Shown here piece by piece: positions 1-64,000 of a stretch of 64,000 nucleotides of DNA (position 1 is the stretch's first letter; each line of letters starts with the position of its first letter). Source of the DNA: Chloroflexota bacterium. Lineage in GTDB: Bacteria > Chloroflexota > Dehalococcoidia > JACPEP01. Below the pieces are notes generated by a model. It ran no database searches, was not told the DNA's origin, and saw nothing but the letters and a program-made list of their open reading frames with translations. The DNA lies in assembly GCA_016183425.1 (NCBI GenBank), contig JACPEP010000033.1, positions 1-64,000 on the forward strand, written 5' to 3'. A program made the position numbers and the translations under genes.

Positions 1-686
1 GACCCGTCGGAGTGTCTTACCAAGCCATCGGCTAGTTGCAGCTTTGCCCCTGACAGACGAGCGCCGTTAATAGCGTTGACCACGTAGCCATAGATCCCTC
101 CCGTGTCTACACTATCCGGCGTCAGGGCAATGTTCTGAACGTTAGCTCCCTCTCTGACTGGAAAGCTATTTACGGTGCGAGTGCGGAAACCTGATCTGGA
201 GGCGGTCAGGTCGTGGTTGTCGACGCTCACCCCCACTATTATATACGTGCCATCGCCACCGCTGGTGGCATTGAAGCCGGCTATGCTTACGGTAGCCCCA
301 GAGATCACCTCTCCGCTTACAGTGTTAATGACTGTACCAGAGATAGACCCAGTTGACGCTGGCACTCCCTTGGCCAGCTTAGGGCTGACATCGATGGTGA
401 AGACATCCGCTGCCGCCGGCGCAACTGTGAAAGGAAGCGTCAGGGCGGGTGCTATGCCTGGCTGGGGAAGAATGGTGGGGGTAACGACCACTGTAGTAGG
501 CTCGGTAAGGGGAATCGTAGTTTCGGTTGTGGGGACCGGTTTGTTGGAGGGACTTGGGGTAGGTGTAACCGCGACTAGTGTTTCGGTGGGAGCTTTCGCG
601 GGGCCTGCTGTGGCCAGCCCGGCGGCAAATAGGATGAATATGATCACAATACCGAAAAGTGCTGCCAGCTTTCTTACCTTGACCAT
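1..686 (-). CDS. Secreted protein with carboxypeptidase-regulatory-like (CarboxypepD_reg) domains, 3' truncated by window edge
   Basis: The reading frame starts with ATG at 686-684, has GGGAGG about 8 bases upstream, and is open to the window edge, so the C-terminus is missing. Residues 1-28 look like a signal peptide (basic MVKVRK followed by a hydrophobic run ending ATAG). Residues about 30-95 are a low-complexity Thr/Pro linker. After that come at least two beta-rich units of the regulatory-like type, with the pattern GSISGTVINTVSGEVISGA and then GGIYGYVVNAINGARLSGA. Such folds are usual in extracellular or cell-surface proteins of unknown ligand. It is transcribed away from corA. The secreted call is firm; the specific role is unknown. 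Confidence 0.75.
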   Translation of the reverse strand, partial: MVKVRKLAALFGIVIIFILFAAGLATAGPAKAPTETLVAVTPTPSPSNKPVPTTETTIPLTEPTTVVVTPTILPQPGIAPALTLPFTVAPAAADVFTIDVSPKLAKGVPASTGSISGTVINTVSGEVISGATVSIAGFNATSGGDGTYIIVGVSVDNHDLTASRSGFRTRTVNSFPVREGANVQNIALTPDSVDTGGIYGYVVNAINGARLSGAKLQLADGLVRHSDG

Positions 687-799
687 CGGGGCAACCTCCC
701 TATTCCTCACCTTGCTATCTGAGGGTAGCGTGGGGCAACACGATATGTTTAGCATATTTGGCCAAAGATGTAAAGGGCACCGCGCAAAAGCACCCATCC

Positions 800-828
800 T
801 TGAAAAGCATGTGCTGGCGGCATACAAT
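800..828 (+). promoter_or_regulatory. Probable sigma-70 promoter for corA
   Basis: TTGAAA at 800-805, a 17-bp spacer and TACAAT at 823-828. It lies about 90 bp before the chosen corA start, in the 233-bp divergent gap 687-919. I saw no magnesium-sensing leader in that short distance. Confidence 0.5.
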
Positions 829-919
829 TCAAAGGGAGGTTGGGGGGGCATCAGGCCTCCAAAATAGCGGGGGAGATTGTGCCCCGGGCTTCGTTTGGTG
901 GCGTGAGAGAATATTAGAC

Positions 920-1984
920 ATGCCGAAGCACATCAAAAAAAGATCCCAAAAGGTCGGCCTTCCCCCAGGGACTCTGGTTCATATCGGGGAAAAGAAGACC
1001 GAGAAAGCCAAGGTCACCTATTTGGATTACGATGAGCTCCATTGCGGCGAAAGAGAAATAGAAAACCTGGACGGTGGTATTCAGAGCCAAGGTGCCCCCG
1101 CTGTCACATGGATAAACGTGGATGGCCTTCACCAGGTGGAGGTTCTGGAGAAGCTGGGCGACCATTTTGGTCTGCATCCCCTGGTGTTGGAGGACATCCT
1201 GAACACGGACCAGCGCCCCAAAATAGATGACTACGGCGGCTTCCTTTACATCGTTCTCCGGATGCTCAATGAGGATGGCAGAGGCGACGGAATAGACACT
1301 GAGCAAGTAAGTGTAATTCTTGGCCCCAGCTTCGTTATCTCCTTCCAGGAACGAGAAGGCGACGTCTTCGACCCCGTGAGACAGCGCATCAGAACCGGCA
1401 AAGGGCGCATAAGAAAGCTGGGGGCCGATTACCTTGCCTACTCCTTGCTCGACTCGGTGGTGGACAACTATTTCGGCATCTTGGAGCGGCTGGGCGAGGA
1501 GATAGAGGTCTTGGAAGATGAGTTGGTCACCAACCCTACGCGCAATACCTTACACACCCTCCATCGTCTCAAAAGAGAGATGATATTGCTCAGCAGGGCG
1601 GTGTGGCCGCTAAGGGAGGTAATCAGCGCTTTGGAGAGGGCGGAATCCCCCCTCGTCAAAGAGTCCACGGCCATTTACCTCAGGGATGTCTATGACCACA
1701 CCATTCAGGTCATTGATACCATAGAGACGTATCGGGATATGCTCTCGGGAATGCTGGATATCTATCTTTCCAGCATCAGCAACCGAATGAACGAGGTGAT
1801 GAAGGTACTGACGATAATAGCCACCATATTCATCCCGATCACCTTTGTCGCCGGGATATACGGGATGAACTTCAAGTACATGCCCGAGCTGGAGTGGCCC
1901 TGGGCCTATCCGGCAGTTCTGTTTGTCATGCTGGCAGCGGCAGGCTCTATGCTACTCTACTTCAGAGGTAAGAGATGGCTGTAA
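920..1984 (+). CDS. corA: CorA-family magnesium/cobalt channel
   Basis: A 354-residue protein. The C-terminal end carries the family signature YGMNF, just after the first of two closing transmembrane helices; the second lies in the last 25 residues. The long helical region before it (about residues 190-290) fits the CorA stalk, and the N-terminal alpha/beta part fits the cytoplasmic funnel. CorA pentamers let divalent cations, mainly Mg2+, enter the cell. I chose ATG 920 (MPKHIKKR) rather than an in-frame ATG at 758, because length and N-terminus then match the usual 320-370 residues and the 758 extension looks non-coding. The 3' end overlaps glgE by 10 bp, so the two are probably co-transcribed. 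Confidence 0.9.
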   Translation: MPKHIKKRSQKVGLPPGTLVHIGEKKTEKAKVTYLDYDELHCGEREIENLDGGIQSQGAPAVTWINVDGLHQVEVLEKLGDHFGLHPLVLEDILNTDQRPKIDDYGGFLYIVLRMLNEDGRGDGIDTEQVSVILGPSFVISFQEREGDVFDPVRQRIRTGKGRIRKLGADYLAYSLLDSVVDNYFGILERLGEEIEVLEDELVTNPTRNTLHTLHRLKREMILLSRAVWPLREVISALERAESPLVKESTAIYLRDVYDHTIQVIDTIETYRDMLSGMLDIYLSSISNRMNEVMKVLTIIATIFIPITFVAGIYGMNFKYMPELEWPWAYPAVLFVMLAAAGSMLLYFRGKRWL

Positions 1985-3981
1985 GAACCCAGTTGGGAAT
2001 GCCACCGAGGAAGAAGCCAGGCCTCGGGAAAGAAGGGGAAGGCCGGATACGGGCGGCCATCGAAGGGGTGACCCCTCAGATAGACGGGGGCCGTTTCCCC
2101 ATTAAACGAGTAGTGGGGGAGACAGTGGTTGTGGAGGCGGATATTTTCACCGATGGTCAGGATGCCATCTCTGCCGCTCTTCTGTACTGCAAAGAGGATG
2201 ACCCTCCGTCTCTGGCGGAGGCTCCCCTGGAGCACCTGGGACAGGATCGCTGGCGGGGGGCTTTCACCGTTACCCAGGTGGGTCGCTACCGCTACACCCT
2301 TATGGCCTGGGTAGACCCCTTCCAGTCCTGGTGCCAGAGTCTGGTCAAAAAGGTGGAGGCGGCCCAGGATGTGTCCATGGAGCTTCAGGAGGGGGCACGG
2401 CTCCTCAGAGAGGCCAGTGAGCGGGCACCCCAGCCCTTAGCCGGAACCCTTAAGGGGTGGGGGGACGCCCTGGTCTTGGCAGAAGTGCCCTATTCAGACC
2501 GGATCCAGCTCGCTCTGAGCCCGGAGGTAGCCTCAGTCATGGACCGCTACCCCCAGCGCCTCTTTGCCTATACCTATCCCCAGGAGCTGCTGGTGGTGGT
2601 GGATCGGGAGCGGGCCCGTTTCAGCGCCTGGTACGAGATGTTTCCTCGCTCATGCGCTCCGGAGCCCGGGCGCCAGGGCACCTTTGCCGACTGCGAGGCG
2701 CGCCTTCCCTACATCGCTGCCATGGGCTTTGACGTCCTTTATCTCCCCCCCATCCACCCCATCGGCCACACCCATCGCAAGGGCAGGAACAACGCTCCTC
2801 AGGCCGGGGACGGGGAGCCGGGCAGCCCCTGGGCCATCGGCTCAGAAGAAGGAGGCTACCAATCCATCCATCCCCAGTTGGGCACCCTGGAGGACTTTCG
2901 AAGGTTATTAGCCAAGGCCCAGGAGTGGAGCATAGAGGTCGCCCTGGATTTAGCCTTTCATTGCTCTCCCGACCATCCTTATGTGCGGGAGCATCCGGAG
3001 TGGTTCCGTCGCCGCCGCGACGGCAGCGTCCAGTACGCCGAGAACCCCCCTAAAAAATACGAGGATATTTACCCCCTTGACTTCGAGACCCCGGGCTGGC
3101 GGGAGCTATGGGAGGAGTTGAAAAGGGTGGTCCTCTTCTGGATTGAACAGGGCATTCGCATCTTTCGCGTCGATAATCCTCACACCAAGCCCTTCCGGTT
3201 CTGGGAATGGCTCATCGCCCAGATTAAGGAGGCTTATCCCGATGTCATTTTCCTCTCCGAGGCCTTTACCCGTCCCAAAGTCATGTATCGGCTGGCCAAA
3301 TTGGGCTTTACCCAATCCTATACCTATTTCGCCTGGAGAAATAACAAGGGGGAGCTTACCCAGTACTTCACAGAGCTTACCCATACCGAGAGGCGAGAAT
3401 ATTTTCGAGGGAACCTCTGGCCCAACACTCCGGACATCCTGACGGAGTATCTTCATTCTGGAGGGCGGCCCGCCTACATGGCCCGCCTCATCCTGGCCGC
3501 CACCTTGGGCGCTAGCTACGGCATCTACGGCCCCGCCTTCGAGCTCTGCCAAGAGCAGCCCAAGGAACCGGGAAGCGAGGAGTATCTGGACTCAGAGAAG
3601 TACGAGATAAAGCACTGGGACATTGGAAGGCCCGACAGCCTGGCGGGCCTCATCGCCCGGGTGAATCAGATTCGCCGCGAGAATCCTGCCCTGCAAAGAG
3701 ACTGGGGGCTGCGCTTTCACCCCGTGGACAACAACCAGCTCTTCTGCTACACCAAGTCCACTCCGGACAACGTCATCCTGGTGGTTGTGAACCTGGACAG
3801 CCGCTATACTCAGTCGGGCTGGGTGGACCTGGAAGCTCTGGGACTCGACCCCCACCAACCCTACCAGGTGCACGATCTCATAAACGATGCCCGCTACCTC
3901 TGGCACGGCCCCCGCAACTATGTGGAGCTCAACCCGCAAGGGGTTCCGGCCCACATCTTTCGCCTTCCCACCGGGGGCTGA
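1975..3981 (+). CDS. glgE: GlgE: alpha-1,4-glucan:maltose-1-phosphate maltosyltransferase (GH13_3)
   Basis: A 668-residue protein. The N-terminal beta domain (residues about 20-130) is of the DUF3416 type found in GlgE. A GH13 barrel follows, with the GlgE-typical motif RVDNPH (nucleophile D400) and SEAFTRP (acid/base E429). The 29-residue spacing equals that in Streptomyces GlgE (D394/E423). The enzyme moves maltosyl units from maltose-1-phosphate to the ends of linear alpha-glucan in the cytoplasm. The start at 1975 has AGAGGTAAGAG upstream and overlaps corA. Its pathway partners (TreS-maltokinase, GlgB) lie 8 kb downstream at 12.0-19.5 kb, beyond an unrelated mercury-resistance island, so the original cluster appears to have been interrupted. 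Confidence 0.95.
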   Translation: MAVRTQLGMPPRKKPGLGKEGEGRIRAAIEGVTPQIDGGRFPIKRVVGETVVVEADIFTDGQDAISAALLYCKEDDPPSLAEAPLEHLGQDRWRGAFTVTQVGRYRYTLMAWVDPFQSWCQSLVKKVEAAQDVSMELQEGARLLREASERAPQPLAGTLKGWGDALVLAEVPYSDRIQLALSPEVASVMDRYPQRLFAYTYPQELLVVVDRERARFSAWYEMFPRSCAPEPGRQGTFADCEARLPYIAAMGFDVLYLPPIHPIGHTHRKGRNNAPQAGDGEPGSPWAIGSEEGGYQSIHPQLGTLEDFRRLLAKAQEWSIEVALDLAFHCSPDHPYVREHPEWFRRRRDGSVQYAENPPKKYEDIYPLDFETPGWRELWEELKRVVLFWIEQGIRIFRVDNPHTKPFRFWEWLIAQIKEAYPDVIFLSEAFTRPKVMYRLAKLGFTQSYTYFAWRNNKGELTQYFTELTHTERREYFRGNLWPNTPDILTEYLHSGGRPAYMARLILAATLGASYGIYGPAFELCQEQPKEPGSEEYLDSEKYEIKHWDIGRPDSLAGLIARVNQIRRENPALQRDWGLRFHPVDNNQLFCYTKSTPDNVILVVVNLDSRYTQSGWVDLEALGLDPHQPYQVHDLINDARYLWHGPRNYVELNPQGVPAHIFRLPTGG

Positions 3982-4011
3982 GAAAAAGGGGCCTCTTCTC
4001 CCCATACTATC

Positions 4012-4040
4012 TTGACAATGTCCAGGCTTTGGGTTATTAT
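4012..4040 (+). promoter_or_regulatory. Strong sigma-70 promoter for the arsR/mer island
   Basis: TTGACA at 4012-4017, a spacer of exactly 17 bp and TATTAT at 4035-4040. Transcription should begin near 4047, about 25 bp before the regulator start. The short AT-rich leader 4040-4070 is the likely operator region, but I could not define a convincing dyad. Confidence 0.7.
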
Positions 4041-4070
4041 ATTCTTAAAATCGTATATGAGAGGATAAAT

Positions 4071-4436
4071 ATGGCTACCATTATGACTAAAGACAATGCC
4101 CAGTCTGGAATGAAGCTTGAACTGACCACCAAGTTTTTTCGCGCTTTGGGCGACCCCAGCCGCCTAAAGATTCTCGATTCTCTCTTAGAAGGGGAGAGAA
4201 ATGTGGGAGAACTGGTGGAGGTAGTGGGATCGAGTCAGGGCCGGGTCTCGAATCATCTGGCTTGCTTGAAGCAGTGTGGCTTCGTAAACACCCGCCGGGA
4301 TGGCAAGTTCGTTTACTATAGCATCAGAGACGAAGATGCTCTCCGCCTGCTGGAGATCTCTCAATCGATGATAGCTAGGAATGCGGAGCGAATCTGGGCC
4401 TGCACCCGGGTGAGCGCTTCCAGTGAGGAGGATTGA
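4071..4436 (+). CDS. ArsR/SmtB-family metal-sensing repressor, CmtR-like
   Basis: A 121-residue winged-helix regulator with the family core FFRALGDPSRLKIL and the recognition helix SSQGRVSNHLACLK. Cysteines C65 and C69 lie in the recognition helix and C111 near the C-terminus. This matches the layout of the Cd/Pb site in mycobacterial CmtR (C57, C61, C102) rather than the alpha3 ELCVCD site of ArsR. That makes a soft-metal inducer (Hg, Cd or Pb) likely. ATG 4071 is chosen because GAGAGGA stands just upstream and the longer frame from 4029 begins inside the promoter. A merA remnant follows immediately, so it probably once controlled arsR-merA directly and may now control the whole island. Confidence 0.85.
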   Translation: MATIMTKDNAQSGMKLELTTKFFRALGDPSRLKILDSLLEGERNVGELVEVVGSSQGRVSNHLACLKQCGFVNTRRDGKFVYYSIRDEDALRLLEISQSMIARNAERIWACTRVSASSEED

Positions 4437-4437
4437 G

Positions 4438-4482
4438 TTGGACAGGTATGACCTTGTAATCATCGGCGGTGGGGCAGGGGGC
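4438..4482 (+). pseudogene. Remnant of the 5' end of a merA gene
   Basis: A TTG start at 4438, preceded by GAGGAGG, opens a frame whose first 15 codons encode LDRYDLVIIGGGAGG. After the first residue this is identical in protein to the start of the intact MerA at 9689. Over 41 aligned bases 35 match, and all six differences are silent. Homology ends near 4482; the frame then runs through unrelated sequence to a stop at 4561-4563. So the FAD-binding start of a second mercuric reductase, with its ribosome site, survives directly after the regulator, and the rest was lost or replaced by the cassette that follows. Confidence 0.8.
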
Positions 4483-4541
4483 ATATTTAGGGGAGGCGAG
4501 GGCAAGCCAGAATTGCTCGCCGCCACAAAAAGGAGCGACCG

Positions 4542-6095
4542 GTGCCATTCTTGGCTGGAGTAACGCTTCTTTGGCTGCTTTTCTGGTCGGGGTTTATCGC
4601 CTGGTGGTGGCTCATGTCCCTGCTCTTCCAGCGGGGCGATTACGCCCTGGCGGTTGCTGTGGCCTATGCCCTGCCTACAGTCTATACGCTAGCTGCCTGG
4701 CTCGCCTCCCGGGTAAGGGGCTATTATATAAAGCTGCTGCATTTCGCTACCTTCGCTGTTCTTGCTCTGGCCTTCGCTGTTGCCCTGGTGTCCTTGGGTA
4801 AGTCCCCACCACAGAACGACTTCAGCGCCTACCTAAGCGTGGCCCTTATCGCCTTTGTCATGGCCCTGATGCAGTATCCCAAGGCCGGGCTGAAGCAATA
4901 TGAGGCCTACAAGACCTCCCTTTTCATCGGCGGGGTCATCTTCATGCCCCTGTTCATTTACTTCGCCGCCATGCTGCCCAATGTGCCCCACACCCCCGCC
5001 CTGGACAAGGCCTGGCTCTTCCCTGTAGGGATGCTGGGCTTCTGGCTCTCCGGAGCCTGGCTGGCCAGCCGGGCCACCCAGGGGGGCTATGTCCCTGGCC
5101 TAGAGATAAGACCCCTTATGCCCTTCCGTCCCGATTTCATGCTTCCTGGAGGGGTTACCTTCGTCAAGGGCATCATTATGATGGGCGTGGGCCTGATGCT
5201 AGCCATACACCCCATGTTGGGCATGCCGATGTGGAACTGGTGGGGCTTTGTCCTCGCTTTCTGGGGGATCATCACCATTGTCCCGCTGCGGGGTATGTAC
5301 AAGATGGTCAAAGGCAAGCGGGTCCGGATGCTGGGGATGGGTGGCACTGGCTTCCAGGCGGAGCTGGCCAAAGGTCTCATCCTGTTCCTTGGCCTGAACA
5401 TCATGCTCTATGGCTTTGTCAACGCCTTCATGGGCGCTACCCCCTTCCTTGAGCTGGGGGTAAAGCGGGAGTTCAACTCCCTGTGGCTGGGCAACCTGGC
5501 CGGGGCCATTGGGGTGGCTGCCTTCGTCCTGTCCTTTGCCGTCCTGGTCCTGTGGCGGGGCTGGTATAAGGTTAGGCTGCTGGAGGGGGCCGAAACCTGG
5601 GGCCAGATGCTGAACAAGCAGTTCCTGCTCTACGTCGGCTCCCTGCTCCTGCTGGTGGCCTACATGCACCTTTTGAACCTGCCGCCCATCCAGGGCGCTG
5701 GCTACATGGCCTTCTATCCGGGGGACAACCCGGTGGGCTTTTGGGTAGGAATCGGGCTTTTCGTCGCTGGTTCGGCCCTCATCCTGGTGCTCCGGCCCCT
5801 AGCCCTTAGGAACGAGTTTGAGGCCTTGGTGATGACCATGGTGGGAATGATAAGCGATGCCGAGGAGGGGGTGCGGCGCTGGGCGATGGAGCACCGGATT
5901 GGGGCCCTAACTGCTATGCCGGTGGCCCAGAGGGATAGGCAGGTGAAGCTCATGATGGCTGGGTTGGGCCGCCTTCCCCAGGAGAAGAGGGAGGTCATGG
6001 TAAAGACCCAGATGGAGATCCTCTCCGAACTGAGCTCTGAGCAGAGGCGACGGATGATGGCGTCTATGGATAAGGCTATGCTAGGGGGTGCTTAG
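4542..6095 (+). CDS. Polytopic membrane protein with C-terminal methionine-rich helical repeat
   Basis: A 517-residue protein I cannot assign to a family. It begins with GTG and has AGGAG at 4531-4535. About ten hydrophobic segments span residues 1-430. The last 75 residues are soluble, helical and rich in Met, Gln and Arg, with landmarks ALTAMPVAQRDRQ, AGLGRLPQEKRE, QMEILSELSSEQRRRMM. The same tail module occurs in the middle of the 7065 protein, twice in the 8316 protein and as a lone peptide at 6278. The gene abuts the 61-residue membrane protein at 6096 with no gap. Transport or membrane scaffolding is possible, and a link to mercury handling is only inferred from position. Confidence 0.7.
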   Translation: MPFLAGVTLLWLLFWSGFIAWWWLMSLLFQRGDYALAVAVAYALPTVYTLAAWLASRVRGYYIKLLHFATFAVLALAFAVALVSLGKSPPQNDFSAYLSVALIAFVMALMQYPKAGLKQYEAYKTSLFIGGVIFMPLFIYFAAMLPNVPHTPALDKAWLFPVGMLGFWLSGAWLASRATQGGYVPGLEIRPLMPFRPDFMLPGGVTFVKGIIMMGVGLMLAIHPMLGMPMWNWWGFVLAFWGIITIVPLRGMYKMVKGKRVRMLGMGGTGFQAELAKGLILFLGLNIMLYGFVNAFMGATPFLELGVKREFNSLWLGNLAGAIGVAAFVLSFAVLVLWRGWYKVRLLEGAETWGQMLNKQFLLYVGSLLLLVAYMHLLNLPPIQGAGYMAFYPGDNPVGFWVGIGLFVAGSALILVLRPLALRNEFEALVMTMVGMISDAEEGVRRWAMEHRIGALTAMPVAQRDRQVKLMMAGLGRLPQEKREVMVKTQMEILSELSSEQRRRMMASMDKAMLGGA

Positions 6096-6281
6096 ATGTG
6101 GCTTCTGTTTCTCTTGCTGGCCGTGATTGCTCTGGCTATCATCCTCTACCTTCCCCTGGGGGCTGGGTTAGGATACCTGGTGGTCATCACCTGGATTGCT
6201 CTAATGCTATACCTCGTCTTTTACCGCGAGGACGCGGTTTCTCAAACCTTAGAAAAACGGGTAAAGGAGGTAAAGCCATGA
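6096..6281 (+). CDS. Small membrane protein, 61 residues, unknown function
   Basis: The frame starts directly after the stop codon of the 4542 gene and ends in an ATGA overlap (6278-6281) with the next gene, so it sits inside a translationally coupled operon. Residues 1-45 hold two hydrophobic stretches (WLLFLLLAVIALAII and YLVVITWIALMLYLVF). The C-terminal 15 residues are charged and should be cytoplasmic. No recognisable family motif is visible. The absence of gaps, the coupling and the good hydrophobic profile argue that it is real. Confidence 0.6.
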   Translation: MWLLFLLLAVIALAIILYLPLGAGLGYLVVITWIALMLYLVFYREDAVSQTLEKRVKEVKP

Positions 6282-6364
6282 AAGACATGGTGAGGATGCT
6301 GGCACAGGCTCCCGAGGAGCAGAGGCGGACCATGATGGAGAAGATGGCCACCCTGCTGGGTTGA
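6278..6364 (+). CDS. 28-residue standalone copy of the methionine-rich repeat unit
   Basis: The frame has a very good ribosome site (AAAGGAGG, 7 bases before ATG) and overlaps the preceding stop by ATGA. The peptide begins MKDMVRMLAQAPEEQRRTMM. This aligns with the start of each half of the 8316 protein (MKDMVKALAGMPEEQRKTMM): 14 of 20 positions are identical and several others conservative. It is the minimal form of the repeat shared by four genes in this island. It could be a free peptide that pairs with the larger proteins, or a remnant of a truncated gene. The strong ribosome site favours expression. Confidence 0.6.
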   Translation: MKDMVRMLAQAPEEQRRTMMEKMATLLG

Positions 6365-6374
6365 GGGAGGGGAG

Positions 6375-7034
6375 ATGGTCACACCTGCTACCGCACCGGC
6401 GACCACCGTGGAGTCGCCAGCTCCTGGCCCCTCCGCCTCTATGGAGGGTAGTAGAGGGACATACTACCTGTTTGAAGAGGTTAGCAACGCCGAGGCCAAA
6501 CGGTTCTGTGGGACCCTCTGGGCCATGGCTACTGCTTTGGTGCAGGTTCCGGAAAGCCGCATCACGGTGCTTATTAACAGCGGCGGCGGCTCGGTCGGGG
6601 CAGGCTTTGCCATGATCGAGATGATGTACAAGGTCAAGCGGGAGTTGGGTATCCCGGTTGACACTGTCATCCTGGGCTATGCCTACTCCATGGGGGCCAC
6701 CATCTTCCAGGCGGGAGACCACAGGAGTATGGGCTACTTCTCCACCATGATGTTGCACAGCTCTTCCTGGCAGGTAAGCGGGCGGGATAGCGAGGTGTTC
6801 AAGGACCTGAAGAAGCTCTCCGATCTCTACCAGGGGATGACCGCAGAGCTGTTCTTCCGGCGAACGGAGCTCCATTCCGCGCAGTGGTGGCAGCATCTCA
6901 TCTACTCGGGCACGGAGCGGTACCTCTCGGCCCAGGAGTGCTTGAAGCTAAGGCTGGTGGACGAGGTGTGCCAGTTCCTGGACGAGTGCTACCGGCCGAC
7001 TACACCTTCGCCAACAGGGGGAAAGGATGAATAG
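6375..7034 (+). CDS. ClpP/TepA-like serine protease, 219 residues
   Basis: The crotonase-like ClpP fold is recognisable: LINSGGGSVGAGFAM (residues 67-81, oxyanion strand), GYAYSMGA with nucleophile S105, and MMLHSSSWQ with H128. In ClpP the third catalytic residue is Asp in the motif ERDRFLSA; here the aligned motif is GTERYLSA with Glu181. The triad is therefore Ser-His-Glu if active. The first 25 residues are Pro/Thr/Ser-rich and not conserved. There is no signal peptide, so it is probably cytoplasmic. ATG 6375 has GGGAGGGGAG upstream. It sits among genes for repeat-bearing membrane proteins, not beside clpX, which suggests a dedicated substrate rather than general protein turnover. Confidence 0.8.
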   Translation: MVTPATAPATTVESPAPGPSASMEGSRGTYYLFEEVSNAEAKRFCGTLWAMATALVQVPESRITVLINSGGGSVGAGFAMIEMMYKVKRELGIPVDTVILGYAYSMGATIFQAGDHRSMGYFSTMMLHSSSWQVSGRDSEVFKDLKKLSDLYQGMTAELFFRRTELHSAQWWQHLIYSGTERYLSAQECLKLRLVDEVCQFLDECYRPTTPSPTGGKDE

Positions 7035-7064
7035 GCACCAGTTGATGGGGAACATGAGAAGCGC

Positions 7065-8090
7065 ATGAACTGGGCATTGTGGTTTTTGCTCTTGGTACCG
7101 CTAGGGATACCGGTTGGAAGCTTGACGATGGACCGAATTCTTGGCATCCCTGCGCGAAAACAGTGGGTTGTGTTAGGGATTCCCAGCCTAGGTGTATTTG
7201 TGGGTGCCTTGGTCTATGCCTTTGTCGTGGACGACTCCGTTGCCCGACTCGTAGGCTGGGGCGCGCTGGCAGGGGTGCTAGGCTCGGTAACCCTGGACGC
7301 TGTCCGACTCATAGGCGTGCGGTTAAAGGCGTTTCCCCTGGACATGCCAGAGATGTTTGGCATGATTGCCCTGGGGCTGGCACCCAGGTTGCAGCGAAAC
7401 ATGATGAAGGAGATGGTTGCTCACACCGCTGCGTTGTCTGATGGACAACGGAAAGGCATGTTAGAAGCACGCCTTAAGGCGCTCGCGGGGATGCCCGCCC
7501 GACGGCGAGAGGTGGTAATGGCAAGTATGATGGCTGGCCTGGCGGAGCTCCCGGAGCAGCGGCGGCAAGCTATGCTGCAGACCCAGATGGCGATCCTTTC
7601 CGAGCTCCCGGGAGAGCAGCGCCGTGCCCTCATGGCGACTATGGATGCTGGGATGACCAGGGCAGGGAATGGCACAGGCAAACTACCGAATAGCCAGCCA
7701 AGGGGGATGCCGCGTATTCCCATGGCTACCTTCCGCAGCTTGGCGGAGAGAGCTCTGCCCCGCACACGCCAGGAGGCTGGCGTCTCCATTGCTGCCGTTC
7801 GGACACTGGGGTACTTGTGGCACTTCGTCATTGGGACCACATTTGGTATCACCTACACGCTCATCTTCGGCCAGGGCTCCTGGGATCTGGCCTTCGCGTG
7901 GGGGACCTTTGTCTGGCTGATGATGATGATCCTCATGCCACCGATGATGCCCATGATCCGGTTCCCGAGGTGGTTCCCCGTCGTTCCCTTCATAGCTCAT
8001 ATCGCTATGGCAGTCCCGTTCGCTTTAGTCTCGCTGTACCTGGTCAGCGACACTGCCCACCTGCACAGCTTACTGGGCGCTCTCGGTTAG
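7065..8090 (+). CDS. Membrane protein with central methionine-rich repeat
   Basis: A 341-residue protein, family not recognised. Residues 1-100 contain three hydrophobic segments, residues 125-205 carry the repeat module (landmarks ALAGMPARRRE, AGLAELPEQRRQAM, QMAILSELPGEQRRALM), and residues 245-335 contain three further membrane segments, including the Met-rich WLMMMILMPPMMPMI. The module aligns residue for residue with the C-terminus of the 4542 protein. The soluble helical module would sit between two membrane bundles. The ribosome site (GAGAAG) is modest. The Met-lined membrane segment could hold soft metals, but that is a guess from composition and the mer neighbours. Confidence 0.65.
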   Translation: MNWALWFLLLVPLGIPVGSLTMDRILGIPARKQWVVLGIPSLGVFVGALVYAFVVDDSVARLVGWGALAGVLGSVTLDAVRLIGVRLKAFPLDMPEMFGMIALGLAPRLQRNMMKEMVAHTAALSDGQRKGMLEARLKALAGMPARRREVVMASMMAGLAELPEQRRQAMLQTQMAILSELPGEQRRALMATMDAGMTRAGNGTGKLPNSQPRGMPRIPMATFRSLAERALPRTRQEAGVSIAAVRTLGYLWHFVIGTTFGITYTLIFGQGSWDLAFAWGTFVWLMMMILMPPMMPMIRFPRWFPVVPFIAHIAMAVPFALVSLYLVSDTAHLHSLLGALG

Positions 8091-8179
8091 GTCGGAGGAT
8101 GCGTGAATGGCCCGGCTAGAGACAGCAGAGACGAGGAGGTGGAGGGCGCCGGTTGGAGAGTATCGCAGAGGGATAGCAC

Positions 8180-8293
8180 ATGAACCGGGGTGACCCTTCT
8201 GGGAAAGGAGGCAGAGGTGAGAATGAGTGTCCTCCACTGAAAATCTTTGTTACCCAGGCGACAGACTCCGTCAAGGAGTTCCTGCATCATTAG
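8180..8293 (+). CDS. Possible 37-residue peptide
   Basis: A short frame MNRGDPSGKGGRGEN.. to ..SVKEFLHH in the 225-bp gap before the 8316 gene. There is no strong ribosome site and no match to the repeat family. It is listed only because the gap is otherwise unexplained and the C-terminal half (PPLKIFVTQATDSVKEFL) has amphipathic character. Confidence 0.2.
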   Translation: MNRGDPSGKGGRGENECPPLKIFVTQATDSVKEFLHH

Positions 8294-8315
8294 TGAAGAA
8301 TAGGAGGTGACCAAA

Positions 8316-9182
8316 ATGGCTATGGATATGAAGGACATGGTGAAAGCGCTGGCGGGCATGCCGGAGGAGCAGCGCAAGACCATGATGGGGGAGCGGCTGG
8401 AGATGTTCGCCGAGATGACGGAGGCGGACAGGAAGACTGCCATGAGCCAGATGATGGAGGCAGTGGGCACCCTGCCCGAAGCCGATATCCGCAAGCTGCT
8501 CAAGACACGCACCGAGATCCTGTTCGAGCTGCCGGAAAGCAAACGGATGGCCCTGATGCAGACCCACATGGGTCTCCTGAAGTCCATGCCCCAGCAAAAG
8601 GCCATGATGGAGATGGACATCCTTAAATCTCTAATGCCGGAGCTTAGCATCAAAGCCAGACAAGGGATGATGCAAATGATGGAGACGATGCCCATGCCGG
8701 CCATGGCCGAGCCGGACAAACCGGCCGCTACCATGACCATGAAGGACATGGTGAAAGCGCTGGCGGGCATGCCGGAGGAGCAGCGCAAGACCATGATGAC
8801 AGAGCGGCTGAACATGTTTGCCGATATGAGGGAGAGCGAGCGGGCCGAGGCTATGAAGGCGATGATGGAGGCGGTGGGCACCTTACCCAGGGATAGTGTG
8901 CAAAAGCTCATCAAGAGCCGCACTCAGATCCTGTGTGACCTGCCCGATATGAAGCGGATGACCCTGATGAAGACCCACATGGGCCTCCTCCAGGGCATGC
9001 CCCAGGCGAAGGCGATGATGGAGATGGAGACCATCAAGTCTATCATGCCCGAGCTCTCTTACCGCCACCAGCAGCAGGTGGAGGAGATGATGAAGATGAT
9101 GCCTATGCCAGCTATGGCCGCGGCTCCCCGGAGGGAGCCGGTGGAGACTCCGAGGAAACGATGGTGGGAATTCTGGAAATAA
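8316..9182 (+). CDS. Soluble protein made of two tandem copies of the methionine-rich repeat domain
   Basis: A 288-residue protein without membrane segments. Two domains of about 137 residues begin at 8328 and 8739; their first 60 bp are identical, so the duplication is recent or kept alike by gene conversion. Each half contains ALAGMPEEQRKTMM, a leucine- and threonine-rich middle (VGTLPEAD or VGTLPRDS) and KTHMGLL, and ends in a Met/Pro stretch (MPMPAMA). Methionine is unusually frequent. The tail KRWWEFWK is aromatic and basic and could touch a membrane. AGGAGG lies 8 bases before ATG 8316, which decides against the GTG at 8307. Function unknown; it may be the soluble partner of the membrane proteins at 4542 and 7065. 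Confidence 0.75.
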   Translation: MAMDMKDMVKALAGMPEEQRKTMMGERLEMFAEMTEADRKTAMSQMMEAVGTLPEADIRKLLKTRTEILFELPESKRMALMQTHMGLLKSMPQQKAMMEMDILKSLMPELSIKARQGMMQMMETMPMPAMAEPDKPAATMTMKDMVKALAGMPEEQRKTMMTERLNMFADMRESERAEAMKAMMEAVGTLPRDSVQKLIKSRTQILCDLPDMKRMTLMKTHMGLLQGMPQAKAMMEMETIKSIMPELSYRHQQQVEEMMKMMPMPAMAAAPRREPVETPRKRWWEFWK

Positions 9183-9267
9183 CGCGGCAACGTGCTCTGG
9201 CATGGTCTGAGGCGGCCGTGCCCAATCGGTGACAAAACGAATCTGAATCTGAAAAGGAGGCTACACA

Positions 9268-9435
9268 GTGACGGAAAAGGTTAGTCTATGTAAGGATGGC
9301 CACTGCTGCCCGGCGGTCGAATTAGGTGAGGCCGAGGTGCGCATCGGCGAGGAGGGTAACCTGGTCAAGCTGAGCAAAGAGGAGTGGAATGCCCTAGTGG
9401 AAAAGATAAAGGCGGGAGAGCTAAGGCCTCTGTAA
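9268..9435 (+). CDS. 55-residue cysteine-containing small protein
   Basis: A GTG start with AAAGGAGG upstream. The protein has the cluster LCKDGHCCPAVEL at residues 7-19 and a charged helical C-terminus (LSKEEWNALVEKIKAGEL). Three cysteines and a histidine within seven residues suggest binding of a soft metal or a redox role. It lies just before the MerF-like gene, so it may belong to the mercury operon. I do not recognise a named family. Confidence 0.55.
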   Translation: MTEKVSLCKDGHCCPAVELGEAEVRIGEEGNLVKLSKEEWNALVEKIKAGELRPL

Positions 9436-9460
9436 GACCTAGGTTGCGGGTCGCTGCTTG

Positions 9461-9655
9461 ATGGATAACAATGTAAAGTTAGGCTTACTTTTTGCCGCCA
9501 TCTGCTGTAGCGTCCCCCTGCTCATCGTATTGGCATCGGCCTTGGCGCCGCTGGTGGCATGGGGACTAACGGAGGCATCAGTGGCAGTTGCCGGCGCCAT
9601 CCTCATTGGGGCTTTATTGCTTTATCGCAGGGGAGTCAAGAGCAAAGGAAAATAG
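9461..9655 (+). CDS. MerF-like small mercuric-ion membrane transporter
   Basis: A 64-residue protein with two membrane helices and a vicinal cysteine pair (C15, C16) in the first (FAAICCSVPLLIVL). That is the arrangement in MerF, MerT and MerC, where the pair receives Hg2+ and passes it inward. The second helix is followed by a basic tail (YRRGVKSKGK). ATG 9461 is 33 bp before merA. MerF proteins also have a second cysteine pair in the loop, which is missing here. The mer context makes the role likely; the exact family is less sure. Confidence 0.6.
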   Translation: MDNNVKLGLLFAAICCSVPLLIVLASALAPLVAWGLTEASVAVAGAILIGALLLYRRGVKSKGK

Positions 9656-9688
9656 CTTTAGAAAGCTTAAATATGGAAGGAGAAAGCT

Positions 9689-11092
9689 ATGGACAGATAT
9701 GACTTAGTTATCATCGGGGGTGGGGCGGGGGGGTTCGCCGCCGCCACTCGTGCCTCAGAACTTGGTGCTAAGGCAGTCCTCATCAACATTGGGCTGCCCC
9801 TGGGGGGCACCTGCGTCAATGTGGGCTGCGTGCCCTCCAAACTCTTGCTGGAGATTGGCAGCGAATACTATAGTCCCCGGCATCCTCGTTTCCGGGCCGT
9901 GAGGAATGGCCACTCCGCATCTTTCGACTTCGACACTGCCATGGGGGAGAAGGACGAGATAGTAAGCGCCCTGAGAAAAAGCAACTACATCCAGGTCGCC
10001 GAAGGCTTGGGCATCCCGCTGCTGGAGGGCAGAGCCAAGTTTATTTCACCGCGGCGAGTGGAGGTAGCGGGAAAAATCCTGGAGGCGGACAAATTCATCA
10101 TCGCCACTGGTTCCCGGCCTCGCATTCTGCCCTTCAAGGGTCTGGACAAGGTCCCTTTCCTTACCAATCGGGAGGCGTTAAGCCTGCCTCGGCTGCCCAA
10201 ATCTATGGTTGTCATTGGGGCGGGGCCGTTGGGTCTGGAATTTGCCCAGATGTATGCCCGCTTCGGCACCAGAGTGACGGTGCTGGAGAGAGAGCGCCAA
10301 ATTCTGCCCCAGGGCGAGGGGGAGGTGGCCGCCGAGCTTCAAAGATGTCTCCAGGAGGAAGGCATTGAATTCTATACTAGAGTGGACGTGGAGGAAATCC
10401 GACCGGAGGCCCAGCTCAAGATAGTAGAGGCGAAGCTGGGCATGCCCCGGCTCACAGTGGCGGGGGAGGAGCTGCTCCTGGCCACCGGGGTGACTCCCAA
10501 CAGCGACGACATGGGCCTGGATGCGGCCGGGGTACAGGTGGGCCGGGGAGGCTTTATCCCGGTCAATCCCCAAATGCAGACCACGGCGCCCCATATCTGG
10601 GCCGCCGGCGATGTGGTGGGCAAGACCTTCTTGGAGACAGTGGCGGCCAAAGAGGGATACATCGCCGCTTCCAATGCCCTAGAGGGGGTGGCCAAGTCTC
10701 TGGACTACGATTCCATCCCCAGAGCCGTTTTCACCGATCCCCAGGTGGCCAGCGTTGGCCTCACCGAAGAGGAGTTCATGAGGCGCTACCACGTTTGTAG
10801 CTGCCGCACGGTTAGAATAGACCAGGTACCGAAGGCCAGAGCCATCAAAGAGACCAGGGGTCTGGTGAAGATGGTCGTTCACCCGGAGACAGGGGTTGTC
10901 GTTGGCGTACACATAGTGGCACCTATGGCGGCAGACCTTATCCATGAGGCAGCCCTGGCAGTGAAGTTCAAGCTCACCATTGATGACATTATCGACACGG
11001 TGCACGTCTTCCCCACCATGAGTGAGGCCATAAAGCTGGTGGCTCAGTCTTTCAAACGGGATATTTCCCGGATGAGCTGTTGTGTGGAATAG
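9689..11092 (+). CDS. merA: Mercuric reductase MerA, short form without NmerA domain
   Basis: A 467-residue FAD/NAD(P)H disulfide oxidoreductase. The FAD site is at the N-terminus (IIGGGAGG), the redox-active pair is C42/C47 in GGTCVNVGCVPSK, a second dinucleotide site is GAGPLGLEFAQ, and the C-terminal vicinal cysteines C464/C465 (SRMSCCVE) deliver Hg2+ to the active site in MerA. These C-terminal cysteines distinguish MerA from lipoamide dehydrogenase. No N-terminal HMA domain is fused; a separate HMA lipoprotein follows. The enzyme reduces Hg2+ to Hg0 in the cytoplasm. GGAGAAAG precedes ATG 9689, and the 3' end overlaps the next gene by 11 bp. Confidence 0.95.
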   Translation: MDRYDLVIIGGGAGGFAAATRASELGAKAVLINIGLPLGGTCVNVGCVPSKLLLEIGSEYYSPRHPRFRAVRNGHSASFDFDTAMGEKDEIVSALRKSNYIQVAEGLGIPLLEGRAKFISPRRVEVAGKILEADKFIIATGSRPRILPFKGLDKVPFLTNREALSLPRLPKSMVVIGAGPLGLEFAQMYARFGTRVTVLERERQILPQGEGEVAAELQRCLQEEGIEFYTRVDVEEIRPEAQLKIVEAKLGMPRLTVAGEELLLATGVTPNSDDMGLDAAGVQVGRGGFIPVNPQMQTTAPHIWAAGDVVGKTFLETVAAKEGYIAASNALEGVAKSLDYDSIPRAVFTDPQVASVGLTEEEFMRRYHVCSCRTVRIDQVPKARAIKETRGLVKMVVHPETGVVVGVHIVAPMAADLIHEAALAVKFKLTIDDIIDTVHVFPTMSEAIKLVAQSFKRDISRMSCCVE

Positions 11093-11435
11093 GGTTTCGC
11101 CCAAGATATCAGTTATCGCTGCCATACTTCTAGCTGGTAGCATTTTGCTCTTAGCAAGTTGCGGCGGCACTGCCACATCGGCGGGTATTGGTGCTGGGAC
11201 TAACCCCTCACTCAGCGAAGTGGCCTTAGAGGTTCCTACTATCTGGTGTTCCGATTGCAAACTCAGGGTCGAGAAAAGCATCAGAGGCGTACCTGGGGTG
11301 AAAGAGGTGAAGTTCGATGCCCTGCGGATACAAGTAGTGGTCATTGCTTACGACACAGCGCAAACGACTCCCCAAACTATCGTTGAGGCGATAGAAAGAG
11401 GCGGGGACAAGGTGACCCAGACAACCAAGCCATGA
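11082..11435 (+). CDS. MerP-like mercury-binding lipoprotein (HMA domain)
   Basis: A 117-residue protein. Residues 1-27 are a lipoprotein signal ending in LLLASC (lipid-modified C27), followed by a short Gly/Thr linker and a heavy-metal-associated fold with the metal site WCSDC (C56, C59). MerP is usually a free periplasmic protein; a membrane-tethered form suits a cell without an outer membrane or with an unusual envelope. It would collect Hg2+ outside and hand it to MerT. GTG 11082 lies inside the end of merA, and the stop overlaps the merT start by ATGA. Confidence 0.8.
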   Translation: MWNRVSPKISVIAAILLAGSILLLASCGGTATSAGIGAGTNPSLSEVALEVPTIWCSDCKLRVEKSIRGVPGVKEVKFDALRIQVVVIAYDTAQTTPQTIVEAIERGGDKVTQTTKP

Positions 11436-11857
11436 AACCAGCGGGTGGCCCAAAAGTGCTGAGTGGCCCTAGCCTTGATGGTTCACCCTCCGGTCAGGAG
11501 CGAGATAGACTGGGAATAAAGGACAGGCTGCTGTTGATAGGACAGGGAGCCATGGGAGCGCTAATAGGCAGCGTATGTTGCCTATTACCGGCAGCAGCCG
11601 TAGCTATCGGACTAACTGGGGGCTTGGCCGCTACAATTGTTAGCCTGGGTCAGTTTAGACTTTACTGGATAATAGCTGGCCTTACTTTCATCGGTATCGT
11701 ATCTTGGTTTTCGCTCCGACGGAGCCGAGCGTGTTGCACGGTAGAGGAATACAAACGCCGTGAGATAGTCATACCTTTGACCATGCTCGCCTCCTTTGGC
11801 GCGGTTTATGTTCTAATCATGTACCTGATCCTACCTATTATCTATGGGCTGAGTTGA
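11432..11857 (+). CDS. merT: MerT-like mercuric transport protein
   Basis: A 141-residue protein with three membrane helices. Cysteine pairs lie at C49/C50 in the first helix (GSVCCLLP) and C101/C102 in the cytoplasmic loop (SRACCTVEEY), exactly the two pairs used by MerT to relay Hg2+ to MerA. A 30-residue polar N-terminal extension precedes the first helix. It is translationally coupled to the MerP-like gene and is the last gene of the island. The 200 bp to treS contain no gene. Confidence 0.85.
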   Translation: MKPAGGPKVLSGPSLDGSPSGQERDRLGIKDRLLLIGQGAMGALIGSVCCLLPAAAVAIGLTGGLAATIVSLGQFRLYWIIAGLTFIGIVSWFSLRRSRACCTVEEYKRREIVIPLTMLASFGAVYVLIMYLILPIIYGLS

Positions 11858-12057
11858 CTTGATGAGGAGGGTGTTGTCTTTTGCCCACCCGCCCGCTCTG
11901 GAAATTTATCCCCGCCAGATGCAGGGAGGGTGACACCCCTTCGACGGCTCAGAGTAGGCTCCTAGACCCCCGTCCAGGGGGCCCCTTAAAACCCCCGTTT
12001 TAGACACCCTCTGGATATAAATTAGACGCCAAAGAGAATGAAGTGTTATGATGTGTT

Positions 12058-15401
<3,344 letters not shown>

Positions 15402-15405
<4 letters not shown>

Positions 15406-17530
15406 GCGCCACCCGTCGCATCTCGCCACTCCACCAACTAGCCCGTCTCTACGATGTGCAGTTAGCGTATTACGATGTGGACAGCCGGCGCCAGAGCGCC
15501 TCCAGGGAAGTCCTACTTACTGTGCTCAGGCTCCTGGGCGCTTCCGTAGTCACCTTCAAGGATGTCCCCTCAGCCTTGCGAGAGCGTCGGCAGGCCCTTT
15601 GGCAGCGGGGGTTGGAGCCAGTGGCGGTAGCCTGGAACGGCGGCCCCCTGGCCCTTGAGGTTCGACTTCCCGCCGCCACCGCCGATGGCCCACTGGTGGG
15701 CCACTTGACCCTGGAGGGTGGGGGGCAGGAGAGGTGGGAGTGGGAGGGGGCCGCCTTGCCAGCGGTGGAGGCTGCCCAGGTGGAGGGGATACCATATCTA
15801 GTCAAACAGCTTCCGCTGCCCGGCGGGCTCCCCTGGGGTTATCACCGCTTTATCCTGGAAAGCAGGGGGACGCCTTTGGACTCCCTCATTATCGTCGCCC
15901 CCGTCGCCGCATTCGCCACCCCAGAGGCAAGAGACGAGCGAGCCTGGGGCGTATTCCTACCCTTATATGCCCTTCACACCAGACGAAGCTGGGGGTGCGG
16001 CGACCTTACTGACTTGGCGACTTTCGTTGCCTGGCTGGCCGAGATGAAGAGCGGTATGGTGGCCACCCTCCCCCTCCTGGCGGCCTTCTTGGACGAGCCC
16101 TTTGAGGCCAGCCCTTACGCTCCCGCCAGCCGCCTTATGTGGAATGAATTTTACCTGGACGTGACCGCCATCCCTGAGCTAAAGGAGTCCCCCGCCGCCC
16201 AGGCCCTGCTTAGCTCACCATCCTTCCAGAAAGAGTTGGACGCCCTGGGTTCCTCGCCCCTGGTGGACTACCGCCGGCAAATGGCGCTGAAGCGCTCCGT
16301 CCTGGAAGAGATGTCCCATCATTGTTTCGCGGTGGGTGGAGAGCGTTTTGCCAGTCTGCAACGCTTCGGCGAAGACTATCCGGCAGTGGAGGAGTACGCT
16401 CGATTCAGAGCCACCCTTGAGCGCCGGCGGACCCCCTGGCCCACCTGGCCAGCGCCTCTGAGAGACGGCGTATTGAAAGAGGGCGACTACGACGAAGGGG
16501 CAAGACGCTACCACCTCTTCGTGCAGTGGCAGGCCCAGGAGCAGTTCCATGCCCTTTCCCGGAAAGCAAAGGAGTTGGGCGTGAAGCTGTATATGGACAT
16601 GCCCCTGGGAGCTCATCCCGATGGCTATGACGTCTGGAAACATCGAGAGCAATTCGTCCAGGGGGCTTCCATGGGGGCACCGCCCGATACCTACTTCCCC
16701 CTGGGCCAGGACTGGGGGCTGCCCCCCCCGCATCCGGAAGGGCTGCGCCGTCACGGCTACCGCTACTACATAGCCTCCCTGCGGCATCTTCTCCAGCACA
16801 CCGCCGTGCTACGTATCGACCACGTCATGGGCCTCCATCGCCTCTTTTGGGTCCCTTGGGGGACGGAACCCCGCCACGGGGTGTACGTGCGCTACCGCCC
16901 CCAGGAGTTTTACGCTATCCTCACCCTGGAGTCCCATCGGCACCAGACCATGCTGGTAGGCGAGGACCTGGGCACCGTGCCCCCGCCGGTGCGACCGGCC
17001 ATGGCCCGCCACGGCCTTCACCGCATGTATGTGATACAGTACCAGATGAGCCTCAATCCCCAACAAGCCCTTCGCCCCGTCCCTAAGGAGACGGTGGCCA
17101 GCCTCAACACCCATGATATGCCCCCCTTTGCCGCCCTGTGGCAGGGGTTGGATACGGAGAACCGGCTGCGACTCGGTCTGTTGGACGAGAGACAGATTGA
17201 GCAGGAGCGGGAGGAGCACCGACAGCTTTTATCCACACTGGTGACCTTTTTACGCCGCCGGGGGCTCCCCACGGGAGAGCCCCCGGACCTGGAGACTGTC
17301 ATCAGGAGCATGCTCACTTTTCTCTGCGCTAGTCGGGCCCATTTCGTTTTGGTAAACTTAGAAGACCTGTGGCTGGAAGCCCAACCCCAGAATACGCCCG
17401 GCACCAAAGACACCTGCCCCAACTGGCGTCTCAAAGCCCGCTATGACTGGGAGACTTTCTCTCGCTTGCCTCAGGTGGTAGATGTGTTGCATGAAATAGG
17501 CAGGCTTCGAAAGCAGGGGAATAACCCGCC

Positions 17531-17537
<7 letters not shown>
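15402..17537 (+). CDS. malQ: 4-alpha-glucanotransferase (amylomaltase), GH77
   Basis: A 711-residue protein of the long, actinobacterial-like type: about 180 residues of N-terminal beta domains precede the GH77 barrel. Catalytic motifs are [12 protein letters not shown] (nucleophile Asp), VGEDLGTVP (acid/base Glu) and LNTHDMPPF (transition-state Asp). It disproportionates linear malto-oligosaccharides, feeding or trimming GlgE primers. It is coupled to treS at the start and overlaps glgB by 7 bp, so the four genes 12.0-21.9 kb form one transcription unit. Confidence 0.9.
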
Positions 17538-19479
<1,942 letters not shown>

Positions 19480-19483
<4 letters not shown>

Positions 19484-21903
19484 AATACATCTGCATTCAC
19501 GGCCATTTCTACCAGCCGCCCCGGGAAAATCCCTGGCTGGAGTCGATACAACTTCAGGACTCCGCCTACCCCTATCACGACTGGAACCAACGCATCACCG
19601 CCGAGTGCTATGCCCCTAATGTGGTTTCTCGTCTACTGGATCCCCAGGGGAGAATTGTCCAACTGGTAAACAACTACGCAAAGATGAGCTTCAACTTTGG
19701 CCCCACCCTCCTCACCTGGCTGGAGGTCAATGCCCCGGAGGTATACCAGGCCATCATCAGGGCAGATAAAGAAAGTATGATGAGATTCTCCGGCCACGGG
19801 TCGGCCCTGGCCCAGGTCTACAACCACCTTATTATGCCCCTGGCCAACCGACGGGACAAACACACCCAGGTTCTATGGGGGATCCGCGATTTCGAACACC
19901 GCTTCGGGCGCAAGCCGGAAGGCATGTGGCTGCCGGAGACGGCAGTGGATCTGGAAACCCTGGAGGCTCTGGCTCAACTGGGCATCCGTTTTACCATCCT
20001 GGCTCCTCACCAGGCCCAGCGGGTTCGGCCCCTGGAGAGCGGCCAGTGGCAGGATGTGAGTGAGGAAAGGGTTGACCCTACCATGCCGTATATCCTGCTC
20101 TTGCCATCGGGGAAGTCCATAGCCATCTTCTTCTACAACGCCTCCATCTCCCGGGCCATCGCCTTCCAAGGACTCCTGAGTAGCGGGGAGGCCTTCGCCC
20201 AACGCCTCCTGGGTGCCTTCTCTGAGACCCCGTCTCGGCCTCAGCTCGTCCATATCGCCACCGATGGCGAGACCTATGGCCATCACCACCGCTTCGGAGA
20301 CATGGCGCTGACCTACGCCAGCCATTACATCCAGTCTCGGGGCCTGGCCCACTTTACTAACTACGGGGAATACCTGGAAAAACATCCTCCCACTCACCAA
20401 GTGGAGATAGTCGAGAACACCTCTTGGAGCTGCTCTCACGGTATCGAGCGCTGGCGCAGTGACTGTGGCTGCCACATGGGAACCAATCCCCATTGGAACC
20501 AGGCCTGGCGCGCCCCCCTTCGGGAGGCCTTGAACTGGCTTCGGGATGCTCTAATCCCCCAGTACGAGGCAAAAGGGGGCATACTCTTGAAAGACCCCTG
20601 GGTGGCCCGGGACGACTATGTCTCTGTCCTCCTCCACCGCTCACCCGACAATATGGAGGAGTTTTTCAACCAGCATGCCCGTCGTTCCCTGGCAGAAGAG
20701 GAAAAGGTCATCGCCTTAAAGCTCCTGGAGCTTCAGCGCCACAGCATGCTTATGTTCGCTAGCTGCGGCTGGTTCTTTGACGACATCTCCGGTTTGGAGG
20801 CGACACAGATCATGCACTACGCCGGACGGGCGGTCCAACTGGCACAGGAGGTCTTCGGCGACGAAATGGAGTCTCGTTTTTTACAGCTTCTTGAGCGGGC
20901 CCCCAGCAATATCAAAGACTTCCGGAATGGTCGGCATATCTTTGAAAGGTTTATAAAGCCAGCGATGATCGACTTGCCCCGGGTGGGCGCCCACTATGCC
21001 ATAAACTCACTTTTTCAAAATTATCCTCAGCACGCCCGAGTATACTGCTATTCAGCCGAGCGCCGAGATTATCGGCAACTTCAAATCGGCGCTATGAAGC
21101 TAGCCACGGGCCAAGTACGTATCACATCCCAGATCACCCGGGAAGGAGCCGAGCTGAGCTTCGGTATACTCCACTTCGGCGACCACAACTTCTCCGGTGG
21201 CGTGCAACGGTACCGCGGCAAAGATTCTTACGGGACTATGGTACAGGAGGTAACCGATTTTTTCATGGCCGCCGATATCCCGGAGGTCATTCGCTTGCTG
21301 GCCAGACACTTCCGCGGCGTTACCTACTCCATCAAGTCCCTTTTCCGTGATGAGCAAAGGAGAATCTTGAATCAGGTTATGGACTCCACTCTGACCGAGG
21401 CCGATGACTCCTTTCGTCTTCTCTATAAGCATCACTATCCTCTAATGCGCTTTATCAACGATCTGGGGGCTCCCATCCCTAAGGCTCTGCGCTCCGCCGC
21501 CGAGTTCATCTTAAACACCGACCTGCGCCAGGCCCTCTCCACCATAGCCCTGAACCCGGAGCGCGTCAGAAGCCTCGTTCATGAGGCTGAGGCCTGGAAG
21601 GTTGAGCTGGACACCCAGGGTCTCAGCTACCTGTTCCGGCAGAACCTGGAGGGCCTCATGGCCAGCTTCGCTTCTCAACCCGATGATCTCTCCCAGCTAC
21701 AGAACCTGGTCGAAGCCGTGATGCTGGCCTCAACCATGCCCTTCGAGGTGTACCTCTGGAGGGTGCAGAATATCTACTACGAGATGCTCCCCACTACCTA
21801 TCTAGACTATCGTCGCCGGGCCGACGAGGGCGACGAACTGGCTCAAGGCTGGGTTGCCCTGTTCACCTCCCTGGGAGAACAGCTTTCCATAAGCGTGCCC
21901 TGA
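19480..21903 (+). CDS. GH57 glycoside hydrolase with DUF3536 domain
   Basis: An 807-residue protein starting at TTG 19480, which overlaps the glgB stop; an upstream extension in the same frame is an artefact within glgB. The GH57 barrel has [15 protein letters not shown] at the start, [10 protein letters not shown] (candidate nucleophile Glu) and [13 protein letters not shown] (candidate acid/base Asp), followed by a helical DUF3536 half (residues about 430-800). Characterised GH57 enzymes include amylases, branching enzymes and 4-alpha-glucanotransferases; the substrate of the DUF3536 subgroup is not settled. As last gene of the glucan operon it probably trims or remodels the polymer. Confidence 0.85.
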
Positions 21904-22104
21904 AGCCCCCGGGCAGCCAAGAACCACTTGCGGCAAGCCTCTGACCTGCTTGTAGGGATATGATACGTCGTTCTTAGCGAGAACCCCTTTGGATACTTAG
22001 GCCGGGTCACCCTTGACGGGGACAATAAAAGGTGTTACAAATGCGCTATCTAAATCCGGGCAGAAGACACTGGTCACCAACGGCACAGAAAGGAGAAAGA
22101 TACC

Positions 22105-22419
22105 ATGCCCCGCTACCCCATCGTTATGGAGGTTAAAGAGATTCGCGCTGAGCTTCCCCCTCCCTGCCCTATCCATAAAACAGGCGACAAGATGACCATC
22201 AACAATGGCTGTCTGGATGGCAGGCTCTGTCTGCCCGTGGCCGCCCAGCAAATGGCCCGTCTTTACGCTCTGGCCAACGGCCTTCCCGCCAAGGACCTGG
22301 CCATATATAACTGCCCTGACAGCGGCAAGGTGGTCTTCGAGATTCGCCGGGATAGCACCAAGTGGTGGAAAGACCCCCTCTCCTCTTTAAGCGAGGCTGA
22401 GGTGCGGCCAGGAACATAA
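22105..22419 (+). CDS. TIGR04076-like small cysteine-containing protein
   Basis: A 104-residue protein with the spaced motifs PPCPIHKTGDK, GRLCLPVAAQQM and NCPDSGKVVFEI, resembling the TIGR04076 family of unknown function. AGGAGAAAG precedes ATG 22105. It stands alone between the glucan operon and pheS, with repeat-bearing gaps on each side. The cysteines could bind metal. The assignment is from remembered motif spacing, not a search. Confidence 0.6.
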   Translation: MPRYPIVMEVKEIRAELPPPCPIHKTGDKMTINNGCLDGRLCLPVAAQQMARLYALANGLPAKDLAIYNCPDSGKVVFEIRRDSTKWWKDPLSSLSEAEVRPGT

Positions 22420-22470
22420 GGGGCCCTGAACCCCAGGCTTATTGTCACCAAGTAATTAAAGTGCTCTTTT

Positions 22471-22565
22471 GTCATTCTGAGGGAGCGAAGCGACCGAAGA
22501 ATCTCTTCATAAGCCTTTGAGGTTCTTCGCCTTCGCTACGCTGCGACGCAGAATCAGTCATGTCG
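22471..22565 (+). repeat. Dispersed palindromic repeat, cattctgag family
   Basis: A stretch starting gtcattctgagggagcgaag and ending in the inverse arrangement ggttcttcgccttcgctacg..gaatcagtcatg forms an imperfect inverted repeat. A related copy lies at 50091-50166. The gap 22420-22880 (461 bp) holds this repeat, the hairpin at 22646 and no gene I can support. Confidence 0.6.
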
Positions 22566-22645
22566 GTTGACGCCGACGCCATGAAGGATGAAAATGTACT
22601 CTACGCCCTCACCCCCCTTCGCTCTGCTCAGGGCAAACTCTCGGT

Positions 22646-22671
22646 CCCCCTCTCCTTGGAAGGAGAGGGGG
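22646..22671 (+). repeat. Short perfect hairpin, ccccctctcctt family
   Basis: Arms CCCCCTCTCCTT and AAGGAGAGGGGG are separated by two bases. Related hairpins occur in the pheS-pheT cassettes (near 24063, 24862 and 26731) and at 35760, so it is a dispersed element, not a gene-specific terminator. Confidence 0.6.
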
Positions 22672-22880
22672 AGGAATTTTGTGAAATCAGGGGGACACCC
22701 CCTGAAACCCCTGCCAGAGGGCGAAGCCCATCTGGACTCCCCCATTTTCGTGAGAATGACAAGCCATTTATTCCGTGGCAAGCGACCAATCTCGTCATTC
22801 TATTTACTTGAAAACCATAATCCTGAGTAGAGGAATGCTAGGTACTTTGGTCAAGAAAGGCTGGCCTTTGGGAGCAAGGC

Positions 22881-23915
22881 ATGGAGTTAGACGAGATTAA
22901 ACAACGGGCCCTGGCCCACCTGGATGACGTGAGCGACCTTCTCGCCCTGGAGGCGTGGCGCGTCGCCTACTTGGGGAAGAAGAGCCCCTTGAGTCAGGCG
23001 CTGCGGAGCCTGGGCAGCCTGCCCCTGGAGGAGCGCCGCCGCCTGGGGGCCCAGGCCAACCAGATCAAAGAGCTTTTGGAAAAAGCTCTTTTGGAAAAAG
23101 AGGCCGCCCTGAAGGCGGCCGAGGTGGCCCAGACCCTGGGACAGGAAGGGGTGGACGTCACCCTCCCCGGTCGCCGCCCCACCTTAGGCCGTCTCCACCC
23201 TACCACACAGATGGTGCGGGCCATCTGCCAGGTCTTCGTCACCCTGGGCTTCCAGGTGGTGGAGGGGCCAGAGGTGGAGTGGGACTACTACAACTTCGAG
23301 GCCCTGAACATCCCCCCCGACCACCCGGCCCGGGATATGTGGGACACCCTCTGGATAGACAGCCCGGAGAGAGGGGACAAAGGGGCCATGCTCCTACGCA
23401 CCCACACCTCCCCCATGCAGATCCGGGTCATGGAGCGCACCCGACCCCCGGTGAGGGTGGTCGTCCCCGGCAAGTGCTACCGATACGAGGCCACCGACGC
23501 CACTCACGAGTCCATGTTCTATCAGATCGAGGGCCTGGCCGTGGATAAGGGCATCACCTTTGCCCATCTCAAAGGAACCATCGGGGAGTTCGCCCGCCGA
23601 CTCTTCGGCGGGGAGAGAAAGATACGCTTCCGCTGCGACTACTTCCCCTTTGTGGAGCCGGGGGTAGAGGTAGCCGTGGATTGCTTCGCCTGTAACGGCG
23701 CTGGCTGTCGCCTGTGCGGGAACACGGGATGGCTGGAGATCATGGGGGCGGGCATGGTGCATCCGGGCGTCCTGGAGCAGGTAGGCTACGACCCCAAGGT
23801 GTACACCGGCTTCGCCTTCGGGCTGGGGCCGGAGCGAGTAGCCATGCTCCGCCACGGCATCGACGACATCCGTCTCTTCTACAGCAACGACCTGAGGTTC
23901 TTGAGGCAGTTCTAG
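22881..23915 (+). CDS. pheS: Phenylalanine-tRNA ligase alpha subunit
   Basis: A 344-residue class II synthetase. An N-terminal coiled coil (residues 1-85) is followed by motif 2 ([20 protein letters not shown]) and motif 3 ([22 protein letters not shown]). The [16 protein letters not shown] insertion carries four cysteines that could bind zinc, as in some thermophile enzymes. GGGAGC precedes ATG 22881. The last 54 bp, encoding [17 protein letters not shown], are repeated six times downstream, and pheT begins only at 28000. The alpha2beta2 enzyme charges tRNA-Phe. Confidence 0.95.
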
Positions 23916-24187
23916 GGGGCCGCTTGAGGAGCAATGGAGTTTGCAATGGGGGTTCCCAGGGGGCGCAGCCCCTTTGGCGGGGGTCTGGGAGCCTGCCCTG
24001 AGCCGTTCGGCTGAGCTCACGACGAAGCCTGCCGAAGGGATGTCCCCCAGCTTGCCTACACCTCCCCCTCTCCTGAAAGGAGAGGGGGTCAGAGCCTGCC
24101 CTGAGCGGTAACGAGGGGGGGTGAGGTGATAGGTGCTAGACGACGACCGTCTTTGTTCCCAAGCTGGAGCTGGTGGAGAGCGCCTAG
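23916..24187 (+). repeat. Non-coding filler module 1 with hairpins and a DUF5647 gene tail
   Basis: The module begins just after the native pheS stop with cgcttgaggagcaatgg, continues with GC-rich hairpins (gggggcgcagcccc, ctccccctctcctgaaagg) and ends with about 42 bp matching the 3' end of the DUF5647 gene at 26301 (from about 24146). It differs from modules at 24764 and 26634 by an extra stretch (23991-24040) of another dispersed repeat. I see no coding frame. Confidence 0.65.
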
Positions 24188-24245
24188 ATGGGTGACAATC
24201 CGCCTCTCCTACAGCAACGACCTGAGGTTCTTGAGGCAGTTCTGA
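24188..24245 (+). repeat. pheS tail copy 1
   Basis: It matches the pheS 3' end from ATCCGCCTC through CAGTTCTGA. The segment starts ATGGGTGACA, where small changes break the DDI codons. It sits directly after the DUF5647 tail and stop codon. Confidence 0.85.
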
Positions 24246-24264
24246 GGGGATGGGAGGGGAGACA

Positions 24265-24531
24265 ATGCTAACCGAATACGTTGAGAAGGCAATGGGGCAC
24301 GCCATATACGAAGAAATGGAAGGGGGCGGCTTCTTCGGACATATTCCGGAGTTCAAGGGCCCCTGGGCGGACGGGGCTACAAAGGAAGAATGTCAGGCCA
24401 GGCTGCGCCTTGTGCTAGAAGAGTGGCTTGTCCTGGCTCTTCGGGAGGATGATGAGCTGCCCGAGATAGAGGGCGTTAGCCTGAACTTTGGCGGCAAACG
24501 GTGGCCGAAACGGTTACCCGCCGCGAGCTGA
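24265..24531 (+). CDS. HicB-family antitoxin (pair 1)
   Basis: An 88-residue protein with the partial RNase-H-like HicB fold: EEMEGGGFFGHIPEFKGPWADG followed by TKEECQARLRLVLEEWL. That is the family pattern of a short beta sheet with a G-x-T-x-E-E-A-like helix start. ATG 24265 has AGGGGAG upstream, better than the ATG at 24250. It overlaps the toxin gene by 31 bp. HicB binds and blocks HicA and normally represses the pair. No separate promoter is evident, so read-through from pheS is likely. Confidence 0.75.
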   Translation: MLTEYVEKAMGHAIYEEMEGGGFFGHIPEFKGPWADGATKEECQARLRLVLEEWLVLALREDDELPEIEGVSLNFGGKRWPKRLPAAS

Positions 24532-24713
24532 TCCGAAAGCTGCGGACTTTGGGCTTTGAGGGCCCATTTCCTGGTGGTAGGCACGAGTTTATGCGCAGAG
24601 ACAACTTAAGGCTTCCTGTCCCGAGCCGGCATAGAGGAGACATATCGCCGGGGCTGCTGCGTCTCATCCTTCGTGAGGCTGGCATTTCCCTGGAAGAGTG
24701 GGAGAGAGCGTGA
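24501..24713 (+). CDS. HicA-family mRNA interferase toxin (pair 1)
   Basis: A 70-residue double-stranded-RNA-binding-like toxin. It shows RELIRKLRTLGFE, then GGRHEFMRRDN with the catalytic-site histidine, LPVPSRHRGDISPGLLRLILREAGIS. This is the complete HicA core. GTG 24501 lies inside hicB, giving tight coupling. The gene keeps its own stop nine bases before pheS tail copy 2, unlike hicA of pair 2. HicA cleaves mRNA when HicB is lost. Confidence 0.8.
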   Translation: MAETVTRRELIRKLRTLGFEGPFPGGRHEFMRRDNLRLPVPSRHRGDISPGLLRLILREAGISLEEWERA

Positions 24714-24721
24714 CCGCCGGT

Positions 24722-24763
24722 CACTTCTACAGCAACGACCTGAGGCTCTTAAGGCAGTTCTAG
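24722..24763 (+). repeat. pheS tail copy 2
   Basis: It runs from cacttctacagcaacgacc to the TAG at 24761-24763. The first about 12 bp of the usual tail are missing. It lies nine bases after hicA of pair 1. Confidence 0.85.
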
Positions 24764-24961
24764 ATGTGTCGCTTGAGGAGCGATGGTGTTTACAATGGGG
24801 GTTCCAAGGGGGCGCAGCCCCTTTGCGGGGGTCTGGGGGTGTCCCCCAGCTTGCGTACACCTCCCCCTCTCCTTCCAGGAGAGGGGGCCAGAGGGTGAGG
24901 TGATAAGTGCTAGACCAGAACCGTCTTCATCCCCAGGCTGGAGCTGGTGGAGAGCGGCTAA
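24764..24961 (+). repeat. Non-coding filler module 2 with hairpins and a DUF5647 gene tail
   Basis: Closely related to 26634-26831 over its whole length and to 23916-24187 at both ends. It holds the palindromes gggggtgtccccc and ccccctctccttcc..ggagaggggg. From about 24919 to 24961 it matches the DUF5647 gene end, closing in TAA directly before tail copy 3. No gene is visible. Confidence 0.65.
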
Positions 24962-25018
24962 ATGGACGACATTCGCCTCTTCTACAGCAATGACCTGCGG
25001 TTCTTGAGACAGTTCTAG
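24962..25018 (+). repeat. pheS tail copy 3
   Basis: It opens with ATG and then matches the native pheS end at 49 of 54 positions. Of the five changes, ATC/ATT, CGT/CGC and AAC/AAT are silent. It would encode an 18-residue peptide starting [11 protein letters not shown] if translated alone. Confidence 0.88.
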
Positions 25019-25064
25019 CCCAACCGGGTGCCTCGACTAGCATGGGTAGGAGGGATATGAAAAG

Positions 25065-25424
25065 ATGGCACGGCAGCGAATTTTGCACGTAGCTGAAGCC
25101 CGTTACCGACAACTGAAGGCTATATTGCCCCTTGTGCAATATATTTTAGACGAAAAAGTGACGAAGGAAGACATTGCAAATCTAGTTCTCCAACTCGGTT
25201 TTGAGCGCATTCTGACCGACATTTTTGGCGGGGCTGAACGCGAAGCTCTAGTAAAGGCGCAGCTACAAATGGCGGAGGAGAACCCTGAGTTTGTGTACTC
25301 ATATACTTTGGACCGCTTGCGCCAGGGGACAGAGCTGACCAAGGAAGAGCTACCCTCAGAGAGGCCGATGGGGTTTCTAGCTGGCTGGCAGCGACAAAGA
25401 GAAGAGCGGGAGAAGGAGAGCTAA
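25065..25424 (+). CDS. 119-residue protein of unknown function in a HicBA cassette
   Basis: A helical, charged protein, without membrane segments or signal peptide. It starts ATG 25065 with GGAGGG upstream and ends one base before hicB of pair 2, so the three genes are co-expressed. Landmarks are KAILPLVQYILDEKVTKEDIANLVLQLGFERI and a C-terminus rich in Arg and Glu. I do not recognise it. Its A+T content is higher than that of pheS, in line with an origin elsewhere. It may be an accessory to the toxin-antitoxin pair or a passenger. Confidence 0.65.
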   Translation: MARQRILHVAEARYRQLKAILPLVQYILDEKVTKEDIANLVLQLGFERILTDIFGGAEREALVKAQLQMAEENPEFVYSYTLDRLRQGTELTKEELPSERPMGFLAGWQRQREEREKES

Positions 25425-25425
25425 C

Positions 25426-25704
25426 ATGAAATTGCTTGATCGTTGCGAAGAATTGCGTCGTCTTTACGAACATCGTCCAGGCCTTCGACCAAGGGTTCGC
25501 CAGTTTCAGGTCGTCTTCGAGCCCGAGGAAGAAGGCGGCTATCACGTGTATGCCCCGGCTCTTAAAGGTTGCCACTCTTGGGGCACGACCAAGGATGAGG
25601 CGCGCCAGAAGATCCGCGAGGCCATCGAACTCTGGCTGGAAACGGCTAAGGAGAGGGGGATCCCTATATTGGAGACGGAGACGATCGAGGTGCCGGTGGA
25701 GTGA
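25426..25704 (+). CDS. HicB-family antitoxin (pair 2)
   Basis: A 92-residue protein with RQFQVVFEPEEEGGYHVYAPALKGCHSWGTTKDEARQKIREAIELWLE in two parts (family strand pair, then the helix). This is a clear HicB fold with the G-C-x-S/T-x-G-x-T turn. It begins one base after the preceding stop, and its stop overlaps the hicA start (GTGA, 25701-25704). It is only distantly similar to pair 1, so the two cassettes are independent acquisitions, not a duplication. Confidence 0.85.
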   Translation: MKLLDRCEELRRLYEHRPGLRPRVRQFQVVFEPEEEGGYHVYAPALKGCHSWGTTKDEARQKIREAIELWLETAKERGIPILETETIEVPVE

Positions 25705-25985
25705 GCCAGAGGCTGCCGGCGCTGAGGCCACGAGAGGTGATTCGAGGGCTGGAGAGGGCGGGCTGGGCTGTAGTAAGGCAAAAAGGCAGCCACGTAACAA
25801 TGGGCAAGGAAGGCATAGCTAGTATCGTAGTGGTGCCTCTGCATGCCTATGATATGCCCAGGGGCACCCTGCGGGGCGTTATTGCTGATGCCGGCCTGAC
25901 GGTAGAAGAGTTTCTAAAACTGCTACAGAAGATCTCCGTGGCCGTTTTCTATAGCAATGACCTGAGGTTTTTGAGGCAGTTCTAG
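25701..25985 (+). CDS. HicA-family toxin (pair 2) whose C-terminus is a fused pheS tail
   Basis: A 94-residue protein. Residues 1-76 are a standard HicA: LRPREVIRGLERAGW, VRQKGSHVTM with the catalytic histidine, HAYDMPRGTLRGVIADAGLTVEEFLKLL. The gene has no stop of its own; the frame continues into pheS tail copy 4 and ends [13 protein letters not shown], the exact C-terminus of PheS. So the cassette junction supplies the toxin's last about 13 residues and its stop codon. GTG 25701 is coupled to hicB. Confidence 0.85.
   Translation: MSQRLPALRPREVIRGLERAGWAVVRQKGSHVTMGKEGIASIVVVPLHAYDMPRGTLRGVIADAGLTVEEFLKLLQKISVAVFYSNDLRFLRQF
25945..25985 (+). repeat. pheS tail copy 4, in frame with hicA
   Basis: It matches the pheS end from TTCTATAGCAATGACC to CAGTTCTAG. 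It is translated as the end of the preceding toxin, in the same frame as in pheS. The internal TTGAGG also lies at a possible ribosome-site distance from GTG 25987. Confidence 0.88.
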
Positions 25986-25986
25986 G

Positions 25987-26304
25987 GTGTCGGCAGAAGA
26001 GAGATGGACGACCTGGTTCAGCGAAGAAGACCGGGCCGAGATGCGTCTCGTTGGGGAAGGCAACACAATCCTGGATTTCTCGGTTCAATATCTGGCTCAA
26101 ATAGAGCGTCAATGGTATCCTATTGTTAGGTTCGACACTGCTCACGGGCGAGCGCATATGGATATCAGCCGTCCGGACGGAACCCAAGAGACGGTTCCAC
26201 TGCCATCAGAAGCGGGTTACGCCGATGTGTTCGACATGGCGGTCGAGGACATCCATCGCAGATGGCAATTTTATCGAGAGCGTTACTTGAGGTGGCGAGG
26301 ATGA
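25987..26304 (+). CDS. 105-residue protein, partner of the DUF5647 gene
   Basis: It starts at GTG 25987, one base after pheS tail copy 4, and overlaps the next gene by ATGA (26301-26304). The sequence shows ILDFSVQYLAQIERQWYPIVRFDTAHGRAHMDISRPDG, a beta-rich core with two conserved-looking His/Asp spots, then a helix VFDMAVEDIHRRWQFY. I cannot name the family with confidence. The two-gene, coupled layout and size suggest a toxin-antitoxin-like pair, which is inference. Confidence 0.65.
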   Translation: MSAEERWTTWFSEEDRAEMRLVGEGNTILDFSVQYLAQIERQWYPIVRFDTAHGRAHMDISRPDGTQETVPLPSEAGYADVFDMAVEDIHRRWQFYRERYLRWRG

Positions 26305-26576
26305 TGGAAAGAGAAGAACAGTTTCGACGAAATCACGAGTTGTTTCGCATCTTTACGCGGGAAGCCCTAACCAACCCGAACATTAGGGAGCGCATCCCCC
26401 AAGATGCAGAGATTATCTTTCTGCCTGAGCACGACCCCGAGCTGAAAGCAGCTAATCTGGAATTGGCCAACAAGCTTTCCGCCGAGGGCAAGAAAGTGAC
26501 ATTCGTCAAGGTGAGCCTTGTGGCCGAGACGATGACCGTCTTTGTCCCCAAGCTAGAGTTGGTGGAGAGCGCCTAG
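26301..26576 (+). CDS. DUF5647-like protein
   Basis: A 91-residue protein: REEQFRRNHELFRIFTREAL, IPQDAEIIFLPEHDPEL and a closing strand TVFVPKLELVESA, the pattern I associate with DUF5647. ATG 26301 has GGCGAGG upstream and overlaps the previous stop; the longer frame from 26262 lies within the partner gene. The last about 42 bp recur without the rest of the gene at 24146, 24919 and 26789, each time directly before a pheS tail copy. This gene is therefore the only intact version of that module in the array. Confidence 0.65.
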   Translation: MMEREEQFRRNHELFRIFTREALTNPNIRERIPQDAEIIFLPEHDPELKAANLELANKLSAEGKKVTFVKVSLVAETMTVFVPKLELVESA

Positions 26577-26633
26577 ATGGACGACATCCGCCTCTTCTAC
26601 AGTAACGACTTGAGGCTCTTGAGGCAGTTTTGA
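26577..26633 (+). repeat. pheS tail copy 5
   Basis: It follows the DUF5647 stop codon without a gap, opens with ATG and encodes 18 residues ([18 protein letters not shown]) before TGA. Its match to native pheS is 47 of 54; the changes inside codons are nearly all silent. Confidence 0.88.
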
Positions 26634-26831
26634 GATGTCGCTTGAGGAGCAAGGGAGTTCGCAATGGGGGGTTCCAAGGGGGCGCAGCCCCTTGGCCGGG
26701 GGTCTGGGGGTGTCCCCCAGCTTGCGTACCCTGACCCCTCTCCTGGAAGGAGAGGGGTCAGGGGGTGAGGTGATAAATGCTAGACCATGACCGTCTTTGT
26801 TCCCAAGCTGGAGCTGGTGGAGAGCGGCTAG
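26634..26831 (+). repeat. Non-coding filler module 3 with hairpins and a DUF5647 gene tail
   Basis: Third copy of the filler. It holds gggggtgtcccccagcttg and the hairpin cccctctcctggaaggagagg. The DUF5647 tail runs from about 26788 to 26831. With flanking sequence, the stretch 26577-26944 carries no gene. Confidence 0.65.
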
Positions 26832-26888
26832 ATGGACGACATCCGCCTCTTCTACGGCAATGACCTGAGATTTTTGAGGTGGTTCTAA
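26832..26888 (+). repeat. pheS tail copy 6
   Basis: It opens ATGGACGACATCCG and ends GGTTCTAA. Its match to native pheS is 46 of 54, including one change that replaces Gln by Trp. It is the last tail copy before pheT. Confidence 0.85.
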
Positions 26889-26944
26889 GACTAACCGAAA
26901 CGGTTAAAAAGGTTAACCGTGAGAAGTGGGGACAAAAAACAGCC

Positions 26945-28003
26945 ATGATGAGCGGTGTGACAGACCTATATGAACGTGTAGTTAATTTATCGAACCGTGT
27001 CAAAAGCGCGCGCGACCGCAAAGAGTACTCCATCGATAAGGAGCTTGGTGATGAGTACTTGTCTTACCAAGCAAAGGCCAAGATACTTTTACCCAATGAT
27101 CAGTACATCCGAAATCTGCCTGAAGCTGTGCCACAAGAAGTTGTGGTAGCCGAACGATTCTCTGGGCGGCCAGACGCTGGACTACAATGGGTCTCCAATA
27201 GCGTTGAGAGACTTAAAGAATGCCTGTCAGTGCATGTTGCGTCTACATCGACTCTTATGCCAGAGCAAGAGGAAATCCTTTTCAAGCTTGTCGAAGCAGA
27301 CCGCAGGGCCCGCCAAACTGGTACGGCTCGGACAATTTTCCCCGTTCGGACTTTTGGCGGAGACAGTTTCCTAATAGGTGGCGAAGAGATTGAAGGTGAT
27401 TACGATGACTTTTTGGAGCTAGGCAATAAAGGCTACATAAACCTGACCATGAACAGCCGAGGGGAGTATGGGGGGGCAGTAACTACCGAAGGGTTGACAT
27501 ACTACAAGAACAAGAGGTCAGAACTCCCACCCCTGGAGCAGCTAGTAAGAGCGCGGTTTGCCTACCTATCTGGTGAAACTTCCAAGCGACACGCAACCGT
27601 AGCCCAACTTCTTAAAGAAGCTGGCAATCTTCTCTGGGACGCAGAGCACGAGTTTGACTTTTCTGCCATTGGGCACAAGTGCCGAGAAGCCTTGCAAGAG
27701 TTCTCTATCTCTCTATATCAGGATTTGTGTCCCGATGGGGAATCGTTGCCCAAAGACAAAACGCTCAATAAGATGTGTGCCGTTACTAGCAAACTGAAGC
27801 CTAAGCTTGGCGACACCGACTATGGCCTTGCTTCTGCCTTGTTCGGGATGTGGAAGGCAGTTAACTTGCTGGCACAAAAAGTGGAGCATCGCTCCCAGAA
27901 AGAAGGGTTGCCCCTTGTGTTCGAGGATGCGGAAAGACTGGTCTTGTATAGCCATTTAGTTGTGACCGAGATTGACCTGTTGGTCGAAAAGACCAAACCA
28001 TGA
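26945..28003 (+). CDS. 352-residue protein of unknown function, coupled to pheT
   Basis: An open frame extends upstream to GTG 26879 inside tail copy 6; ATG 26945 or 26948 is the more likely start. The protein is soluble and mainly helical, and I recognise no family. Landmarks are FPVRTFGGDSFLIGGEEIEGDYDDF and a C-terminal helical half (LLKEAGNLLWDAEHEFDFSAIGHKCREAL split by charged turns). Base composition is clearly richer in A+T than in pheS and pheT, a sign of transfer. Its stop overlaps the pheT start by ATGA, so pheT translation may depend on it. Confidence 0.7.
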   Translation: MMSGVTDLYERVVNLSNRVKSARDRKEYSIDKELGDEYLSYQAKAKILLPNDQYIRNLPEAVPQEVVVAERFSGRPDAGLQWVSNSVERLKECLSVHVASTSTLMPEQEEILFKLVEADRRARQTGTARTIFPVRTFGGDSFLIGGEEIEGDYDDFLELGNKGYINLTMNSRGEYGGAVTTEGLTYYKNKRSELPPLEQLVRARFAYLSGETSKRHATVAQLLKEAGNLLWDAEHEFDFSAIGHKCREALQEFSISLYQDLCPDGESLPKDKTLNKMCAVTSKLKPKLGDTDYGLASALFGMWKAVNLLAQKVEHRSQKEGLPLVFEDAERLVLYSHLVVTEIDLLVEKTKP

Positions 28004-30393
28004 AACTTCCCCTCTCCTGGCTCAAAGACTACGTCAATATAGCACTCCCCCCCCAAGACCTAGCCCACCGCCTGACCATGGCCGGCACGGAGGTGAGCGG
28101 CATTGTCGTGGTGGGGGGGCGTTGGGATAATATCTTTGTGGGCCGGGTGATCGCCCTCGCCCCCCACCCCAACGCCGACCGCCTCCAACTGGCCACGGTG
28201 CGCCTGGACGGAGAGGAGTGGACGGTGGTCACCGGCGCTCCCAACCTGGCGGTGGGGGCCAGGGTGCCCTTCGCCAGGGTGGGTGCCTGGCTCATAGACG
28301 GCCACACCGGAGAGCTCACCCCGCTCAAGGCGGCCCGCATTCGGGGCGTCCTATCGGAGGGAATGGTCTGCTCCGAGAAGGAGCTGGGCATCTCGGAAGA
28401 CCACGTTGGCATCATGATTCTGCCCCCGGACGCCCCCGTGGGTGTGCCCCTGGCGGAGTATCTGGGGGATGTAGTATTGGACCTGAAGGTCACCCCCAAC
28501 CGCCCCGACTGCCTCTCCGTCCTCGGCATCGCCCGGGAGGTGGCCGCCCTCACCGGGGAGAAGCTTCGCATTCCCCTGGTGGACTACCCCCAGTTTCTCC
28601 CTCCCGTCTCGGAGTGGGCCACGGTGGACATCGCCGACCCGGACCTCTGCCCCCGCTACTGCGCCACCCTGGTGGCAGACGTCGCCATCGGCCCCTCCCC
28701 GCCCTGGATGCAGGAGCGGCTGCTGGCCTGCGGCATGAGGCCCATCAACAACGTGGTGGATGTCACCAACTACGTGATGTTGGAGTACGGCCAGCCCCTC
28801 CACGCCTTCGACTATCATCGTCTGCGGGACAGAAAGATCATCGTCCGCCGCGCTCGTGCCGGTGAGAGCCTTATCACCCTGGACGGCATGGAGCGCCCTC
28901 TGGCGCCGGGGATGCTGGTCATCGCCGATGCCCAGGAGCCGGTGGCCCTGGCTGGCGTCATGGGCGGCTCGGGGAGCGAGGTTACGGAGAGCACCACCCA
29001 CGTCCTCATCGAATCGGCGAACTTCAACCACATCAGCATTCGCCGTACATGCGCTGCCCTGCGCCTCCGCACCGAGGCCTCCCTGCGCTTCGATAAGGGG
29101 TTAAGTCCCGAGCTCCCCCTCCCTGCCCTCCAGCGGGCCACCCAGCTTATGGCAGAGATCTCCGGGGGAAAGGCCGCCCAGGGGGTCATCGATGTCTATC
29201 CAGGAAAGAGAGAGGCAACCACCCTGCTCTTCTCTCTATCCCAAGTCCAGGAGTTCCTGGGGGTGCCCCTGAGCCATTCCCAGGTGGTGTCCGTTCTAGG
29301 GTCCCTGGGTTTTTCATGCTCTCTCCCAGGAGAAGGTGTCCTTCAGGTGGAAGTCCCCTACTGGCGGCAGGACGTGACCCTGGTGGAGGACGTGGCGGAG
29401 GAGTTGGCTCGTGGCATCGGCTACGATAGCATCACCGCCACCCCCCTCTCAGGGGCCATACCCCCCTTATTGGCGGAGCCTCTGCCCCCTCTGCGAGAGA
29501 GGGTGAAGGACATTCTGGCTGCCTGCGGCCTACAAGAGGTAATCACCTATACTCTGACCAGTGGCGAGGTGCTGGGCTGGCTCTCCCACGCTCCCCATTC
29601 TGCCCTTAAGGTCTCCAATCCCATGTCCGCCGAGCAGGAGTATCTGCGCACCTCCCTGCGGGGCGGCCTCCTCACCACCCTGGCCTCCAACGAGCGCTAT
29701 CAGGCGGAGGGCATCCATATCTTCGAGGCGGGAAAGGTCTATCTGCCTCGAGAGGGCGACCTGCCCCGGGAGCGGGAAATGGTGGCGGGGCTTTTAAGCG
29801 GGCGGCGCCAGGAGCGTGCCTGGCTGAGCGACCCCGACCCCGTGGACTTTTATGATGCCAAGGGCGTCTTGGAAGCCCTTTTCCAGAGTCTGGGCGTGGA
29901 GGCCTCCTTCCAACCCGCCACCGATCCCCACCTGCTCCCCAACGCCACTGCCCAGGTGCTGGCGGAGGGGGCTGTTGTCGGCCTGGTGGGCCAGGTTCAT
30001 CCCCAGGTGTTGGAGCACTTCCACATCGAAACACGCCCTGTCTATCTCTTCGAGCTGGACCTGGAGACCATCCTCCCCCACATCCCCCCGGCCCGCCCCT
30101 ACCATGCCGTGTCTCGTTTCCCGCCGGTGACCCGGGACATGGCTTTGGTGGTGGACGATGGCGTAGCTGGCCAGCGGGTAATGACGATCCTGAGAGAAGA
30201 GCCCCTGGTGGCTCAGGTCACCCTCTTCGATGTCTATCGCGGCCCCCAGGTGCCGGAGGGCAAGAAGTCCCTGGCTTTCTCCCTTCTTTATCAGTCTCCA
30301 GACCATACCCTCACCGAGGAAGAGGTGAACCGGGCCCAGGAAAGGCTGGTGCAAAGACTGGGGCGGGAGCTGGGGGCTACCTTACGCCGGTAG
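28000..30393 (+). CDS. pheT: Phenylalanine-tRNA ligase beta subunit
   Basis: A 797-residue protein, the usual length. The N-terminal tRNA-binding (EMAP-like) domain (residues 40-150) is followed by B3/B4 editing domain motifs, the B5 domain, the catalytic-like core (SNPMSAEQEYLRTSLRGG) and the C-terminal FDX-ACB domain ending in the pattern RYHAVSRFPPVTRDMALVVDD (shortened). It begins in ATGA overlap with the inserted 352-residue gene rather than with pheS, so the ancestral pheST operon has been opened by insertion. Confidence 0.95.
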   Translation: MKLPLSWLKDYVNIALPPQDLAHRLTMAGTEVSGIVVVGGRWDNIFVGRVIALAPHPNADRLQLATVRLDGEEWTVVTGAPNLAVGARVPFARVGAWLIDGHTGELTPLKAARIRGVLSEGMVCSEKELGISEDHVGIMILPPDAPVGVPLAEYLGDVVLDLKVTPNRPDCLSVLGIAREVAALTGEKLRIPLVDYPQFLPPVSEWATVDIADPDLCPRYCATLVADVAIGPSPPWMQERLLACGMRPINNVVDVTNYVMLEYGQPLHAFDYHRLRDRKIIVRRARAGESLITLDGMERPLAPGMLVIADAQEPVALAGVMGGSGSEVTESTTHVLIESANFNHISIRRTCAALRLRTEASLRFDKGLSPELPLPALQRATQLMAEISGGKAAQGVIDVYPGKREATTLLFSLSQVQEFLGVPLSHSQVVSVLGSLGFSCSLPGEGVLQVEVPYWRQDVTLVEDVAEELARGIGYDSITATPLSGAIPPLLAEPLPPLRERVKDILAACGLQEVITYTLTSGEVLGWLSHAPHSALKVSNPMSAEQEYLRTSLRGGLLTTLASNERYQAEGIHIFEAGKVYLPREGDLPREREMVAGLLSGRRQERAWLSDPDPVDFYDAKGVLEALFQSLGVEASFQPATDPHLLPNATAQVLAEGAVVGLVGQVHPQVLEHFHIETRPVYLFELDLETILPHIPPARPYHAVSRFPPVTRDMALVVDDGVAGQRVMTILREEPLVAQVTLFDVYRGPQVPEGKKSLAFSLLYQSPDHTLTEEEVNRAQERLVQRLGRELGATLRR

Positions 30394-30851
30394 CCTGTAA
30401 AGATCACTCTCATAGAAGGGTGTCTAGAAAGGTCACTCAGAAGAGTCCCCGCTAGGGGTGGTGGGACGGGGAATCTTTGAGATTCTTCTCCGCCTCTGGC
30501 GGATCAGCATGACAGGTCACTCAGAAAGGCAGGCTTCAAAATTCACCAGTCTCAGGGGGAGGGTGTTGACTGATGTCGCCGCCCTGATGGTCATCAACAA
30601 AATAAGTTGCCAAACGACGAACAACCCACGTAGTCGGGGTCGTCCCTGACCCTCCGCCTCTGGCGGATCGGCCTCGTCCCCGAGGCCGACTACCGTCCTT
30701 AAAGGTGCGGGCCGGAGCGATTGCTTTGTCACTATATTTAGTTTGTTACCATAAGGGCGGGTCTAAGAAATGAGCTATAGCACTGTCCTTCCGGGCTTGT
30801 CCGGGCTCATTCCGGTGGACGACCTGGCTCTCATATAACGAGGAAAACCTG
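30394..30851. other. 458-bp repeat-bearing gap
   Basis: There is no supportable gene. It holds a stretch of the ttctccgcctctggcggatcag type near 30485-30512 and the cloverleaf repeat at 30630-30693. The remainder is unremarkable. Confidence 0.5.
30630..30693 (+). repeat. Cloverleaf-forming dispersed repeat, copy 1
   Basis: A 6-bp closing stem GTAGTC/GACTAC encloses three hairpins in a row: GGGTC-GTCCCT-GACCC, TCCGCC-TCT-GGCGGA and GGCCTCG-TCCC-CGAGGCC. The second copy (54881-54940) has the same three hairpins in reverse order, as expected for the inverted orientation. It is too short and lacks the conserved bases for a tRNA. Confidence 0.75.
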
Positions 30852-32225
30852 GTGAGGTCTTACATAATATCGAGAATATCGGGGATATCGAGAACACGGC
30901 CTAAGGTTTTTTACGGCTGGTGGATAGTCCTGGCCGGGGCAGCTATCTCCGCCGTCAACGGCGGGGTGTATTTCTATGGCTTCGGCACCTTCTTCACCCC
31001 CCTCGTCAACGAGTTCGGCTGGACCCGAACCGCCCTGGCCGGGGCCTTTTCCCTATCCCGGCTGGAGGGGGGTCTTATGGGGCCCATGGAGGGATGGCTG
31101 ACAGATCGCTTAGGGCCCAGAAGGCTGATGCTATTCGGTGCTGGCATCTTGGGGCTGGGTTTCATCCTCATGAGCCGTGTCAATTCCCTGCCATTTTTTT
31201 ATGTGGTGTTCATCCTGTTTCTCACTTTGGGCTCTTCCTTCGGCATGGGGGTGACCATAAGCACGGCCGTGGCCAACTGGTTCGTCAAGAAGCGGAGCCG
31301 CGCCCTGGGTTTAACCATGGCTGGTTTCGGCGGCGGTGGCCTCATCGTTCCCCTCCTGGGATGGCTCATCGCTGAGTATGGCTGGCGAGCCGCCGCTCAG
31401 ATGGCGGGCATCGCTGTGTGGGTTGTTTGCATTCCCCTGGCTTTGGTTATGAGGCACAAACCGGAGCAGTACGGTTGTCTCCCTGATGGAGATACGGCGG
31501 ACACGAGCCCCGCCTCTCCACCCCTCCCCGCTAGAGAGAAGCGCTCCTGGCTACCCTTTATGGCCGCTATCCAGTCCCAGGAAGAGTCGGAGGTGAATTT
31601 TACGGCTCGGGAGGCCCTCAGAACCGCCGCCTTTTGGTTGCTGGCCATCACCCTTGGCCTCCGGATCATGGTTAGTTCCACCGTGGTGGTTCACCTCGTT
31701 CCTCTTCTCATCGATGCCGGCGTCTCGCCTCAAGGGGCAGCCGTGGTGCTAGGGGCGGTGGGGACCATCAGCGTTGTCGGGAGGCTGTTCTTCGGCTGGC
31801 TGGGAGACTTTAGCAACAAAAGGTATCTCACCGCTTTCTGTTTCAGTCTGATCGTCATCAGCCTTTTCGTTTTATCCAGCACGCGCACTGTGGCTCAGGC
31901 CGTTCTCTTTGTCGCCATCTATGCTCCAGCCTATGGGGGTACGGTGCCCCTGATGACGGCTTTGCGGGGTGAGTATTTCGGGCGTAAGGCGTTTGGCACC
32001 ATCCACGGCTTTTCAGGGATGGTTTCCATGGTGGGAACCGTAATCGGGCCCATTTTTGCCGGCTATGTCTTCGATGTCACCGGTAGCTACCGCCTTGCCT
32101 TCCTCATTATATCCGTGGCTACTGCCCTGGCCATCGGTCTCGTCCTGGCGGCAAGACGGCCCCAGTTGCGAGAGGGCAACCAGCATACGCTGGAGTCGAG
32201 AGATAAGGGCTGGCTAAAGGGCTGA
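30852..32225 (+). CDS. MFS transporter, OFA/monocarboxylate-like
   Basis: A 457-residue protein with twelve predicted helices. The early motif YGWWIVLAGAAIS is typical of the oxalate/formate-antiporter-like MFS branch, and DRLGPRRLML matches the loop 2-3 MFS signature. The central loop (residues 205-250) is polar and Pro-rich. GTG 30852 has CGAGGAAA upstream. The substrate is probably an organic anion but cannot be fixed from sequence. It converges on pheA with no gap and has no shared operon partner. Confidence 0.8.
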   Translation: MRSYIISRISGISRTRPKVFYGWWIVLAGAAISAVNGGVYFYGFGTFFTPLVNEFGWTRTALAGAFSLSRLEGGLMGPMEGWLTDRLGPRRLMLFGAGILGLGFILMSRVNSLPFFYVVFILFLTLGSSFGMGVTISTAVANWFVKKRSRALGLTMAGFGGGGLIVPLLGWLIAEYGWRAAAQMAGIAVWVVCIPLALVMRHKPEQYGCLPDGDTADTSPASPPLPAREKRSWLPFMAAIQSQEESEVNFTAREALRTAAFWLLAITLGLRIMVSSTVVVHLVPLLIDAGVSPQGAAVVLGAVGTISVVGRLFFGWLGDFSNKRYLTAFCFSLIVISLFVLSSTRTVAQAVLFVAIYAPAYGGTVPLMTALRGEYFGRKAFGTIHGFSGMVSMVGTVIGPIFAGYVFDVTGSYRLAFLIISVATALAIGLVLAARRPQLREGNQHTLESRDKGWLKG

Positions 32226-33062
32226 CTATATGGAGGCTGGGGTGTATCTGGGGTAGGAGCCGAAGACTTTGAAAAGGGCCACTTTGGCCCTCACCCGTTC
32301 CAGGGCCTCAGTGACCACGGGGTCTTGGCGGTGTCCCTCCAGGTCCACTAAGAAGATATACTTGCCCAAACTCTCTCGGGAGGGGCGGGACTCGATCTTG
32401 GCCAGATTGATGTTCCTGGTGGCGAACTCCAGCAGGATGTTGCACAGGGCGCCTGGCCGATCCTCCGCCACGGCGAAGCATAGGGAGGTCTTGTCCCTTC
32501 CGGTGGGGGAATGATCGGTGGGGGCGATGACTACGAAGCGGGTCTCGTTAGAGCTCTGATCCTGGATATGATGAGCTAAAATCTCCGCCCCGTAGAGGAC
32601 GGCCGCCCGGGCCGTCCCGATGGCCGCCGCTTGGCCATTGGCCGTCATCATTTCCTCCACTGCCGCCGCCGTGCTTAGAGAGGCCACCGACGCCGCTTTG
32701 GGGAAGCAGCTTTCCAGGAAGCGACGGCACTGGCCAAAGGCTTGGGGGTGGGAGTAGATGACCTTTATGTCCTTTTCGGTCACCCCTGGCTTCACCAGAA
32801 GATAGTGGTGGATAGGAAGCACCAGCTCTTGGCAAATGGCCAGGCTGGATTCGTGGATAAGGAGATCCAGGGTGGCGCTCACCGAGCCCTCGATGCTGTT
32901 CTCGATGGGGATCACCCCCTCATCGGCCATCTTGGTCTCCACCGCTGCCGCCACCGCGGCGATGGTGGAGAAGGGGAGGTGTTGCCCCTGGGGTCGGTAG
33001 AGTCGGGCCGCCTCTTCAGAGAAGGTGCCCGGCGGCCCCATATAGGCAATGCCTCCGGCCAT
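32226..33062 (-). CDS. pheA: Prephenate dehydratase with ACT domain
   Basis: A 278-residue monofunctional enzyme. The catalytic domain starts IAYMGPPGTFSEEAA and has IPIENSIEGSV; the conserved Thr-Arg-Phe appears in SSNETRFVVI. An ACT regulatory domain follows with RPGALCNILLEFATRNINLAKIESRPSR, where phenylalanine feedback acts. ATG 33062 follows the trkA stop closely; a TTG three bases earlier is possible. It converts prephenate to phenylpyruvate. It heads away from the MFS gene and ends a minus-strand operon of trkA and usp genes with which it has no obvious functional tie. Confidence 0.93.
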   Translation of the reverse strand: MAGGIAYMGPPGTFSEEAARLYRPQGQHLPFSTIAAVAAAVETKMADEGVIPIENSIEGSVSATLDLLIHESSLAICQELVLPIHHYLLVKPGVTEKDIKVIYSHPQAFGQCRRFLESCFPKAASVASLSTAAAVEEMMTANGQAAAIGTARAAVLYGAEILAHHIQDQSSNETRFVVIAPTDHSPTGRDKTSLCFAVAEDRPGALCNILLEFATRNINLAKIESRPSRESLGKYIFLVDLEGHRQDPVVTEALERVRAKVALFKVFGSYPRYTPASI

Positions 33063-33065
33063 CAA

Positions 33066-33728
33066 CTACCCCCCGCCCAGGATGCTACGCAGGATCACCT
33101 CTGCCTCGGGCTTGGTCACTGCTACCACCTCGTCCTCCGCCTCCAGATAGGTGTCGCCGGTGGGCAGTATGGCCCCTTTGTGGGAGTTAACCACCAGGCA
33201 CAAGACACATTCGGGGGGCAGGTTCACGTTTTTTAAACTCTTGCCAATCACTGAAGAGTGGGGCGATACCTTCACCTCCACCAGCTCCAGCCCCAGACCC
33301 CGCAAGTTCAGCAGGTGGAGAAGGGGATGGGAGGGCAACTCCTGCTCTATGTGCTCCAGTATCAGATTGGTACTGCTGACAGTAATGTCTATGCCCAGCT
33401 TCTTAAAGATGGACTCGTTTTTGGGGTTGTTGATACGGGCGATGGTTCGGGGGACGCCGAACTTGCTCTTGGCTACCTGGCACACCACCAGATTGTCTTC
33501 GTCGTCCCCGGTGACAGCGATGGCTATATCGGCCCGCGCCGCTCCCGCATCCTCCAGGGTAGTGGCCTCACAGCCGTCTCCCTGCATGGCGATGCTCCCC
33601 ATCTCCTCGGCGATACGCTCGCACTTGGAGCGGTCCTTCTCCACCACCAGCACCTCGTGTCCTTCGGTAACTAGCTCCTTGGCCAAGTAGTAGCCTACTT
33701 TGCCCCCGCCCACTACGATGATATACAT
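33066..33728 (-). CDS. TrkA-type potassium channel/transporter regulator (RCK_N plus RCK_C)
   Basis: A 220-residue protein. The Rossmann nucleotide site is at the N-terminus (YIIVVGGGKVGYYLAKEL) with the acidic end VVEKD, and a C-terminal RCK_C domain (residues about 135-215) follows. Such proteins gate Trk/Ktr K+ uptake in response to NAD(H), ATP/ADP or c-di-AMP. ATG 33728 is chosen over GTG 33755 because the Rossmann strand then begins the protein as usual. The integral membrane partner is not in this window. Confidence 0.88.
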   Translation of the reverse strand: MYIIVVGGGKVGYYLAKELVTEGHEVLVVEKDRSKCERIAEEMGSIAMQGDGCEATTLEDAGAARADIAIAVTGDDEDNLVVCQVAKSKFGVPRTIARINNPKNESIFKKLGIDITVSSTNLILEHIEQELPSHPLLHLLNLRGLGLELVEVKVSPHSSVIGKSLKNVNLPPECVLCLVVNSHKGAILPTGDTYLEAEDEVVAVTKPEAEVILRSILGGG

Positions 33729-33735
33729 AGCTGGC

Positions 33736-34149
33736 CTACTTTTTCTCTCCTTCACCCAGCAGTTGCTGCCTCAGACTTTCTGCCGCCACCTTGGTGGGGC
33801 TGTACGTATCCAGGCCCAGTTGGTGATACATTTCCTCTCGAATGGGATCATAGATGCGCACCACCACTTTGGGAACGTGAAAGATGTGTTTGGCGATCTG
33901 GGCCGCCATGACATTTCGGTTGTCTCCCTGGGTTACCACCACAAAGGCATCGGCCTCTTCGATGCCTGCCTTGCGCAAGACATCCTGGTCGATGCCATTG
34001 CCCACCATGGCCTGGCCCTTGAAATCCCGCCCCAAGCGCCGAAAGCTATCTGAGTTGATATCTATGACGGTGACCTGGTGGCCTTCTTGATCCAGCAGCA
34101 TGGCCAGGCGGGAACCCACCCGTCCACAGCCCATGATGACCACTCTCAT
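33736..34149 (-). CDS. TrkA N-terminal (RCK_N) domain protein, single domain
   Basis: A 137-residue protein with MRVVIMGCGRVGSRLA, the acidic VIDIN end of strand 2 and VVVRIYDPIREEMY. It lacks the RCK_C domain, in contrast with the next gene downstream. ATG 34149 with GGTGG upstream avoids overlap with usp. Pairing of a one-domain and a two-domain TrkA protein is seen in other Gram-positive-like genomes, where they may form a mixed ring on one channel. Confidence 0.85.
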   Translation of the reverse strand: MRVVIMGCGRVGSRLAMLLDQEGHQVTVIDINSDSFRRLGRDFKGQAMVGNGIDQDVLRKAGIEEADAFVVVTQGDNRNVMAAQIAKHIFHVPKVVVRIYDPIREEMYHQLGLDTYSPTKVAAESLRQQLLGEGEKK

Positions 34150-34157
34150 CGCACCAC

Positions 34158-34598
34158 CTACGACGGGGTTTCCACAGGGATTGCCTGTCGGCATACCCAG
34201 ACCTGGCAGGGGGCGTTCTTCAGCACGTAGGGGATGGTGCTCCCCAGATCGAACTCGCCAAAGCGCTTTTTGTAGCCCAGGCCCATAATGATCAAATCCA
34301 CCCCCTGGGCGACCGCCGCATCCACTATGGCCGACCCCACCTCCCGCGCCTGAAGAAGCTCCGTCTCCACGTCATAGTCCGCCTCCTCCGCTAGTTGCTC
34401 CACCTGGCTCAGCACCTCCTCGCCCCGCTGAACCTCAGCGTTTATCTCCGCATCCAGAGGCAGAGTACGGCGCACTTGGATGACGTAGATGACATGCAGC
34501 TTGGCCTTGGCCCGTTTGGCTAACATACATGCCACACGGACGGCCTCATGAGATGCCTTGCTGCCGTTTACGGGCACCAGGATCTTGGTGGCAGGCAC
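34158..34598 (-). CDS. Universal stress protein (UspA family)
   Basis: A 146-residue protein. It begins ATKILVPVNGSKASHEAVRVA and carries the ATP-binding pattern IIMGLGYKKRFGEFDLGSTIPYVL in two parts, close to the family G-2x-G-9x-G-S/T motif, so nucleotide binding is likely. GTG 34598 has GGGAGG at good distance; the GTG at 34610 lies in that site and is rejected. First gene of the usp-trkA-trkA-pheA group, which suggests a role in stress control of K+ transport. Confidence 0.85.
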   Translation of the reverse strand: MPATKILVPVNGSKASHEAVRVACMLAKRAKAKLHVIYVIQVRRTLPLDAEINAEVQRGEEVLSQVEQLAEEADYDVETELLQAREVGSAIVDAAVAQGVDLIIMGLGYKKRFGEFDLGSTIPYVLKNAPCQVWVCRQAIPVETPS

Positions 34599-34657
34599 CG
34601 TTCCTCCCACGCCTATTATATCATTCAGGACGGGGGAGCAACTAGCTCGCTACCTCT

Positions 34658-35581
34658 CTACTCCCCCCGTACCTTCTCTAGTTCCACGATGTTGCCGTCG
34701 GGGTCATAGGCGCAGCAGGCCACCCAGCCCACCTCGCTGTGGATGGGCGGCGAGATGAATTTCACTCCCTTGGCCGCCAGGCGCTGATACGCCTCGTCCA
34801 CATCGAAGGCACGCAGCTCCATCCTCATGGTGCCGATGTCTCCCATGGTGCGCCTCTCCAGATGAGTCTTGGGCAGCGGGGCGAAAAACTCGTGAAGCTC
34901 CACCGTCACCCGCCCCACTGGGTCCAGCATCCTGATGTTGCGAAAGTGCAGGGGCGCTACCCCGAAGCAAAGCTCGATGTCCCGGGTGCGCTTCTCCTCA
35001 GGATGGGTCCAGCGGTCGTCGATGACCTTAAGGCCCAGGAGGTCCCGATAGAAATACAGGGATGTCTCCATATCCCGTACCGTGAGGGCAGTCATACCGT
35101 AGCGCTGAATAAGTCCCTCCCGCTCTATGGGCTCGGCGTAGACCCGCTCGAATTCTACGATGTTGCCATCGGGGTCGTAGCAGCAAAAGGCGGCCCAGTG
35201 CTGGCTGAGCACCGGAGTGGAGAAGCAAACCACGCCCTGGGACACCAGCTTGTTGTACATGGCCTCCACGTCCGAGACGCGAAACTCCATCCTCATGGTG
35301 CCGATGTCTCCCATGGTGCGCCCCTCGGGGTGGTTCTGAGGGAGTGGAGAGAAAAACTGATGCAACTCTACGGTGACCTCTCCGGAGGGGTCCAGCATCC
35401 GGATATTTCGGAAATGCAACGGCGCGACTCCGAAACAATACTCGATGTCTCGAGTGCGCTTCTGATCGGGATGAGTCCAACGGTCGTCGATGACCTTCAG
35501 CCCCAGGATATCCCGGTAGAAACCCAGGGCGGTCTCCATATCTCGCACCGTGAGAGCCGTCATACCGTAGCGGCGTATCAT
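34658..35581 (-). CDS. Two-domain VOC (glyoxalase/dioxygenase-like) protein
   Basis: A 307-residue protein made of two nearly identical halves of about 150 residues, each beginning RYGMTALTVRDMET and holding GVAPLHFRNIRMLDP and TMGDIGTMRME. The usual first metal ligand (His of strand 1 in glyoxalases) is replaced within MTALTV, while the closing Glu is kept in GNIVEFE and GNIVELE. The enzyme activity is therefore uncertain. Single gene with its own promoter (35617-35644) and ribosome site GGGAGG. Confidence 0.8.
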   Translation of the reverse strand: MIRRYGMTALTVRDMETALGFYRDILGLKVIDDRWTHPDQKRTRDIEYCFGVAPLHFRNIRMLDPSGEVTVELHQFFSPLPQNHPEGRTMGDIGTMRMEFRVSDVEAMYNKLVSQGVVCFSTPVLSQHWAAFCCYDPDGNIVEFERVYAEPIEREGLIQRYGMTALTVRDMETSLYFYRDLLGLKVIDDRWTHPEEKRTRDIELCFGVAPLHFRNIRMLDPVGRVTVELHEFFAPLPKTHLERRTMGDIGTMRMELRAFDVDEAYQRLAAKGVKFISPPIHSEVGWVACCAYDPDGNIVELEKVRGE

Positions 35582-35616
35582 TTGTCACCTCCCTGATTAA
35601 AATTACGATGCCGCTT

Positions 35617-35644
35617 ATTATACACCCTGGGAATTTGGTGTAAA
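35617..35644 (-). promoter_or_regulatory. Promoter of the VOC gene
   Basis: On the minus strand TTTACA (35644-35639), a 16-bp spacer and TATAAT (35622-35617), followed 36 bp later by the start codon. Confidence 0.65.
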
Positions 35645-35704
35645 GCGGGGGGCAGGGCCCAAATCCGTGGATTTTCATTGGGAAGGCACATCTTCCGGGT
35701 GTCT

Positions 35705-35780
35705 TTCCCCTCCCCTGGTGGGCGGGGATTAAGGGGAGGGGGAGTTCACCCTCACCTAACCTCTCCCCTCAAGGGAGAGG
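35705..35780 (+). repeat. Dispersed GC-rich hairpins
   Basis: CCCCTCCCC..GGGGAGGGGG and CCTCTCCCCTCAAGGGAGAGG, related to the ccccctctcc hairpins elsewhere. The 354-bp gap 35582-35935 holds this repeat, the VOC promoter and an AT-rich leader before xerC, but no other gene. Confidence 0.5.
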
Positions 35781-35935
35781 CCGAACGAAGGGCAACCTTT
35801 TTCCCTCGACAGCGAGAGGTTGATTTTATGGACAAACACCACCCTGCGGCGGGAAATTCGTGCAATTTGAGACAAATTATGGTAAAATAAGGGACGTATT
35901 TTTTGGACCATCTTTAGAGATTAGGAGTAGGTCTA

Positions 35936-36847
35936 ATGGAGCAAAGTATTCAGCATTTCCTCAACTACTTAACGGTGGAGAAGGGTTTCTCAGCGAACAC
36001 GGTGCTGGCATACCGCAACGATTTGCAGCAATTTTCTCAGTTTGTTCAGGGAAACATACCTTCCTCCCAGGAGGTGGTGCCCCAAGTTGTGGGACAACCT
36101 CTAATTACGTCCTATCTGGGAGACCTGAAGGAGCGCCGCTATGCCTCCTCCACGGTAGCGCGCAAGATGGCGGCAGTGAAATCCTATTTCGCCTTCCTGG
36201 TGAACGAAGGTTCCCTGTCTGAGAATCCGGCCCAAAGCCTCAGCTCACCTCGGGTAGGCAAATACCTCCCCCGAACTCTCACCACCGATGAGGTAGACTG
36301 TCTTCTGGAGCAGCCCACCAAACGCTCCTCTCCGGAGAGCAAGCGCGACCGCGCCATGCTGGAGCTTCTCTACGCCACCGGCATGAGAGTAACGGAGTTG
36401 GTCTCCCTGAACTGCCCCCACATCAATCTGGAAATGGGTTTCGTCCACTGCACGGGGAAGGGCTCCAAAGAGCGGGTCATCCCTATCCATTCCCAGGCGG
36501 TGGAGGCCCTTAAGGACTATTTGGAAACGGGACGGCCCCAGCTCCAGCACAGCCCGGGGCAAGAGGCCCTCTTCCTCAACCGCCGGGGAGAGCGCCTCAC
36601 CCGCCAGGGTTTCTGGCTCATACTCAAGGCCTACTCCCGGGAGGCCAATATCCAGTTGAGCGTTACCCCTCACGTCCTGCGCCACAGCTTCGCCACCCAC
36701 ATGCTCACCGGGGATAGGCCCATAGACCTGCAAAGTCTTCGGGAGCTCCTGGGCCACGCCAACATCGCCACCACCCAGATTTACACCCACCTCACCACCG
36801 ATCACCTGCGTCGGGAGTACGAAAAGGCTCACCCCCGGGCCAAATAG
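35936..36847 (+). CDS. xerC: XerC/XerD-like tyrosine recombinase
   Basis: A 303-residue protein of standard length. The N-terminal core-binding domain (residues 1-90) is followed by the catalytic domain with all active residues: Arg in YATGMRVTEL, Lys in GKGSKER, HVLRHSFATHM (His-x-x-Arg), LGHANIATT (His) and the nucleophile Tyr in IYTHL. Such enzymes resolve chromosome dimers at dif, but related enzymes integrate mobile DNA. ATG 35936 lies after a weak AGGAGTAGG site. The next gene follows after three bases. Whether it acts on the pheS-tail sites 10 kb away is untested. Confidence 0.88.
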   Translation: MEQSIQHFLNYLTVEKGFSANTVLAYRNDLQQFSQFVQGNIPSSQEVVPQVVGQPLITSYLGDLKERRYASSTVARKMAAVKSYFAFLVNEGSLSENPAQSLSSPRVGKYLPRTLTTDEVDCLLEQPTKRSSPESKRDRAMLELLYATGMRVTELVSLNCPHINLEMGFVHCTGKGSKERVIPIHSQAVEALKDYLETGRPQLQHSPGQEALFLNRRGERLTRQGFWLILKAYSREANIQLSVTPHVLRHSFATHMLTGDRPIDLQSLRELLGHANIATTQIYTHLTTDHLRREYEKAHPRAK

Positions 36848-36850
36848 CTT

Positions 36851-38782
36851 ATGGGCCGCGCCGCCAGGGGGTGGGGTTCGGCCCTTCTCCTTTTCTGTCT
36901 CCTCCTCTACCTCCCTCTGGCCGTGGCCTGCTCCTCCTCGCCTTCCCCAGAGGCAACTCCCTTCATCGTTCAACTGCCCTCGCCATCGCCCTCACCCACC
37001 CCTACCCCTATCCCCACCCTCAACCGGGCCCCCTTGGCCATCCCCCGGCCCCCCCATCGGGACCTGTACCGGCTAACCCGGCAGTTGCGCCCACCCCCTT
37101 CGGAGCCAGCGCCGATTGCCGTCCCATCTCAACAAGTGGGAGACAGTGAGAGCTTCTGGGTCACTAACATGGAATCCGATCAGCGCTTTATCATAAGCGC
37201 CACCCTGCTTCACGTCTCTCCCCATGCCTTCTGGTATGTCCAGGAGGGAACCACCCCCTTCTCCAATACTATTGGCGAAGCGGCCCGGGAGTTCGAGGAA
37301 AAAACCTATCCTACCGTAACCCGGTATTTCGGCGCCCCCTGGTCTGACCAAGAGCACCAACGTCTCACCATTCTCCAGGCCAACATCCCCGGCGTAGGTG
37401 GTTACTACAGCGGCACCGATAACTACCCTCCTACCATTAACCCCTACAGCAACCAGCGGCCTATGCTATATATCAATGCCACTCTCCGCCCGGGCAGCCG
37501 GGAGTACCAGGCCGTTCTGGCCCACGAGTTTCAGCATGCCATCCATTGGTACGCCGACCCCGATGAAGAGACCTGGGTCAACGAGGGCCTCTCGGAGCTG
37601 GCCGCCGACCTGGTCGGCTACCCATCCGGATTCGTGTCCGCCTTTCTCGCCTCCCCGGGCATCCAACTGACCCAGTGGCCCCAGGATACGGAAAAGAGCG
37701 CCGCCAACTATGGCGCCGCCTACCTCTTTATGAAGTACCTGGCCCAGCACTACGGTGGCTATGATACCTTGAAAAGGCTGGTGGCCATAACGGAGACCGG
37801 CACCGAAGGCATCAATGTCTTTTTCCAGGGGCAGGGCTTCTCGGAGGATTTCGACCAGGTCTTCGCCCGCTGGGTGGTGGCCAACCTGGTGGACGGCCTG
37901 GGGATTGAGCCCTACACCTATCCCGACGACCGCGTCCAGGCAAAGGTGAACGATGAGATCACCTCTTTTGGCCAAGTCTCTGGCTCCGTTAATCAGTACG
38001 CCGCCCGCTACTACGAGCTGGCCCTTCCCACGGGGGATGTCGCCATCATCTTCACGGGCACCGCCACCGTGAATCTCATCCCCACTCGTCCCTTCAGCGG
38101 CCGGTATATCTGGTGGAGCAACCGCGGCGATAGCATCGACGCCACCCTTACCCGGGAGGTAGACCTGAGAGGGCTATCCAGGGCCACTCTGCGCTACCGC
38201 TTGTGGTATGACACGGAGAAGGGATGGGACTATGCCTACGTCCTCGTCTCCCAGGATGGTGGAGAGCGGTGGAACATTCTCTCCGGCCAGGGCGCTACCA
38301 CTTATGACCCGGTGGGCAACAGCTTCGGCCCCGGCTACACCGGTAGGAGCACGACGGAAGGCTCAGGCTGGGTTGAGGATACTGTTGACCTCACCCCCGT
38401 TGCCGGAAAGAAGGTGCTCCTTCGCTTTGAGTACATAACGGATGAGGCGGTCAACGGGCCGGGGGTGGCTCTGGACGACATCTCGATACCCGAGTTGAGC
38501 TTCTTCGACGATGTGGAGGCCGGGGACGGAGCATGGCGAGCTGAAGGTTTCGTCCGCACCGATAACGTGCTGCCCCAGGGCTTTCGGGTGCAATTGGTGG
38601 TTCTGACGCCGGGAGTGGAGGTGCGGGAAGTAGCCCTGGACGCTGAGAATCGAGGGCGAATGGAGATCAAGGGCCTGGGCACAGCCGGAAAGCGTGCTGT
38701 CCTCATCGTCTCACCCCTCGCCCCCCTCACCACCCAGCCGGCCTCCTACCAGTTCGCCGTGACACCCCTGGGCAGCCGTTGA
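36851..38782 (+). CDS. Secreted lipoprotein zinc metalloprotease (M30-like gluzincin) with C-terminal jelly-roll domain
   Basis: A 643-residue protein. Residues 1-27 are a lipoprotein signal ending LAVAC; residues 28-95 are a Pro/Ser/Thr linker. The protease domain has H225-E-F-Q-H229 and the third ligand E245 in WVNEGLSE, the pattern of gluzincins such as hyicolysin (M30). Residues about 415-570 form a MAM/immune-inhibitor-A-like beta domain (WYDTEKGWDYAYVLVSQDGG). It acts outside the cell, tethered to the membrane. ATG 36851 directly follows xerC, so the two are likely co-transcribed. Confidence 0.82.
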   Translation: MGRAARGWGSALLLFCLLLYLPLAVACSSSPSPEATPFIVQLPSPSPSPTPTPIPTLNRAPLAIPRPPHRDLYRLTRQLRPPPSEPAPIAVPSQQVGDSESFWVTNMESDQRFIISATLLHVSPHAFWYVQEGTTPFSNTIGEAAREFEEKTYPTVTRYFGAPWSDQEHQRLTILQANIPGVGGYYSGTDNYPPTINPYSNQRPMLYINATLRPGSREYQAVLAHEFQHAIHWYADPDEETWVNEGLSELAADLVGYPSGFVSAFLASPGIQLTQWPQDTEKSAANYGAAYLFMKYLAQHYGGYDTLKRLVAITETGTEGINVFFQGQGFSEDFDQVFARWVVANLVDGLGIEPYTYPDDRVQAKVNDEITSFGQVSGSVNQYAARYYELALPTGDVAIIFTGTATVNLIPTRPFSGRYIWWSNRGDSIDATLTREVDLRGLSRATLRYRLWYDTEKGWDYAYVLVSQDGGERWNILSGQGATTYDPVGNSFGPGYTGRSTTEGSGWVEDTVDLTPVAGKKVLLRFEYITDEAVNGPGVALDDISIPELSFFDDVEAGDGAWRAEGFVRTDNVLPQGFRVQLVVLTPGVEVREVALDAENRGRMEIKGLGTAGKRAVLIVSPLAPLTTQPASYQFAVTPLGSR

Positions 38783-38832
38783 TTGACAAGTTCAGAGGAG
38801 GCTTCCTAAAATAATAATGTCCGTGGAACGAA

Positions 38833-38861
38833 GTAGTGGATGGTCTAAGACCATCCACTAC
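38833..38861 (+). repeat. Perfect 29-bp palindrome
   Basis: Arms GTAGTGGATGGTCT and AGACCATCCACTAC around one central base. No T-run follows on either strand, so a classical terminator is unlikely; an operator upstream of the greA-like gene or a protein-binding site fits better. Confidence 0.6.
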
Positions 38862-38919
38862 TAAGAGAATGAAATGGTTAGGCGCTGGTAGAGAATCATT
38901 TGTTTGAGGAGTGTTTATC

Positions 38920-39717
38920 GTGCCAAAGGAAAGCGAACTAAGTCTCAGAGATGCCATCACTCAGTTCCTCGCTAGCCTTCCCGCCGCGGAGAGGCAGGAG
39001 TTTCAGCAGGAGCTGTTCAAGTTTGTCCGCTGGTGCGGTGGGGAGAGGGACATGAGTCAACTCACTGTCCAAGATGTGGCCGCTTACGGCGAGAGCGTCC
39101 TCAAGTCCGCCGCTGATCCGGCCAAAAAGATTGAGCCAGTGAAAAAATTCCTCACCGTCGCCAAGAAAGAGGGATGGATAAAAAATAGCCTGGCGCCCCA
39201 CCTAAAGTTAAAAAAGCCGGGAAACAAGGAAAGCGCCTCGGTGGCCACCCTGGTGGCGAGAGAAAAGGCAACCTTGACCTCTGATGGCTATTCTCGTTTG
39301 GCGCAAGAGCTGGAGAGCTTAAAGCAGGAACGCCCCCATATCGCCGAGGAGATGCGCCGCGCCTGGGCCGACAAGGACGTTCGGGAAAACGCCCCTCTAG
39401 ATGCCATGCGTGACTACCAGGGCCAGGTAGAGGCCCGCATTCGTGATCTGGAGGCCACCCTCAAGGGGGCCGTGGTTATCAACGCCCGGGTCTCCCAGCA
39501 CGTAGCTCTGGGCAACACCGTCCGCCTGCGGGACATGGCCTCCCAGGAAGAATTCCGCTATACCCTGGTCCACCCCAACGAGACCGACCCCCTGAAGGGC
39601 AGGATCTCCGTGGTTTCCCCAGTGGGCCGGGCCCTCCTGGATCGAAAGCCGGGGGACGTGGTGGAGGTGGCCGCCCCCTCGGGGACGGTGCGCTACCTCA
39701 TCCAGGGCATCGACTAA
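38920..39717 (+). CDS. GreA/GreB-like transcript cleavage factor with extra N-terminal domain
   Basis: A 265-residue protein. Residues about 110-265 are GreA: a coiled coil (YSRLAQELESLKQERPHIAE, then acidic-tip region DKDVRENAPLDAMRDYQGQ) and the C-terminal FKBP-like domain ending SPVGRALLDRKPGDVVEV. The first 100 residues are not part of GreA; the pattern TQFLASLPAAERQEFQQELFKFVRWCGG..LTVQDVAAYGE resembles the core-binding SAM-like domain of tyrosine recombinases. GTG 38920 with GAGGAG 8 bases upstream is better than GTG 38911. It converges on maf with a 20-bp overlap. Confidence 0.82.
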   Translation: MPKESELSLRDAITQFLASLPAAERQEFQQELFKFVRWCGGERDMSQLTVQDVAAYGESVLKSAADPAKKIEPVKKFLTVAKKEGWIKNSLAPHLKLKKPGNKESASVATLVAREKATLTSDGYSRLAQELESLKQERPHIAEEMRRAWADKDVRENAPLDAMRDYQGQVEARIRDLEATLKGAVVINARVSQHVALGNTVRLRDMASQEEFRYTLVHPNETDPLKGRISVVSPVGRALLDRKPGDVVEVAAPSGTVRYLIQGID

Positions 39718-40360
39718 TCTTCGCCTCCCCAGCGCACCAGGAACACTCATGGGGGGAGGGCACCGCAGGATGGTCCATGGCCGTCCCCAGCGCTGCCAGC
39801 CCACGGAGGACGGCACAGAGGGGAAGGCCCACCACGTTCAAGAAGCACCCCACCACTTTCGCCCCGGGGTGAAAGGCTGGATTCTGGATGGCATAAGCCC
39901 CTGCCTTGTCCAGAGGGTCCCCGGTGGCGATGTAGCTCACTATCTCTTCTAGAGAATAGGGGCGCATTTTCACCACTGTAGTAACATGCTCAGCAAAAGA
40001 GATACCTTGGGGGTGGCGAACCATGGCCACCCCGGTGATGATGAGATGCTCTGCTCCCCGAAGCCTCAGGAGCATCTCCCGCGCCTCTTCCCCGTCCTTG
40101 GGCTTGCCCATCACCCTCCCCTGGTGGAAGACCACCGTGTCCGCTGCCACCACCACTCCTTCCCTTACTTCCTCCAGTACTGAGGCCACCTTGGCCCAGG
40201 CCGCTTTCTCCACTTTCTGGCCAAGATCCTCCCCCGGAGTTATGGCGGCCTCATCCTGGTGACTCACCACCACGTGGAAAGGTACACCCAGAAGACCCAG
40301 AAGGTACTGGCGACGGGGAGAGCGAGAAGCCAGAAAAAGGGGGACGCCGCCTGAAGTCAT
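39698..40360 (-). CDS. maf: Maf-like nucleoside triphosphate pyrophosphatase
   Basis: A 220-residue protein with LFLASRSPRRQYLL at the N-terminus and VVAADTVV with the catalytic acidic residue, followed by GKPKDGEEAREML. Maf proteins hydrolyse non-canonical or modified nucleotides. ATG 40360 has AAGGAC upstream and gives the normal length; the frame from 40474 extends into the glmS gap. About 25 residues at the C-terminus (HECSWCAGEAKISRCPG) go beyond the family core and overlap the end of the greA-like gene. Confidence 0.9.
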   Translation of the reverse strand: MTSGGVPLFLASRSPRRQYLLGLLGVPFHVVVSHQDEAAITPGEDLGQKVEKAAWAKVASVLEEVREGVVVAADTVVFHQGRVMGKPKDGEEAREMLLRLRGAEHLIITGVAMVRHPQGISFAEHVTTVVKMRPYSLEEIVSYIATGDPLDKAGAYAIQNPAFHPGAKVVGCFLNVVGLPLCAVLRGLAALGTAMDHPAVPSPHECSWCAGEAKISRCPG

Positions 40361-40427
40361 GATGTCCTTAGGGAAAAACCTCCATATCTCCGTTTTTGGA
40401 TCTTTGTCGGTGCCGCTACCGGAAAGA

Positions 40428-42272
40428 TTACTCCACGGTGACCGACTTGGCCAGGTTCCGTGGCTGATCCACATCGCAGCCTCGGCGCACGGCGATGTGG
40501 TAGGCCAGAAGCTGGAGGGGCAGGACGGTGAGGAGCGGTGATAGTAGATAGGATACCGGGGGAATATTTATAACGTGGTCCACCCGGGAGGCCAGGTTTT
40601 TGTCCCCTTCGGTGGCCAAGGCGATGATGGTGCCGTCCCGGGCCTTGACCTCCTCGATATTGTTCAGTATCTTGTCGTAAACCCGGTCTTTCAGGGCGAT
40701 GGCCACCACCGGCATGTTCTCATCGATAAGGGCGATGGGCCCGTGTTTCATCTCTCCGGCGGGATAACCTTCGGCATGGATGTAGCTGATCTCCTTCAGC
40801 TTCAGGGCCCCCTCCAGGGCCACCGGATAGTTGATGCCTCGCCCCAAGTATAGGAAGTTGGAAAGGCGAAAGTAGCGTCGCGCCAGGGGCTCGTATTCCG
40901 CCTCCCGCGCTAAAAGTTCTCCCAGCAGGTGGGGGATGCGGACCATCTCTTGGAGGAGGTCCCCCAACTCTCGCCCAGAGACGATGCCCCGCAGGTATCC
41001 CAGGTAGGCTGCCAGAAGGTAAAGGGCCGTCAACTGGCAGGTAAAGGTCTTGGTGCTGGCCACCCCGATCTCAGGTCCGGAGCGAGTATGGATGACCCCG
41101 TGGGCAAGACGCGTCGCCTGGGAGCCCGCCACGTTGCAGATGGCCAACTCCTTGACATTTTGGGCCCGCCCCGTTTCCATGGCGGCCAGTGTATCCACCG
41201 TCTCCCCGGACTGGGTGATGGCCACCAAGAGGGTGTCCGGGTCAAGAATGGGATCTCGATAGCGGAACTCGGAGGCATAGTCCGCCTCCACAGGGAGGCG
41301 AGTCAGCTCCTCCAAGACGAATTTTCCCACCAGGGCGGCGTGGTAGCTAGTGCCGCAAGCCACCAAAACGACCCGCTTCTTGGCCGCCAGCTCCTGAGGG
41401 CTCAGCCCCAACTCCTCTAAATCGACCTGAGGTGGCTCCATGTTCAGCCGTCCCCGAAGGGTATCCATCACCGCGTGGGGCTGTTCCCACATTTCCTTAT
41501 GCATGAAGTGCTTGTATCGCCCCTTGGCCAGAGCCACCTCGTCGTAGGGGAGACTTTCGGTGGTTTTGGTCACCGGTGTTCCTTGCTCCGAGTAGTAGGT
41601 CGCCCCGTGGGCCGTTATTACCGCCATCTCCAGATGGGACAGATACACTACGTTGCGGGTATAAGGCACTAGGGCCGGCGGGTCGCTGGCCAGGAACATC
41701 TCCCCCTCTCCGTACCCCACCACCAGGCCGCCGGCGTTTCCTAGCCGGACTGCCACCAGTCGATCCGGCTCTTGCCGCCGCAGGGCCACAATGGCATGGG
41801 CACCCTGGATGACAGCCATGGTTTTTCTTACCGCCTCCGCCAGGTCGGCGCCCTGGGCGAGAAAACTTTCGATTAGGTGAGGTAGCACCTCCGTATCGGT
41901 CTGAGATACGAAGGTGTGGCCCTGGGCTACAAGCTCTTCTTTTAGAGCCAGGTAGTTCTCCACAATGCCGTTGTGGATGACCACCACGTCGCCGCTACAG
42001 TCTTGATGGGGATGGGCATTGTCCAGGGAGGGGCGGCCATGGGTCGCCCAACGGGTATGGCCGATGCCCAGGTTGCCCGAAGGGATCTCCCCCTCCACGG
42101 CCACCCTTAGGTTGCTCAGTTTGCCCACCGCCTTTCTTATCACAAAGGCCCCCCTCTCGTTGACGAGAGCCATCCCAGAGCTATCGTAACCCCGATACTC
42201 CAGCCGCTGTAGTCCCTCCAAAAGGATGGGAGAGGCGGGACGGAACCCTACATAGCCAATTATGCCGCACAT
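40428..42272 (-). CDS. glmS: Glutamine-fructose-6-phosphate aminotransferase
   Basis: A 614-residue protein with the nucleophile Cys2 (MCGIIGYVG), the glutaminase loop GIGHTRWATHGRPS, and two SIS domains (VACGTSYHAALVGK and YLGRGINYPVALEGALKLKEISY in parts). The C-terminal DQPRNLAKSVTVE is the canonical end. It makes glucosamine-6-phosphate for peptidoglycan. No glmS ribozyme-like leader is evident in the 11-bp gap to ispH. Confidence 0.96.
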   Translation of the reverse strand: MCGIIGYVGFRPASPILLEGLQRLEYRGYDSSGMALVNERGAFVIRKAVGKLSNLRVAVEGEIPSGNLGIGHTRWATHGRPSLDNAHPHQDCSGDVVVIHNGIVENYLALKEELVAQGHTFVSQTDTEVLPHLIESFLAQGADLAEAVRKTMAVIQGAHAIVALRRQEPDRLVAVRLGNAGGLVVGYGEGEMFLASDPPALVPYTRNVVYLSHLEMAVITAHGATYYSEQGTPVTKTTESLPYDEVALAKGRYKHFMHKEMWEQPHAVMDTLRGRLNMEPPQVDLEELGLSPQELAAKKRVVLVACGTSYHAALVGKFVLEELTRLPVEADYASEFRYRDPILDPDTLLVAITQSGETVDTLAAMETGRAQNVKELAICNVAGSQATRLAHGVIHTRSGPEIGVASTKTFTCQLTALYLLAAYLGYLRGIVSGRELGDLLQEMVRIPHLLGELLAREAEYEPLARRYFRLSNFLYLGRGINYPVALEGALKLKEISYIHAEGYPAGEMKHGPIALIDENMPVVAIALKDRVYDKILNNIEEVKARDGTIIALATEGDKNLASRVDHVINIPPVSYLLSPLLTVLPLQLLAYHIAVRRGCDVDQPRNLAKSVTVE

Positions 42273-42283
42273 TGCTCTGGTCT

Positions 42284-43141
42284 CTAAGCCTTCTTCCTAC
42301 ATAGCTCCTTCAACCGCCCCACCACCGCTTCCACTGCCTCCTCAGGGGTTGAGGCCCCGGCTGTGACGCCCGTACGGCACCGCCCCTCCAACCAGGAGGT
42401 CTGGATCTCCTCAGCCCCCTGGATATGGTGCGTTTCTACCCCCATATCAGCACAGATCTTCGCCAGATGGCGGGTGTTGGCACTGTTGTGTCCCCCCACT
42501 ACCAGCACCAGATCCACCTCTCTTGCCAGGGCGTGGGCCGCCTCCTGACGCTGAGACGTGGCATGGCATATAGTATTTACCACCCTGAGCTCCTGTAGCG
42601 GAGGCATGACCTGGGCCATAAACTGGGCGACGAACTGGGCAAAGTGCTGCGGGTTCTGGGTCGTCTGGGAGAGGAGGCCCACCCGTCGCGGTAGTGCCTT
42701 CCCCGTGAAAACGCCCGGGTCCAGGGTCGCTATGGCCTTCTCGCCAGCCCATGCCAACACCCCCTGTACCTCAGGATGGTCCCCTTCGCCAAAAATGATG
42801 ACGGTAAAGCCCTCCGCCGCCAGCTTTTGTGCCGCTCGCTGGGCATTTTTGACAAAGGGGCAAGTGGTATCCACTACCCACAACCCTAGCCCCTCCGCCT
42901 CCCGATAAACCCCGGGGCCGGCGCCGTGGGAGGTGATGGCCACCGTGTCGTCCGCGGCTTCCTGGACGCTGTCCACCACCCGCACCCCAGAGTCAGATAG
43001 CCTCTTCACCACCTGGGAGTTGTGCACGATGGTTCCCAGGCTGGATATTCCATGATGTTCCTGGGCTGCCCGCTCCATTATGCGTATAGCCCGCCTCACT
43101 CCGGAGCAGAAGCCCATGACCCCCGCTTTCTTAATGTCCAT
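42284..43141 (-). CDS. ispH: 4-hydroxy-3-methylbut-2-enyl diphosphate reductase (IspH/LytB)
   Basis: A 285-residue protein. The three [4Fe-4S] cysteines are in GFCSGVRRA, VDTTCPFVKN and NTICHATSQR; substrate residues appear in SHGAGPGVYRE, and the C-terminal GASTPEE motif is present. It forms IPP and DMAPP in the last step of the MEP pathway. ATG 43141 has AAGGGC upstream and overlaps the end of plsC by 11 bp. Confidence 0.95.
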   Translation of the reverse strand: MDIKKAGVMGFCSGVRRAIRIMERAAQEHHGISSLGTIVHNSQVVKRLSDSGVRVVDSVQEAADDTVAITSHGAGPGVYREAEGLGLWVVDTTCPFVKNAQRAAQKLAAEGFTVIIFGEGDHPEVQGVLAWAGEKAIATLDPGVFTGKALPRRVGLLSQTTQNPQHFAQFVAQFMAQVMPPLQELRVVNTICHATSQRQEAAHALAREVDLVLVVGGHNSANTRHLAKICADMGVETHHIQGAEEIQTSWLEGRCRTGVTAGASTPEEAVEAVVGRLKELCRKKA

Positions 43142-43841
43142 GATGCCCTTCCCGCCTGGTGGTTGCCGCAAGGGGCTGCCTTTCTGCCTCCCCCTGAGGA
43201 TATCCCGGCAATGATGAGATGGGGGGCAGGAGGCGGGCGATGCTCTCCATTATCTCCTGGGTCAGCCGCTCCAGGGATGGCTTCCTCCCCCCCTCCCTCT
43301 CCAGGGAGAAGGGCTCGCCGACAGAAACGTTGACCGTGGGACGGTTGAATAAAGATGCCACGTCCCGAATCTGGTGGGTGCCCCAAAGCCCTACGGGCAG
43401 GATAGGCGCTCCCGTGTGCAAGGCCAGGAGAGCCGTGCCCGTCTCGCCCGGCTGAATTCGGGCCGTCGGGCTTCGCCTCCCTTCTGGAAACATGCCCAGG
43501 ACTCCCCCTGCTTCGAGAACGGCCTGGGCCCGCCGCAGGGCCTCCCGGTGGGGACGACCCCGCCTCACCGGAAAGACCTCCATAGCCGTGAAGAAAAGAC
43601 GGCTGGGAGGAGAGCGAAAAAGCTCCTCCTTCCCCATAAAGGTGATCCGTCGCGGCAGACTGGCGGCCAGAATGGGAGGGTCCACGAAGCTGACGTGATT
43701 GGCCACCAGGATAAGGGGTCCTCGCCGGGGCACCCGCTCCAATCCCCACACCCGCCACCGGGCCAGCGTCCGCAGCACCAGACTCATCAAAAAGGCCCCG
43801 GTATCATACGAGAGGTGCATCTTCCCGTCGGGCGCCCTCAT
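43131..43841 (-). CDS. plsC: 1-acyl-sn-glycerol-3-phosphate acyltransferase (PlsC family)
   Basis: A 236-residue protein with acyltransferase motifs NHVSFVDPP (N-H-x4-D), FPVRRG, FPEGRRSPT and PILPVGLWG. A hydrophobic N-terminal region anchors it to the membrane. It makes phosphatidic acid. Its ATG overlaps the cmk stop by ATGA, a common neighbour pair (cmk-plsC-ispH) in Gram-positive-like genomes. The C-terminal 20 residues are polar and His/Arg-rich. Confidence 0.9.
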   Translation of the reverse strand: MRAPDGKMHLSYDTGAFLMSLVLRTLARWRVWGLERVPRRGPLILVANHVSFVDPPILAASLPRRITFMGKEELFRSPPSRLFFTAMEVFPVRRGRPHREALRRAQAVLEAGGVLGMFPEGRRSPTARIQPGETGTALLALHTGAPILPVGLWGTHQIRDVASLFNRPTVNVSVGEPFSLEREGGRKPSLERLTQEIMESIARLLPPISSLPGYPQGEAERQPLAATTRREGHHGH

Positions 43842-44500
43842 TTTATCAGTGCCTTTATCTGCTCCACCACTGCCTCCGGAGACAGGTCGTCGGTGTCCAG
43901 CACGTGAGCGTCTGGGGCTGGCTTCAGAGGAGAAACAGCGCGCCTACTATCGATGTCGTCGCGACGCTTCATATCCTCCGCTACCTGTTCGTAGCTGACC
44001 GGTGTCTCCCGGGAGACCAGCTCCCGATATCGCCTTTGCGCCCGCTCCTGGGGGGTAGCGGTGAGAAAGATCTTGAGATGGGCATGGGGCAGGACCACCG
44101 TGCCGATGTCTCGCCCGGCCATGACGATGCCCTCACCGCCGGCCACCTTCTGTTGCTGTCGCACCAGGGCCTCCCGTACCCCCGCCACCCGGGATACGTG
44201 GGAAACCCATCGCTCCACTACGGGGTGGCGCAAAAAAGGGGTAAGGTTTCGGTCGTCTACGGTTGTATGGTAGTCTCCATCAGTTGGCCTCAGCTCCAAG
44301 GGGACCTCCTGGGCCAGTCGGCTGAGAGCCTCCTCATCTTCAGGGGAGACGCCTTTCTCCAGGGCGAGCCAGGTGAGGGCGCGGTACATGATGCCTGTGT
44401 CCAGGAAAGGATATCCCAGGCTCTTCGCCAACAGCCGCCCCACGGTGCTCTTCCCCACACCGCTGGGCCCATCGATAGCCACCACCGTCCCTTTCAGCAC
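43838..44500 (-). CDS. cmk: Cytidylate kinase
   Basis: A 220-residue protein: P-loop AIDGPSGVGKST, FLDTGIMYRALTW, GRDIGTVVLPHAHLKIFLTA and RRDDIDSRR. It phosphorylates CMP and dCMP. First gene of the cmk-plsC-ispH-glmS-maf minus-strand operon. The start is ATG 44500 with GGG upstream; a possible TACAAT box lies at 44553-44548 on the minus strand but lacks a good -35. Confidence 0.95.
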   Translation of the reverse strand: MLKGTVVAIDGPSGVGKSTVGRLLAKSLGYPFLDTGIMYRALTWLALEKGVSPEDEEALSRLAQEVPLELRPTDGDYHTTVDDRNLTPFLRHPVVERWVSHVSRVAGVREALVRQQQKVAGGEGIVMAGRDIGTVVLPHAHLKIFLTATPQERAQRRYRELVSRETPVSYEQVAEDMKRRDDIDSRRAVSPLKPAPDAHVLDTDDLSPEAVVEQIKALIK

Positions 44501-44624
44501 GCCCCCGTTCTAAATCTGACCCGTCACTACACCGCTCAACTTCTTCTATTGTAGCAGGAGGCGACCATTGAAATCTACCTGGAGCGAAGGGTGTAGTGTC
44601 CCAACCTGACGCACTCAAAAACCC

Positions 44625-44652
44625 TTGACAAAAAAATCTGGTATATTACTAT
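44625..44652 (+). promoter_or_regulatory. Strong promoter for a small RNA
   Basis: TTGACA at 44625-44630, a 16-bp spacer and TACTAT at 44647-44652. No plus-strand gene lies downstream; transcription would meet a terminator within about 80 bp. Confidence 0.6.
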
Positions 44653-44658
44653 ACCTAC

Positions 44659-44735
44659 GTGATACGCCCCGGTGTTCCTGCGGGGATGCCGGGTTGTTTA
44701 TGGCAAAAGCGGCGTGTAATCATGCGCCGCTTTTT
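44659..44735 (+). ncRNA. Candidate structured small RNA of about 77 nt
   Basis: It starts after the promoter at 44625 and ends in the terminator at 44708-44735. Internal helices include CCCCG..CGGGG and GCC..GGC. The 5' segment tacgcc can also pair with ggcgtgta of the terminator's left arm, so a switch between two folds is possible. It is not recognised as any Rfam family I know. The gap 44501-44814 otherwise has no gene. Confidence 0.45.
44708..44735 (+). terminator. Intrinsic terminator, probably two-way
   Basis: Stem AGCGGCG/CGCCGCT with a 10-base loop, followed by TTTTT on the plus strand. On the minus strand the same stem is followed by TTTTG, so it can also end the DD-carboxypeptidase transcript. 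Confidence 0.8.
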
Positions 44736-44814
44736 CTTGCTTGGAGCGGGACACCAGTCATACAGAAATCTGCGCCTCACTTCTCGTCGTCTTCGCCGAC
44801 GATGCCAGGTTTCC

Positions 44815-45897
44815 TTAGTTGATGGGCGCTTGAGCCAGCCGCTTCCCCTCCAGATAGAAGGCAGCCTCTGCCCCCGACCCGGAGTTGTACCCGTCCGCGA
44901 CTCGGGGCACAATGTAATACTGCTGCCAGATGGGCACCATTACGCTGGGGGCAAGGTAGTTGACACGGCGGGCCGCCGTGGGGCTGTCTGCCTCAAAAGA
45001 GGGAGGGGGGCGGAGGGGTACCCATGTGAAGTTGGCGAAGGCATAGTCAATGAGGGGGATAGTCGCGTCCACCCGGCTCTGGCTTCCCATAGCCACCACG
45101 ATAACCTGGTGACCCTCCCGGGTAACGGAGGCCACCAGAGAGTCCCCGGCGTTATCAGTGAGGCCCGTTTTGACACCATTCACCCCCTTCACATCGGGGC
45201 GGCGAAGGAGCTGGTTGGAGTTCTCCATTATCATAGGCCGAGGGGTCACCAACTGATGGCGGTTAGTGGCCACCATTTGGGCAAAGAGAGGCCTGTCCAG
45301 GGCGTAGCGGGTCATGGTGGCGATGTCCTGGGCGGAGCTATAGTGGTCGTCTTCGTCCAGGCCGTGGGGGTTCTCAAAATGGGTGTCCTTCAGCCCCATC
45401 TCCCGAGCTTTCTCGTTCATCATATCCACGAAGCGCGCCACGGAGCCTTGCCCCACCAGCCTGGCAGTGGCCATGGCAGCGTCGTTACCAGAAGGAAGGA
45501 GGAGCCCCCACAGCAAATCCTCCAAAGCTACCCTCTCTCCCAGCCATAACCCCATCACCGATCCCCCCACCAGATCCTCCCCCTTTACCACCACCGTCTG
45601 CTTCAAATCCCCCTTCTCCAGGGCGACGATGGCGGTCATTATCTTGGTGATGCTGGCCGGGGCCACCCGCTGGTAACCATTCCTCTGATACACCACCATT
45701 CCCGTAGCCCGATCCATGATGAGCTGAACCTTGGCCGAGCTCTTCGCCGATGCCGCCTGGAGGATAAAAGGCACTTGAGAAGGATAGACGGGGAGGCGCC
45801 CAGCGTCAGATTCCAAAAGTTTGGGAGGGCCAAAGGCCAGAGTAAAAAGGTGAAGCCCCAGGAGAAGGGGCAGCACCCTTTTGAGGCTTGTTCTCAC
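44815..45897 (-). CDS. D-alanyl-D-alanine carboxypeptidase (peptidase S11, DacF-like)
   Basis: A 360-residue penicillin-binding protein with all three motifs: PASITKIMT (S-x-x-K), LPSGNDAAM (S-x-N) and GVKTGLTDNAG (K-T-G). An N-terminal signal (LKRVLPLLLGLHLFTLAFG) sends it outside, where it trims pentapeptides of peptidoglycan. GTG 45897 has GAGG upstream and lies 13 bp after the previous stop. The presence of S11 and glmS suggests a peptidoglycan-containing wall. Confidence 0.9.
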   Translation of the reverse strand: MRTSLKRVLPLLLGLHLFTLAFGPPKLLESDAGRLPVYPSQVPFILQAASAKSSAKVQLIMDRATGMVVYQRNGYQRVAPASITKIMTAIVALEKGDLKQTVVVKGEDLVGGSVMGLWLGERVALEDLLWGLLLPSGNDAAMATARLVGQGSVARFVDMMNEKAREMGLKDTHFENPHGLDEDDHYSSAQDIATMTRYALDRPLFAQMVATNRHQLVTPRPMIMENSNQLLRRPDVKGVNGVKTGLTDNAGDSLVASVTREGHQVIVVAMGSQSRVDATIPLIDYAFANFTWVPLRPPPSFEADSPTAARRVNYLAPSVMVPIWQQYYIVPRVADGYNSGSGAEAAFYLEGKRLAQAPIN

Positions 45898-45910
45898 CCC
45901 GCCGTCCTCA

Positions 45911-46879
45911 CTAGTTCCGCCACGGAGAAGGTGCCCCCCCACCGAAGTTGATGCCCGTGAGCGCTATATCGTATATGTCCACCCGGCCGTCGCCGTTCAC
46001 ATCCAGCGCCAGACCGGATGGCGAGGGCTGTCCCAGGTACGCCGCCTCCAAAACCAGGTCCTCCAGACGGATGACACCATCGCCATCTCCGTCTCCTCCC
46101 AGAAGGAGGACCGGGGGCAAGTCTAAGCTAGCCTCGGAGGTTACGGTCACACTTCTGTAAGCGGACAAGTAGCCCGGCGCCGAGACGGTGATGGTAAAGC
46201 TCCCCGGCATCACCTCCGCCAGGGAGAAAGCGCCATCGGGCGCCGACATAACAAGCTGGCGTCCCAGGGCCACCTGAGCCCCGGCCTGGTTGGTGCGTCC
46301 CTGGAGTTTCACCTGGCCCTGTATTTTATTGTGGGGCTCCCCCAAAAGGGAGAAGGTATCGAAGTAGGCGACGCCCGGCTCTGCCCCCGTTGCCAGCACC
46401 CCTTTGGCCCGGACGGTAGTCGTCGAAGCGGGGGCCCGCACCGGGTTTGTGCTTAGAAGATGATAGCGCCCATCTGCTTCCAGGATTCTGCCGGTAGACT
46501 CCACTTGAAGCAACGGATAACCCGCGCTATTGTAGAAGGCAAGCTGTAAAAAGGCCGAAGGGGAGCTTCCCCCACCCAGTTGCCCATATCCCCGCAGGGT
46601 ATAAGTTATGGCGGGAATGGCAGGCGTTGTCTGATATATCCAGCCTGTCCCGGCGGTGCTGGTGAAGGCGGCGGCGTAGCTCCCTTGCTCCACAGGCGCC
46701 GAAACCCGACTCAGCGTCCCACCATAGACCGACCAGGCCTCCGGTATTCCCCCTGTCGCCACCTCGAAATCACCGTTGGATAGCACCTCTTCCGCCACCA
46801 GAGAGACGGGAAACAGCCACAAAACAAGACAGGCTACCGCCACCACCGCCTGGAAAAAGGCACCCCTTCTGACTCCCAT
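45911..46879 (-). CDS. Secreted protein with carbohydrate-binding-like, regulatory-like and dockerin-like domains
   Basis: A 322-residue protein. The signal peptide is residues 1-29 (ending SLVAEE). A jelly-roll segment follows at about 30-185 (LSNGDFEVATGGIPEAW, a CBM-like opening), then a regulatory-like beta domain (IQGQVKLQGRTNQAGAQVALG) and a C-terminal pair of dockerin/EF-hand-like calcium loops (GDGDGDGVIRLEDL and DVNGDGRVDIYDI). It probably sits on or outside the cell and binds Ca2+. It is followed closely by the DD-carboxypeptidase gene. Confidence 0.8.
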   Translation of the reverse strand: MGVRRGAFFQAVVAVACLVLWLFPVSLVAEEVLSNGDFEVATGGIPEAWSVYGGTLSRVSAPVEQGSYAAAFTSTAGTGWIYQTTPAIPAITYTLRGYGQLGGGSSPSAFLQLAFYNSAGYPLLQVESTGRILEADGRYHLLSTNPVRAPASTTTVRAKGVLATGAEPGVAYFDTFSLLGEPHNKIQGQVKLQGRTNQAGAQVALGRQLVMSAPDGAFSLAEVMPGSFTITVSAPGYLSAYRSVTVTSEASLDLPPVLLLGGDGDGDGVIRLEDLVLEAAYLGQPSPSGLALDVNGDGRVDIYDIALTGINFGGGAPSPWRN

Positions 46880-46894
46880 GGGACGGCGGCACGG

Positions 46895-47086
46895 TCAAGA
46901 TTTCCGGGTCGCCTCCCGCTGGTAACGAAGGCTGGCCTCCATGGAGCTCTCGGAGCCGCAGATGCTTCCCGTCTTCAGGCTGGCCTGAAAAGCGCAGGCC
47001 TCGCTACAGTAAGCCTTTCCTTTGTATAAAATAGGCTCCGCCGCGAACTCCTCCCGGCAGTAGGCACACTTAGTAGCCCCTTCCAT
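46895..47086 (-). CDS. 63-residue zinc-ribbon-like protein
   Basis: Cysteines CAYC at residues 7-10 and CSEAC at 27-31 suit a treble-clef or zinc-ribbon site; the C-terminal half is polar and helical. ATG 47086 has AAAGGAGGAG upstream and a promoter (47124-47151). The function is unknown; DNA or protein binding is possible. Confidence 0.7.
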   Translation of the reverse strand: MEGATKCAYCREEFAAEPILYKGKAYCSEACAFQASLKTGSICGSESSMEASLRYQREATRKS

Positions 47087-47123
47087 GGCTCCTCCTTTGT
47101 CCTGACACCGATTATTCGCTAAT

Positions 47124-47151
47124 ATCTTACCTTTCCTGGCCGAGAAGTCAA
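47124..47151 (-). promoter_or_regulatory. Promoter of the zinc-ribbon gene and perhaps genes downstream
   Basis: On the minus strand TTGACT (47151-47146), a 16-bp spacer and TAAGAT (47129-47124). The 307-bp gap 47087-47393 also holds a GC-rich repeat (47192-47270, ggttccgggggccacgcccc) related to the filler modules at 24 and 26 kb. Confidence 0.5.
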
Positions 47152-47393
47152 GCCTATCGGCCTAAGCCTGCTTATTTGCCGAGCCGAGTCATGGAGGTTC
47201 CGGGGGCCACGCCCCCTGGCGGGGGTGGGGGGCCTGCCTTGGGCCGGTCGAATGGGTGTCCCCCCTACGAATCTCCCCCTCGGGCGCTGAACTTGACACG
47301 AGCCTTATACTTGAGGCGCAATTGCCCAAATGGGCGCCCACGCTGTGTCCGCCCCGGGCGGAAGGCGTAGTTGACAACCAGGGACGGAGGAAC

Positions 47394-50033
47394 ATGGTGG
47401 AACCTCTTGGCATAGCGCTGGCAGCAGCCGAGTTCGCATTGGAGCTTGCGCCCCACTTGCGGGACAAAGCCCAGAAAGAGAGCCTGGAGGAAGTCTACAC
47501 GCAGGTGGCTAAGCGAACCATCCAGGAGTGCGAGCGGCGCGGCTTTTGGTCGCCCTCCCCTGTCTGGAACGAGCTAACCGGACTTCTGTACACCGAGGGG
47601 CGCGCCCGGCAACTGGCGCAATTGTTCCTGCGGCCCAGCGACCCCCTCACGTCTCCCCCGCTAAATGGCCTCAGCGCAGAGGTGCTCAAACTTGTCCAGT
47701 GGTTCATTGGTGAGCTCTACGGACGAATAAGGGGACTCCTGTCCGACGAGAATCGAGCAATAGTTGACACAATTATCGGAACTCTGAATGCGAGACTGTC
47801 CGAAATGGAGGCCAGGCTGAAGGAGGCTTTCAAATCGGGCCCTGAGCTTACACGCTACGAGGGGCGGCGCATCGCCGATCTCTCCCGAGGCGAGGCGGAT
47901 TTCCTGGGTGCCCACGCCATGTCCATTCAGCTCGTGGGACGAGACCATGAGATGGAGGAGCTGCGGGAGTGGGCAGAGAGCGACAAGCCCATCTCCATCC
48001 GCGTCTTGGTCGGCCCAGCCGGGTCAGGCAAGACCAGGCTCGCCCTGGAGCTGTGTGAAAAGGCCACTAAGCTCGACTGGGCGGCTGGCTTTGTGCCCAC
48101 GGAGCAGGTGGGCCGGCTCACCGACCGGTGGCGCTGGAGCGGGCCGACGCTGGTGGTTGTAGACTACGCCGCCGCCAAGGCCAAGCCTCTGAAGAATTGG
48201 TTTATGGCCCTGACGGGAGACGCCTGCCAAAGTCACGTGGGCGATACCGCCCAGCGGGGTGCCCGGAGGCTCCGGGTGCTGCTCCTGGAGCGGGGGGCCG
48301 ATACCGGGGGCGGCTGGTGGGTGGAGGCCTTCGGCGGGGGCGGCGGCGACGCCCGGGCGGTGCGCCGACTTCTGGATCCCGATGCGCCAGTGCCGCTCAC
48401 CCCCCTGGGGGAACTGGAGCACCGGCGGCAGATACTGTCCGATACCATGGAGCGGGCGGGGGTAAGGATTCGTCCCCCCGGGCCGGGGGAGGACCCGTAC
48501 TTCGACCAGAAGCTGGCCACCGCGGACTGGGGCGAGCCGCTGTTCCTCATGATGGCGGGGCTGGTGGCAAGCCGCATTGGCCTGAGCAATGTCCTGACGT
48601 TGTCCAAGACCGACCTGGCCTTCCACGTGGCAGACCGAGAGATCGAGCGCATCGAGAAGATAGCTGAAAGCCACGCCCTGGAGCCGGGGTTTCTCACCCA
48701 CATGGCCGCCTATGTGACTCTGTGTCAGGGCCTTACCCAGGATGAGGTCAGCCAGGCAATAGGTGAGGAGCGGGCGACCCTTGGATTCGCCGCGGGCAGC
48801 ACACCCAAAGTGTACGACTGTCTCAAGGCGACCCTACCGAACCTGTCTGGCGAAGGAGGTGGCGTAGCGCCGATACTGCCGGACATGGTGGGTGAGGGGG
48901 TCATCCTCAGGGCCTTAGGCAGATGGAGTAGCACACAGAGCTCCGGTTGCGTGGCCCGGGCCGCCAGGCTGAAAGTGGCCCGCGTGGCGGAGGCCGTCAT
49001 GCGGGCCGCCCAGGACTACGCTGGTGACAAGAAGTACGCCGCCACGCCTATCCGGTGGCTGGACCGGCTGCTTGAGGAGAACACCGGGAATCTCCTTGCG
49101 CTGATGGTTATCTCCGACCAATTGCCCCAGAGCTCGGTGGCCCTCCGGGAGAAGGCTGCCGAGCTTTCTACGATGATCGTTGGTAGGCTGCGCAGAGATA
49201 GCGGGGAGGGGAACCAGCCCCTGTTGGCCATGTCCCTGAACAACCTGGCCAATCGCTTGAGCGAGGTGGGGCGGCGGGATGAGGCCCTGGCACCGGCCCA
49301 GGAGTCGGTTGCCATCCGCAGGGAGCTGGCGGCGGCCCAGCCGGACGCCTTCCGCCCGTACCTGGCCACGTCCCTGAACAACCTGGCCGTTCTCTTGAGC
49401 GAGGTGGGGCGGCGGGATGAGGCCCGGGCACCGGCCCAGGAGGCGGTGGCCCTCTACCGGGAGCTGGCGGCGGCCCACCCGGACGCCTTCCGCCCCAACC
49501 TGGCAGGATCCCTGAACAACCTGGCCATTCGCTTGAGCGAGGTGGGGCGGCGGGATGAGGCCCTGGCACCGGCCCAGGAGGCGGTTGACCTCTACCGAGG
49601 GCTGGCGGCGGCCCACCCGGACGCCTTCCGCCCCGACCTGGCCATGTCCCTGAACAACCTGGCCAATAGCTTGAGCGAGGTGGGGCGGCGGGAGGCGGCC
49701 CTGGAACCGGCCCAGGAGGCGGTGGCCCTCTACCGGGAGTTGGCGGCGGCCCACCCGGACGCCTTCCGCCCCTACCTGGCCGTGTCCCTGAACAACCTGG
49801 CCAAGTTCTTGAACGAGGTGGGGCGGCGGGATGCGGCCCTGGAACCGGCCCAGGAGGGTATCCAGGCGCTCCGGGAGTACTTCCTGGCCGTGCCCGAGGC
49901 TTTCGCTCCGAGGATGGTGATGCTGCTTCGGACGTACCTCCGTCTTTGCGAGGAGCTTCAGGTGAAGCCAGAGGAGGCGCTACTAGCGCCTATTGTGTCG
50001 AAGATGGCCCAGCTTCAGCAGCCTTCGGGGTGA
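47394..50033 (+). CDS. STAND-type NTPase with C-terminal TPR array
   Basis: An 879-residue protein. Residues 1-165 are an unassigned helical domain (LGIALAAAEFALELAPHL). An NTPase follows with QLVGRDHEMEELREWA and Walker A VGPAGSGKTRLALEL, a candidate Walker B PTLVVVDYA and a helical extension. At the C-terminus are five TPR-like units of 46 residues built around SLNNLA, SEVGRRDEAL, ELAAAHPDAF. STAND proteins are signal switches; many act in anti-phage defence, the TPRs sensing a ligand. ATG 47394 has GGAGG 4 bases upstream; the frame from 47256 is rejected. Confidence 0.8.
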   Translation: MVEPLGIALAAAEFALELAPHLRDKAQKESLEEVYTQVAKRTIQECERRGFWSPSPVWNELTGLLYTEGRARQLAQLFLRPSDPLTSPPLNGLSAEVLKLVQWFIGELYGRIRGLLSDENRAIVDTIIGTLNARLSEMEARLKEAFKSGPELTRYEGRRIADLSRGEADFLGAHAMSIQLVGRDHEMEELREWAESDKPISIRVLVGPAGSGKTRLALELCEKATKLDWAAGFVPTEQVGRLTDRWRWSGPTLVVVDYAAAKAKPLKNWFMALTGDACQSHVGDTAQRGARRLRVLLLERGADTGGGWWVEAFGGGGGDARAVRRLLDPDAPVPLTPLGELEHRRQILSDTMERAGVRIRPPGPGEDPYFDQKLATADWGEPLFLMMAGLVASRIGLSNVLTLSKTDLAFHVADREIERIEKIAESHALEPGFLTHMAAYVTLCQGLTQDEVSQAIGEERATLGFAAGSTPKVYDCLKATLPNLSGEGGGVAPILPDMVGEGVILRALGRWSSTQSSGCVARAARLKVARVAEAVMRAAQDYAGDKKYAATPIRWLDRLLEENTGNLLALMVISDQLPQSSVALREKAAELSTMIVGRLRRDSGEGNQPLLAMSLNNLANRLSEVGRRDEALAPAQESVAIRRELAAAQPDAFRPYLATSLNNLAVLLSEVGRRDEARAPAQEAVALYRELAAAHPDAFRPNLAGSLNNLAIRLSEVGRRDEALAPAQEAVDLYRGLAAAHPDAFRPDLAMSLNNLANSLSEVGRREAALEPAQEAVALYRELAAAHPDAFRPYLAVSLNNLAKFLNEVGRRDAALEPAQEGIQALREYFLAVPEAFAPRMVMLLRTYLRLCEELQVKPEEALLAPIVSKMAQLQQPSG
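49234..49860 (+). repeat. Five tandem 138-bp coding repeats
   Basis: Units begin at 49234, 49372, 49510, 49648 and 49786 with ccctgaacaacctggcc, and the last is partial. Near-identity at the DNA level indicates recent expansion or homogenisation within the STAND gene. Confidence 0.9.
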
Positions 50034-50090
50034 TGGGGCGACCATTACGCCAGAGGCGTACTTGCGGGGGAGACCACGAAATGACCTGAG

Positions 50091-50166
50091 ACCCTTCGCT
50101 ACGCTCAGAGTGACAGAATGGGGATTGTCATTCTGAGCCGAAGCGTAGCGGAGGCGAAGAATCTCG
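50091..50166 (+). repeat. Dispersed palindromic repeat, cattctgag family
   Basis: Arms acccttcgctacgctcagag..gacagaatg and cattctgagccgaagcgtag form an imperfect inverted repeat between the STAND gene and thpR; compare 22471. Confidence 0.65.
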
Positions 50167-50202
50167 GTTAGCACGCCGATTTATGCAACTTAGTACTGAT
50201 GT

Positions 50203-50790
50203 TTACTCCCCCTCTAAAAGGGGGGCCACCGCCAGAGGGGTGTAGATGGCCCCCGAGGGCGTCAACTGGCTTCTCATCAGGGTAGCCTCCGTCACCCGCC
50301 AGAGGGTCGGGCGGGGGAGTTGAGCGGCGGCCACTCCCTCCCCCAGGCGGCGTCGGGCCGCCGGAGTGGCATCCTCCCTGACCCGGCCCAGGGTAAGGTG
50401 GGCCGTGAAGGGGCGACCCTCCCGGGGAAAGCCCAGGGCCGCCAGGTTGGCCTCCACCCTCCCCTGGAGAAGGGCCAGTATCCCCTCCTCACCTCCCACC
50501 CCCACCCATACCACCCGTGGCCGCTGTACGCCGGGGAAGACGCCGGTGTCCTTCAGCTCCAGGGAGAAAGGACGTACCCCGCGGCAGGCTCCCTTCACCG
50601 CCTGGGCGATGGCCTCCACCTTCTCGGTGGGGACGTTGCCCAGGAACTTCAAGGTCAGGTGGATGGACTCCATTCCTACCCACCTCACCTGCCCGTCCCC
50701 CTCCTTCTTGAGGCTGTCTTGCACCTCTCTCAGCGCCTCCTTGACCGGCGCCGGAAGTTCGATGGCCACAAAAGCCCTCACCGTCGCCAT
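50203..50790 (-). CDS. thpR: RNA 2',3'-cyclic phosphodiesterase (ThpR/LigT)
   Basis: A 195-residue two-histidine phosphoesterase. The motifs IHLTLKFLG and AHLTLGRV are the paired H-x-T-x catalytic sites. It opens 2',3'-cyclic ends of RNA in vitro; the cell role is unclear. ATG 50790 is five bases after the stop of the amidohydrolase gene; longer frames to 50889 lie within that gene. Confidence 0.9.
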   Translation of the reverse strand: MATVRAFVAIELPAPVKEALREVQDSLKKEGDGQVRWVGMESIHLTLKFLGNVPTEKVEAIAQAVKGACRGVRPFSLELKDTGVFPGVQRPRVVWVGVGGEEGILALLQGRVEANLAALGFPREGRPFTAHLTLGRVREDATPAARRRLGEGVAAAQLPRPTLWRVTEATLMRSQLTPSGAIYTPLAVAPLLEGE

Positions 50791-50795
50791 CTCGC

Positions 50796-51638
50796 CTACT
50801 CTCCGTCCCCCCATAGTAGGCGGTGAGCATTCTGGCCCAGGATGCGGGCTTTGCTGGCCTGGGGCAGGGAGGCGATGGACTCCAGGCACCGCCTCTGGGA
50901 CAAGAGGGGGAAATCGCTGCCGAAAAGTATCCTGTCGTCGCCCATTATCTGCGTCACTATGGAGTAGATGGTGCGGCGGTAGAGGAAGGGAGAGGCGGCG
51001 GTGTCGAAGTAGACATTCCCCAGAGCCCGGGCCACCTCCGGCATAAGGGCGTAGAAGGGAAGGCCCCCGCCCCAGTGGGCGCAGATCAGGGACAGGCCGG
51101 GATAGCGGTGAATGAAAGGATAAAGCACCTCCGGAGTGGCGACCCCCTTGCCTGGGTAGTGGTGTCCCACCGGCTCCGAGGTATGAAGGAGGAGGGGAAG
51201 CCTATACTCCAACGCCTTCTGAACCAGGGCGGGCATAACCGTCTCATCCATCAAGTCGAACCCCTGGTCCTCGGGCCTCAGCTCGCCGATGCCCCTGGCC
51301 CCGCCCCCGGCGCACCGCTCCAGCTCCACCAGGGCCGCCTCCCCCACCGCCGGCTGAAGGGAGCAAAAGGCTACCAATCGCTTGGGGTATCGCTGCGCCG
51401 CCTCTAGCAGATAGTCATTGCCTTCCCGGCAAAGCTGGTGGCTCCTCCAGCCGAAGCTGAGGACCACCGACACATCCACCCCATCTCTGTCCATGGCGGC
51501 CACAATCTCCTCTGCCGTGGCTATCCTGGCCCTGGGGTGAGAGTAGAGGCGGGCAAAACCCGTGTCCTGGCGCAGGTAATCCTCTCGATTGTTCTTTATC
51601 CAAAGGGGAAAAGCGTGGGTATGAAAATCGATGATCAC
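50796..51638 (-). CDS. Amidohydrolase-2 family metal-dependent hydrolase
   Basis: A 280-residue TIM-barrel protein. It begins MIIDFHTHAFP (metal-binding H-x-H) and has LLLHTSEPVGHHYPG, LICAHWGGGLPFYAL and ILFGSDFPLLS, the usual metal and acid motifs of the ACMSD-like subgroup (decarboxylases and hydrolases). The substrate cannot be told. It is followed at once by thpR on the same strand. Confidence 0.85.
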   Translation of the reverse strand: MIIDFHTHAFPLWIKNNREDYLRQDTGFARLYSHPRARIATAEEIVAAMDRDGVDVSVVLSFGWRSHQLCREGNDYLLEAAQRYPKRLVAFCSLQPAVGEAALVELERCAGGGARGIGELRPEDQGFDLMDETVMPALVQKALEYRLPLLLHTSEPVGHHYPGKGVATPEVLYPFIHRYPGLSLICAHWGGGLPFYALMPEVARALGNVYFDTAASPFLYRRTIYSIVTQIMGDDRILFGSDFPLLSQRRCLESIASLPQASKARILGQNAHRLLWGDGE

Positions 51639-51782
51639 AAACCGGATTATAGTTTCCCTCTGCGACTACGGTCAAGGGCGATACGCTGAGGCTGTTTAAT
51701 ATCGCCCCCAAACCCTCTCCAGGGGGCCCCTGGCAACCCCCGTTATCAATGAGTCTCACCTACTGCCCCATTCAGGGAGATA

Positions 51783-51812
51783 TAGACAGAAAATACCGTG
51801 ATAATGTATAAT
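51783..51812 (+). promoter_or_regulatory. Promoter of the transketolase genes
   Basis: TAGACA at 51783-51788, an 18-bp spacer and TATAAT at 51807-51812, 21 bp before the ATG at 51834. Confidence 0.6.
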
Positions 51813-51833
51813 CTCCTCTGTCGAGGGGAAATC

Positions 51834-52730
51834 ATGAGTTCATTTTCTGCTTCAGGGGGGATGACCACCACTTCAGCCTCGGCCACGGAAACCGAGGCCG
51901 AGGCGTCTCCGAACACAAAACTGCCTATTTCGGCGTTGCCTGAGATGGCGAGAACTCTTCGTCGCCATATCGTGACTATGATCGGCGCCGCCGGCAGTGG
52001 GCACCCGGGAGGCTCTCTCTCGGCGGTGGAGATCGTCGCTACCCTCTACTTCCACACCATGCGCCACGACAAAGCCAACCCCCACTGGCCCGACCGGGAC
52101 CGTTTCATTATGAGCAAGGGCCATGGGGCTCCCCTCCTCTACGCCACCCTGGCCGAGGCCGGATACCTCTCCCTCTCTGAGCTGTCCACCCTGCGCCGTG
52201 CCGGTAGCCGTCTTCAGGGCCATACCGACATGACCCTTACCCCCGGTGTGGAGATGTCGGCGGGCTCTCTGGGTCAGGGACTCTCCTTTGGCCTGGGAGT
52301 TGCCCTGGCCGGACGCCTGGATGGGCGTGATTACCGGGTTTACGTCCTCACCGGCGACGGAGAGTGCGACGAGGGCCAGATATGGGAAGCGGCCATGGCC
52401 GCCGCTCACTTCAAGGTGGACAACCTGGTGGCTATCGTCGACCACAACGAGCTGCAGATCGACGGCTGGGTGAGGAACATCATGAATCTGGAGCCTCTGG
52501 CCGACAAGTGGCGCGCCTTCGGCTGGTATGCCATGGAGGTGGATGGCCATGACCTGGGACAGATCATCGCCGCCCTGGAAAGGGCCAAAAGCGTCAAGGG
52601 TCAACCAACCGCTATTATCGCCCACACCATAAAAGGCAAGGGCGTCAGCTTCATGGAGAACAATGTGGAGTTCCACGGACGCGCCCCCACCCAGGAAGAG
52701 GTAGCTCGAGCCCTGGCGGAGTTGGGTTAG
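51834..52730 (+). CDS. Transketolase, N-terminal (thiamine-diphosphate-binding) subunit
   Basis: A 298-residue protein with the transketolase N-terminal motifs GSGHPGGSLSAVEIVATLYF, SKGHGAPLLYA, SAGSLGQGLSFGLG and the TPP/Mg site GDGECDEGQIWEAA..HNELQIDG. A polar leader of about 35 residues is unusual for the family. ATG 51834 has GAGGGGAAA upstream. The enzyme is split in two genes, which is frequent in several phyla; the other half is at 53102. Confidence 0.92.
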   Translation: MSSFSASGGMTTTSASATETEAEASPNTKLPISALPEMARTLRRHIVTMIGAAGSGHPGGSLSAVEIVATLYFHTMRHDKANPHWPDRDRFIMSKGHGAPLLYATLAEAGYLSLSELSTLRRAGSRLQGHTDMTLTPGVEMSAGSLGQGLSFGLGVALAGRLDGRDYRVYVLTGDGECDEGQIWEAAMAAAHFKVDNLVAIVDHNELQIDGWVRNIMNLEPLADKWRAFGWYAMEVDGHDLGQIIAALERAKSVKGQPTAIIAHTIKGKGVSFMENNVEFHGRAPTQEEVARALAELG

Positions 52731-53101
52731 CCACCTTCAATGACATTCCAATGGTCTTCTAACCACGCTTCTAACTATGTTAGAGTGCAGCGAAGCATCT
52801 AGCCTTGCCTGGGGCGAGACCCTTCTCCGCCCCTGGCGGATCGGGGTAACCGGTTGGAGTGTCATTACCCTGAAAATAGCCCACTCGCCCTTCGACAGGC
52901 TTCGTCGTGAGCTCAGCCGAGCGGCTCGTGGTGAGCGGGTAATGATACCACTCGTGGTGAGCCTGTCGAACCATGAGCGGATATTTTTGTCCTCCGTGGA
53001 TGATTCTGATCTCCGCCTATGGCGGGGAGAGGAATCTCCCGGCTCCCTGGAATGTTGCGGGATACCATCCACAATACCCTCCAAAGGCGAGGGGGTAAAA
53101 A
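52731..53101. repeat. 371-bp repeat-bearing spacer between the two transketolase genes
   Basis: It holds inverted copies of the cccttcgacaggct / agcctgtcgaa type (52881-52980) and short tccgcc..ggcgga hairpins (near 52825 and 53014). I find no gene. Subunit halves are normally adjacent, so this DNA was probably acquired later. Confidence 0.55.
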
Positions 53102-54052
53102 GTGCCCCTTGAGCTTTCCACCCGCGAGGTCTACGGCCAAACCCTGGCGAAGCTGGGGCGGGAAAGGCCGGATATCGTCGTCTTGGACGCCGACCTCTCC
53201 AAGTCCACCTACACCAGCCTCTTCGCCCATGAGTTCCCCCTCCGCTTCTTTGACTGCGGCATCGCCGAGCAGAACATGATGGGCATCGCCGCCGGGCTCG
53301 CCGCCTCGGGCAAAACGGTCTTTGCCAGCACTTTCGCCGTCTTCGCCACCGCCCGCTGTTTCGATCAGCTCCGCATGAGCATCGCCCAGCCCGGCCTGAA
53401 CGTCAAGGTGGTGGGCACCCACGGCGGGATAACAGTGGGGGAAGACGGCGCCTCTCACCATGCTGTGGAGGACCTGGCTCTGGCCTGTGCTCTCCCTGGT
53501 TTCCGGGTGGTGGTGCCCGCCGACGGTGTGGAGGTGAGCCAGGTGGTGCAGGTAGCAGCGGAGACCCCAGGCCCCTTTTACATCCGGTGCAGCCGCCCCA
53601 AGACGCCCGTGGTCTGCGACGATGGCTATCGCTTCCAGCTAGGCAAGGCGGCGGTCATGAGGGAAGGCCGGGATGCCACCATCATTGCCACGGGCATCAT
53701 GGTGCCCCTGGCCCTGGCCGCCGCCGAGACCCTGGCTCTAGAGGGGATTGCCTGCCGCGTGCTGAACATGTCCACCCTCAAGCCCCTGGACGAAGGAGCC
53801 ATATCCCGAGCCGCTCAAGAAACGGGGGCCATCGTCACTGCCGAGGAGCACCTTCTGCAGGGAGGCCTGGGGAGCGCCGTCGCCCAGGCGGTGGCCGAGA
53901 GCCATCCCGTGCCCATGTCGTTCGTCGCGCTGAGGGATACCTACGCCAAGTCAGGCTCGCCCGACGAGCTCCTCCGCCGCCATGGCCTCACCGCCGAAGA
54001 TATCGCCCAGACGGTGCGGGGGGTGGTGGGGCGGAAGGGGAGGGGCCGATGA
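53102..54052 (+). CDS. Transketolase, C-terminal subunit
   Basis: A 316-residue protein with the pyrimidine-binding domain (DADLSKSTYTSLFAHEFP, FFDCGIAEQNMMGIAAGLA with the catalytic Glu) and the C-terminal domain (ITAEEHLLQGGLG-like segment, here VTAEEHLLQGGLG). GTG 53102 has GAGGGGG upstream. The last 87 bp (from GAGCTCCTCCGC at 53966) recur, diverged, at 54783-54863 after a toxin-antitoxin cassette. Confidence 0.92.
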   Translation: MPLELSTREVYGQTLAKLGRERPDIVVLDADLSKSTYTSLFAHEFPLRFFDCGIAEQNMMGIAAGLAASGKTVFASTFAVFATARCFDQLRMSIAQPGLNVKVVGTHGGITVGEDGASHHAVEDLALACALPGFRVVVPADGVEVSQVVQVAAETPGPFYIRCSRPKTPVVCDDGYRFQLGKAAVMREGRDATIIATGIMVPLALAAAETLALEGIACRVLNMSTLKPLDEGAISRAAQETGAIVTAEEHLLQGGLGSAVAQAVAESHPVPMSFVALRDTYAKSGSPDELLRRHGLTAEDIAQTVRGVVGRKGRGR

Positions 54053-54213
54053 TCAGGCAGAACCAGGATGCCCCGGCTTAGTGATGATTGGGCATGGCGG
54101 GGCGCTTGATCAGGATTTTGCCTTCCTGACCAAGGAGTCAAGCAGTAATGGAACACTACCAGCACTTGCAAGTGTGCTCGACTTTGTTCGGATAAGGCCC
54201 TAGGAAAAGCCCG
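54053..54213. other. Left part of the inserted cassette after transketolase
   Basis: It contains one short frame (54084-54203, 39 residues starting MIGHGGALDQDF) of doubtful value; no family is recognised and no strong ribosome site is present. Confidence 0.3.
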
Positions 54214-54493
54214 ATGCGGGCGCTGCAACGAATACGGCGGGCCATTCGCGAGCAGCGCTATCGAGTAAGCTCACATGCCAACGAAGAGATGGCCAAAGAC
54301 CATCTGGTGGCCGATGATGTCGAGAGTGTTATTCTCACTGGCCAGATTATCCGGGAACTCACTCGTGACCCCCGGGGCACTCGCTATGACGTAGGAGGCA
54401 CCACTGGGGACGGACGATGAGCCTCGGTGGTGTGCCCGCTTTCTATCTTCGGGGGTATTGCTTATAATCACAGTGTACGCAGATGAAGAGTAG
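54214..54493 (+). pseudogene. Broken DUF4258 toxin-like gene
   Basis: ATG 54214 opens RYRVSSHANEEMAKDHL and DVESVILTGQIIREL, clear DUF4258 motifs, but a TGA at 54418 ends the frame at 68 residues. Reading past it gives ASVVC. With one base removed in the CCC at 54435-54437, the expected C-terminus RFLSSGVLLIITVYADEE then appears and stops at 54493. So one nonsense change and one 1-base insertion separate it from an intact gene of about 92 codons. The toxin is probably inactive while the antitoxin gene downstream is intact. Confidence 0.75.
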
Positions 54494-54520
54494 CGGCGAG
54501 GAACGGCGAGGGGGTTAGGG

Positions 54521-54769
54521 ATGGGAAAGCACGAGGCATGTGAGTTTTGCAACGGCCAGGTTGAACAGAGTGTCATCCGAGTCCAGTTTCACTTCATGGG
54601 TGAGACCATCTATGTGGAAGGGGTTCCTGCCTGGGTATGCGCCAAATGCGGCGAGCAGTATTTTGACGCGCCGGTCTACAAACGACTGGAAGACATCGCC
54701 CGGCACCGGAGCCGCATTCAGAAGACGGTCTGCTTCCCTTTGGCTGAGTACGATGCGGCGCTTGCTTGA
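54521..54769 (+). CDS. YgiT-type zinc-finger antitoxin-like protein
   Basis: An 82-residue protein with two zinc knuckles, CEFC at residues 7-10 and CAKC around 41-44, on the YgiT/MqsA N-terminal fold (VPAWVCAKCGEQYFDA). Such genes commonly follow DUF4258 genes as the antitoxin. The helix-turn-helix domain of full MqsA is absent. ATG 54521 has GAGGGGG nearby. Confidence 0.8.
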   Translation: MGKHEACEFCNGQVEQSVIRVQFHFMGETIYVEGVPAWVCAKCGEQYFDAPVYKRLEDIARHRSRIQKTVCFPLAEYDAALA

Positions 54770-54782
54770 GGTCGGCGACCTA

Positions 54783-54863
54783 CGGTTGCTCCACCGCTAC
54801 AGCCTCACCGCCGAAGACATCGCCGTGGCGGTGCGGAGGGTGGTATTGAAGCGGAAAACATGA
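54783..54863 (+). repeat. Diverged copy of the transketolase 3' end
   Basis: By hand alignment 50 of the first 66 bases match the native tail at 53966. Reading in the same codon frame gives RLLHRYSLTAEDIAVAVRRVV, against ELLRRHGLTAEDIAQTVRGVV in the enzyme, and both end in a basic run and TGA. It starts 14 bp after the YgiT stop. No start codon or body of a second transketolase precedes it. Confidence 0.8.
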
Positions 54864-54880
54864 AACCCTCTTTTACAGCG

Positions 54881-54940
54881 GTAGTCGGCCTCGTCCCTGA
54901 GGCCCCGCCTGTGGCGGGGGGTCGTCCCGACCCCGACTAC
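54881..54940 (-). repeat. Cloverleaf-forming dispersed repeat, copy 2 (inverted)
   Basis: Closing stem GTAGTC/GACTAC with hairpins GGCCTCG-TCCC-TGAGGCC, CCGCC-TGT-GGCGG and GGGGTCG-TCC-CGACCCC. Sequence changes relative to copy 1 keep the pairing, which supports selection or transposition as a folded element. Confidence 0.75.
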
Positions 54941-54976
54941 GAAGGGTACCCCATATTTTATTAAGAAGGCAGCTTA

Positions 54977-56062
54977 ATGCAGACGCCTAAGCCCAAAGTC
55001 GCCGTCATCTATACCGCTCCCCAGACGGTGCTCTCGGATATAGGCTCCGTCATGGAGTTGGCTGGCTACCGAGCCGCTCTGCCTCCAGATGTCCCCACCC
55101 TCCTTAAGATCAACATCTCCTGGCAGCGCTACTACCCCGCCTGCTCCACCACCCCCTGGCAACTGGAGGGGGTCATTCAGACCCTTCGTCAGGGCGGCTA
55201 TCGGGAGATCATTCCGGCCCAAAACGGCACCGTGGTGGTGAACTCCTACGAGGGAGAGCTAAAGAATAAGCACCTGGCCGCCCTGGAAAAATGCGGCCTC
55301 AAAAGCGTCCACCTGGGAGACCCGGGGGTGGAGTGGGTGAAGTACGAGCCTCAGGGGAAGATGCTGGTTCTGGACAAGGTCTTCCCCAAGGGAATTCGCA
55401 TCCCGGCCCTCTTCAAGGGGAAGAATATAGTTCACCTCCCCACCATGAAGACCCACGTCTTCACCACCATGACCGGCGCCATGAAAAACGCTTTCGGCGG
55501 CCTCCTCAACGAAAGGCGTCACTGGACCCACTCCGTCATCCACGAGACCCTGGTGGACCTTCTCACCATTCAAAGGGAGATCCACCCCGGCATCTTCGCC
55601 GTCATGGACGGCACCTTCGCTGGCGACGGCCCCGGCCCCCGGGCTATGCGCCCCTTGCTCAAGAACACCCTCCTCGCCAGCGCCGACCCGGTGGCTATAG
55701 ACGCCGTGGCGGCCAAGATTATGGGGTTCGATCCAATGTCTCTCGCCTTTCTGCGCCTCGCCCACGAGGGGGGACTGGGCTGCGCCGACCTGTCTCAGAT
55801 AGAGATAGTGGGAGAGGACATATCAAGGGTGAATTGGCGCTTCCAGGGTGCCGAAGAGACCCTTGCCAGCCGGGGCCAGAAGCTCATCTACCACGGCGCT
55901 CTCCAACCCCTGGAGCATCTCCTCCTGAGAACCTTCATCGCCCCCTGGAGCTACGCCGCCTCTCGCCTCTACTTCGACTTCTTCTGGTACCCCTTCGTCG
56001 GCCGGGGGCGGGTGCAAGAGGCTATGAAAACCGGGTGGGGAAAGCTATTTCAGAGCTATTAA
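54977..56062 (+). CDS. DUF362 domain protein
   Basis: A 361-residue protein with DUF362 landmarks LLKINISW, NIVHLPTMKTHVFTTMTGAMKN and the closing acidic region SADPVAIDAVAAKIMGFDP. No ferredoxin-type cysteine motif is attached, unlike many DUF362 proteins. Distant relatives have been linked to iron-sulfur cluster and electron-transfer contexts, but the function here is unknown. It starts at ATG 54977 right after the cloverleaf repeat. Confidence 0.82.
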   Translation: MQTPKPKVAVIYTAPQTVLSDIGSVMELAGYRAALPPDVPTLLKINISWQRYYPACSTTPWQLEGVIQTLRQGGYREIIPAQNGTVVVNSYEGELKNKHLAALEKCGLKSVHLGDPGVEWVKYEPQGKMLVLDKVFPKGIRIPALFKGKNIVHLPTMKTHVFTTMTGAMKNAFGGLLNERRHWTHSVIHETLVDLLTIQREIHPGIFAVMDGTFAGDGPGPRAMRPLLKNTLLASADPVAIDAVAAKIMGFDPMSLAFLRLAHEGGLGCADLSQIEIVGEDISRVNWRFQGAEETLASRGQKLIYHGALQPLEHLLLRTFIAPWSYAASRLYFDFFWYPFVGRGRVQEAMKTGWGKLFQSY

Positions 56063-56079
56063 GCCCTCTGTAAAAGTTG

Positions 56080-56159
56080 GTAGGATAGGTGTAGCGCAGC
56101 GGCACCCACCTTTGTTCAAATCTCTGGGGGTGGGTTGCGTTTCACTTCACCCACCCTAC
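56080..56159 (+). repeat. Dispersed inverted repeat, gtagg..cctac type
   Basis: Arms gtaggataggtg..cacccacc and ggtgggttgcg..cacccaccctac. This resembles the widespread GTAGGGTGGG palindromic repeats. It lies between converging genes. Confidence 0.6.
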
Positions 56160-56189
56160 GACTCACCACCGTATCAAGTTTTTCGGGTC

Positions 56190-56522
56190 TTACGGTGACT
56201 CCTCCAGGTGGCTGCCGTTCTCTCTCTCTTCCTCCTCAAAATCCTCATCGGAATATATCCCCAACTCTTTGCCTCGGTATACTGTGACCACAAAATCCTC
56301 CCGAGAGCTCTGGGAAGACATCACTAGCTCCTCGTCCACCGTCTCGATATACTCCGCCACCTGCTCATCGGACACCGCCTCGTCCAGGCACAGGGTGGCA
56401 TAGACCACGCTGGGGGTAAAATGCAGGTCTACCCTGCCCGCCCGCTCATCATCCCGATAGATGACGTAGGCCTCAGAGTAAGGGGTGCGGCACTCCCGCT
56501 CAAAACGGTAAGCGTTGGTCAT
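56190..56522 (-). CDS. 110-residue acidic protein of unknown function
   Basis: A compact alpha/beta-looking core (AYVIYRDDERAGRVDLHFTPSVVYATLCLDE) is followed by an acidic tail (SDEDFEEEERENGSHLEESP). There is no signal or membrane segment. It starts 13 bp after proA ends on the same strand and has AGGAGG upstream, so it belongs to that operon. A homologous acidic tail occurs in the TPR protein at 59762, perhaps by chance. Confidence 0.7.
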   Translation of the reverse strand: MTNAYRFERECRTPYSEAYVIYRDDERAGRVDLHFTPSVVYATLCLDEAVSDEQVAEYIETVDEELVMSSQSSREDFVVTVYRGKELGIYSDEDFEEEERENGSHLEESP

Positions 56523-56535
56523 AGTAGCCCTCCTG

Positions 56536-57822
56536 TTATAAGGGACGGGTATGCCCGTTGCCCATGATTATCCACTTGTAAGACGTCATCTCCCTGAGCC
56601 CCATGGGCCCCCGAGCGTGGAACTTCTGGGTGCTGATACCCACCTCCGCCCCCAACCCGAACTGGCCGCCATCGGTAAACTGAGTACTGGCGTTGACGTA
56701 CACCGCCGCCGCATCCACCTCGTCTAAGAAACGCATGGCCGCTGAGTAGTCCTCGGTGATGATAGCCTCCGAGTGACCGGAGCCGTAGCGCTGAATATGC
56801 TCCAGGGCCTCCTCCAGGGAGTCCACCACCCTTACCGCCGCCACCAGAGCCAGAAACTCGAAGCCAAAGTCCTCGGGGCGAGCGGCCTTGAGCTTCCAAT
56901 CGGCTCCCTCGCGCCGGGCCACCCCCTCCAGGAGGCTCAGGGCCCGCCGGTCGCAGTGCATCTCCACCCCGGCCTTGCCCCACTCCCGGGCGATGGCAGG
57001 AAGAAAAAGGGGGGCTATCTCTACGTGAACCAGAAGGGTGTCCAGGGCATTGCAGATGGTGGGCCGACGCACCTTGGCGTTGTTGACCACCGCCACCCCC
57101 TTCTCCACATCCGCCGCCCGGTCAACAAAGGTATGGCACACCCCGACGCCCCCCGCCACCACGGGCATGGTGGCGTTGCGGGCCACGAACTCGATGAGCT
57201 GGGCGCCGCCTCGGGGCACCAGAAGGTCGATATACTCCCTCATTTCCAGCATCTGGCTCACCAGCTCCCGCTGGGGGTTATCCACAAACTGAACGCTGTC
57301 CTCGGGCGCCCCGGCCGCTCCCAGAGCCCGCCGAATAACCTTCACCAGGGCCTGGTTGGAGCGCAGGGCCTCGGAGCCCCCCCGCAGGATAACCGCGTTG
57401 CCCGATCTCAGGCACAGGCTGGATATATCCACTGTCACGTTGGGACGGCTCTCGTAGATGACGCCGATAACCCCCAGGGGAACCCGCCGCCGCCCCACTA
57501 TCAGGCCGTTGGGGAGGGTGTGCATGTCTATCACCTCCCCCACCGGATCCGGAAGGGCAGCCACGGCTCTCACGTCTTTGGCCATGGCCTGGAGGCGCTG
57601 GCTGTTGAGCATAAGGCGGTCTACCATGGCCGCGCTCAGGCCCGCCGCCTCGGCGTCGGCGCAGTCGGCGGCATTTGCCGAAAGGATAGCCGCCTCCTCA
57701 TCCAGGAGCCCTTGAGCGATATTGCTCAGGGCCTGGTTCTTCAAGGTAGTGGAGAGGTGCGCCATCTTCTGTGAGGCCACCCGGGCAACCTGGCCTATGG
57801 ATTCCAGGGTGATCGTTGCCAT
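56536..57822 (-). CDS. proA: Gamma-glutamyl phosphate reductase
   Basis: A 428-residue aldehyde-dehydrogenase-fold enzyme. It has VPLGVIGVIYESRPNVT (cofactor region), GNAVILRGGSEA and the catalytic cysteine in RRPTICNALDTLL. It reduces glutamyl-5-phosphate to the semialdehyde in proline synthesis. ATG 57822 has GGAGGCGGAAGG upstream and fits the family length. proB is not in the window. Confidence 0.95.
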   Translation of the reverse strand: MATITLESIGQVARVASQKMAHLSTTLKNQALSNIAQGLLDEEAAILSANAADCADAEAAGLSAAMVDRLMLNSQRLQAMAKDVRAVAALPDPVGEVIDMHTLPNGLIVGRRRVPLGVIGVIYESRPNVTVDISSLCLRSGNAVILRGGSEALRSNQALVKVIRRALGAAGAPEDSVQFVDNPQRELVSQMLEMREYIDLLVPRGGAQLIEFVARNATMPVVAGGVGVCHTFVDRAADVEKGVAVVNNAKVRRPTICNALDTLLVHVEIAPLFLPAIAREWGKAGVEMHCDRRALSLLEGVARREGADWKLKAARPEDFGFEFLALVAAVRVVDSLEEALEHIQRYGSGHSEAIITEDYSAAMRFLDEVDAAAVYVNASTQFTDGGQFGLGAEVGISTQKFHARGPMGLREMTSYKWIIMGNGHTRPL

Positions 57823-57975
57823 CCTTCCGCCTCCGGGATTGTATCCCACAATTACGCCGCTAAAACCCTTCATAGCATTTTAACATATGTATTGTCGTGA
57901 GGCGAGGGGAGACGACGAATTGGGTGCCGGTGTCACTCTTCGCCCGCCTGAGGCAGGCGAAGGGCCTCCCCTCTC

Positions 57976-58740
57976 TTACTTTATCAGCCGCCGCCGCATG
58001 GTGGCCAGGGAGACCAGGAAAACGATGGCCGTTATCCCCAACACCCAGGCTCCGTGCCACACCAAATCCCATCCCATGGGCCCGTTTACCAACCCCCGGC
58101 TGAGGCGCGCCATGTGGGTGAGGGGCACAAACCAGGCTATCCTTTGCACCACCTCCGGCAGGCCCGACAGGGGGAAAAAGATATCGCCGGCAAAGAACAT
58201 GGGGGTGATGAAAAGGGTAAAGTAGTAGCTGAAGCCATTAATGGAAGGAGTCACGGAGGTGAAAAGCATGGCAAAGGAGCCGAACATCAACCCCTCCAGC
58301 CCGGCCACTACTATCGCCAGGGGCGCCCAAGGCTGCCCAACCAACCCCAAGGCAGCGATCACCACCAGCACCGCCCCTGCCGTCATGGCCGAGCGGGTGC
58401 CCGCCCACAAGATCTCCCCAGCGATGACATCTTCTATGCTCAGGGGGGTGGCGATTATGGCATCGAAGGTCTTCTGGAGCTCCATCCGGACATAGGAGCC
58501 GTAGGTGCACTCAAAGGTAGCGCTGAACATGGCATAGCTGGCGATAAGGCCTGGGGCCAGGAACTCCAGATAGCTCTGTCCCCCCGCCAGGGCCACATAG
58601 GCTCCCAAACCAAAGCCCATGGCCACCAGGACGAAAAGGGGCTCTACCAGCATGGGCAGCGTCTCCGAAAGCCAGAGACGAAAGTAGACATCCCGGTTTC
58701 GCTGCCACACCCGGTAGGCTCGATAGGAGGGAAGGATCAT
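57976..58740 (-). CDS. ABC-2 type transporter permease
   Basis: A 254-residue protein with six hydrophobic helices and the ABC-2 signature region FAMLFTSVTPSINGFSYYFTLFITPMFFAGDIFFPL. It resembles NodJ/DrrB-type export permeases. Its start overlaps the ATPase stop by ATGA. With the ATPase it forms an exporter for an unknown lipid, polysaccharide or drug. Confidence 0.88.
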   Translation of the reverse strand: MILPSYRAYRVWQRNRDVYFRLWLSETLPMLVEPLFVLVAMGFGLGAYVALAGGQSYLEFLAPGLIASYAMFSATFECTYGSYVRMELQKTFDAIIATPLSIEDVIAGEILWAGTRSAMTAGAVLVVIAALGLVGQPWAPLAIVVAGLEGLMFGSFAMLFTSVTPSINGFSYYFTLFITPMFFAGDIFFPLSGLPEVVQRIAWFVPLTHMARLSRGLVNGPMGWDLVWHGAWVLGITAIVFLVSLATMRRRLIK

Positions 58741-59648
58741 TCCTGAAGCCCTCGCCCGGTGAGGTGGAGGAAAACGTCCTCCAGGGTGGCGCGGCGGCGC
58801 ACCAGCTTCTTCACCGCCACCCCCAACTGGCGGGGCAGCCCCTCCGAGTCTCGGCTGAAGACATAGAGAACGTCGCCTACGTCCTCCACCATCAGAGGCC
58901 TCTTCCCCAACTCCTGAAGAACGGCGGCCTTCTGCCCCGGCTCCATGTGGAGCTCCAAGGCTTCCGCCCCCACGTAGTAGCTAATCAGCGCCTCAGGGGT
59001 CCCCCCCGCCAGCACTTTGCCCTGATGTAGGATCACCAACCGGTCGCAAAGATGACTGGCCTCCTCCATGTTATGAGTAGAAAGGATCATGGTGATGCCC
59101 TGCTCTTTCAGAGAGCGCAGCTTTTGCCACACCAGGTGTCGGGCCTGGGGGTCCAGGCCCGTGGTGGGTTCATCCAGGATAAGGATGCGAGGTCGGTTGA
59201 GTAGGGCCCGCCCGATGACCAGGCGCCGCTTCATTCCCCCCGATAGTGCGTCCACCCGCTCGTCCTTCTTATCCACGAGCTGGAAAAGCTCCAATATCTC
59301 CTCGGCCCGGCTCCTGGCCACCGCCGGCGTAAGATCGAAGTACCGGGCATAAACCAAAAGATTCTGAAGCACGCTCAAGTCCGGGTCCAGGTTGTTCTCC
59401 TGGGGCACTACCCCCATGATGGCTCGAATGGCTCGACCCTGGATCACGACGTCCTTGCTCTCCACCCGAAGGTATCCCGCCGTCAAGGGAGAGACACAGG
59501 AGATCATCCGGATGATGCTTGTTTTGCCGGCGCCGTTGGGGCCGAGAAAGCCGAAACACTCCCCTTCCTCCACCGAAAAATCCACCCCCGCCACGGCCAC
59601 CAGGCTCTTGTATTTCTTTACCAGACCCTCAGCCTCAATAATAGGCAT
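58737..59648 (-). CDS. ABC transporter ATPase, NodI/DrrA-like
   Basis: A 303-residue protein: Walker A GPNGAGKTS, Q-loop VPQENNLD, signature ALSGGMKRRL, Walker B ILILDEPTTGLD and the switch His in LSTHNMEEA. The C-terminal extension (residues 225-303) is typical for this export subgroup. ATG 59648 with AAAGGG upstream is preferred to ATG 59663. Confidence 0.93.
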   Translation of the reverse strand: MPIIEAEGLVKKYKSLVAVAGVDFSVEEGECFGFLGPNGAGKTSIIRMISCVSPLTAGYLRVESKDVVIQGRAIRAIMGVVPQENNLDPDLSVLQNLLVYARYFDLTPAVARSRAEEILELFQLVDKKDERVDALSGGMKRRLVIGRALLNRPRILILDEPTTGLDPQARHLVWQKLRSLKEQGITMILSTHNMEEASHLCDRLVILHQGKVLAGGTPEALISYYVGAEALELHMEPGQKAAVLQELGKRPLMVEDVGDVLYVFSRDSEGLPRQLGVAVKKLVRRRATLEDVFLHLTGRGLQE

Positions 59649-59708
59649 CTTTCCCTTTCTCATTGCCCATCATACCAACAGAAAGCAGAGGGTAGCAACG
59701 GGACGGTA

Positions 59709-59735
59709 AAGAAAAGGGCCGGGCGTACGCCCGGC
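59709..59735 (-). terminator. Intrinsic terminator of the TPR gene
   Basis: On the minus strand the stem GCCGGGCG/CGCCCGGC with a 2-base loop is followed by CCTTTTCTTT, 27 bp after the stop codon at 59762. Confidence 0.8.
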
Positions 59736-59761
59736 TCATCCCCAAAGGCTGCAGATTCGCC

Positions 59762-60589
59762 CTACTCCTCCTCTTCTTCCTCCAGTTCGTTCACTGTTGC
59801 TGGGCTCCCCGGAGTCTCTTCGTAAAAGCCACTCTCTTCCAGGGTGGGTTCTGCCTCCTCCCATTCCTCGGACTCCTCATCGTGCTCTTCCTCCACCTCG
59901 TATTTCAGGACGCTGTCCTTTATATACGACCGGAAACCATCGTGTCCCCGGGAGGGAAAGGAAAGCCGGCCCATCTGGCTGGGATGCTGGTATGTCTCCT
60001 TAATGATAATCTTCCAGTTGTCTTCCCCAAAGCTGGTGAGGGCAGCGGCGTATTGGTTGCCCCCCTCTATCAGTTTGATGAGGCGCAGGGCCAGCTTGGG
60101 CTCCACCTGGCCCAGATACTCCCCTTGGCTATCCTCCACCAACAAGCTCTTGCCTTCCACCCTTAGAAAAACCGGTTCCCCTGCCGTCATCTTGGCCAAG
60201 GTCTCCTTACGGCCCAGATTATGGAGGATGGTCACTCCAGTCTTACCCGTTTCCTCGATAAAAAGGTGAGGGTCCACCCTGGTCCGCTCCTCCTTCACCG
60301 CCATAGCAGAATCCCTCAGATATGCCAACCGGCTCAGGTTCTTGCGGGCAATGGTGTTGGTGGGGTCGATCTCCATGGCCCGGCTATAGGCCTCTCGAGC
60401 CTCTTTGAAACGACCCATCTCGGTAAATGCCTTTCCCTGCCTATTATAAGCATCCACGTCCGCGGGGAAGACCTCCAGAATAGTCCGGTTAGCCGTTATT
60501 GCCTCCTCCCATCGGCTTTGCATAGCAAGGGAAATGGCCAGCTCAGTGAGTTGCCGCCTCAGCCTCGCTTTGTCTTCTGTTTTGAACAT
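59762..60589 (-). CDS. TPR protein with acidic C-terminal tail
   Basis: A 275-residue protein. The N-terminal 100 residues hold about two and a half TPRs (SRWEEAITANRTILEVFPADVDAYNRQG, FKEAREAYSRAMEIDPTN). A central beta-rich domain (TKMTAGEPVFLRVEG..YLGQVEPKLALRLI) looks like a HIRAN-type or small nucleic-acid-binding fold, which is uncertain. The last 50 residues are almost all Glu. It is probably a cytoplasmic scaffold. A clear promoter and terminator show it is transcribed alone. Confidence 0.75.
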   Translation of the reverse strand: MFKTEDKARLRRQLTELAISLAMQSRWEEAITANRTILEVFPADVDAYNRQGKAFTEMGRFKEAREAYSRAMEIDPTNTIARKNLSRLAYLRDSAMAVKEERTRVDPHLFIEETGKTGVTILHNLGRKETLAKMTAGEPVFLRVEGKSLLVEDSQGEYLGQVEPKLALRLIKLIEGGNQYAAALTSFGEDNWKIIIKETYQHPSQMGRLSFPSRGHDGFRSYIKDSVLKYEVEEEHDEESEEWEEAEPTLEESGFYEETPGSPATVNELEEEEEE

Positions 60590-60626
60590 TGCCGTATTAC
60601 AACCTCACTATTGCTAGAATCTCCCT

Positions 60627-60655
60627 ATTATAGGTGGTGCTGTAAAAATATTCAA
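60627..60655 (-). promoter_or_regulatory. Promoter of the TPR gene
   Basis: On the minus strand TTGAAT (60655-60650), a 17-bp spacer and TATAAT (60632-60627), 37 bp before the start codon. Confidence 0.65.
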
Positions 60656-60692
60656 GGGTAAAAACATTCAGGGGCTACTTCAATAAATAACA

Positions 60693-60721
60693 TTTACTTT
60701 TAGCGAAAAACATAGTATTAT
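60693..60721 (+). promoter_or_regulatory. Promoter of the corrinoid-protein operon
   Basis: TTTACT (60693-60698), a 17-bp spacer and TATTAT (60716-60721), 100 bp upstream of the start. It is divergent from the TPR gene promoter. Confidence 0.55.
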
Positions 60722-60820
60722 GTCTTCTGATTCTATTGCTTGTAGAATATAGTAGTAGTTAGAAAGTGCGCCGGCAGAGCGAAGAGATGCTTGGGATCAT
60801 AAGGGTAGGGAAGGGCAGCC

Positions 60821-61459
60821 ATGACCGCCCATTTTGATCACTTCCTGGCTGCTCTGCGCTCCGCCGACTTGGTGCGAGCAAACCGTCTGGTGCTACAGGC
60901 CCTGTCTCAAGGTATGTCTAAAGAGCAGGTCATGGACCAGGTGGTGGTTTCCAGTCTCGAAGCGTTAGGGCGAGGCTGGGAGGATGGCTCTATCTCACTA
61001 ACCCAGGTGTATATGGGGGGGCGCATCGCCGAAAAAGTGGTGGGAGACCTCCTTCCCAAAGGCACTTCATCTGAACCTCCCTGGGGAAAGGTGGTTATCG
61101 GCACTTTAGGTGACCACCACGGGTTGGGCCAGCGTATCGTGGCCGCGTATCTGGCTCTGTCAGGAGCCCAGGTAGTGTCCCTGGGTCTGGGCGTCGATCC
61201 GGAAACTTTTGTTCAGCGGGCCAGAGAGGAGAAGGCCGACCTGGTAGCCATCTCTGTGCTGATGTACCCCTCGGCCCTGCGGGTGCGCCGGGTGCGGGAG
61301 CTTTCAGACCAAGAGCGGTGCCCTATTCCCCTGCTGGTGGGCGGAGCGCCTTTTAACCAGGACCGGGCGCTTTGGAAGACGGTGGGCGCCTCCGCTATGG
61401 GAAGCAACCCCGCTGAGGGTATAGCTACCGCCAGATGGCTCATCGGGAGAGGGCAATGA
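60821..61459 (+). CDS. Corrinoid (B12)-binding protein, MtaC/MtbC-like
   Basis: A 212-residue protein. The helical cap domain (residues 1-85) is followed by a Rossmann-like B12 domain with D98-x-H100-x-x-G103 (TLGDHHGLGQR), where His binds cobalt, and GLGVDPETFV, then LVGGAPFNQD. In methyltransferase systems such proteins carry the methyl group; in regulators they sense B12 or light. ATG 60821 follows GGGAAGGGCAGCC. The stop overlaps the next start by ATGA. Confidence 0.88.
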   Translation: MTAHFDHFLAALRSADLVRANRLVLQALSQGMSKEQVMDQVVVSSLEALGRGWEDGSISLTQVYMGGRIAEKVVGDLLPKGTSSEPPWGKVVIGTLGDHHGLGQRIVAAYLALSGAQVVSLGLGVDPETFVQRAREEKADLVAISVLMYPSALRVRRVRELSDQERCPIPLLVGGAPFNQDRALWKTVGASAMGSNPAEGIATARWLIGRGQ

Positions 61460-62517
61460 ACGAGGCGGTGACGTCTCTACAGCGAGTATTGACGGCTTTG
61501 GGTCACCAAGAGCCAGACCGCGTGCCCGTGTTCCTACTATTCACCATGCATGGAGCCAAGGAGCTGGGCCTGAGCCTATCGGAATATTATGCCAATCCGA
61601 TGAATCTGGTGGAGGCTCAGCTACGCCTGGCCCAGAAGTTTGGCCATGATTGCCTGTACGCCTTCTGGTACGCAGCCAGCGAGGCCACCGCCTTCGGTTG
61701 CGAGGTGATCTTCTATAAGGATTGTCCGCCCAATGTCGGCGCCCCGGTGGCCCGCCAATCTATCGACCTGCTGTCTCGACCTCTACCCGACCCAACTGCT
61801 GTGTCTCCCCTGAAGGATACCCTGGAGGCTATACATCTCCTGGCAGAGCGTAATCAGGGCCGCCGCCCCATAATAGGCGTAGTCATGGCCCCCTTCTCTC
61901 TGCCTATTATGCTCCTGGGTCTGGAGCGCTGGATTACTCTCCTTTATGAGGAGCCACCGGTCGCCCATCGGCTGTTGGCCTACCTTAGCGATTTCTGCGT
62001 GGCGTGGGCCAATGCCCAACTGGCCGCCGGCGCCCACGCCATCGCCTTTTTCGATCCCATGGCCTCTGCCACTATGACAACCCTGGAGCAATTCCAAACC
62101 TTTGACCTGGAAGTAGCTCGCTCCACCATCGCCCGCATCAAGGGGCCTTGCGCATACCATTTTGCCAGCGGACGGGCCGGGCCGGTATTGAACCTCGTCC
62201 CGCAAACGGGAGCGGCGGCTGTAGTCGTTGGCGTCCAAGACGACCTGAAGGCGGTGAAGACCAGCTTACAGGGACGATTGGGCGTCATGGGTACCCTCAA
62301 TGGCATCGAGATGGTCCGCTGGACTCCCGAGGAGGCTGAAGCCGCCGTGAAAGCCTGCCTAGCAGCGGCCGGTCCCGGCGGCGGCTTTATACTTACTGAC
62401 CAGCATGGCGAGATCCCCTTCTACGTGCCGGACGAGACTCTGTTTGCCATCATAGATGCAGCGCAGCGATGGGGTCAATACCCTCTGGAGTGGACGAGGA
62501 AATATGACCCAGCCTGA
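61456..62517 (+). CDS. UroD/MtaA-family protein lacking the usual zinc cysteines
   Basis: A 353-residue TIM-barrel protein with GHQEPDRVPVFLLF, DPMASATMTTLEQFQTF and ILTDQHGEIPFYVPDETL, the layout of MtaA/CmuA corrinoid methyltransferases. In those the zinc site is His-x-Cys plus a later Cys. Here the equivalent is H235-F-A (Ala for Cys) and the late region reads TDQHGEIP without Cys. Either other residues bind metal or the protein is not a standard methyltransferase. It is coupled to both neighbours and may be a sensor or a partner for the corrinoid protein. Confidence 0.8.
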   Translation: MNEAVTSLQRVLTALGHQEPDRVPVFLLFTMHGAKELGLSLSEYYANPMNLVEAQLRLAQKFGHDCLYAFWYAASEATAFGCEVIFYKDCPPNVGAPVARQSIDLLSRPLPDPTAVSPLKDTLEAIHLLAERNQGRRPIIGVVMAPFSLPIMLLGLERWITLLYEEPPVAHRLLAYLSDFCVAWANAQLAAGAHAIAFFDPMASATMTTLEQFQTFDLEVARSTIARIKGPCAYHFASGRAGPVLNLVPQTGAAAVVVGVQDDLKAVKTSLQGRLGVMGTLNGIEMVRWTPEEAEAAVKACLAAAGPGGGFILTDQHGEIPFYVPDETLFAIIDAAQRWGQYPLEWTRKYDPA

Positions 62518-64000
62518 CCACGGTGCCATAGCGCGTTTGGAGCGGCAGAATACCGAGTTCGCCCTGGTATCGGACCTCCTCCTGACCCTGGCGCTCACTT
62601 TAGATCCCGCGGCTATCCGCCGACAGGTTTTAGCGGTGGCCTTTGACCTAACCGGAGCCCGCCGAGTGCGTTTGGCGGTTAGGTCAGGGGATGGTTGGGA
62701 GACCACCACACTGGTCGGCGGGCAGGCAGAGGAAGGGGGGGGACCCTCGGCCCTGGCGCAAAGGTTGTTCGTAGAAGGCAAGCCCTTTTTTCTGCTGGGC
62801 AATACCGCCGAGGCGGGGTCGTATCTGGGGATACCTTTGCGCCATCAAGCCTCTGTCGTAGGCGTTCTGGAGGCGGAGGACCTGCCGTTGCCGGACCGCC
62901 TGGACGACTATTCGTATACCCTCTCCCTTGTCGCTACTGCTGCCTCCTTGGCCCTGGAGAACGCCCGCCTTCATGAAGACGTGCAGCGGGCGAACAGGGT
63001 GCTGGCTGCCGAGAGGGAGCATCTGGCGGTTACCCTGCGCAGTATAGGGGATGGCGTTATAGCCACCGACGCCCAGGGGAAAGTGACATTCCTCAACCGG
63101 GTCGCTGAAAACCTGACCGGTTTCGTGCAGGAACAGGCGTTGGGTAGGCCTATGAAAGAGGCCTTCCCCATCATAAACGCGGAGACCCGCGAGCCACGCG
63201 AGAATCCGGTGGACCAGGTGTTACAAACGGGGGAGATAGTCGACCTGGCTAACGACACCGCCCTCATCGCCAGGGACGGCACCGAGAGGAGCATTGCCGA
63301 CAGCGCTGCGCCCATCCGAGACAGCCAGGGCAACATCGTGGGCGTGGTCATGGTCTTTCGCGACGTCACTGAGCAGAAACGCAACCGAGAGGCGCTGAGG
63401 ATCGAGCGGGAACACCTCCAAACCTTAGTTGACACTTCACCGGTGGGGATCCTCTTTGCCGACTCCGCAGGGCGCATCGTCACGGCCAACCGCGAAGCGC
63501 AGCGCATCCTCAGATTTGACCCTCTATCGGAGTTACCGCTAGATTGGCGCAATCAGAATCTGGTCTACCGCCGGCCCGATGGTCGTCTATACGACCCAGA
63601 GGAAATTCCCCTACTACGGACCCTCAATAGCGGTGAGACAATAATGGCTGAGGAAATCCGTTTCCAATTCCCCAACGGACATTCGGTGCTGACCCTGATG
63701 AGTGCCACTCCCCTGGGCTCGCCCCAAGAAACCCCTAGAGGTGCTATCGCCGTCATCCAGGACATCACCCCCCTGGAGGAAATGGAGAGAGTTCGCAGCG
63801 AGTTCTTGGGAATAGTGAGCCATGAGCTGAGGACCCCCCTGACCGCCATCAAAGGGGCAGCAGCCACCGCCTTAGGTAGTCGACGTCCCTTTGACTATAT
63901 GGAGAGTCAGGAGCTGTTCCAGATCATCGACCAGCAATCGGACCGCCTCATTGAATTGGTGAGCAACCTCACCGACATCACCCGCATTGAGGCGGGGATG
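62504..64000 (+). CDS. GAF-PAS-PAS sensor histidine kinase, 3' truncated by window edge
   Basis: ATG 62504 with GAGGA upstream overlaps the previous stop by 14 bp; the frame is open for 499 codons to the edge. A GAF-like domain lies at about residues 15-160, PAS 1 follows (TLRSIGDGVIATDAQGKVTFLNRVAENLTG), PAS 2 begins LVDTSPVGILFADSAGRI, and the HisKA domain carries the phospho-acceptor H440 in VSHELRTPLT. The ATPase domain is cut off. Coupling to a corrinoid protein and a UroD-like protein suggests that it reports the state of a B12-linked signal. Confidence 0.88.
   Translation, partial: MTQPDHGAIARLERQNTEFALVSDLLLTLALTLDPAAIRRQVLAVAFDLTGARRVRLAVRSGDGWETTTLVGGQAEEGGGPSALAQRLFVEGKPFFLLGNTAEAGSYLGIPLRHQASVVGVLEAEDLPLPDRLDDYSYTLSLVATAASLALENARLHEDVQRANRVLAAEREHLAVTLRSIGDGVIATDAQGKVTFLNRVAENLTGFVQEQALGRPMKEAFPIINAETREPRENPVDQVLQTGEIVDLANDTALIARDGTERSIADSAAPIRDSQGNIVGVVMVFRDVTEQKRNREALRIEREHLQTLVDTSPVGILFADSAGRIVTANREAQRILRFDPLSELPLDWRNQNLVYRRPDGRLYDPEEIPLLRTLNSGETIMAEEIRFQFPNGHSVLTLMSATPLGSPQETPRGAIAVIQDITPLEEMERVRSEFLGIVSHELRTPLTAIKGAAATALGSRRPFDYMESQELFQIIDQQSDRLIELVSNLTDITRIEAGM

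Follow-up and report, generated by a model that had tools for sequence, protein, structure and literature searches.

Gene content of the locus

The locus lies in the window, a stretch of 64,000 nucleotides from the 2.7-Mb genome of an uncultured Chloroflexota bacterium (G000:C9). All of the genes are on the + strand, in the order arsR, M517, a 61-aa membrane ORF, a 28-aa ORF, a ClpP-like gene, M341, S291, h55, a MerF-like gene, merA, a merP-like gene and a merT-like gene. The features are:

4012..4040, + strand: sigma70-like promoter TTGACA-17-TATTAT, upstream of arsR (11/12 consensus)
4029..4436, + strand: arsR, ArsR/SmtB-family metalloregulator (HTH_5 8e-17; NF033788 93.6 bits, cut-off 55); ATG 4072 is the more likely start
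4439..4481, + strand: merA-like 5' remnant of 43 nt, directly after the arsR stop
4542..6095, + strand: M517, polytopic membrane protein with four C-terminal 19-aa repeats (aa 440-515, nt 5859-6086)
6096..6281, + strand: s61, 61-aa small membrane protein, with an ATGA overlap with the next ORF
6278..6364, + strand: 28-aa peptide, one terminal repeat
6375..7034, + strand: ClpP-like serine peptidase (PF00574)
7065..8090, + strand: M341, TM1-3, five 19-aa repeats (aa 105-199, nt 7377-7661), then TM4-6
8316..9182, + strand: S291, two Met-rich repeat blocks and a C-terminal RWWEFWK tail (18.6% Met)
9268..9435, + strand: h55, small CxxxxCC protein, native mer operon member
9458..9655, + strand: 65-aa two-helix protein with ICCSVPLLIV, resembling a MerF-type transporter (no family match)
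9689..11092, + strand: merA, mercuric reductase (TIGR02053 545 bits, cut-off 454)
11082..11435, + strand: MerP-like lipoprotein with an HMA domain (TIGR02052 3e-9, below cut-off)
11432..11857, + strand: MerT-like transporter (PF02411 3e-4, below cut-off)

As in a mer operon, merA stands in a gene run with a regulator at its head, here of the ArsR/SmtB family rather than the MerR type. The order arsR-h55-merA was found in three other genomes (G425, G418 and G450; L111, L113 and L114), whose ArsR and h55 proteins are 62-73% and 69-74% identical to those encoded here. In the present genome, M517 through S291 separate arsR from h55. Judged by gene order, these genes are a cassette that entered a mer operon between arsR and h55. 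The merA-like piece behind the arsR stop, identical at 37 of 43 nucleotides to the true merA start (9690-9732), looks like the trace left by recombination with another mer operon.

In a promoter scan of positions 3900-12000, TTGACA-17-TATTAT was the only strong match, and the total number of matches was not above that of shuffled sequences. Promoter and terminator matches on the same strand between the arsR head and merA were likewise not above the shuffle level, and an Rfam search gave no match. It is reasonable to suppose that the cassette is controlled by ArsR and Hg. Pfam and NCBIfam gave no mer-family match for M517, s61, M341 or S291.

A shared 19-residue methionine-rich repeat

The preliminary description proposed that one helical, Met-rich module recurs in four genes (starting at 4542, 6278, 7065 and 8316) with a ClpP-like protease encoded among them. 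All of the features that it named are present, the protease gene at 6375-7034 included, and both shuffle and profile tests agree with the proposal. The repeat is helical and Met-rich, with the consensus [LM]-P-E-x-x-R-[RK]-x-M-M-x-T-[MR]-M-x-A-L-A-E. An iterated 19-column profile found 106 units in 18 proteins of the module families. Spacing inside the blocks is exactly 19 residues almost everywhere, the period is seen in every family, and Met clusters at unit positions 1, 9, 10, 13, 14 and 17, which form one broad helix face.

Relatedness was assessed by comparing Smith-Waterman scores with those of 500 composition-preserving shuffles. None of the shuffles reached the score of M517 with M341 (Z=22.7), M341 with S291 (Z=12-13), M517 with S291 (Z=7-8), S291 with the 28-aa peptide (Z=10) or the two halves of S291 with each other (Z=44.7). 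The match between M517 and the 28-aa peptide was weak (Z=4, reached by 2 of 500 shuffles). Composition is therefore excluded as the cause of the likeness for every pair except this last one. A profile-profile comparison of the M341 family with M517 and its homologues (M5xx) gave E=6e-14, with the match limited to the repeats. At the level of sequence, these comparisons show a common origin for the repeats of M517, M341 and S291.

Proteins of the cassette

In M517, the repeat block comes after the last membrane helix. No Pfam family was above its cut-off for this protein, and its AF2 model was too poor for a fold search (pLDDT 53), with better values for the repeats (about 70-84).

The 28-aa ORF starts at the ATGA that closes the s61 ORF, and AAAGGAGGT lies 6 nt before its start, inside that ORF. 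Given this good ribosome-binding site, the peptide is probably translated. It matches the terminal repeat of M5xx homologues (59% to M579 of L003), a repeat that M517 does not have. At L003 and L004, the terminal repeat ends about 20 and 40 nt before the ClpP-like gene; here the 28-aa ORF takes that place at 10 nt. The peptide could be a deletion remnant of a gene of the L004:6802 type, but it matches the M5xx terminal repeat equally well.

The ClpP-like protein matches PF00574 at 9e-18 (65 bits, cut-off 20.2), but falls below every NCBIfam ClpP equivalog cut-off (54 bits against 249 for PRK00277, 70 against 120 for NF045542). Its Ser105 and His128 align with the catalytic Ser and His of ClpP. 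The Asp site is E, E and Q in the three orthologues, which leaves the Ser-His-Asp triad incomplete. Another acid could substitute for the Asp. An IMG/VR scan with the protein gave no relatives, and a plasmid search gave distant matches only (<32%). Since the gene was found in only three genomes (the present one, G475 and G692), it is an optional part of the cassette. We regard its product as a divergent ClpP-fold enzyme of uncertain activity.

The AF2 model of M341 (pLDDT 77, pTM 0.70) has five consecutive helices of 15-19 residues, separated by gaps of 3-4 residues, between TM1-3 and TM4-6. A fold search with this model against PDB and viral models gave no match (best E 0.45 and 0.24), and a sequence search of PDB with the M341 profile gave only chance matches to helices of amyloid precursor protein. 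Nothing was above a family threshold for M341, and a plasmid search and an IMG/VR scan found no relatives. The basic residues R24, R31, K32, R81, R86, K88, R299 and R302 lie on the same side as the repeats.

The S291 repeat blocks span aa 18-112 and 155-249, counted from GTG 8307. The start is likely ATG 8316, as given in the preliminary description, because homologues begin MxMDMKDM. The block occurs twice in S291 and once in several other proteins of the family (S). The C-terminus reads WWEFW(K) or WWRFW in the present genome, L001, L002 and L003; the L044 protein ends in a hydrophobic helix and the L041 protein in a membrane segment, and a match to the SPW membrane domain was obtained for one S member. 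These tails and segments suggest that S is probably a tail-attached membrane protein. S291 had been described as soluble; with relatives ending in TM or SPW segments, it is instead probably attached to the membrane. No signal peptide is evident in the S proteins or in the ClpP-like protein; this, together with the basic residues on the repeat side of M341, leads us to infer that the repeats and the peptidase share the cytoplasmic face.

The only Pfam family found for the module is DUF3106 (PF11304), for S291, so the module falls outside the families of established role, as had been supposed. The match of S291 is narrow (27.6 bits, cut-off 24.3), those of M341 (20.5) and M517 (12.3) are below the cut-off, and four of the seven S members match at E<=0.01. 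The S291 match may rest on a generic LPxxxR helix pattern. Other assignments of S291 were rejected as generic LPxxR helix similarity: matches to SigE-type sigma factors and HAAS were below cut-off or partial, and for an anti-phage protein PADLOC gave only a weak partial CARF5 match (23.6 bits). A plasmid search with S291 found no relatives.

Distribution and linkage to mercury genes

Homologues were sought in sampled genomes and in one exact-seed scan of a genome collection. They are few and come nearly all from MAG contigs, and the ortholog sets hold 3-6 sequences that are not independent. The module was found in 7 of 393 sampled genomes of the same class, which belong to seven different genera, and it also occurs in other parts of Chloroflexota and in a single MAG of Acidobacteria (G743). 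Related clusters lie in G415 (L001), G446 (L041), G475 (L003/L045), G740 (L002, L080), G626 (L042), G285 (L047), G743 (L006) and G692 (L004/L005 and L043/L044, two contigs that overlap within S). A lack of co-occurrence of these genes elsewhere had been named beforehand as a finding that would refute the proposal; the clusters show that the genes do co-occur. M5xx is present in our genome, G415, G475, G692, G740 and G285, with a fragment in G743; M341 is present in our genome, G415, G446, G626 and G285. Among the module genomes, S is missing only from G285, where the contig breaks off nearby. A distant S relative occurs in G457 (L046), next to a 607-aa membrane protein that proved not to be an M5xx relative. 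The patchy spread across many families points to horizontal transfer of the cassette.

In five genomes, merA adjoins the module (the present one, G415/L001, G446/L041, G475/L003 and G692/L044). At L080 of G740, an N-terminal merA fragment precedes M5xx, an arrangement comparable to the merA remnant described above, which brings the genomes with merA or a fragment of it beside the module to six. A merA gene (E<=1e-100) was detected in 27 of 386 genomes sampled from the class: in five of the seven module genomes and in 22 of the 379 others (Fisher p=2e-5, or 2e-4 without our own genome, among genomes that are related). Most merA-positive genomes thus do not carry the module, and the 22 merA genomes without it indicate that Hg reduction can do without the module. 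In G285, the only merA is on a different contig. Other neighbours of the clusters include MerE, HMA proteins, a CsoR-like ORF and P1B ATPases. The soft-metal link put forward in the preliminary description gains from the placement in a mer operon, from the co-occurrence with merA and from the conservation of Met presented below, and the cassette is probably a so far undescribed accessory of defence against mercury or other soft metals.

Some neighbourhoods would suit a different role, that of a scaffold for general envelope or copper/silver stress which hitch-hikes with mer operons on mobile metal islands. G626 carries S and M341 in the neighbourhood of a P1B ATPase of the Cu type (above the TIGR01511 cut-off), a CsoR-like ORF was seen by eye beside S at L002, and no merA match of >40% identity was found in G626, G743 or G457, which have the module or a relative. 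We nevertheless think this role rather unlikely, in view of the strong merA enrichment, the position of the module inside the mer gene run of its own genome and the variation in mer partners (ArsR-type, MerR-type), which implies that the mer linkage arose more than once.

Conservation of the methionines

In the first block of S, Met was kept in 105 of 118 comparisons (89%), against 88% for Arg, 70% for Leu (Fisher p=0.002) and 26% for Ile. Met was kept at 82% and Leu at 53% in the M5xx repeats, whereas the M341 repeats showed no difference (75% and 71%). In the MerA control, Met was kept at 39% and Leu at 67%. Methionine and other hydrophobic residues ordinarily replace one another with ease; the retention seen in S and M5xx therefore looks like specific selection on their methionines. 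The pattern fits thioether ligands and a flexible hydrophobic surface alike, and the conservation may also reflect packing.

Conserved methionines in such number could also serve as an oxidant sink, being reversibly oxidised by reactive species rather than acting as ligands, and TlpA/CcdA-type redox genes are present in some clusters. This is very improbable, as a mere sink would not hold individual Met positions at 89% and the clusters that were read contain no recognisable methionine sulfoxide reductase.

A hydrophobic surface would instead suit a peptide clamp coupled to proteolysis. The solenoids would grip hydrophobic stretches of membrane proteins that are damaged or orphaned, much as the M domain of SRP54 grips signal sequences, and hand them to the ClpP-like peptidase, with Hg damage to proteins as the link to mer. 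In all three clusters that have the ClpP-like gene (the present one, L003 and L004), it follows immediately after a terminal repeat, and its Ser and His are conserved. The methionines occupy helix stripe positions, and the lack of Cys and scarcity of His in M517 and M341 suit a hydrophobic surface no less than a metal site. The odds are against the clamp, however: the peptidase is missing from the clusters or contigs of G415, G446, G626, G285 and G740, no unfoldase gene was seen in the cassette, and the third triad residue is not conserved.

Proposed role of the cassette

The reading that we prefer, with a probability of about 0.45, is that the cassette, inserted in the ArsR-headed run, encodes a membrane-bound Met-repeat scaffold that aids MerA by holding a soft metal or damaged protein, with the peptidase optional. 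The mobile cassette, inserted between arsR and h55, would probably be transcribed from the promoter under ArsR control. Its core proteins would carry alpha-solenoids of 19-residue helices held at the membrane by the polytopic domain of M5xx, by the two three-helix bundles of M341 and by the C-terminal anchor or WWEFW tail of S. The repeats, most likely cytoplasmic, would pack together through their shared surface into a membrane-bound scaffold. Most likely, a soft metal ion or hydrophobic protein segments damaged by Hg(II) would be bound along their Met stripes. This capture would take place near the entry of Hg(II) through MerT/E/F-type transporters and would be accessory to MerA, and the ClpP-like peptidase, where present, would clear damaged protein. 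Within this scheme, the repeats and their common origin, the link to mer, the insertion, the Met conservation and the membrane segments are observed; we infer the topology, transcription as one unit, the formation of a complex, the binding of metal or client and the coupling to the peptidase, and assembly of the module proteins with the protease is speculation. Against a scaffold that holds metal, cytoplasmic thiols should outcompete thioethers for Hg(II). The module genomes without merA nearby, the M341 repeats, in which Met is kept no better than Leu, and the absence of the ClpP-like gene from most clusters also weigh against the scheme.

A so far undescribed soft-metal membrane machine can also be envisaged. 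Met-lined solenoids of 19-residue units, carried by two membrane proteins unrelated to each other and by a tail-anchored one, would assemble at the cytoplasmic face and trap Hg(II) or membrane proteins damaged by Hg, and some lineages would pass damaged protein on to a dedicated, membrane-proximal ClpP-like peptidase. We consider it unlikely in this full form.

Comparison with known systems

The cassette resembles the mer accessory genes (merT, merP, merE, merF and merD) in its position inside an arsR-merA run and, in several genomes, near relatives of merE, merT and merP, but the module proteins match no mer family. The introduction of PMC8261052 names MerP, MerT, MerC, MerE, MerF, MerG, MerR, MerD and MerB, and nothing resembling the module proteins. 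S291 narrowly passes the cut-off of DUF3106, unlike M341 and M517; DUF3106 is itself without known function, and no mention of it was found in the papers searched. The peptidase is like ClpP and head-maturation proteases in its PF00574 match and in having the catalytic Ser and His in place, and unlike them in its equivalog scores and its third triad position.

SilE, a Met-rich periplasmic silver sponge that is intrinsically disordered (PMC5008109), offers an analogy only, as a Met-rich accessory protein of metal resistance. In contrast to SilE, the module is predicted to be an ordered array of helical 19-aa repeats, fixed to the membrane and with no evident signal peptides. The M domain of SRP54 is also built of methionine-rich helices. 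It binds signal sequences (PMC4468861), and the analogy is one of principle only, since the module has no GTPase and no sequence or fold match was found. The strict 19-residue Met repeat poses a testable question, whether a helical scaffold on the cytoplasmic side uses its methionines as metal ligands or as a hydrophobic clamp. On present sequence comparisons, the module proteins are unnamed families in a familiar mer setting. Few metal resistance systems have been studied as thoroughly as the mer operon, to which an accessory module of several genes, spread horizontally and based on an unnamed repeat, would bring a further layer.

A merA-like remnant behind arsR

The following features of the mer operon lie in the window:
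4029-4436, + strand, arsR
4439-4481, merA-like 5' remnant behind arsR
9458-9655, 65-aa ORF
9689-11092, + strand, merA

The remnant matches the start of merA (at 9690) at 37 of 43 nt and is an apparent scar of recombination between two mer operons. Elsewhere, both merA copies of genome G692 (L044:2076-3615 and L082:4723-6126) seem broken, with two frames or stops, which may be due to decay or mis-assembly.

Genes around the mer islands and the Met-rich repeat families

By eye, genes resembling GlgE maltosyltransferase, a TreS-maltokinase fusion, and MalQ flank the mer island (window 1975-3981 and 12058-17537). Glycan genes also flank mer clusters elsewhere, with a GH57-like ORF in L111 and a glucoamylase-like ORF in L001, again by eye.

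A divergently oriented CRP/FNR-family regulator gene adjoins M5xx, a Met-rich repeat family, in two loci (L001:4830-5558 and L043:5888-6616), and another lies close to M341, also a repeat family (L042:1931-2740). These genes may encode a second regulator of the module. Family membership was tested for the L001 protein only.

The start of the S gene, from a third repeat family, is in frame with TrmH-type rRNA methyltransferase-like sequence in an Acidobacteria MAG (L006:556-1329); this junction reads like a truncation or an assembly chimera. In G457 (L046:7336-9903), a distant S relative (MPGMMRKQMMKGRINQLL...) adjoins an unrelated 607-aa polytopic protein with internal repeats of its own. A 71-72 aa His/Glu-rich protein (HEEHxHEHxxVEIxDxETIxAFEQ), which has no Pfam match, adjoins S in two genomes (L041:8223-8438 and L043:418-636).

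The 65-aa ORF matched no family model. It contains ICCSVPLLIV and resembles the MerF transporter, and a similar CC-P ORF is found at L080:920-1111.
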